DNA of 30,307 bases from a virus. Positions 1 through 30,307 of the stretch are shown here, in pieces (within the stretch, counting starts at the first letter, position 1; every line of letters begins with the position of its first letter). Under the pieces are notes generated by a model. That model worked only from the letters and a program-made list of their open reading frames with translations. It was not told the DNA's origin and made no database searches. Where the stretch lies: the IMG/VR virus record IMGVR_UViG_3300043419_001215, positions 1 through 30,307 of that record; one strand, given 5' to 3'. The position numbers and the translations under genes are program-made.

Positions 1-221
1 TTAAAGCCTGCGCTGTGCATTGCGCCAATGGTAACAACTAGGATGTCAGTTAATGCATCTAAAATTTCTTTTGAGTCACACGCATCAATTGCTTCTTGTA
101 ATTCAATACGTTCCTCGTCAATAAGGTCAACATACATATTGAATTGTTCGTTATTCCAATCCTTAACAGACTGGTCACACGCAGTCATAAATTTTTCTTG
201 ATCTACAAATGGGTTTGTCAT
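1..221 (-). CDS. MazG-like nucleotide pyrophosphohydrolase, 3' end cut by window edge
   Basis: The reading frame opens with ATG at 221 and runs 73 codons to the left edge without a stop, so the C-terminus is missing. It has the all-alpha NTP pyrophosphohydrolase (MazG/HisE) signature: an EExxE helix (DEERIELQEA, about residues 36-45) followed by an ExxD helix (EILDALTDILVVTIGA, about residues 52-67). These acidic residues bind the magnesium that positions a nucleoside triphosphate for hydrolysis to monophosphate and pyrophosphate. The family is common in marine T4-like phages, where it has been proposed to alter host nucleotide or alarmone pools. An AGGA Shine-Dalgarno lies 7 bases before the ATG, and the upstream co-chaperonin gene ends 2 bases away, so the two are co-transcribed. 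The superfamily is fairly sure; the substrate cannot be told, and a phosphoribosyl-ATP-type activity is possible. Confidence 0.75.
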   Translation of the reverse strand, partial: MTNPFVDQEKFMTACDQSVKDWNNEQFNMYVDLIDEERIELQEAIDACDSKEILDALTDILVVTIGAMHSAGF

Positions 222-223
222 AA

Positions 224-595
224 TTATCCTGGAACGTTAAAATTCATAGCACCAATAGCAACTCTTTCGTCACCTTCATCTGGCTTCTCATCACTTACTA
301 ATAGTACACCTTCAAGGTCAATCATACGAACTGTAATTTCTTCACCTTCTGGGGTTTCATATTGCATACCGCGTGTCCAACGTCCGTGCATCATAAGCAA
401 CCATTGCCCTACTTTGATTTCTGTTTGTTCATTACCTACAAACAAAACACGGCACCATCTTGGATGTAAACCACTACTCTTACCGTCGTCACTGGTTAGT
501 ACAATACCACCTTTAGTTTTACCTTCGCCAAAGTTCATATCGGTCACCATGACCTTGTCCCTTAGTGGACGAATCACGCCTTTAATTACGGCCAT
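224..595 (-). CDS. GroES-like co-chaperonin (T4 gp31 functional analogue)
   Basis: This 123-aa protein aligns from its start with bacterial GroES: IRPLRDKVMV (residues 8-17) matches the first beta strand, and GGIVLT (29-34) is the mobile-loop motif whose Ile-Val-Leu docks on the GroEL apical domain. It is longer than the usual 95-100 aa, with extra sequence around residues 35-50 and an acidic C-terminal part. T4 gp31 and related phage co-chaperonins replace GroES on host GroEL so that large virion proteins fold. Here it sits at the downstream end of a block encoding proteins of up to 2793 aa. No GroEL gene is visible, so it presumably uses the host chaperonin. The start has a strong AGGAGAAG site close to the ATG and directly follows the stop of the 101-aa gene. 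It might instead descend from a host groES. Confidence 0.9.
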   Translation of the reverse strand: MAVIKGVIRPLRDKVMVTDMNFGEGKTKGGIVLTSDDGKSSGLHPRWCRVLFVGNEQTEIKVGQWLLMMHGRWTRGMQYETPEGEEITVRMIDLEGVLLVSDEKPDEGDERVAIGAMNFNVPG

Positions 596-901
596 TTACT
601 TCTCCTGTGGTTTTGCTTTTCTCTTAGCAAGTATTTCTTGTGCTTGCTCTGGAGTAATTTCTGGTTCTGGACCAAATTCTTCAGAAAAATCAGTTTCTTG
701 TATTTGTTGTATTTCTACTTGTGTTTTTGCTTCAGTGATTTCATCTCTTGAACGGACAATTTCTCCGTTTGGACGAATCTCGTCACCTCTTGCATTTACT
801 TTCATATTCCCAACTGCTGGCACTAACTCATTAGATAGTCTTAAACTATCAAAGTCAATTTCCTTGCCTTGCATTGTTCTATAAATTTTTCTTTCTGCCA
901 T
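596..901 (-). CDS. Small hydrophilic phage protein of unknown function
   Basis: This is a 101-aa, charged protein with no signal peptide or membrane segment. The N-terminal half (RTMQGKEIDFDSLRLSNE and AVGNMKVNARGDEIRPNG, residues 8-46) is the better-structured part and resembles, from memory, a small conserved protein seen next to structural genes in T4-like cyanophages. The C-terminal half is rich in Glu and Gln and ends in a predicted helix with a basic tail (EQAQEILAKRKAKPQEK). A clear AAGGAG site sits 7 bases before the ATG. The gene ends immediately before the co-chaperonin start, so the two are likely translated together. I assign no function; a virion-associated or assembly role is a guess from position. 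Confidence 0.7.
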   Translation of the reverse strand: MAERKIYRTMQGKEIDFDSLRLSNELVPAVGNMKVNARGDEIRPNGEIVRSRDEITEAKTQVEIQQIQETDFSEEFGPEPEITPEQAQEILAKRKAKPQEK

Positions 902-922
902 GATAATCTCCTTGTCTTATAC

Positions 923-1441
923 TTATTTTAGGAACTCGTTGACGTCTAAATTATATTTTAAACTGTGTATTTTGTGTAATCCAATCAAATAAAGGCAAAA
1001 ACTAGCAACGCTACTACCTCTGCCAACACCCCAAACTATTTGATTTTTTCTAAATTCGTCAACTAGGTATTTTGAAATTATTAAAATTTGACGAAGATTG
1101 AATTTTTCGTACAATTCTAATTCTTCTTTTACTCTAAAAAATTCTTCTTCAGTTTGACACTGCTCGTATAGCCAATCCTCAATATTAAATTTTTGATATT
1201 GCTCAGGAATAAACCAATCTTGTTGATTGATTTTATCATAAGTGGAAATATCTATATTAAGTTCTTCTGGCAATTTAATTTTAATTTTTAAATCACAAGA
1301 GTCTGCGGCTTGATTAAATTTTTCAACTATAGTAGCGGAGTCAAAGGCAAGCTGGTCTATTGCCAACTCTGGATTTTGAAAAAGTAATTCGATTGCTTCT
1401 TTTTCTGTTCTGACAACTTGCCCATACTGATTTATACGCAT
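923..1441 (-). CDS. DnaE-derived fragment: PHP-to-palm segment of DNA polymerase III alpha, no catalytic site
   Basis: This 172-aa protein reads as an internal slice of bacterial DNA polymerase III alpha (DnaE, C-family). Residues 11-50 (TEKEAIELLFQNPELAID... then ADSCDL) match the segment in which DnaE carries 'seEEM..lF.d.PeAl.NT..IAe.C'. Residues about 75-115 match the connector ending in the 'Rl..EL' helix. Residues 137-171 (WGVGRGSSVASFCLYLIG, then LKYNLDVNEFL) match the palm entrance 'GPGRGSAAGSLVAYLLGI..DPLKYNLLFERFL'. The protein stops just before the PDFDxDF motif that supplies catalytic aspartates, and most of the PHP domain, fingers and clamp-binding parts are absent. It cannot polymerise DNA. 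It may be a domesticated binding module or a decaying capture. Neighbouring genes hold no further DnaE sequence, so this is not an obvious frameshifted polymerase. No Shine-Dalgarno is seen at the ATG. Confidence 0.7.
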   Translation of the reverse strand: MRINQYGQVVRTEKEAIELLFQNPELAIDQLAFDSATIVEKFNQAADSCDLKIKIKLPEELNIDISTYDKINQQDWFIPEQYQKFNIEDWLYEQCQTEEEFFRVKEELELYEKFNLRQILIISKYLVDEFRKNQIVWGVGRGSSVASFCLYLIGLHKIHSLKYNLDVNEFLK

Positions 1442-1447
1442 TTACGT

Positions 1448-1476
1448 ATTTTAATACTTTGTACTGGGAATGTCAA
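1448..1476 (-). promoter_or_regulatory. Candidate sigma70-type promoter (TTGACA-17-TAAAAT)
   Basis: Reading leftward, a perfect TTGACA (1476-1471) is followed after exactly 17 bases by TAAAAT (1453-1448), one mismatch from the TATAAT consensus. The -35 overlaps the stop codon of the 78-aa gene. The predicted start site falls at or next to the ATG at 1441, so a transcript from it would be nearly leaderless for the DnaE-like gene, which has no Shine-Dalgarno. The same bases also contain a TTAAAATAC string, close to the T4-type late box. Sequence match only; AT-rich phage DNA yields such matches by chance. Confidence 0.35.
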
Positions 1477-1709
1477 CCTATATTGATTAAGTCGTCTAAA
1501 TCTTTGCCTAACTCTCTGTTCATTGCTTCATTTTTTCTTTGTTCACGAGATTGCTGTTCAGTTTTGTAATCTTCTAGAAGCATTAAGAGTTGTGTGCTCG
1601 CTGACGGACTCACTTGTAAAACAGTGGTATATTTTTTGGTAAGCTCTCTAATTTTTTCTTCTACATCGCTATCGGAGAGCTTGCTTAAATCAACTTGTAA
1701 TGGGTGCAT
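1473..1709 (-). CDS. Small helical phage protein of unknown function
   Basis: This 78-aa protein looks mainly alpha-helical: an amphipathic helix around residues 12-28 (SDSDVEEKIRELTKKY), a short Ser/Pro-containing turn (VSPSAST, 33-39), and a long charged helix (LLMLLEDYKTEQQSREQRKNEAMNRE in part, 41-66) that could form a coiled coil. It has no membrane segment or recognisable catalytic motif. The ATG at 1709 lies 2 bases past the stop of the 205-aa fibre-like gene and has no good Shine-Dalgarno of its own, which suggests translational coupling. Marine T4-like phages often carry small helical proteins of this type near baseplate and tail genes, but I do not recognise the family. Confidence 0.65.
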   Translation of the reverse strand: MHPLQVDLSKLSDSDVEEKIRELTKKYTTVLQVSPSASTQLLMLLEDYKTEQQSREQRKNEAMNRELGKDLDDLINIG

Positions 1710-1711
1710 TA

Positions 1712-2329
1712 TTAAGGTTGTTGTTGATAAACGCCTTCCAAATCAACGAATGTATTAACACCGCCATCTGGACTTGAAATTTTAAACACGTATCTTTGAA
1801 GTTTACTGTTTGCTTCTCTTATACAATCAACGTAATTGGTATTACCAAAACCTTGACCTAGATGTAAAAATTGTGTTGGGCTACCCAAGCTGTTATTGAT
1901 AACACCCTTTTGGAATTGAACTCGTTTAGTTCCAGAAGCTGATATAACTTCTAGTCTAAATTCAGCATAACAATCAACCGGCCAGTTATCAACTTGGAAA
2001 GTATTGTTTGCATTATTCACTGAATACTTTTTATACTGGAAATCACCAAAAGCAATCACGTTTACTGTTCCTGCAGAATTTAAATCTGCACTACTTCTAA
2101 CACCGTGATTCTTTAAAACTACATTACTTAAGGTGTTATTGCCCATGTCGTTGTTTGTTGTTTTATCAACGGCATTTGTGTTTAGATAAGTGATCTCAGT
2201 TTGAGCGGTGCTCAAAGCTGTCTTAATTCTAGCAAAATTATCTCTAAAGCCTTGACTATCGTTGTCTTGTCCAGCTGTAGGAAAATTTTCATTGATTGTA
2301 CTAAAAACGATTGCGCTTACGGCTGTCAT
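1712..2329 (-). CDS. Small fibre-like structural protein with INENFP...GFRDNFxxIKTAL head
   Basis: This 205-aa protein begins with a module found at the head of many phage fibre or baseplate-associated proteins: a beta segment (STINENFPTAGQDNDSQGF), then a helix (RDNFARIKTALSTAQTEI). Residues about 50-65 (NTNAVDKTTNNDMGNNTL) resemble the short 'k.T..ndm..n.l.n' fibre repeat. The rest, from about residue 70, is beta-rich and probably forms a compact tip domain (VNVIAFGDFQYKKYSV; QFLHLGQGFGNTNYVDCIRE). Its ATG overlaps the stop of the 1497-aa gene upstream as ATGA, and an AGGGAAA site lies just before it, so the two are translationally coupled. A tail-fibre or baseplate decoration role is inferred from the module and the context. 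Confidence 0.65.
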   Translation of the reverse strand: MTAVSAIVFSTINENFPTAGQDNDSQGFRDNFARIKTALSTAQTEITYLNTNAVDKTTNNDMGNNTLSNVVLKNHGVRSSADLNSAGTVNVIAFGDFQYKKYSVNNANNTFQVDNWPVDCYAEFRLEVISASGTKRVQFQKGVINNSLGSPTQFLHLGQGFGNTNYVDCIREANSKLQRYVFKISSPDGGVNTFVDLEGVYQQQP

Positions 2330-5300
2330 ATGATTTCCCTGTTAATAAACTTAATATATTTATCCCCGGTACCGCCCTGAGGATTTTGAATTATGATTCG
2401 ATCAATAGTAAAGTTGAGCTTCTTGAAGTCAAAATTACTTCTTCTAATTAATTCTAAAACTTTGGCACTTTCGCCAGGTTTTAGGTAGCAAATTGGGATA
2501 GCCTTAACGTAGCCAATGATATTACCTGTACCATCCTGACTTGTGTTCATCCAAAGAGGACGATAGTTGTCGTCTTTTTTCAGTGCTTCTGTAACAGATA
2601 AGAAATCATCAATAATAGCAACACGCTCGTTTATCAATCCCCAATCCTCAAACTCTGTAGGTGGGTCAATATTTCCAACTAATCCCCAGCCCTGTGGTTC
2701 ATCGCCAATGTAAGGGCCGTCATATATTGGTGCTACTAATACACTTTCGGTCTTTTGTGAACTTACGCTCTCAATGCCCTTTTGCATTAATGTAATACTA
2801 CTTGGATAAACAGTGTCTATTCCTGTGTCGTCAATGGTAGTACTGTTTGTATCCATTCTAATTTTTGTATAATCTGCTGTTAGTAAGTCGTAATCAAACC
2901 CTAGTTTAATTGATTCAGCAACACTTACATTGTTAATTTCGTAAGGGTCATTGATTTCTATATAAACTACTTCATACTCAACAGTTGTGCCTTTTTTAGC
3001 TATTGCAGATTTTACTTCACCAAAATAAAGTGGTCTATCATAATAGTTTCTTTGAACAGCACTTGCATAGCGTTCAGCACTTGTGCTTTCAATTCCACCT
3101 AGTAATAACATCTTTGGAATTCTTTGTATTCCAAAGTTACTATCTTCTAATCTATAGATACTGTTCTGTGGGAAAATAATTGGATCAGTAATAAAGTTGA
3201 AATACTCGTCTCTACTGTTTCTTGTTAAGAACGGTTGTAGATAAATGTTAGTTAATGTTACATTTGTTGTAGCCAAGTATTCAATGTTAAAGTCTTGATC
3301 TACATAACCAACATTCTGTGTGTCACTTGCTCTTACTCTGAATCTAAACAACTTATCTATAGTAGTTCCATCTGTTCCATCTGGACCAGCAATACTGAAT
3401 CTAGCTGATTCAGATTGTATATTAGCATCTATACTTGTAACAACTCGTTTAGGGAAGAAGTATGGTTGCCAATTAACAGATTCAGAAATCCAATTACCTG
3501 AACTTCTATATTGGTTAACGCAAATGTAAAGATTGTTATCAAAAGTTATAACATCATTTACAAGGTACAGTCTGTTTTCCGTATAAAAACTTCTGTAGAC
3601 ACTTCCAGTATTTGGACTTATCTTACCAATAATGTCTCCGTTCAATCCAACTGTTAATTCTGTTGGTAAGCTATCCAAGCTCTTCAAGTTACAATAAATC
3701 TCTGCATCTTCACCATTGAATAAAGATGTGTATTTGAACCAAATATCGTGTTGCAAGTTTGTTGATGGAGTTTTTGCATCATACTTAGTATAGAATACAT
3801 TAGGATCAAACGCACCTTTAATTCCTTGTGGCAGTCTTTCTAAATATTTCCATGTATTATTACTCTTTCTAAGAGCTTTAAACACACCGTTCATTCTTAC
3901 GATTGCTAAATCATAATTTATACCAACTGAATTTGAAGGAATACTATTAACAACTGTTGGTCTTACAGGAACCCAAACACCTGCTAGTCCTACATATCTA
4001 AAATCTAATAATCCAAAATTGCTTTCATCTAAATCAATCCAGTACTCGCCGTTACTTGGAGTCGATGATCTTGTAGTTGAATAATTTTGACTTTCCCAAG
4101 CAAACGTATTTGGATTATATTTTCTAACATCAACTTCAACTTTAGTCCAGTTGATAAAAACAGCCAGTGCTGTGTTGCCATTTGGAATTAAATCGTAAAC
4201 ACCAGTGTCTGGAGCTCTCTCTACTTTATCAAATAGTTCTTTTTCGTAATAAGCACTAGCAGTATAGTCGTCATATACTGTAGGAATATATTGTTTTTCC
4301 CATTCTAAGTTTAGACTGTTGTATCTCTTTAAGGTTAAAATTAGTCCATTCTTCTTAATGTTTGTATAAACTATTCTAACTGATGTGCTATCACTAAATG
4401 GCGGTGTAAAAATAAAATACCCGTTTGATTTTTCTTGAGCAGATTCTTCAACAGCGCCTGTACTGTGTCTTAAACCAAAATTATAATAAGTGTCATCAAT
4501 ATTTCTAAAACTCATTGTAAAGTTACTGATAGAAACATTTATTTTATAAGTTTGACCTTTATCAAAAGTTATAACTGGATTTAAACCATACCCTTCAACA
4601 TAAATTTTTCCATTTTGTTCACTAAAGTCTAGTTCTATATAATTTGTTTTAGATGTTTTGCCATATCCTGGAACTAATGAATAAAATATAGAACTGGATG
4701 GAATTGTTGAAGTTGCTTCAACTTCAAACAATGACTGTTCGTTTGGTCTAATACTGCCAAGCAATGCTGGGCTAGTGAATGTTATTTCACCTTCAATATT
4801 ACCTTTGACTGTTAAATCAAATTGTTTAAAAACACTGGCAACTTCTACATCATCAATTATTCGTACTGCTTTTACTGTGAAGTTATATGTTTTTGTAATA
4901 CTTGGTTGGTATGGGATAAACCCGCTAATCTCTCCACCGTCAAAATCTAAAGATAGATAATTTGATTGGAATCGGGCTTGTCCAACTCCAGTAAATGGAT
5001 TATACAATAATGCATCAATTGGATTAATTAACAGTCTATCAGAGAACAGTTGATACTTAAATCCGTCAACGTTTTTAACATAAAAAATTCCGTTGTTTAA
5101 TTGTGTAGTGCCTGATACATTTGTTAATTTAATTCTATCACCATCTTTAAAAACTCTAGATTGTGACAATGTAATTGCCGCAGGTCTAGTTAGTTCAATG
5201 TCAACTATTTGATAGGTAACAGCATTTTTAATTTCATCTGGTGGCCCAAGTTGAGATTCTGTACCATCAAAATTCACATCCATCAAGCTAAAATATATTT

Positions 5301-6819
5301 TTCCAACACTTGGGGTAGGATCAAAAACAGCTAGATCATAAATGAAGTTGTTGTCACCTTTAATTGTTGGTAATGTATTTGGACTAATCCAAATTGGAGA
5401 CTGTACATACGTTTTACTTGTATCAAAGTCTTGGGTGTCAGAACTAATAAATGTAGTGTCAACACGTAATGAGTCTTCGCTCTTAACTAAGATAGTATAT
5501 GTTTTAGTATCAGTTTCTTCCCCATTACTAACTGTGACTGCAAATTTATAAACTCTAGAAATAATCTTAGCACCAGCAGTTGGTAAACCAAAACTTATCA
5601 ACGGCGGAGTTGAATATCCGCTACCAGTGTTAATAATATCTAAAGCTACAACTGAACCGTTACTGACTCTTGCGGCTATTTGTGCGCCTGAACCAGATCT
5701 TAAATTACATGTTGCTTCTGCACCAATGCCAGTATTTTGATCTTTAAAGGTTATTGTTGGCGCAGTAGTATATCCTGTACCAGGATTAGTAATTACAATT
5801 CCGCCAACACGTTTTCCTATAGTTTGATAGTAGAATGGATTAGCTTGACCGCCATCAATAATAGTGTCTACTTCAGATATAGAATCTCCGCCATCTATTA
5901 TATCTAAATAAGATGACGTACTTTGTTCACCGTCTAATAAAGAATCAAAAATAGGTATTGGAAGTAAGTCGTCTTCTAATACTGCATAACCTGTTGCAGT
6001 TACGCCTCCAGGAGTTGGACTTAAACTAAAAAGTACTTCTGGAGCAGTAGTGTAACCTGATCCTTTATTGACAATAGTAATTTGATTGATACTACCACCA
6101 ATAATAACTTCAGGATCTAAAATGTATCCATTTCCACCATATGTCAAAGCTGTAGTATTGATTTTTCCTTGATTCACTGTTACAGAAGCATTTGCTGTTT
6201 CTATAGCAGAAGAATAATCATAAGGATTCATATCATAATAATCTTTATCATATGTTCCTTGTACAGTTTTGTAATCTAGATTTAAATCGTCATCAATAGT
6301 TCCGTAAAGAACACCATCCTTGCTTAACTTTAATCCAGGCGGTAACTGTCCAGATCCTTCTTCAATGTAAAATCTTAAAGTTTGTCCTTTTGGTATTGCA
6401 GGAGAAGTTGCTTGGAATTGATAATATACGGTACTCTTATTCAACACATAATTTTCTTTAGCGTTGACTAGATTCAAAGTTCCTTCAGGATCTAATAATA
6501 CAGGAGAAGTTGAACTTGTTACAATTATTTTAAAAGTTCTATCTTGAATTATTTTACTGTTATTTGGTCCAGTATTATTACTAGCTCTTAAAACAAAATC
6601 ATATTCTTTGTCTATCCCTAAATCTTGAGGGATGCCAGAAATGAACCAAGTTAACTCGTCATTAACTGTTCTATTGGTTAATTTTAATCCTAGCGGAAAA
6701 GATTTAGAGATTAATTCAACAGCTACTACATTAGCTACATCAAGCGGCAACTCTACAGACAACCCTGCATTTATAGTTGCAATCAATCCTGATTGAGTAT
6801 TCCAAATTGGTCTTAACAT
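2326..6819 (-). CDS. Giant structural/adhesin protein with Ig-like domains and GxGYTxxP repeats (1497 aa)
   Basis: The protein is beta-rich throughout with no enzyme motif or membrane segment. Residues 1-115 look like a putative Ig/cadherin-like domain (GLKLTNRTVNDELTWFISG, then YDFVLRASNNTG). A second begins near residue 150 with the He_PIG-type phrase LPPGLKLSKDGVLYGTI. Residues about 220-415 hold four copies of a GxGYTxxPxVxF repeat. Further Ig-like segments follow (YTILVKSED; YNFTVKAVRIIDD; FRVRASDTQNVGYVD). Positions 900-1100 contain short beta segments alternating with aromatic-rich loops, and the last ~250 residues form an apparently distinct C-terminal domain. Repeated Ig-like domains on phage virions are known to bind cell-surface carbohydrate weakly. 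It lies between fibre-module genes, 3 bases after the 1038-aa gene, and overlaps the next gene by 4 bases (ATGA). A tail-fibre or baseplate adhesin is the best reading; the exact part is unknown. Confidence 0.75.
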   Translation of the reverse strand: MLRPIWNTQSGLIATINAGLSVELPLDVANVVAVELISKSFPLGLKLTNRTVNDELTWFISGIPQDLGIDKEYDFVLRASNNTGPNNSKIIQDRTFKIIVTSSTSPVLLDPEGTLNLVNAKENYVLNKSTVYYQFQATSPAIPKGQTLRFYIEEGSGQLPPGLKLSKDGVLYGTIDDDLNLDYKTVQGTYDKDYYDMNPYDYSSAIETANASVTVNQGKINTTALTYGGNGYILDPEVIIGGSINQITIVNKGSGYTTAPEVLFSLSPTPGGVTATGYAVLEDDLLPIPIFDSLLDGEQSTSSYLDIIDGGDSISEVDTIIDGGQANPFYYQTIGKRVGGIVITNPGTGYTTAPTITFKDQNTGIGAEATCNLRSGSGAQIAARVSNGSVVALDIINTGSGYSTPPLISFGLPTAGAKIISRVYKFAVTVSNGEETDTKTYTILVKSEDSLRVDTTFISSDTQDFDTSKTYVQSPIWISPNTLPTIKGDNNFIYDLAVFDPTPSVGKIYFSLMDVNFDGTESQLGPPDEIKNAVTYQIVDIELTRPAAITLSQSRVFKDGDRIKLTNVSGTTQLNNGIFYVKNVDGFKYQLFSDRLLINPIDALLYNPFTGVGQARFQSNYLSLDFDGGEISGFIPYQPSITKTYNFTVKAVRIIDDVEVASVFKQFDLTVKGNIEGEITFTSPALLGSIRPNEQSLFEVEATSTIPSSSIFYSLVPGYGKTSKTNYIELDFSEQNGKIYVEGYGLNPVITFDKGQTYKINVSISNFTMSFRNIDDTYYNFGLRHSTGAVEESAQEKSNGYFIFTPPFSDSTSVRIVYTNIKKNGLILTLKRYNSLNLEWEKQYIPTVYDDYTASAYYEKELFDKVERAPDTGVYDLIPNGNTALAVFINWTKVEVDVRKYNPNTFAWESQNYSTTRSSTPSNGEYWIDLDESNFGLLDFRYVGLAGVWVPVRPTVVNSIPSNSVGINYDLAIVRMNGVFKALRKSNNTWKYLERLPQGIKGAFDPNVFYTKYDAKTPSTNLQHDIWFKYTSLFNGEDAEIYCNLKSLDSLPTELTVGLNGDIIGKISPNTGSVYRSFYTENRLYLVNDVITFDNNLYICVNQYRSSGNWISESVNWQPYFFPKRVVTSIDANIQSESARFSIAGPDGTDGTTIDKLFRFRVRASDTQNVGYVDQDFNIEYLATTNVTLTNIYLQPFLTRNSRDEYFNFITDPIIFPQNSIYRLEDSNFGIQRIPKMLLLGGIESTSAERYASAVQRNYYDRPLYFGEVKSAIAKKGTTVEYEVVYIEINDPYEINNVSVAESIKLGFDYDLLTADYTKIRMDTNSTTIDDTGIDTVYPSSITLMQKGIESVSSQKTESVLVAPIYDGPYIGDEPQGWGLVGNIDPPTEFEDWGLINERVAIIDDFLSVTEALKKDDNYRPLWMNTSQDGTGNIIGYVKAIPICYLKPGESAKVLELIRRSNFDFKKLNFTIDRIIIQNPQGGTGDKYIKFINREII
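5580..6155 (-). repeat. Four GxGYTxxPxVxF protein repeats in the 1497-aa protein
   Basis: Four units share the pattern I-x-G-x-GY-x-x-x-P-x-(V/I)-x-(F/G): GGNGYILDPEVIIGG, GSGYTTAPEVLFS, GTGYTTAPTITF and GSGYSTPPLISF. Linkers rich in GAxATxxxxxG (for example TGIGAEATCNLRSGSG) separate some of them. They probably form a small repetitive beta structure. The same repeat occurs in the 2793-aa protein at 22890-23310. Confidence 0.8.
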
Positions 6820-6822
6820 ATA

Positions 6823-9800
6823 TTACGCCACGTTAGCAGTTCGCCACCAAAAACCATCCAAGAATGTAAATGTACTTGAACCATTTGGATCAGAAGCCGC
6901 AATATTGACTGTTCTTGATGCGCCGTTTATTTTTCCTCTTAGTACAAGATATCTAGGTCTAGTATCTAGCGCATTACCGTAATTTCCTCTGTCTAACATT
7001 ATAATAGTTTTCATTTGACCTTGAGTACCGTCATTCATAAATGCGTAGGCTAATGCCGCTGAATCGTCTACCCAGTTTAGTGTTCTAACAAATGTAACAG
7101 GTGTTGTGACTGGAATTTCTATTTCTAATGAGTTGGCTGCTACTTCAACAATATTAGAACCTGTAATAAACAGTCTGCTGTTTGTTGTTAATTTTAAATC
7201 ACCACCAGTAACAATAATAGAACCACCGCTACTACCAGGTACAAGATTTATATTGTTACCTGTTACTGTTTGTTGTATTTCATTATTAGTAATATTAATA
7301 TTACCAGCTCTTGTTACATTTGATGTGATTGTTCCTGAAACAGGCAAATTACCACTAACAGAAACACCAGATATTGTTGATTTTAAACTTATCTGTACAC
7401 CGTTAACTGTAGTAGATGTATTAATATTTGTACTGCCAGATATTGTAACAGTTGCGCCCTTAATGACAGTTAAATTGCCACCAGAATCTCCTGTTAATGG
7501 GAAACTTTGTAAACTTGCATTGTAAACAGAACTTGTTTGATCATCAACATATTTCTTAGAAGTTGCATCACTATTATCTGTTGGCACAGTTAACGGCAAG
7601 TTAGTAATCTTTTTACCACTAACATCAATTGATGTGCCTGGACTTAAAATTAATTTTCCAGAAGATGATAAAGTTTGATCACCAGTTCCAGTTAAATTAA
7701 TGAAGCCAGCAGATAAGGTAGTTGTGGTAATTATGTCATTAGTTGATGAAATGACAGAAGCAGTTTCTACTCTGCTGTTAAATGTGACTGCTGTATCAGC
7801 ACTATTCTTTTCTATTGTTGTTACTTTTAATGAAGCCGCTTCAATACCACCAGCACCTGTTCTTTTAACTAATGTTCCAGCAACATTTGTACTGGATTCA
7901 TAAATGTTTAAAACACCGCCAGTATAATCTAACGATGTGCCAGGAGTAACAGAAATTGCACTTCTAGCTCTTGCATTAGTAAAATATAAATTTGTATCTT
8001 CACCAATGTCAGCAGTGGTTAATGTCACATTCTGTGTGCCATTAAAATTCTTTCCGTTAATAGTTCTAGTTGTTTGTAAGGCAGTAGCAGTACTCGCATT
8101 ACCAGTCACGTTACCTGTTACGTTACCAGTTAATGAAGCTGTAATTGAATTAACAAATTCAATTCCAGATAAATCATTTTTAATGACAAGTATTTTACCA
8201 CCATCACCTGGCAAGTAAGCATTAGGCGTGTCTAGTAAACCAAGTAACGTACTGACTCCACCGCCACCGCCACCTCCGCCAAAACTAGGTGTAACCCATT
8301 CTAATAAATTGTTCGGGTTAATACCGTCTGGAACTCTAACTTGTAGTACTTGGCCAGGGGCACCAATGTCTTGAGGAAAACTATAACCGCCAATAGCAGA
8401 TCCGCCTGCATTAGAATCTAAGTAACCTCCATAGAAATTAATGTAGGTGTCTGGCTTCTCTGTCAATAAGATTAAGTCATTGTTAGATGGTTCTTCAAAT
8501 GTACCAGTGTTATTAATAACTTGGTAAGGTTTGATTGAAGAATTTCTAATTTCAATGCCGTTACCAATAGTAACTCTGCCATTTCCTCTAGCTTTAATAA
8601 CGTCTAAGAAATAAGGAGTGCTTGGCGACACTTGTTCTCTTCGTACTCTAGCAACAAACGTACTATAAACGTCTTGTCCAAAATTTGGATACTGGTCATA
8701 CTCTAAATGATTTAAAACACCAATAAATCCATGTAATCGGTATTCAGGCAGAGTTGGTATGTTTAACGGATCATATCCTGGCAAATCTGGATCAATTACG
8801 TTAACAGATTCAAAAGCAATGCCTGTTCCAGATGGAATTGCTTGACTAGAGTTGTTAACTGTTGAGCGTAATCTTAATGATTCAGAAAGACCAAAACTCT
8901 GTTGTCTCATTGTTAAGATTGTCGCTCCGCCCAAGTCTGTTATGGTTGGGACATCTGTTTCTAATATTAGTTGGTCTGGATAATAATTTGAATTAGCAAC
9001 TAGCGGTGATGTGCTATCAGCTGACGTAACACTGATTGTACCAATACCAAATATATCTTGTTCGTTTAAATTTAAACCACCAGACACTAATGTTGCAGTT
9101 AGCCCACCGCTGAAAGTTCCAACATGAGAGCCTGTAATGGTTGCAGGACTAGTAGCAGTGTTGACAACTACTGTATCAGGTACTCCTAGTCCCCTAATGG
9201 CAACGTTACCGTAGTGTGTACCTGTAGAATTTCCTGCTAATGATCCTACAAACCCGTTTCCAGTTGCGTTGAAAATAGGTGCTGTAATTGAAGTAGAAGC
9301 GTTAACGGTTGTTGCTGTGACACCTGCAAGAATCGTTCCTGCTTTTACAGTTAATGTTCCGTTTAATAATGTTGAGCTTGGAAAATTGCCAGGACCACTA
9401 CTGCGTCCAACAGTTAAATTATCTGTTAAGATTGATCCGTTGTGGTTAATGTTTCCAAACCCAGTTATATTAGAGCCTGCTAAATTTAAGTTGCCACCAA
9501 GTTCAGGAAGTAAATCAGTTGATAAACTAAAACTACCGTTGATAGTTAATTCGCTACCAACAATTTGTGTTGATATCGAACCTTCACCACGTATAGTCAA
9601 TGTGGAGTTAGGACTTGAAATAGGGTAAACGCCGTTATCGGCAGAAACAGTTGTAATATTGGGCTGTGCAGTGACTGTTGATGTTAATCTAATTACATTG
9701 CCATCTTGCGTTAGTGCTATGCCTGCACCTGCTGCCAATGTCCTAAAATTCAGTACTTCATTAGTCTTACCAATATAAAATTGTCCAGAACCACCGCCTA

Positions 9801-9939
9801 AATTAGCGCCAAAGTTAGTTTCTCCGCCTATAGTTGCAAGTAATTGAAAGTTATCATTTACTTTTAAGAAGGCGGATCGCAGGTCATCGCCAGTGCCATC
9901 GTTAGGATTTATGCCAATATTTACGTACTGAATGCTCAT
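6823..9939 (-). CDS. Long tail-fibre-like protein with GNAST/TINGxxFNGT and NLYFTNARA modules (1038 aa)
   Basis: The N-terminus has the fibre head module VNIGINPNDGTGDDLRSAF followed by LKVNDNFQLL (residues 5-34). A long repetitive beta region follows (NLNLAGSNITGFGNINHNGS, around residues 150-170). Gly554-561 is an eight-glycine run that looks like a hinge. After it come classic fibre-shaft phrases: TGNVTGNVTGNASTATALQ with RTINGKNFNGTQNVTL (about 603-640), TNLYFTNARARSAIS (about 643-657), and KKITNLPLTVPTDNSDATSK with KYVDDQ (about 770-800). The C-terminal ~70 residues (WVDDSAALAYAFMNDGTQGQ...) form a separate small domain. Such modules build trimeric fibres in T4-like phages. The gene starts the left part of the minus-strand block, with an AGGAACGAG site before its ATG, and diverges from the plus-strand pair. 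Which fibre it forms cannot be told. Confidence 0.8.
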   Translation of the reverse strand: MSIQYVNIGINPNDGTGDDLRSAFLKVNDNFQLLATIGGETNFGANLGGGSGQFYIGKTNEVLNFRTLAAGAGIALTQDGNVIRLTSTVTAQPNITTVSADNGVYPISSPNSTLTIRGEGSISTQIVGSELTINGSFSLSTDLLPELGGNLNLAGSNITGFGNINHNGSILTDNLTVGRSSGPGNFPSSTLLNGTLTVKAGTILAGVTATTVNASTSITAPIFNATGNGFVGSLAGNSTGTHYGNVAIRGLGVPDTVVVNTATSPATITGSHVGTFSGGLTATLVSGGLNLNEQDIFGIGTISVTSADSTSPLVANSNYYPDQLILETDVPTITDLGGATILTMRQQSFGLSESLRLRSTVNNSSQAIPSGTGIAFESVNVIDPDLPGYDPLNIPTLPEYRLHGFIGVLNHLEYDQYPNFGQDVYSTFVARVRREQVSPSTPYFLDVIKARGNGRVTIGNGIEIRNSSIKPYQVINNTGTFEEPSNNDLILLTEKPDTYINFYGGYLDSNAGGSAIGGYSFPQDIGAPGQVLQVRVPDGINPNNLLEWVTPSFGGGGGGGGVSTLLGLLDTPNAYLPGDGGKILVIKNDLSGIEFVNSITASLTGNVTGNVTGNASTATALQTTRTINGKNFNGTQNVTLTTADIGEDTNLYFTNARARSAISVTPGTSLDYTGGVLNIYESSTNVAGTLVKRTGAGGIEAASLKVTTIEKNSADTAVTFNSRVETASVISSTNDIITTTTLSAGFINLTGTGDQTLSSSGKLILSPGTSIDVSGKKITNLPLTVPTDNSDATSKKYVDDQTSSVYNASLQSFPLTGDSGGNLTVIKGATVTISGSTNINTSTTVNGVQISLKSTISGVSVSGNLPVSGTITSNVTRAGNINITNNEIQQTVTGNNINLVPGSSGGSIIVTGGDLKLTTNSRLFITGSNIVEVAANSLEIEIPVTTPVTFVRTLNWVDDSAALAYAFMNDGTQGQMKTIIMLDRGNYGNALDTRPRYLVLRGKINGASRTVNIAASDPNGSSTFTFLDGFWWRTANVA

Positions 9940-10019
9940 TTCTCGTTCCTATTTCTAGTATTTACCACTTTATAGATTAAGCGTGAATTGCTCTGTTTTA
10001 TATATTTACCCAATATTTG
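9940..10019. promoter_or_regulatory. Divergent intergenic region with candidate T4-type late boxes
   Basis: This 80-base gap separates the leftward 1038-aa fibre gene from the rightward enzyme pair, so it should hold promoters in both directions. On the minus strand GGTAAATACTAG (9966-9955) resembles the T4-type late box TATAAATACTA, and CTATAAAG (9975-9968) is a weaker second match. The first lies only about 15 bases before the ATG, which would give a very short leader. On the plus strand only AT-rich TATATATTT-like strings are seen, with no convincing -35 and no Shine-Dalgarno for the first gene. Confidence 0.35.
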
Positions 10020-10487
10020 ATGTTAAATACCCTGATGGATATACACGCAGATAAAGATTTTTGGACCAATTTAAAGTGGCCCGCCGCCCCTAACGATGCG
10101 GATTATTCAGTATTTGAAAGCTACTGTACAGGGCGTGTTTTACTTCTAGGTAGTACTAAACTGCTTCTTCCACTAGCTACAGAGGCATGGGACTTGGAAC
10201 CAAAATATGCAGACGATAAAATTAAGCATAAAGACTGGTTTACATTAGACGAGCATTGGGACACAATTATAGTGGACGGCGCATTGGCATTGGGTGAAGA
10301 ATACTGTAAAACACTTTTGCCCATAGTCTTAAAACATTGCGACAGATTTGTCGCCCGAGCCTTCTTAAATCCTAATTGGCCCACAAAGTATGCTGTGTAC
10401 TTTCCCCGTGCTGAAGAATTGAATCCAGTGCCACAAGAACACCCTATTAACGAAGTTTACACATTTTATATATGGAACAACAAATAA
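10020..10487 (+). CDS. Small Rossmann-fold, class I methyltransferase-like protein
   Basis: The protein is 155 aa from the ATG at 10020; a TTG at 10017 and an ATG at 10035 are other possible starts, and none has a clear Shine-Dalgarno. The order of elements fits a class I SAM-dependent methyltransferase core. A hydrophobic strand and loop RVLLLGSTKLLLPLA (about residues 39-53) sits where motif I would be. WDLEPKYAD has an acidic position at the end of strand 2. HWDTIIVDGALAL (about 80-92) resembles motif IV, followed by a helix and the strand CDRFVARAF. The glycine loop is atypical (GSTK rather than GxGxG), and the protein is short, with no target-recognition domain. Activity is therefore uncertain, and it could be a binding-only relative. 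Its end overlaps the QueC-like gene by 16 bases, implying a shared transcript and coupled translation. Confidence 0.6.
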   Translation: MLNTLMDIHADKDFWTNLKWPAAPNDADYSVFESYCTGRVLLLGSTKLLLPLATEAWDLEPKYADDKIKHKDWFTLDEHWDTIIVDGALALGEEYCKTLLPIVLKHCDRFVARAFLNPNWPTKYAVYFPRAEELNPVPQEHPINEVYTFYIWNNK

Positions 10488-11062
10488 TATTAGCCATGTA
10501 CTCGGGCGGTTTAGACAGCTTGGGTATGATATACAAGCTACTTACAGATCCTGAGTACAAGGACTATAAGTTACACATACATCACATACATAATCGTAAT
10601 ATAGAAAATAGAGATAAGGCTGAAGCTATTATAGTAGAAAAAGTATTAGTAGAACTAGAGAGGTTAGGGTTTAGTTTTGTCTACAGTGAAAGTCAAATAG
10701 CCAGTCAGCCCTACAACGGCAAATTTATGTATGATACAGACAGCATTAACTTCTTTGCTGGATATATTTGTAGTGCGAACCCTAATATTGTAAAAGTCGC
10801 CATGGGTATGCAGGCAAATGATTATAATATAGCACTTGAAGATAGGCGTAAACGTGCTGATGCTATATTAGCGGCATTTACAGACGTGGGTAAAATTTAT
10901 CCTGTACTAGAAATGACTAAACGTGAGATATATGACAGTTTGCCAGAATCATTAAGAGATATGTTTTGGTCGTGTCGCAAGCCAGTGTACACAGAAAAAA
11001 ATATCGCACCTTGTGGACGGTGCGATACTTGTGTTAAGTTAAAAGAACAAGGGATCCGTTAA
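10472..11062 (+). CDS. QueC-like PP-loop ATPase (7-cyano-7-deazaguanine synthase family)
   Basis: This 196-aa protein starts with a strand leading into the PP-loop SGGLDS (residues 11-16), which in this family binds ATP to adenylate a carboxylate. Near the C-terminus Cys168, Cys181, Cys184 and Cys187 (WSCRKP, then PCGRCDTCVKL) form the C-x12-C-x2-C-x2-C zinc site typical of QueC. QueC converts 7-carboxy-7-deazaguanine to preQ0, a precursor of queuosine and of deazaguanine DNA modifications that shield some phages from restriction. It is shorter than bacterial QueC (about 220-230 aa). The start at 10472 is preferred over the ATG at 10496, because the latter would cut the first beta strand. No FolE, QueD, QueE or DpdA-like transglycosylase gene is in the window, so the substrate is open and a diverged PP-loop ligase is possible. 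Its stop overlaps the convergent 403-aa gene by four bases. Confidence 0.75.
   Translation: MEQQIILAMYSGGLDSLGMIYKLLTDPEYKDYKLHIHHIHNRNIENRDKAEAIIVEKVLVELERLGFSFVYSESQIASQPYNGKFMYDTDSINFFAGYICSANPNIVKVAMGMQANDYNIALEDRRKRADAILAAFTDVGKIYPVLEMTKREIYDSLPESLRDMFWSCRKPVYTEKNIAPCGRCDTCVKLKEQGIR
10995..11027 (-). terminator. Intrinsic terminator for the leftward fibre transcript, inside the QueC-like gene
   Basis: Read on the minus strand, TATCGCACC (11027-11019) pairs perfectly with GGTGCGATA (11010-11002) across an 8-base loop, and seven T residues follow at once (11001-10995). The hairpin begins 32 bases past the stop of the 403-aa gene, the last gene of its leftward run. On the plus strand it is followed by no T-run, so it should act on leftward transcripts only. 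The same bases encode residues 177-186 of the QueC-like protein, including two zinc-site cysteines. Confidence 0.8.
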
Positions 11063-12270
11063 GGCAATCCGTAGGTAGTTTTAAGTGAATTATAACTTGT
11101 TTGGATAGCAGTAGCATCTAAGGCTGTACTATTGTTTATATTATGGTAGAAGTAAGTACCTGGACAAGGATCATTAGTTCCAATGCCATTATTTTGGTGT
11201 CTAGCACCAATTAGTAGTATGTTGCCAGCAGGCAATGGTTGTACATAACCGGTTGAATCTGGAGTTACGAGTACACCATTTTTATAAACACTTATGCCCA
11301 TGCCGTTTTCATGTGTAAATGCCCAGTGTGTTCTGGATCCAATGTTGGCTACAGTATAATTGTTTACTCCAAGTGGCGACCCAACTGCCAAATTAGTAGT
11401 ACTATTAAAATAAGCAAAGTGTCCGCTAGCGGTATCGTAAATTTCGTTGCCCCATAAAGTAGCCCAGAATTGTGTTGGAGCTACTTCAGCAATGATTTCT
11501 ACAGTCCAACTATAGCCTAGTGATAACGTTGTGTTGATAACTGCTGGTCTAAATCTATTCACCGTACTAGAATATGTTGATCCAATAAAATAATCAGCAA
11601 TACTCAAGTAACCAACTTTACCTTGAAAGGCATTGCTAGTAATCATGTTGGCAGTATCGGCAATACCAATGCCAAAATATTCAGTAGTAGGTCCTGGCCC
11701 TTGTCTAATGTATGTTGGCAAGCCTGTAGTAGCCACACCATTTAATTCAAATGTATGATTGCCGTTAACTTCCTCAGCAAAGTAAATGTGGTTCCATTGA
11801 TGTAATGTTACAGTATTAGTTGATATAAAACTTTGTGTGCCGGCACCATTCCAAAATCTAGCTCTGATATAATTATTACTGTCTATTTCTAACACGCTAT
11901 AATGATAACTTGAAAGGCCATTATTTTGCTGGTCCATCTCATTCATTATCTGACAATTGTTAGCAGTAGGCCAGAACCACAAGTTAATAGCAATAGCATT
12001 AGTTTGCCAAGCATTGCCGTAGCCTATGTTTGTACTGATCATCCACTCTGTGCCAGTAAAGTTGCGAGTCTTACCTGTGTAACTTCCATCTCGATAAGTG
12101 TAACTTGGATTTGCTGGGGCAGGGTCAGAATAAACTGAGTTAGCACCTGTGCCGCCAAATGCGTACCAACTATCGTTGTCGCCAGACCAGAAAAACTCAG
12201 CAGGTGTTGGAGGCGGAGTTCCGCCGCCTCCTGTACTGATACTTGCTATTAGACCTTGAATAATTGTCAT
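11059..12270 (-). CDS. Double LamG/concanavalin-like lectin protein, probable fibre tip (403 aa)
   Basis: After a short leader and a GGGGTPPPTP linker (residues 14-23) come two similar beta-sandwich domains of the LamG/concanavalin A-like type. The first (about 70-220) contains AIAINLWFWPTAN, SVLEIDSNNYIRARFWNG and the hallmark WNHIYFAEEVNGNHTFELNG. The second (about 250-400) contains SWTVEIIAEVAP, THWAFTHENGMGISVYKNG and GNILLIGARH. The W-x-H-(I/A)-x-F followed by a 'yvNG' strand is characteristic of Laminin_G_3-type sugar-binding domains. There is no signal peptide. The gene is the last of the leftward run from the right, 1 base after the 1381-aa gene, and is followed by an intrinsic terminator. 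Such domains at phage fibre ends typically bind host glycans; that role is inferred, and structural decoration of the virion is the alternative. Confidence 0.75.
   Translation of the reverse strand: MTIIQGLIASISTGGGGTPPPTPAEFFWSGDNDSWYAFGGTGANSVYSDPAPANPSYTYRDGSYTGKTRNFTGTEWMISTNIGYGNAWQTNAIAINLWFWPTANNCQIMNEMDQQNNGLSSYHYSVLEIDSNNYIRARFWNGAGTQSFISTNTVTLHQWNHIYFAEEVNGNHTFELNGVATTGLPTYIRQGPGPTTEYFGIGIADTANMITSNAFQGKVGYLSIADYFIGSTYSSTVNRFRPAVINTTLSLGYSWTVEIIAEVAPTQFWATLWGNEIYDTASGHFAYFNSTTNLAVGSPLGVNNYTVANIGSRTHWAFTHENGMGISVYKNGVLVTPDSTGYVQPLPAGNILLIGARHQNNGIGTNDPCPGTYFYHNINNSTALDATAIQTSYNSLKTTYGLP
12209..12231 (-). other. GC-rich hairpin in the early codons of the 403-aa gene
   Basis: GGAGGCGG (12209-12216) is complementary to CCGCCTCC (12224-12231), with 7 bases between, giving an 8-bp mostly G-C stem. 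It lies about 40 bases into the coding region, over the Gly4-Thr-Pro3 linker. Gly codons (GGN) followed by Pro codons (CCN) make such hairpins naturally, so a regulatory role is not implied. It lacks a following T-run. Confidence 0.55.
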
Positions 12271-12271
12271 A

Positions 12272-15200
12272 TTAGATATCCATAGTTACATCGGGACCCG
12301 TTAACATCCAACTGTCAGGATCTACTTTCATAATAGTGTAAACGTTGGCATTATCATTGTTGGCATTGAACTGCCAGTTGCCTTGATCAAAAGTGTTACT
12401 GCCTGCTACTAAAAATTGTACATCACTGTTGCCGTCATTGTTAACATATATTCTACAGTTGTTAAAGTCGCCTATGACTACGGTTACAGTAAATCCAATT
12501 GGCAATGGCACGTCGGCATTACTTGGAATTTTAATAGTTGAATTAAACTGATCTGGATTGTTATCATAAAAGATAAACTTGCCATTCATACTAGCGTTTA
12601 ACCAAGTAGTGTTGTCGCCATTGTCTACTGAGTGACGAGCAATACCTGCTGATTTCAATTCACTACCATCAACAAATACTAACTTACCTTCTCCGCCAAG
12701 TACATAACCTGCTGGTGTAACACTACCTACTACGTCTGCTGTAACACTGATGCTACTGCCTGCTGTTGTAAAGGTAGTCTGATCTACATCTGGAATAGTT
12801 GCGGCAGTGACCACAGCATTACTGGTGTTATCTGTCCAGGCAGCGTTTGGATCCTCACTCCAAATCCAACGTCCGTATGTACCCAGGCCAGCACCACTGG
12901 TGTTAAACTTAAAGGACAAGGCTACAAAGTAGTTGTCGTTTTCGTCATAAGCATTACCAGCGTAGTAAATATCGTCGCCCTGTACAGACATAGGTTGTAT
13001 GTCGTAGTCTTCCATGTCATACATAGCATACTTTTCTTGGTTGTCCAAGTAGCGAGCCCAGATTAAACTACCGTCGGTTTTGCTCAACTTCATAAAGGAC
13101 CAAAGATTGTGGCTGTTATTTGGATCGTTTTGATTGTAGAAACTACCACCAACAATGATGTCACCGTTAGTGTCTAAGACCATTGATGGTTGATTGTTCC
13201 ATTCGTCGCTGTTATTTTGTGCTACTTGCCATACCAGTGTGCCTGTGCTAGTTAATTTGGTAACAATAGTATTGCCGTCGTTATTAGTAGCACTGGTATA
13301 GACATTGCCTGTACCGTCAACTGCTATTGTGCCAGCATCATTACCGTCTCCTGTGTTGTCTTCAACATACTTGACCCATATAGTATCACCAGTACTAGGA
13401 TTAAACTTGAACAAGGCTATTTCGTTGGTGTTGTTATAAAACTCACCTAGAGCGTAGATGCTGTCGTCAAAATTGTCATAGACTACAGAACTAAACTGTT
13501 CCCATTCGCCGGTGCCGTATGTATGTGACCAACCGTCAGTTAAAATAAATGCTTGACTGTTTAGTCCTCTACGTATGTTCCAAGTACCTGTGTAAGTTCC
13601 TAGTCCCACTCTAATGCTGTCAGGAGTTGTGCTATTAGTGCCAAAGCCACTAAGGTCACCAACTGTATATAATATCCCACCTATCTGATTAACTTCATCA
13701 GTAATAGTTGTTGATATAGTTGTGCTACCGATTGTAATGGTCAGTGTTGTACCCACGTTCATTAATGAGTTAATGGTTGTAAGTGTGTTTTCAACATAAA
13801 CAATCCACGGCCCAAGACTATTACTAATATTAAGATTCTCAACGGAATAATCAGTGTTAATGCTGTATAAATTAGTGTTCTCAGTACCACGATAGTCAAC
13901 ACCTTGACTCATAACGATACGAGTAGTTGCGGCTACTTGATTTGAAACTCGACCTACTGGATTGCTATTAATAACAATATAGTTGCCGCCGTAGTCATAC
14001 AACGAAAATACAATGTCATTACCATTGTTGTCAATAGTGTATGTTTCACCAGGTTGTACAGTTGTTCCCTGTGGCAATTCAAAACGCCACAGTCCGCCAG
14101 TATTTTGTACATCGCTTATTGTTGCCCAGTCAGTAATACCCGGGCCACTTACTCGCCATCCAGTTTGTACTGCTGAGAATCCTGGATAATCTTCAGTCGA
14201 GAAATATACAAACTCGTCTGTACTATTAGCCCAAGATGTACCCGACAATGTAACAGTGTTAATACCTCCCATTAGACTACCGCGAACTTTTACAACATCG
14301 CCGCTGCCATAACCTTGGCCGGCTTGTTGTACACCCCAAGCATCAATCATGCCGCCTGTAAAATCACCGTTAGTCAATCCTGCTGGGACATATCTAAGTT
14401 GAACTGTTAGTACACTCTTGTTGATCAGTATTGATGTAACATTGTATGTGTAGTCAACGGGAATTGTTCCGTTACTGACAGTGACACCAGCTTCAAAAAT
14501 ACCACCACCTATGTCTGACCAAGCAGTGGTTTGGTTAAGTAGGAAAGTTCCGCCAGTGGAAACTATTGTAAGTGAATAAGCACCAGTTTGTGCTAGTAAG
14601 TGTGTTTGAGCGATGCCGTTACTCCAACTTGCGTCAAGACGCAGTTGAAATGTAGTTCCGCCGTTACCAACTACAAATTGTAATTGCCCGACAGCATAAT
14701 CTGTAGTTTCAGTATAAGTTTGTGGACCACCTGTACCAGTTACTGTGGTTACTGGTAAGTCGCTAAAGTAGTTAATGTTGTCTGGTGTGTACCAAGCATT
14801 GGCATTTTGTGGATCATTTTGAACTTCAAAATTGTTATAGTTCCACGGTACTATTGGACTAGACAAACTGCTGTTAGCCACAGTTAGTACGTTGACCTTA
14901 CTGCCCCAAGTTTCTCTATTAGGAGTAAGATTATTATCGATAATTGTTTCGCCGTCTAATGATCCTGCTATAATATGACTATTTTGAGGGCCTACAGCAA
15001 ATGCTCTTATGCGTTTACTACCAATGTTGTTAGTCGATACTGTATAAGAACCGTTAACAGTTCCATCAGATAGATTTAATGTTAATACAGCAATTTCTCT
15101 TTCTTCTGTGCCAGTAGTAAAATAAGTGATACCGACTACTAATAAGTTTCCATCAATGGTCAATGTTCTTGGAACAGCTTCATAACCGTCAATTTCGTCA

Positions 15201-16417
15201 ATGCCAACTTTCCACTTGACTGTGCCATCTGGGTTAAACGCCCATATATACTGCGGTCCAGCATCGTTAGTACCACAAGCATACATTACACCGTCAGCAT
15301 CACCAACAGAATAGTTAAACCATTGTCCATCATTACCTCCGCTGTCAACAACAGCAATCAAACCGCTGTTACTTTCGCCAAATGTAATAGTTGTGTTGGC
15401 CAATATGCCACCGTTGGCTTTGGTTAGTTCAGGTGCTAGTCCGCCACCACCTGTAGTAGCCGCATAAGTTATTTCACCACTGATTGGATCATAATATAAT
15501 GTAACATCATCGTATGCTTCTTCACGAATAGGTTTAATAAACAAACCTGATTCAGATGGAGATAAATCTTGGCCTGTAGCATTTAATGTAATACTGTTGT
15601 CAAGGGCAAGTGTGTATGCGGCTTTAGCACCAATAGCAATAGCATTTTCACCTTGACTGCCTTCAAAATCTTCATTGCCAAGGAAACCTGCCTGGTAACC
15701 AATGTAAACACCACCAGGAGCACTTCGATAACCCACATCATCGTTACCAATAGCAACCACACCGTCGGCACGAGTTGTATCGCCATTATTGCGTCCAATA
15801 GCAAAACCGCTGTTAGGAACACCGCCACTAGCAAAGTGAACTCTAATAGCCAATTGTTCGTCTAATACAAGTCTGTATGACTCTTCACCCGGATCACCGT
15901 CGTTGGTGACAACTCCTTCTAATCCGTTAACGCCACCGCCACCAATAGTTTCAATTTCACCAGCACGGATCTTAACACGAAATGGAATCTGCTCCCAGTC
16001 ACTGAAATTAAATGGAGAAAATGGATTTGCTACTGGATCTCCAGCATAGGCCCACATGTTGTTATTCTTAGCACCGTTGGCTGAAGAAAGATTCCAACCA
16101 CTACCTTGACTAACAATTTCAATACCGTCAATAAAGTCGTCATCGTCAAGTTCAGTAACTGCGTACTCTGCTTCAACGTAGCCTCCCCCGTTACTTGGAA
16201 TGTAATCTCCTTTTAGGATACTATAGTATGTATGATCAATAACAACGGGTACTTGTGTCCATGTTGTTGTTTGATCACCAACGTCTTCAATTTCTTCTGG
16301 AACATAGTTAACTGCTTGAGTAACACCAGGAATAACAACGCCAGTTGTACCTGCTTGTAAATTTACGCCGCCTAATGTTAGGTCAGCGCCCTGTATTGCG
16401 AATGGTTTAATTGTCAT
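12272..16417 (-). CDS. Fibre/adhesin with YadA-like collar and beta-propeller-like repeats (1381 aa)
   Basis: Residues about 195-280 carry head repeats of the trimeric autotransporter (YadA-like) type: GFAIGRNNGD, GVVAIGNDDVG, GGVYIGYQAG and NAIAIGAKAAY. A common phage-fibre phrase follows (SGLFIKPIREEAYDDVTLYY, DPISGEITYA, about 287-317). Two regions then show PQQ/SBBP-like beta-propeller blades. About 335-500 holds QYIWAFNPDGTVKWKVGID and DGNLLVVG. About 955-1190 holds SIYALGEFYNNTNEIALFKF, TGDTIWVKYVEDNTGDG, GTLVWQVAQNN and DGSLIWARYLDN. The typical cycle is 'D..GN.Y..G......D..V.K....G...W'. The middle (500-950) is beta-rich and unassigned. A start site TAAGGAATAA precedes the ATG, 13 bases after the 1450-aa gene. 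The role is most likely host-surface binding by a trimeric or propeller-tipped fibre. Confidence 0.75.
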   Translation of the reverse strand: MTIKPFAIQGADLTLGGVNLQAGTTGVVIPGVTQAVNYVPEEIEDVGDQTTTWTQVPVVIDHTYYSILKGDYIPSNGGGYVEAEYAVTELDDDDFIDGIEIVSQGSGWNLSSANGAKNNNMWAYAGDPVANPFSPFNFSDWEQIPFRVKIRAGEIETIGGGGVNGLEGVVTNDGDPGEESYRLVLDEQLAIRVHFASGGVPNSGFAIGRNNGDTTRADGVVAIGNDDVGYRSAPGGVYIGYQAGFLGNEDFEGSQGENAIAIGAKAAYTLALDNSITLNATGQDLSPSESGLFIKPIREEAYDDVTLYYDPISGEITYAATTGGGGLAPELTKANGGILANTTITFGESNSGLIAVVDSGGNDGQWFNYSVGDADGVMYACGTNDAGPQYIWAFNPDGTVKWKVGIDEIDGYEAVPRTLTIDGNLLVVGITYFTTGTEEREIAVLTLNLSDGTVNGSYTVSTNNIGSKRIRAFAVGPQNSHIIAGSLDGETIIDNNLTPNRETWGSKVNVLTVANSSLSSPIVPWNYNNFEVQNDPQNANAWYTPDNINYFSDLPVTTVTGTGGPQTYTETTDYAVGQLQFVVGNGGTTFQLRLDASWSNGIAQTHLLAQTGAYSLTIVSTGGTFLLNQTTAWSDIGGGIFEAGVTVSNGTIPVDYTYNVTSILINKSVLTVQLRYVPAGLTNGDFTGGMIDAWGVQQAGQGYGSGDVVKVRGSLMGGINTVTLSGTSWANSTDEFVYFSTEDYPGFSAVQTGWRVSGPGITDWATISDVQNTGGLWRFELPQGTTVQPGETYTIDNNGNDIVFSLYDYGGNYIVINSNPVGRVSNQVAATTRIVMSQGVDYRGTENTNLYSINTDYSVENLNISNSLGPWIVYVENTLTTINSLMNVGTTLTITIGSTTISTTITDEVNQIGGILYTVGDLSGFGTNSTTPDSIRVGLGTYTGTWNIRRGLNSQAFILTDGWSHTYGTGEWEQFSSVVYDNFDDSIYALGEFYNNTNEIALFKFNPSTGDTIWVKYVEDNTGDGNDAGTIAVDGTGNVYTSATNNDGNTIVTKLTSTGTLVWQVAQNNSDEWNNQPSMVLDTNGDIIVGGSFYNQNDPNNSHNLWSFMKLSKTDGSLIWARYLDNQEKYAMYDMEDYDIQPMSVQGDDIYYAGNAYDENDNYFVALSFKFNTSGAGLGTYGRWIWSEDPNAAWTDNTSNAVVTAATIPDVDQTTFTTAGSSISVTADVVGSVTPAGYVLGGEGKLVFVDGSELKSAGIARHSVDNGDNTTWLNASMNGKFIFYDNNPDQFNSTIKIPSNADVPLPIGFTVTVVIGDFNNCRIYVNNDGNSDVQFLVAGSNTFDQGNWQFNANNDNANVYTIMKVDPDSWMLTGPDVTMDI

Positions 16418-16430
16418 TTCTCATTATTCC

Positions 16431-19400
16431 TTAATCGTTTGTTAATTCAGTTGCTGTTACCATGACCCACATGTTTGTGCCAGTCATTGCCGCTGTTGGT
16501 TCCGCTAGTATTTGTACCACATCTCTAGGTTGTGCTCCTGGCTGAGCTACATAGTTTTCCACATAGTTCACTGTAAATGTTGCTAATGGAGCATCGCTAG
16601 TGTGTGTCACACCATATACCGAAGCAACTGCGGTTTTAATCCATATGCCACCATTGTCTATAAATCTGCGTTTAGTAGAAATTATCATTTCACACATTTG
16701 TACATCTTCATCATGGTCGCCGTCTATATTATTTGCTTGTATAACGGATACTTTAATAGTGGCCTTTATGCCGCCTATCCACCCGTCTAAACTAGTGTAT
16801 GCTACAGTAGGAGCAGAGCCTGCGTTGATGTACGTGTTTTGTGCGCTAGATAGTGCGTAACCGTTAGGCATACCTAATCTGCCATCTTGTGTAAACGCCC
16901 AAGTACTATTATCAGTATTAATTATTACATCACCGTGTTGACCAACTTTATTGCCTTGACCAGCATTAATGAATACATTACCGCCGTAGCCTTTATTAGC
17001 CTCAATACTTTCATTAGCACTACCTGCCGTAAGAGTAACATTACCACCGTTGACGTCATTTGAACTGCCAATGCTGTATTGAGCATCACCGGCTCGTAGT
17101 TCTAAGTAGCCGCCCTTCTTGCCTGCTTGTCCATTACCACCTCGAATATTAATGTAGCCACCTTCACCACCAACTGCACCAGTTGCTAAGTTGTCGCTAG
17201 TCTCGCCACCTTGACCGCCGTGGATTTCAATACCACTACCATAGCCACCATTGCCTGGAGTACTCCAAGTACCGTAACCACGCTGTCCACGGATCTCAAT
17301 ATTGTAACTGCCAGTATTGACGCTGTCGTATGGTTGTTGAGTGATAACAACGTTGTTGTTTCGGTTACCTAATGCCAATGTCCCAGTAGTTAGGGTGTTG
17401 CCGGTTGAATTTGGGGTAGTCAGTGTTGGTAATGAGATAGTGCCGTCATCATTTAATCTAAATGCGTAGTTACCGTTGACTAGTTCATTGTTGTCAGCAT
17501 TTGCTCTAATTACAGTTCCAATTAGGAAAGCACTTGAATCAAATTCTGGTGTAATTGTAGCAACAGTAACATTTGATGCGTTGTCTGAATCAGTTAGTTG
17601 AGCATCAACTACTGTGATATCGCTAGCATCGCTGAACAAGTTACCGCTAAAAGTTGCTGTGGTAAAATCCCAGTTACCTACTGTGAATGTATCTCCAGTA
17701 GCGGCAACTTGTACCAGTGCGGCTCTTGGACCTGTTCCTGGATCACCAAAGCCACCTGCTAGTGCTACGTAACCATTCTTGACTGCTATGTTACTGCCGC
17801 CACCTTGGTTAAAGAATAAGGGCCCGCCAAATGACCAAGTAGTGGTGTTGTCTATTAATCGTTGCCATTCTACTAGACCATCAAAACTGTACTTGGCCAC
17901 AACCCATATGTAGTCACTTTGATCAGCAGTTTGGGTTACACCAGATACGTATAGTTTGTTATCTGGACCAACTACAATGCTAGTACCAAACGTGTCACAA
18001 CCACCCACAACTCTACGACTCCACTGTTTAACACCACTGCTGTTAAATTTCACAATGCTCATCGCACTTTTTGTTCCAGGATTGAGATCAACTCGATATT
18101 GTCCAACAACGTAGATGTTACCAAAATCGTCAATGTCAGCATCTGCTCCTGAGCAGTCAAATCCTGCATCAAACTGTACAGCCTTTTGCCAGACTATGTC
18201 GCCAGCATTGTCATACTTGACAACTACCATGCGGTCATCTTGATCACCTGTAGCAGTAATACTGGCTACGTTGATAGTCATATCATCAACGCCAGTTGTA
18301 CCACCAAAATATTCACCTGCTAGAGTAATAATTGTCTCGCCCACAGTTCTATTACCCACTGTATCACCAATAATAGTAATTGCAGGGACACCGTCGGTTA
18401 CGATAAGATCAAATTCTACACCGTTACCAGTAACTTGACCATAGCCTGTACCGCCAGCATATTGAGTAGTCCAGTTAGGATTACTACTAGGAACTGCCAC
18501 TGCTGTAGCAACTGCATTAGTACTTCCGCCGCCCAGTTGATCCATATAACCAACAACTACTGTGCTACCATCCGCACCCACTGCCATACCATATGCTTCT
18601 TCGTCTCGTTGTCCGTTGAGTTTCTTAGTCCACTCAACAGCACCAGTTGTGGCATTAATTTTACTAGTTGTTATGTAGTCATGATTACTACCTGGATCGC
18701 TAGCAAAGCCAACTATAACAGGGTTACCATCCGCACCAACATCAACTACACCACTAGTGCTACTAATACCAAAGTCATATGTCTTGCTCCAAACTATAGT
18801 ACCGTCAACAAGGCTAAGTTTAACCAGCATTGATAAATTGGCTGCAGGATTTGGTCCAGTATCTGGACCGCTAAAGCCAGTTACATAGACTGAGTTGTCG
18901 CCTATTGCTAATCCCCAACCATTTGTATTAAAGTTGTCAGCAAATCTCATAGTCCAAATACGTGCGCCAGTGGACGTATACTTGCCTACTGAAGTGTAGA
19001 TATTGCCGCCTTCTGTACCATTATAAAATAGAGCGATGATATTACCATCAGCATCATATTCTACGCTAGTTACCAACATAGGTATGTCTGTTATTGGATT
19101 GGTTTGTTCAAAAGTCTGTACCCAGATATTTTGATCTACTGTATTACCACCACCGCCTAAAACTGAGTTTCCTGCAGAATCTGTAATATCTCCACCAGTA
19201 GGTAATTTTAGATTACCGTCTTTATCAAATTCCCAAGTTCTAGTAGTAGTGCCATCGTCAGTTCTTAACAATACCTTGCCAAGTTCACCGTCAGCAAGAA
19301 CAGCCGCAGTATAACCTGAGTTTGCTCCGCCACTGTTTAATGTTAAACGATCAGTTCTAGTAATAGAACCAGGAACAGTTAGATTGCCATCAGATCCAAA

Positions 19401-20783
19401 TAGCCAATCTTTAATAGTTCCGTTGTTGTCAGCACGAACTATAGCATCATTAGTAGCAAATAATATCGCATTTCCAGATTCTGTCGCATCACCGTCAAGA
19501 TATATACCTGAACTTGTTACGCCTACATCTGATGATACAACAACGCCAGTCTTAGACGTAATTGAGCCAGGAACAGTTAAGTTGCCATTTGCATCAAATG
19601 TCCAACGATTATTACTACCAACTTGCAAATTAATAGGACTATCTCTATAAATGTCTGCAGGGTACAAAGGTGGAGCCGTAAATCCTATACCTTCAATTGT
19701 TCCACCTGCTCCAACTTCTGTTACACTAATAGTAACACTGGCGCCAGGAATTCCTAAAAAGATTTCATCAAAATAGAATTCGTCACCTACAACATATCCT
19801 GTTCCTTTTGGATCAGGTGTAGCAGCCATCCATTGTGCTATAACTCCATCAGTGCTCAAAGAAAAACTTACACGAGCTAGGTCATCACTAGTTCCATTTG
19901 TAAGAGGGGTATTTAAGAATTCGAACGTTCTACCTTGTGGCAACTTTAATGTGCCAGCTGGTGTAAACTTCCAAAGAGGGTTGTCGCCAGCACTTATGAC
20001 AACATCACTTTCTTGTTTTATACTGTAATTAGGACTTAAAAAGTTATATTTGTCACCAGTTGCGCCACTAGGCAAATAGCTAATCGTTAAACTTAATTCG
20101 CTACCGTCAATTGATACGCTAGTGATTGATCCTAAATCTTGTGTGCCAATACGATTAATATTCCAGCCAACTAAATCTTGTCCTAAATCTAATAAACTTT
20201 GAGGAGCATTAAACCATATTCTAGTATTGCCTGTCACATCATCCCAATGTGGTATGTTTGGTATTTTGCTACCAACTTCAGGTATTATATTACTGTTGAT
20301 ATAAGAATTATATGGTAAATTTAAATCGCCATCACTACTTAATATTAGATTAAATTCTTGACCAAACTCGCTTTTACTAGTTAATCGGTCTGTACTAACA
20401 ACACTTGGTGTATTAGGAACTGGCTCTTCAGTTTGTAAACCTGCATCTGTAACCTTTTGTACCAATAATTTACCATTATCATTACTTAATTTTAGGTCAC
20501 CAATATATACGCTGTTATCAGCAATAAAAGCATCTCTCCAACGTTTTGCAGGACTACCCAAATCGTATGTGTTATCATCACTTGGAATAATGTGTCCAGC
20601 ATAAGCTGACAAATCAGTTTGTTGATCGTCAAAATATGGCAACGCTCTCCAAAGGGTTACGCCATCGCCTATTTTTAATTTTTTATTGGTTAAGTCATAC
20701 CCTGGTTCGCCCTGACCTAAAACAGGATTATTGTCATACCAGTTTTGATATGAATCCCTACGTAATTTTATTTGTGTTGCCAT
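16431..20783 (-). CDS. Fibre/adhesin with Mtd-type N-terminus, WxFxxDGNLxLP repeats and beta-propeller (1450 aa)
   Basis: Residues 1-52 match the N-terminal beta-prism domain of the Bordetella phage major tropism determinant (Mtd_N): IKLRRDSYQNWYDNNPVLGQ, GEPGYDLTNKKLKIGDG, LWRALPYF. From about 150 to 540 and again near 1110 and 1300, at least seven copies of a W-x-F-x-x-D-G-N-L-x-L-P repeat occur (for example RWTFDANGNLTVPGSI and DWLFGSDGNLTVPGSI). Residues about 550-1035 form a beta-propeller-like region (GTIVWSKTYDFG, GAVEWTKKLNGQ, DDFGNIYVVGQY, GLVEWQRLIDN). Residues about 1148-1304 are glycine-rich. The C-terminal ~130 residues form a compact unassigned domain. SD AAGGA overlaps the stop of the 91-aa gene upstream, 12 bases away. 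Mtd_N links receptor-binding proteins to the virion, so a receptor-binding fibre is likely. No reverse transcriptase or variable repeat is visible. Confidence 0.8.
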   Translation of the reverse strand: MATQIKLRRDSYQNWYDNNPVLGQGEPGYDLTNKKLKIGDGVTLWRALPYFDDQQTDLSAYAGHIIPSDDNTYDLGSPAKRWRDAFIADNSVYIGDLKLSNDNGKLLVQKVTDAGLQTEEPVPNTPSVVSTDRLTSKSEFGQEFNLILSSDGDLNLPYNSYINSNIIPEVGSKIPNIPHWDDVTGNTRIWFNAPQSLLDLGQDLVGWNINRIGTQDLGSITSVSIDGSELSLTISYLPSGATGDKYNFLSPNYSIKQESDVVISAGDNPLWKFTPAGTLKLPQGRTFEFLNTPLTNGTSDDLARVSFSLSTDGVIAQWMAATPDPKGTGYVVGDEFYFDEIFLGIPGASVTISVTEVGAGGTIEGIGFTAPPLYPADIYRDSPINLQVGSNNRWTFDANGNLTVPGSITSKTGVVVSSDVGVTSSGIYLDGDATESGNAILFATNDAIVRADNNGTIKDWLFGSDGNLTVPGSITRTDRLTLNSGGANSGYTAAVLADGELGKVLLRTDDGTTTRTWEFDKDGNLKLPTGGDITDSAGNSVLGGGGNTVDQNIWVQTFEQTNPITDIPMLVTSVEYDADGNIIALFYNGTEGGNIYTSVGKYTSTGARIWTMRFADNFNTNGWGLAIGDNSVYVTGFSGPDTGPNPAANLSMLVKLSLVDGTIVWSKTYDFGISSTSGVVDVGADGNPVIVGFASDPGSNHDYITTSKINATTGAVEWTKKLNGQRDEEAYGMAVGADGSTVVVGYMDQLGGGSTNAVATAVAVPSSNPNWTTQYAGGTGYGQVTGNGVEFDLIVTDGVPAITIIGDTVGNRTVGETIITLAGEYFGGTTGVDDMTINVASITATGDQDDRMVVVKYDNAGDIVWQKAVQFDAGFDCSGADADIDDFGNIYVVGQYRVDLNPGTKSAMSIVKFNSSGVKQWSRRVVGGCDTFGTSIVVGPDNKLYVSGVTQTADQSDYIWVVAKYSFDGLVEWQRLIDNTTTWSFGGPLFFNQGGGSNIAVKNGYVALAGGFGDPGTGPRAALVQVAATGDTFTVGNWDFTTATFSGNLFSDASDITVVDAQLTDSDNASNVTVATITPEFDSSAFLIGTVIRANADNNELVNGNYAFRLNDDGTISLPTLTTPNSTGNTLTTGTLALGNRNNNVVITQQPYDSVNTGSYNIEIRGQRGYGTWSTPGNGGYGSGIEIHGGQGGETSDNLATGAVGGEGGYINIRGGNGQAGKKGGYLELRAGDAQYSIGSSNDVNGGNVTLTAGSANESIEANKGYGGNVFINAGQGNKVGQHGDVIINTDNSTWAFTQDGRLGMPNGYALSSAQNTYINAGSAPTVAYTSLDGWIGGIKATIKVSVIQANNIDGDHDEDVQMCEMIISTKRRFIDNGGIWIKTAVASVYGVTHTSDAPLATFTVNYVENYVAQPGAQPRDVVQILAEPTAAMTGTNMWVMVTATELTND
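16870..17340 (-). repeat. Glycine-rich GGxIxIxGGxG protein repeats
   Basis: Within the 1450-aa protein (about residues 1148-1304) six or more short units alternate a beta strand and a glycine-rich turn: YNIEIRGQRGYGT, GIEIHGGQGGE, YINIRGGNGQAGKKGG, YLELRAGDAQ, NVTLTAGSAN, NVFINAGQGN, DVIINTDN. The regular strand/Gly-turn spacing suggests a coiled beta-helix or prism in the shaft. Confidence 0.75.
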
Positions 20784-20795
20784 TTTATAATGTCC

Positions 20796-21071
20796 TTAGA
20801 AGCTCGTAGATGCGTTGCCGCCATCTATATTTACCGTGAAATTTAGTTTATTACTTTGATCATCGTAGTTGACTGTAACTCCGCTATGTTCACCGTTAGT
20901 AACCATTGCAGCCGCATAATCCTGCGCAATTTCTATCAACTGACTAGTGGTCCCGCCAGTAAGCGTATATAACTCATTGAAGTTATCATTGATTTTGCCA
21001 AATGCTATGCGTAACGGATCACCGTTACCAGCATTAGGACTACTACCAACGTTAATAGTTTTTTTAGACAT
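20796..21071 (-). CDS. Mini fibre-module protein (91 aa): NxGxGDPLRxAFxKINxNFxxLY plus HSGVTVNYDD
   Basis: The whole protein consists of modules that elsewhere sit at the ends of large fibre proteins. Residues 5-36 are TINVGSSPNAGNGDPLRIAF followed by GKINDNFNELYTL. Residues about 62-84 are EHSGVTVNYDDQSNKLNFTV, a 'HxGxxVxYDDxxNxLxFTV' phrase that occurs in big T4-like structural proteins. A linking helix (LIEIAQDYAAAMVTN) joins them. An AGGAAG site precedes the ATG, and the gene lies 1 base after the 2793-aa gene and 12 before the 1450-aa gene, so all three share one mRNA. It may be a connector or chaperone-like adaptor between fibre parts, or a separate virion subunit. The sequence does not tell which. 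Confidence 0.7.
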   Translation of the reverse strand: MSKKTINVGSSPNAGNGDPLRIAFGKINDNFNELYTLTGGTTSQLIEIAQDYAAAMVTNGEHSGVTVNYDDQSNKLNFTVNIDGGNASTSF

Positions 21072-21072
21072 T

Positions 21073-24000
21073 TTATAATCTTCCTACGACAATTTCGATG
21101 ACGCCTTCGCCACCGTCAAAATTCTCAAGTGCTTTACCAATAATTGTTCCAATCTTTGGATCATTAGTTGGGCGAGCATATCCGCCACCTGCACTTACCA
21201 TCATATCACCTTTACGTATTTTACCACGTACTTTACATGGAACACGACCTTGTAGTGCAATAGCCGCTACAGTTCCGCCTTCAAGTTGACTGTTCATTAA
21301 ATATGCTGGATTAGAAGAAACAACACCTGCTACACGTCTTGTTTCGTCTTCAGCAACAGTCACTTCAAATTCACCGCCAAACTCTAAAACTGTTCCTGGT
21401 TCATATACGGCATCTGCTTGATAATTTTCTGCCAAGTCAGCATATTTTGCTTTGTTTGCAGTACCATCAAATGTTGTAGCAGATATAGTTCCGTTGACCA
21501 TACCAACTAAACCAGTACCAGATGGACTTGGAGAAACACCATATGTTGTACCATTAAAATATATACCGTCGGCGGAACTTGCTCTACCAATAAAACCAAC
21601 ACCACTAGTAATACCAGTGCCTGAAGTAAATGTTTGTGCATTAATACTTCCGTTGCTAGTTCTTCTAACAATAGAGTTACTAGTTACAGATGCGTCTGCT
21701 AAAACAGAAATTGTTCCAGCAACACTTCCAGTAAATGATATATCTGCTCCGCCGTTTCTAATAGCTATGTCACCAGCGCCAATACTAGTACCAGTTAGTC
21801 CATTTGGTAACTGACCACTTGTTTTAGCAAATGTAGCTGTACCGTTAAATGCCGCACCAGTGTTAATAGTTGTTGGAGCACTAGCAGAACCAAATGTACC
21901 TTCACCATAGAAGTTTACACCATAGAAACTATTTGCCCAAACTCTTCTAAAACGTAAACTAGCACTTTCACCAATATCTAATCTATCGTTTTCGGATGGA
22001 ACGATAATGCTAAACTGTGAGCCAGTTAGTGTTTGAGGAGTTAAAGTAATTTTTCCTCGCATAGTGCCACCGTTCTTTAACAGCGCACCATAAGAAGGAC
22101 TTCCATCTTTTCTAGCAACTAATCCTGATGAAGTACCGTCAGTAAACAAGCCACCCAATGTATCATCGTTAATCAACTGAGCAACTGACTCTTTAGTTAA
22201 ACCAACAATATCTTTTAAGTTTTGTGGTGTAAGTTCTGATACATATCCAGAACTTTGATCACTAGGATCGCCTGTAAATCTTCCTAATATTCGATAGTTA
22301 CTAATTTGTTGTAGTCTATCTAGTTGTACACCAGTTGTCTTATTACTAGATGTTCTTAGTTGGATAAAGCCGCTGGTTGTATTAAATTCACTTGCCCAGA
22401 ATGTAGAAATACCAAAATCACTAGCAACTGCATTTGATGCAGAACTTACAGTGTTTGCTCTATTCAATGAAAGTTTAGATTGTAAAATACCAGCGCCGTT
22501 TCTAACTTTGTCGTTATCAATTGCGCCTGATTTAATAGCAATAGTGATGTTATTAGCACTTCTAACAACAGTAATATCACTAGTTGAGCTAACACTTGCA
22601 TTGACCATTGAACCACCAGATCCAACTGGTACTTCGCCAGTAAACACTAAGAAATCACCACTTCCAGGAGTTCCAGTTATTGTTACGTCTGCAATATCTT
22701 TAACAAAGTTTTTATTGTTAAAATAATTCAATGTAACTAGATCTGTTGATGCACTAGGATCAGCACTTCCAGTAACTCTGTTGCCATTGAGGTTAATGTC
22801 TTTTTGTATTGCTACAATAACAGCGCCACCTGTTGCGCCTGATCCTGATTGTAACTGTACACTGAACGATGCTGGAGCAACAGGTGCACCACCAACATAA
22901 GTTTGTGTAATACTTGGAGCCGCAGTATAACCACATCCAGCATTTGTGATAACAATTTGACTAATCTTTTGTGTACTACCAGTACCTTCCATTAAAGCAA
23001 AACCAGTAGCTCTTACGCCGCCAGTAATTTGTGGAGTACTAAATGTAATAGTAGGAGCGGCAGAGTAACCAGTTCCACTTGACAATACGTTGATACTGGC
23101 TACACTTCCCCCAATAATAACTGTTGGAGCACTAGTGTATCCATAACCAGGAGTGTCAATGACTATTGATGCAACACCTCTTGGATTAGTTCCAGCTTCT
23201 AATACAGCTCTACCAGTAGCACCTGTACCACTTGTGGAGTAGAAAACAACTGCTGGTGGTGTAGTGTAATTTGCACCGTTAGCAGTGATTGTAACTGAAC
23301 TTACAAAATATCTAGTCGTAGTATCGTTTAATGTAAATCCAGACCAACCAGTTCTAACACCGCCTGTAGCAATAGATTGATCTACATATATTTTATTAGT
23401 AGCATCTAAAGATAAAGTTGGTGCTTTTAAATTGGTAATTTTGTTTGCATTTAAATCAATGCCGCCTCTGTTTACAAAAACACCGCCAGTGTCAGTAATA
23501 TCAGAAATCATTGAGAATGCTTGAACATTGTTTCTAACACCAGTAGTTGTAATAGGGTAGCTACCGTCATAAGTTATAACACCGCCTGCAAAGACATTAT
23601 CAACATATTTTCTGTTTACAATGCCAAATCCATCAGGACTAGTACTGTTAATAGTGTTTTCGATACTGTTAAATCCAATGTCTAAATCACCTTTCATGAC
23701 ACTTGTGCCATCTAAGGTCAACAAGCCCTTGTTTGGAGTCAATGTATTATCAACAGTAAATCTACCAGAGATAATATTGTTGATGTATGTCTTAATTGCT
23801 TTTTGTGTTGGTACAATGTTGTCACTGTTGTCGTCCATCTTCTGATCACCAGAGAATGCACGAACAGTTTCACCTGTTAAGAATGTCAATGAGCTAACAG
23901 CTGACAAACCAATCTTAGCGGCAATAGTAACACTACCATCGCCTTGGTTAACGTTAAAGTAACTACCAACTCTAAAGTTACCATCTTGGTCTGTAGATAC

Positions 24001-27000
24001 GTGGAATACACGACCTGTTCCAATTTCTTTAACAATAGCACTTGAGCTTGGTGTGTTATTTGGAGGTCCATAAACGTTGTTTGGATAATTGGAATCGTCA
24101 TAACCACCAGCGCCAACTTGTAAGAAGTCGTGTCCAGTAGCACGTACTGTAGAGAACGTTGTTGTAATACCAATTACGTCACCTGCAATATGTCTTGCAT
24201 CTAAAGTAGTGTTCAAATCAAACAAGTAATTTGCACCAGGACCTGAAACAGTTACCGCAGTTCCAACTGGCAATGCTTGTGATAATAACGCACTAATTTT
24301 TACTCGATAACCAATAGTATTTTGTAGTTCGTCAAATACCTGTGTTACAGTTCTAATAATTGTGTCTTCAGTAACACCACCAACTCCCTTGATAGGAATA
24401 CCTGGACCAGTTACGATACCACCATATTGTAAACTTGTTGCTGTTGGTGGGAATAACAATGACTGCAATGTATCTTTAATTTGTGGTTCTTGAATAATAT
24501 GAGGACCAGTAATGCCTAAAGATATAATTGATGTTATTTGAGACATCAATTGTCCAATTCTAACACCAACACCTGTTTCTGCTACTAAGGAGTTGTTAAT
24601 GTTTTGAGGAACATAGGTTTCGCCTTCTGGATCTTGATAGCTTCTTGGTATTCCCAAGTCTCTAACTGGCAATGAATTCAATCCATCTTCTAGAGCATCT
24701 GCAATTATTTCAAACAATACTTCTAATCTATTGTCATCAACACCAGCAGTTCCAGGAGTACCGCTTGTATTTTGAATTAGCGGGTTTCCTAACTGTCTAG
24801 TCACAGTATTTTCTAGTACAAGTTGTTTAGCAACTGCTTTTGCATGTCTTATAGCAGAAACAGTTTGTAGTTTTTGTGTTTCTAAAACTACGTCTGAACT
24901 AGCACTACCATCATAATATGCTTCGGCAGCAATTCTAGTTTTTACGTTACCGCCGTACTCTAAGTCATATGCGATTGCGTCAACAATTAAACCAACGTCC
25001 CTTCTACACTTGGCTTGATTATATGTAAATCCTGAACTATAAGTTTGATTTAGATATGTAATAACGCCATTCTTAATTGTGTTAATGTTATTTAGAACAG
25101 TAATTTTACTGTTATTGGCAACAGTGAAGTTTGCTCCATTTGTATATGCTGGAGAAATTGGAGTTGGTGCTGAGTTAACACCAAACTCTGCAATAGTATT
25201 CACCACTAATAACAGATTGGATATTGTTGTTCTTGATGTAGAAGATCCTGATGGTAATGATGTGTTTTGTGTTGCAGTATTACCAGTAGTTCTTACAATT
25301 GATTGGGCTTGTAGTACTTGATTTACTACATCTTTCAAATAATTGAAAGCAATGATAGTAACATCTACTTGACCTTGAATTAGTGTTACTGCGCCATTCC
25401 AATAAGCACTGCCAGCACCAATACTTTGTGTATTACCGCCATACAATGTATCATACGCTACTGCATCAAGTATATAACCTACGTCTCTAATACATAGTTG
25501 TGGATCATATGAATAACCACTAAATGCTGATATAATATAGTTAGATACATCTGAAATAATAGATGCCTTATTGGTACTAACAGTATTAAATGCGCTTATT
25601 AGAGTTGATTCAACTAAAGAAATTGATGGGTTAACAACACTAGGCAATGTGTTCAAGCTACCAGCAGTAATAACACCCTTAATAATTTCAATATTACCAG
25701 TTGCTGTGCTAGACTCGCCTGAAGAACCAAAACTTCCTGTTCTATTTTGTGTAGAGTTGTTACCACTAGAACGTGCAACAACAGTTCCTTGTATTACTTG
25801 TCCAACTACAACTTGTAATCTTGAATAAGCATTTACAGTGGCAACTGCTTGCCCTGCACCAAGTTGACTTGCCGCGCCAACAAAATAAGCTTCGGCAGCT
25901 TTGATACTTGCACTATTACCGCCATATAAAACATCATAGCAAAGAGCATCAACAATATAGCCTACGTCGCGACTACATTTTGTTTGATTGTAGTTTGGTG
26001 GAGGATTGTTAACGTTAACAAACGCAATAATTTCAGACTGAATAAATGCTCTATTCTGTTGTAGTTGATCTTTGGCATTAATTCTTTCTTGTGTAGCACC
26101 AAGCGGAGTAGGATAAGTTAGAGTCGGAGCTGTACCGCCTTCTAATAAATTAATTACAGTGTCAAAACTTTCAGTTACTCTTGATAATGCCACTGGATCA
26201 GAATTTACTAATGCTTGTGTTACAGTTCTAGCTTTTAAGATACCTTGCTTAGTCTGTATTATTTGCTCAGATTGTAGATAAGAGGAATTAGCTCTTTGAT
26301 ATGCTAATCCAGCAGTTACAGAATTAAAGTTAGTACCAAAAGCAGTATCATATAAAGATGCATCAAGAATATAACCAATATCTCTTTCGCATTTGGCTTG
26401 TATTGCAGGAGTATATGTGTAATTAACAAAGTTGTAGTTTACAAAAGCAATAAACTCTTGTTGTAAAAATTCTTGGTTAGCTCTTAATAAGTTAACTGAA
26501 TTTAATACGCCTGTATCAACAACTGATGGATTAGAATAAACTAATTCAGTAGTGTTACTACCACTGTTGATAATACCTGTAACTAAGTTAAATTTGTTAG
26601 TTAATTCAGTTGCTACAGTTGAATCAGTAATTACAGCCAATGCCAAATCTCTTGCTTTGTTGATACCAGCAATAGTTGGAATTTTTTGGTTAAGGATAAC
26701 GTTTGAAGAATAACTTCTTAGATATGCTAAACCAGCAGTAATTGATCTATAGTTTGATCCAAGAACGATGTCATCTAAAACTGCATTTAGAATTAGATCT
26801 ACGTCTCTTCTACATTTTTCTTCGTCGTAGTTAAAACCTGGGAACTGGTTATTCAAATAAGCAATTACATCTTCTTGAATAAATGCTTTGTTATCTAATA
26901 ACTGTTGAACACCATTTAAGTTTGAACCGTTATATGGTAATGACAACTGTGGTGTAACTGCGCCGCTATACTGATTAACAATATATTGAGCAACTTTTGT

Positions 27001-29454
27001 AGCATAGTTGATAGCATCAACTGTAATACCTTTTTGTTGAGCTAGTACTAATGCCGCACTTGGGTTACCTTGTTGATAGTAACTTGCACCTGCACCACGA
27101 CTTCTTACGTTACCACCGTATGTCAAGTCATATATAACAGCATCAACGATGTATCCAACGTCTCTATAACATGTATCTTGGTTATATTCAAAGGTTGGGT
27201 AAATTGTTGATAGATAATCAATTGTTTCTTGTTGAATAAATGTTTTGTTTGCAACAAGTTTTTCAACTGCGTTTGCATTAAAGCCAACTAAAGGCGTTGC
27301 TGATTCAGTTAATTGGTAAGTTTCAATTGTTGTACCACCATTAGAAGTCTTACCTAAAATACGATAAATGCTTGGATCATAATTGCTTGCAGAGAATCTT
27401 AAAGCAGAGCTATTAATGATTGGTGGATTGTTAGTGATCTGACTAACTGAAATTGTTTTTAACTGATATAAGTTAAATGAGAACGCTCTTGGCTTATTGT
27501 AAGAGTCAGTGAATGTTTTAAGAGCAGTATTTAACGATGGATCAATACTTAGATTCCAATAACTATTTGTAAATGTAAAACTAGTATTCCCTGGAATTGA
27601 TGCTGTTAAGTTTCTATCCAGTGTTAAGTCCCAGTAACCATCTACTCTAGTAAATTGTGCAGATGCAACTTGGTTAATCATTTGATAAACCAATGCTCTA
27701 TCAAGTGCCAGTGCCCAACGTTGTGAAGTAGGATCGTATGTTGGCGTTCCAACTACTGTATATCTAGCGTAATCTAATTCTTCTAAATTAGTATCTAAAA
27801 GTTGGAAAGTCCATCCAGCTTTAGGAGCCCAAGGACTTAACGCACTTGTAACAATGGATCCATCAACTGGTGATGTAACATTTGCAATATATAATGTTGT
27901 TGCTCCTGGAGCGTTGTCTGCTTCTCCCAATCTTGGACTTGCTTGGAATTTAATTTCTCTAGCAGTTACGCCGACTACTGTGTAAACAGATTCGTCGTTC
28001 TCATCAACAATTGGATTAGTTGCAGATAACTTAAACTGCATTTTTAATACAGCTGGTCTTTCTAATTTGTAAACTTTTAGAACATTTTGACCAATTGCAT
28101 TGTCGCTTATTGCGTCGTAACGTACAGTGCCTGCGATATTTCTTTCACTAGGATTTCCTTTAACAGTGTACTCTGTACTAGGAGCATCTTCAACAAAGTT
28201 CGAAATAGCTCTTGCAGGAAGATCAGCAAAAGTATATGTTCCTAAGTCATTAGCATATAATAAACTGTCAGTTCCATTTAATGTAAATGATGTTTTGTCT
28301 ATAACAGTAATGATGTATGTTCTTCCATCAATGTCTGTTGAAATATTAGCACCACCTTGAACTGCTGGTTTAAGTTCAACACCTCTAATAGAAGTCATTT
28401 GAACACTATCACCAGTGCTAAATGGATGACTATATGCAGTGGTTACAACTAATGGACCTGCAACTAATGTTCCGCCAGGTAGTCTAGCACGGGCAACATT
28501 TTTTAATATTATTTCGTGCTTGTCTAATTTAAATGTTGAGTTACGTACTGGTACAGTATCGCACCCACCAACAATAATGTTAACTGCACCTACGTTACCA
28601 TCAGCTAGTGGGCTATCAATATAAGGAGTTACTAAGTTAACTGGAGTAGTTCTTATTTTACCAATTTGAATTGCTTCGTTAGGGTCGTTGCCTTCAGATT
28701 GTAAACCAATCAAACCATAACAGCTTGATCCGCCAACAGAGCGAATTTGACCACCAGCTCTAGCCAAGTAACCAATTCGGCAGTAGTATGTGAACTGGGA
28801 AACTGCTTCACAAACACCGTTATTTTCTGCAATAATACCGTAACCTAAATCGTTAACCATTGTAAAGTCGTTGGACAACATAGAACGGTTACCAGCAGTC
28901 TCAATAACAACTTGTGTCGCTGATGGCAAGAATCCAGCTGGTAAGAATGTGTCGTCAGCTTCAATTGGTGTTGTTGAACTTAAAGTTAAAGTTGCTGTAC
29001 CATTTGAATCTGGAGTTGTGCTGTCAATGATAACATATTTCTTTTTAGCAATGTAAAAAGTATTTGGTATTTCTGGTTTTCTTACTAAACCTGTTACAGT
29101 AAGTTTAGTTCCTTGAGCACCTTGTGTACCAGTAAATGGATCAGTATAACTGTTATCTAATACATAACATACTTGGTTACCAGCCATACCGTCAATAAGT
29201 TGACCACCACCGCCTTCACCAGCAAATGTAGCACAAACTTGTCCGTATGGAGAACGTGTTAAAATTTGACCAGCAGGGTCAAACGCCATTGTAAATCCCT
29301 TGCTGCCAAGGAATGTCATGTTACGTAATTGGAATGCATCACTGACCAATAATGAATCGCAATGCTCGTTATCTAGTAAGAACTCAATTACAGTTCCGTC
29401 TGGAATGGACTGTGCTAATGGTTTTGGGTCACCATTCTCATCAACAATGTCCAT
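21073..29454 (-). CDS. Giant multi-domain virion protein: beta-helix, six RDVGYIVDA repeats, fibre modules (2793 aa)
   Basis: Residues 1-400 resemble the right-handed beta-helix of large T4-like cyanophage structural proteins: HCDSLLVSDAFQLRNMTFLG, NDFTMVNDLGYGIIAENNG, FTYYCRIGYLARAGGQIRS. Residues about 730-1560 hold six helical repeats with a conserved C-x-RD-(V/I) motif. Fibre phrases follow: NIVPTQKAIKTYINNIISG (~1880), ANKITNLKAPTLSLDATNKI (~2002), GxGYTxxP repeats (2049-2190) and LNGNRVTGSADP (~2220). The last ~130 residues (LAENYQADAVYEPGT, RVAGVVSSNPAYLMN, GRVPCKVRGKIRKGDMM) match a C-terminal domain common on phage fibres and possibly related to the Peptidase_G2/intramolecular chaperone type; self-cleavage is unproven. 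SD AGGA lies 9 bases before the ATG. The gene is in frame with the upstream beta-helix gene, separated by TAA-TCT only. It is probably a major fibre or baseplate appendage. Confidence 0.8.
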   Translation of the reverse strand: MDIVDENGDPKPLAQSIPDGTVIEFLLDNEHCDSLLVSDAFQLRNMTFLGSKGFTMAFDPAGQILTRSPYGQVCATFAGEGGGGQLIDGMAGNQVCYVLDNSYTDPFTGTQGAQGTKLTVTGLVRKPEIPNTFYIAKKKYVIIDSTTPDSNGTATLTLSSTTPIEADDTFLPAGFLPSATQVVIETAGNRSMLSNDFTMVNDLGYGIIAENNGVCEAVSQFTYYCRIGYLARAGGQIRSVGGSSCYGLIGLQSEGNDPNEAIQIGKIRTTPVNLVTPYIDSPLADGNVGAVNIIVGGCDTVPVRNSTFKLDKHEIILKNVARARLPGGTLVAGPLVVTTAYSHPFSTGDSVQMTSIRGVELKPAVQGGANISTDIDGRTYIITVIDKTSFTLNGTDSLLYANDLGTYTFADLPARAISNFVEDAPSTEYTVKGNPSERNIAGTVRYDAISDNAIGQNVLKVYKLERPAVLKMQFKLSATNPIVDENDESVYTVVGVTAREIKFQASPRLGEADNAPGATTLYIANVTSPVDGSIVTSALSPWAPKAGWTFQLLDTNLEELDYARYTVVGTPTYDPTSQRWALALDRALVYQMINQVASAQFTRVDGYWDLTLDRNLTASIPGNTSFTFTNSYWNLSIDPSLNTALKTFTDSYNKPRAFSFNLYQLKTISVSQITNNPPIINSSALRFSASNYDPSIYRILGKTSNGGTTIETYQLTESATPLVGFNANAVEKLVANKTFIQQETIDYLSTIYPTFEYNQDTCYRDVGYIVDAVIYDLTYGGNVRSRGAGASYYQQGNPSAALVLAQQKGITVDAINYATKVAQYIVNQYSGAVTPQLSLPYNGSNLNGVQQLLDNKAFIQEDVIAYLNNQFPGFNYDEEKCRRDVDLILNAVLDDIVLGSNYRSITAGLAYLRSYSSNVILNQKIPTIAGINKARDLALAVITDSTVATELTNKFNLVTGIINSGSNTTELVYSNPSVVDTGVLNSVNLLRANQEFLQQEFIAFVNYNFVNYTYTPAIQAKCERDIGYILDASLYDTAFGTNFNSVTAGLAYQRANSSYLQSEQIIQTKQGILKARTVTQALVNSDPVALSRVTESFDTVINLLEGGTAPTLTYPTPLGATQERINAKDQLQQNRAFIQSEIIAFVNVNNPPPNYNQTKCSRDVGYIVDALCYDVLYGGNSASIKAAEAYFVGAASQLGAGQAVATVNAYSRLQVVVGQVIQGTVVARSSGNNSTQNRTGSFGSSGESSTATGNIEIIKGVITAGSLNTLPSVVNPSISLVESTLISAFNTVSTNKASIISDVSNYIISAFSGYSYDPQLCIRDVGYILDAVAYDTLYGGNTQSIGAGSAYWNGAVTLIQGQVDVTIIAFNYLKDVVNQVLQAQSIVRTTGNTATQNTSLPSGSSTSRTTISNLLLVVNTIAEFGVNSAPTPISPAYTNGANFTVANNSKITVLNNINTIKNGVITYLNQTYSSGFTYNQAKCRRDVGLIVDAIAYDLEYGGNVKTRIAAEAYYDGSASSDVVLETQKLQTVSAIRHAKAVAKQLVLENTVTRQLGNPLIQNTSGTPGTAGVDDNRLEVLFEIIADALEDGLNSLPVRDLGIPRSYQDPEGETYVPQNINNSLVAETGVGVRIGQLMSQITSIISLGITGPHIIQEPQIKDTLQSLLFPPTATSLQYGGIVTGPGIPIKGVGGVTEDTIIRTVTQVFDELQNTIGYRVKISALLSQALPVGTAVTVSGPGANYLFDLNTTLDARHIAGDVIGITTTFSTVRATGHDFLQVGAGGYDDSNYPNNVYGPPNNTPSSSAIVKEIGTGRVFHVSTDQDGNFRVGSYFNVNQGDGSVTIAAKIGLSAVSSLTFLTGETVRAFSGDQKMDDNSDNIVPTQKAIKTYINNIISGRFTVDNTLTPNKGLLTLDGTSVMKGDLDIGFNSIENTINSTSPDGFGIVNRKYVDNVFAGGVITYDGSYPITTTGVRNNVQAFSMISDITDTGGVFVNRGGIDLNANKITNLKAPTLSLDATNKIYVDQSIATGGVRTGWSGFTLNDTTTRYFVSSVTITANGANYTTPPAVVFYSTSGTGATGRAVLEAGTNPRGVASIVIDTPGYGYTSAPTVIIGGSVASINVLSSGTGYSAAPTITFSTPQITGGVRATGFALMEGTGSTQKISQIVITNAGCGYTAAPSITQTYVGGAPVAPASFSVQLQSGSGATGGAVIVAIQKDINLNGNRVTGSADPSASTDLVTLNYFNNKNFVKDIADVTITGTPGSGDFLVFTGEVPVGSGGSMVNASVSSTSDITVVRSANNITIAIKSGAIDNDKVRNGAGILQSKLSLNRANTVSSASNAVASDFGISTFWASEFNTTSGFIQLRTSSNKTTGVQLDRLQQISNYRILGRFTGDPSDQSSGYVSELTPQNLKDIVGLTKESVAQLINDDTLGGLFTDGTSSGLVARKDGSPSYGALLKNGGTMRGKITLTPQTLTGSQFSIIVPSENDRLDIGESASLRFRRVWANSFYGVNFYGEGTFGSASAPTTINTGAAFNGTATFAKTSGQLPNGLTGTSIGAGDIAIRNGGADISFTGSVAGTISVLADASVTSNSIVRRTSNGSINAQTFTSGTGITSGVGFIGRASSADGIYFNGTTYGVSPSPSGTGLVGMVNGTISATTFDGTANKAKYADLAENYQADAVYEPGTVLEFGGEFEVTVAEDETRRVAGVVSSNPAYLMNSQLEGGTVAAIALQGRVPCKVRGKIRKGDMMVSAGGGYARPTNDPKIGTIIGKALENFDGGEGVIEIVVGRL
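22890..23310 (-). repeat. Four GxGYTxxP protein repeats in the 2793-aa protein
   Basis: Units GANYTTPPAVVFY, GYGYTSAPTVIIGG, GTGYSAAPTITFST and GCGYTAAPSITQTY alternate with GATGRAVLE- and GVRATGFALMEG-type linkers (about residues 2049-2190). This is the same repeat family as at 5580-6155 in another gene, including the 'VxATGYAxLE' linker. Confidence 0.8.
24770..27264 (-). repeat. Six tandem helical repeats with C-x-RDVGYIVDAxxYDxxYGGN cores
   Basis: The conserved cores lie near 27110-27173, 26755-26815, 26331-26393, 25915-25980, 25433-25497 and 24943-25012, spaced about 360-490 bases (120-160 aa). Each unit opens with a helix of the type NKAFIQEDVIAYLN, then a short Y-containing turn, then the core: CYRDVGYIVDAVIYDLTYGG in the first, CSRDVGYIVDALCYDVLYGG in the fourth, CRRDVGLIVDAIAYDLEYGG in the sixth. 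Each closes with helices such as AAEAYY and HAKAVAKQLV. The first Cys and the RD are kept in all six; YGGN is lost or changed in units 2 and 3. Confidence 0.9.
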
Positions 29455-29457
29455 AGA

Positions 29458-30307
29458 TTAAGTTCCTGGAGCAACGTTTTGCTCAGGATTAGGCTCCTTA
29501 TATATAATGTTTCTAATAGTACCAACACGATATACATTAGGCTCACCACCAGTTGATCCGTAAATAAATCTTAGTCCTGATTTTGGAGGATAAGCAGAAT
29601 TTCTAATTTCTAAAGTAGTGCTACCTGTTGTGTTAGTAACGCCTACAGAAATTGCTAGTTGATGATAATAGTGAGTGTTGTACCAAAATTGTGCGCCAAG
29701 TGCTCTATCACCGCGTACAAATTTAATGTCTTCGTTTTCAGGTAGTACTGGGCCTTCTTTTGGTTTTACCAATGTACGTCTAAATTCATCACCTTTGATC
29801 GCAACGTTTGCTGGAACTTGGATAGGGAAGTTTTCATAGTAAACACCAGATTCTACCATAATAGTAATTTCTGGTTTTGGTACAAAGAAACCTCTAAAAC
29901 CAAAATCTACTCTAGATAAAACGCTGTACGGACCGTCCTTCTTGTTAGCAAGGGCAATGCTAATTGTGCCACCAGGAGGAACTTCTGGGCTTACCCAATT
30001 AACTAAAGATTTTAAATTTAATTCAAATAAGTTATTGTTGATTTTATTAACTCTAAAGATACCATTTAAATTTCTTGTATCTGAGTTATTTGTTCCTAAA
30101 ATTGCACCGCTAATTTGAACATAGTCGCCATCAACAAACCCATGATTTTGTAAACTTACTCTTACTCTAGTTCTAGGACTTGTACTTGCATTAGTGAATG
30201 GAGGAACCCAACGTGTGATAGCAGAAGGCAAAACTTGATATGCGTTGTTCTGCAATTGGACGCGATCCATGTATTTTTTAGCAAATCTAGCAGCCTGACG
30301 AAGACTA
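29458..30307 (-). CDS. Beta-helix virion protein, 5' end cut by window edge
   Basis: A first ATG in view is at 30270 (270 aa), but the frame stays open to the right edge and the upstream codons read plausibly as SLRQAARFAKKY. The ATG also lacks a Shine-Dalgarno, so the real start is probably outside the window. Residues about 50-110 form a beta domain (HGFVDGDYVQISGAI, NGIFRVNKINNNLFELNL). Residues about 130-180 read as a pectin-lyase-like beta-helix entry (TIMVESGVYYENFPIQVPAN, VAIKGDEFRRTLVKP), of the kind that heads large T4-like cyanophage structural proteins. It ends NVAPGT-TAA, then one Ser codon, then the in-frame ATG of the 2793-aa gene, whose first residues look like the continuation of the same helix. 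It may be the N-terminal part of one split protein. Confidence 0.75.
   Translation of the reverse strand, partial: SLRQAARFAKKYMDRVQLQNNAYQVLPSAITRWVPPFTNASTSPRTRVRVSLQNHGFVDGDYVQISGAILGTNNSDTRNLNGIFRVNKINNNLFELNLKSLVNWVSPEVPPGGTISIALANKKDGPYSVLSRVDFGFRGFFVPKPEITIMVESGVYYENFPIQVPANVAIKGDEFRRTLVKPKEGPVLPENEDIKFVRGDRALGAQFWYNTHYYHQLAISVGVTNTTGSTTLEIRNSAYPPKSGLRFIYGSTGGEPNVYRVGTIRNIIYKEPNPEQNVAPGT

Follow-up and report, generated by a model that had tools for sequence, protein, structure and literature searches.

The locus studied here raises the question of what a methyltransferase-like gene and a QueC-like gene, set side by side in reversed orientation, are doing among the structural genes of a phage. 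The window analysed is the whole of IMG/VR record IMGVR_UViG_3300043419_001215 (30,307 bases), and its content consists of structural genes on the minus strand together with a single gene pair on the plus strand.

The gene pair and its locus

Gene 1 (10035..10487, plus strand) encodes a protein of 150 aa with a predicted class I SAM-methyltransferase fold and a degenerate motif I, VLLLGST. Gene 2 (10472..11062, plus strand) encodes a QueC-like PP-loop protein of 196 aa, with an SGGLDS loop and a putative zinc site made up of C168, C181, C184 and C187. The initial annotation had described the two as overlapping by 16 bases and as the only plus-strand genes, running against minus-strand fibre genes, and both descriptions are borne out. 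The 16-nt overlap (10472..10487, plus strand) is likely to entail translational coupling, and gene 1 and gene 2 are the sole credible plus-strand genes of the window, because the other long plus-strand reading frame (144-884, TTG start) overlies minus-strand genes having family matches. The start of gene 1, placed earlier at 10020, is best read as the ATG at 10035, since a TAAATA (10024-10029) separates it from the upstream ATG and most homologues begin at the 10035 position; a start at 10020 would put this promoter-like element inside the gene. To the left and divergent from gene 1 is a minus-strand gene (6823..9939) for a large structural or fibre-like protein of 1038 aa without a match in Pfam, for which a TAAATA read from the sequence (9959..9964, minus strand) is a candidate late promoter that would fit an ordinary leader. 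To the right, a convergent minus-strand gene without family match (11059..12270, 403 aa, cluster c4) shares with gene 2 a 4-nt overlap of stop codons (TTAA, 11059..11062), and the same overlap with a convergent gene recurs in the majority of loci. Elsewhere on the minus strand of the window, a 172-aa protein (923-1441) situated within the structural cluster matches phrog_11127 'DNA polymerase' (5e-46) and a Pol III alpha NTPase domain, its cluster c7 being present in 21 loci, and a GroES/Cpn10-like protein (224-595; phrog_931, head morphogenesis) is possibly a gp31-type co-chaperonin.

In IMG/VR, both genes were recovered together at 220 loci, a figure that counts many contigs repeatedly; distinct cassettes defined at 97% nucleotide identity number 60. 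These cassettes, located on contigs of up to 355 kb, keep the same gene order and overlap, the latter amounting to 13, 16, 19, 22 or 25 nt (steps of 3 nt) in 59 of the 60; the exception, L087, has gene 1 mostly deleted and gene 2 intact. Phage homologues of both proteins are mostly 57-86% identical to those of the window, and pN/pS is ~0.25 for each gene, with synonymous change near saturation. The retained order and overlap, the invariant SGGLDS loop and four cysteines, and the pN/pS together establish the gene pair as a real unit, as opposed to chance reading frames, and the co-occurrence across cassettes upholds the earlier suggestion that it travels as one. At three loci (L087, L214 and L223) gene 2 is present but a whole gene 1 is not; the converse was seen only where a contig ends (L085). 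On this basis gene 1 seems to need gene 2, and not the reverse. The pair is found among unrelated genes in only some relatives, and in L065 (693-1477) and L066 both genes are broken, by a stop codon in gene 1 and by truncation of gene 2 after residue 95. Taken together with its reversed orientation and the own late promoter discussed below, this agrees with the moron-like behaviour suggested at the outset. Several of the larger contigs that carry the pair or gene 2 encode gp23-type major capsid proteins, which places them among T4-like phages. In the isolated phages searched, gene 1 was found in none and gene 2 is represented only by distant relatives; a partial literature search retrieved no earlier description of such a gene pair.

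An octamer resembling T4-type late promoters, GTTAAATA (10022..10029, plus strand; core TAAATA at 10024-10029), lies 5 nt before the gene-1 ATG; the T4 consensus is TATAAATA, which contains the core TAAATA (PMC3014915). The core ends 4-8 nt upstream of the gene-1 ATG in 46 of 47 distinct cassettes, compared to 32 of 430 control genes from the same loci with a TAAATA 1-8 nt upstream of the ATG. A T4 late promoter placed like this would set the start of the transcript at about the gene-1 ATG. From this geometry, the gene-1 transcript is predicted to be leaderless, or nearly so, and we infer that the cassette constitutes a late, self-contained expression unit. The minority of control genes having a close TAAATA suggests that these phages may use near-leaderless late transcripts more widely.

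The surroundings of the pair are constant in kind and variable in identity. Opposite-strand orientation holds for the left neighbour in 56 of 57 loci and for the right neighbour in 52 of 53, the context consists of structural genes in nearly all loci, and the neighbours are spread over many protein clusters, with no structural partner protein common to all loci. Similar cassette sequences adjoin unrelated left flanks. The similarities of gene 1 and gene 2 correlate weakly (0.32), and the left flank is tracked more closely by gene 1 (0.32) than by gene 2 (0.11), both of which point to recombination inside the pair as frequent; it would explain most of the correlation pattern. Given such recombination and the unrelated flanks, a shuffling of fibre genes around the pair is as fair a reading as movement of the pair itself. 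Co-evolution of gene 2 with the right-hand fibre gene is unsupported (rho 0.22, compared to 0.20 for gene 1). Collagen-like repeats, considered as a common substrate, were dismissed, being present in only 4 of 110 neighbours.

The two proteins and their probable chemistry

Gene 1 has no match in Pfam or PHROG. Its AlphaFold2 model (pLDDT 91.8) gave a fold search in which 970 of 1000 chains reached Z ≥ 5, with SAM methyltransferases in the top rows and many SAM- or SAH-bound enzymes among the matches. By VIA-align, the model aligned over its whole length with DhpI (Z 13.7, rmsd 3.0, 147 residues aligned, 13% identity), among other methyltransferases. As far as the model can tell, gene 1 represents a minimal class I SAM-methyltransferase fold, consistent with the methyltransferase-like fold proposed initially. 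Compared to DhpI-type methyltransferases, it is ~50-100 residues shorter and lacks the glycine-rich motif I: instead of GxGxG, the protein has VLLLGST, in which loop only G39 is invariant, and any SAM binding would have to do without the usual motif. Further invariant residues are D53, which follows the second strand, and D81-G82, which follow the third, and the gene-1 proteins start with M[D/N/S]I. Gene 1 could conceivably have become a catalytically dead partner that retains the methyltransferase fold for binding the substrate or regulating gene 2, a possibility compatible with the other explanations, to which we give rather less than even weight. It would suit the degenerate motif I, the length of just 150 aa and the occurrence only together with gene 2; it is opposed by the invariant D53 and D81-G82, which fit SAM-site positions, and by the many SAM- and SAH-bound enzymes among the fold matches. 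The idea that gene 1 is a split-off N-terminal domain of QatC, which arose from the β-α N-terminal extension of that protein, was abandoned as the fold search returned SAM methyltransferases; QatC was absent among the matches listed, an absence that excludes nothing.

Gene 2 scores 22.6 bits with the Pfam QueC model (cut-off 22 bits) and matches phrog_1550 (7.6e-16); it reaches 18.6 bits with NCBIfam TIGR00364 (cut-off 150.3) and 11.7 bits with the Qat model NF041925 (cut-off 280). On its N-terminal part, TilS-type lysidine synthetase models score about equal to QueC models. The AlphaFold2 model (pLDDT 92.0) aligns best with Cap9 (Z 16.8, 169 residues aligned, 19% identity), followed by B. subtilis QueC (14.9), YcfA (14.3) and ThiI (13.9), and its matches include LarE-type ATP-dependent enzymes; Z values within 1 are ties, so that only Cap9 is clearly ahead. 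A PDB sequence search with a phage-only gene-2 profile gave no matches, and weak ones only were obtained after bacterial relatives had been added (Cap9 0.016, MesJ/TilS 0.016, QueC 0.092). Loop SGGLDS and four cysteines are invariant in 49 gene-2 sequences. The cysteines are spaced C(x)12CxxCxxC, compared to C(x)8CxxCxxC in the canonical QueC zinc motif, and the C-terminus bearing them aligns with that of E. coli QueC. On sequence and model evidence, gene 2 is understood as a divergent QueC-family PP-loop, four-cysteine protein, and to this extent its first description as a QueC-like PP-loop protein is retained.

The same description had linked gene 2 to the preQ0-making function of QueC, and here the evidence points the other way. 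QueC enzymes are characterized by the signature motifs YxQxHxxE, VPxRN and YPDC, and residues Y35, R99 and Y131 are essential in E. coli QueC (PMC13329287). In the alignments available, gene 2 presents at these places HxHHxH..N.E.R, YDTD and a segment lacking YPDC. For the first motif the register is uncertain, with neither its Y nor its Q found in either register. An alignment of the diverse gene-2 subfamily lacks conserved stretches. Because the published signature motifs are absent, synthesis of preQ0 by gene 2 is unlikely, in keeping with a TIGR00364 score far below its cut-off, and a QueC label on such genes is not to be annotated as queuosine biosynthesis. With the ATP loop and the four cysteines invariant, and the substrate motifs of QueC replaced, gene 2 is likely to activate an acid or carbonyl at the expense of ATP, its substrate being something other than CDG bound in the manner of QueC and Cap9.

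Proposed modification of virion proteins and its alternatives

Distant relatives of gene 2 in actinophages lie directly among tail genes. Mycobacteriophage Muddy gp16 (hhalign 6.4e-17) is encoded right behind the major tail protein gene, and in Saccharomonospora phage PIS 136 a major tail protein (phrog_792), a QueC-like ExsB and a RimK-like ATP-grasp ligase (phrog_2599) follow one another, an order that ORF reading also shows on contig L361, which has a 67% relative. The PIS 136 segment (L242:5164-7442) and that of L361 (3148-5439) are each a candidate tail-protein modification operon. Profile comparison places Muddy gp16 and PIS 136 ExsB in the gene-2 subfamily (HHx(6)ExR, W.CR.P, C..C.TC). 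The Muddy-type and PIS 136-type major tail proteins are not similar; the two actinophage groups are unrelated, and the association of gene 2 with tail genes is independent in them. Unlike gene 2 of the window, these relatives are co-directional with the tail genes and have no gene-1 homologue seen beside them, the place of gene 1 being taken in PIS 136 by the ATP-grasp ligase gene. A gene for a 2OG-Fe(II) oxygenase lies ahead of the pair in L068, and a relative 77% identical to it lies ahead of a solitary gene 2 in L214. A gene-2 relative in L223 (675-1307; 60% identical) stands by itself, surrounded by tRNA-like sequences and with desaturase-like genes some kb away. In bacteria, relatives of 37-42% identity are single chromosomal genes of deltaproteobacterial, gammaproteobacterial and other assemblies, and a family of this sort may have been the source of the phage gene 2. 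In the bacterial neighbourhoods gene 1 is absent, tail genes are not adjacent and no function is indicated; in L224-L227 the bacterial genes closely follow or overlap what we take, from reading the sequence, to be a DUF849-like gene, with presumed hydrogenase maturation genes near some of them.

Our preferred interpretation, at a probability of roughly 0.4, is modification of tail or fibre proteins by the pair, acting as a late moron in uncultured large T4-like phages. The pair would be made late, alongside the virion proteins; gene 2 would adenylate a carboxyl or carbonyl group at the expense of ATP and form an amide-type (or thio) bond, either directly on a tail or fibre protein or on a small group that such a protein receives afterwards; and gene 1 would tailor the gene-2 product or assist in its formation. 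The preference derives mainly from guilt by association, in that modifying enzymes adjoin tail genes in separate phage groups. A precedent exists in the use of the QueC fold for protein N-terminal conjugation, reported for Cap9 and proposed for QatC (PMC11996544, PMC13279940). Evidence against is that gene 1 lacks the usual GxGxG, that the neighbouring fibre proteins show no conserved N-terminal glycine, that no structural partner protein is common to all loci, that the bacterial relatives occur singly, without gene 1 and away from tail genes, and that gene 2 tracks the right-hand fibre gene no closer than gene 1 does. Were virion modification confirmed, phages of several unrelated groups would be using the QueC scaffold on their own side, and the pair would offer a case of enzymatic tail-protein modification that is testable by mass spectrometry.

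An alternative to which we assign perhaps half that weight considers the pair as a moron for superinfection exclusion, anti-defence or host takeover, which would alter a receptor, tRNA or metabolite of the host late in infection, its insertion in the fibre region being merely tolerated. The own promoter, the reversed orientation, the presence or absence among relatives, the decay in L065 and L066 and the variable flanks all accord with it, as does the near-equal match of TilS-type models to the N-terminal part of gene 2. Yet the subfamily adjoins major tail protein genes in unrelated phages, as a host-directed gene need not, and PADLOC shows no defence partner, its hits being mainly the QueC model and weak others.

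Rated slightly lower is a role in 7-deazaguanine chemistry, in which gene 2 would act on CDG supplied by phage FolE, QueD and QueE so as to yield, in free form, a modified base destined for DNA or tRNA, with methylation by gene 1. The first reading of the locus had noted FolE, QueD, QueE and DpdA as absent. That holds for the 30-kb record, which has no FolE, QueD or QueE; it does not extend to the larger relatives, since among 26 larger contigs carrying the pair or gene 2, FolE was found in 10, a PTPS/QueD-family protein in 15 and QueE in 8. All three occur together in 5 of the 6 contigs above 200 kb, away from the pair in those genomes. None of the 26 contigs showed a canonical QueC, which would leave the terminal enzyme missing; this, the FolE, QueD and QueE counts and the QueC fold of gene 2 speak for the proposal. 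TGT (PF01702) was detected in 0 of the 26 contigs and 9g-type DpdA (phrog_887; phage 9g as positive control) in 0 of 30, the contigs being possibly incomplete in both counts. These absences are unfavourable to the proposal, and so are the loss in gene 2 of the CDG-recognising Y and D of YPDC, of the VPxRN loop and of YxQxHxxE, and the expectation that a base pathway would be neither late-only nor placed among fibre genes. QueE, moreover, needs no pair: it was located at no fewer than 577 places in the wider phage lineage, and 14 contigs with QueE (45-356 kb) revealed neither gene 2, in a search there without a positive control, nor QueC. These 14 contigs are why the pathway provides no evidence on the function of the pair; up to CDG it is a lineage trait that says little about the pair and is not its partner. 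A complete preQ0/DpdA set elsewhere in the genome, of which gene 2 might have been a displaced member, was looked for and rejected, with canonical QueC, TGT and 9g-type DpdA all undetected in the larger relatives and QueE contigs existing without gene 2. Additional QueC matches in G006 and G009 (306-320 aa) turned out to be other PP-loop proteins, and G005 and G009 each have a second QueC-like protein, which is non-canonical.

The large T4-like phages merit a remark of their own. In G001-G005, G008, G010 and others (e.g., L260, L262 and L264), FolE and QueE are closely spaced, only a few kb apart, with PTPS located elsewhere. In L262, the one case scanned, the FolE/QueE operon also holds phosphoribosyltransferase, cysteine-dioxygenase-like, IMPDH/GMP reductase, HIT and FkbM methyltransferase genes. 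The pathway seems to stop at CDG, because QueC and DpdA were undetected.

A canonical, preQ0-making QueC that complements the queuosine pathway of the host is scarcely credible: the Pfam score barely above threshold and the alignable four-cysteine C-terminus speak for it, whereas the TIGR00364 score and the replacement of the essential Y35, R99 and Y131 in the alignments available lead us to discard a preQ0 or queuosine role.

Relation to QueC, Cap9 and Qat

In CBASS immunity, recent work showed that the QueC scaffold conjugates a nucleobase to a protein, and something similar has been proposed for Qat. With canonical QueC, gene 2 shares the fold (Z 14.9 to 3bl5), the PP-loop and the C-terminal cysteines; it differs in the loss of the substrate-site motifs and in neighbours that are mostly structural genes and not queD or queE. 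A more specific form of virion-protein modification would make the pair a viral counterpart of Cap9 and QatC, with a QueC-family ligase attaching a small group (possibly CDG or a related acid made by the phage) to tail or fibre proteins, and with a methyltransferase-fold, ATP-grasp or 2OG-oxygenase partner to tailor it. We hold this narrower proposal to be improbable as it stands; if true, such virion decoration would be of an undescribed kind. A strictly Cap9-like, glycine-dependent modification, whether of gene 1 or of fibre N-termini, was rejected, the neighbouring fibre proteins showing no conserved N-terminal glycine of the sort found in Cap9 and QatC substrates.

In type IV CBASS, the QueC-like enzyme Cap9 deazaguanylates the N-terminus of its CD-NTase (PMC11996544). 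Cap9 is the closest solved structure to gene 2, resembling it in small size, in the SGGxDS loop, in the Cys4 site and in having an adjacent partner gene. Cap9 retains Y/FxQ(x)5E and YxDC (motif from PMC13329287), whereas gene 2 has neither. The partners likewise differ: that of gene 2 is a methyltransferase fold starting with M[D/N/S]I, that of Cap9 a CD-NTase with MGG, and no start of the form MG[GTS][STG] occurs among the ORFs of the loci. Cap9 belongs to a defence operon, gene 2 to the late genes of a phage. QatC combines a QueC-type core with the loss of the CDG-recognition residues, and QatB-QatC is a two-gene minimum (PMC13279940). Gene 2 has lost these residues too, and both are part of two-gene units; at 196 aa, compared to ~400 aa, gene 2 is without the N- and C-terminal extensions of QatC, and the Rossmann-type methyltransferase fold of gene 1 contrasts with the all-helical QatB. 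Judged by gene order, no qatA, qatB or qatD was recognised at the loci, and PADLOC on the window member reported the QueC model only. What the pair adds to these systems is a new subfamily and a new pairing inside a known and already repurposed QueC scaffold.
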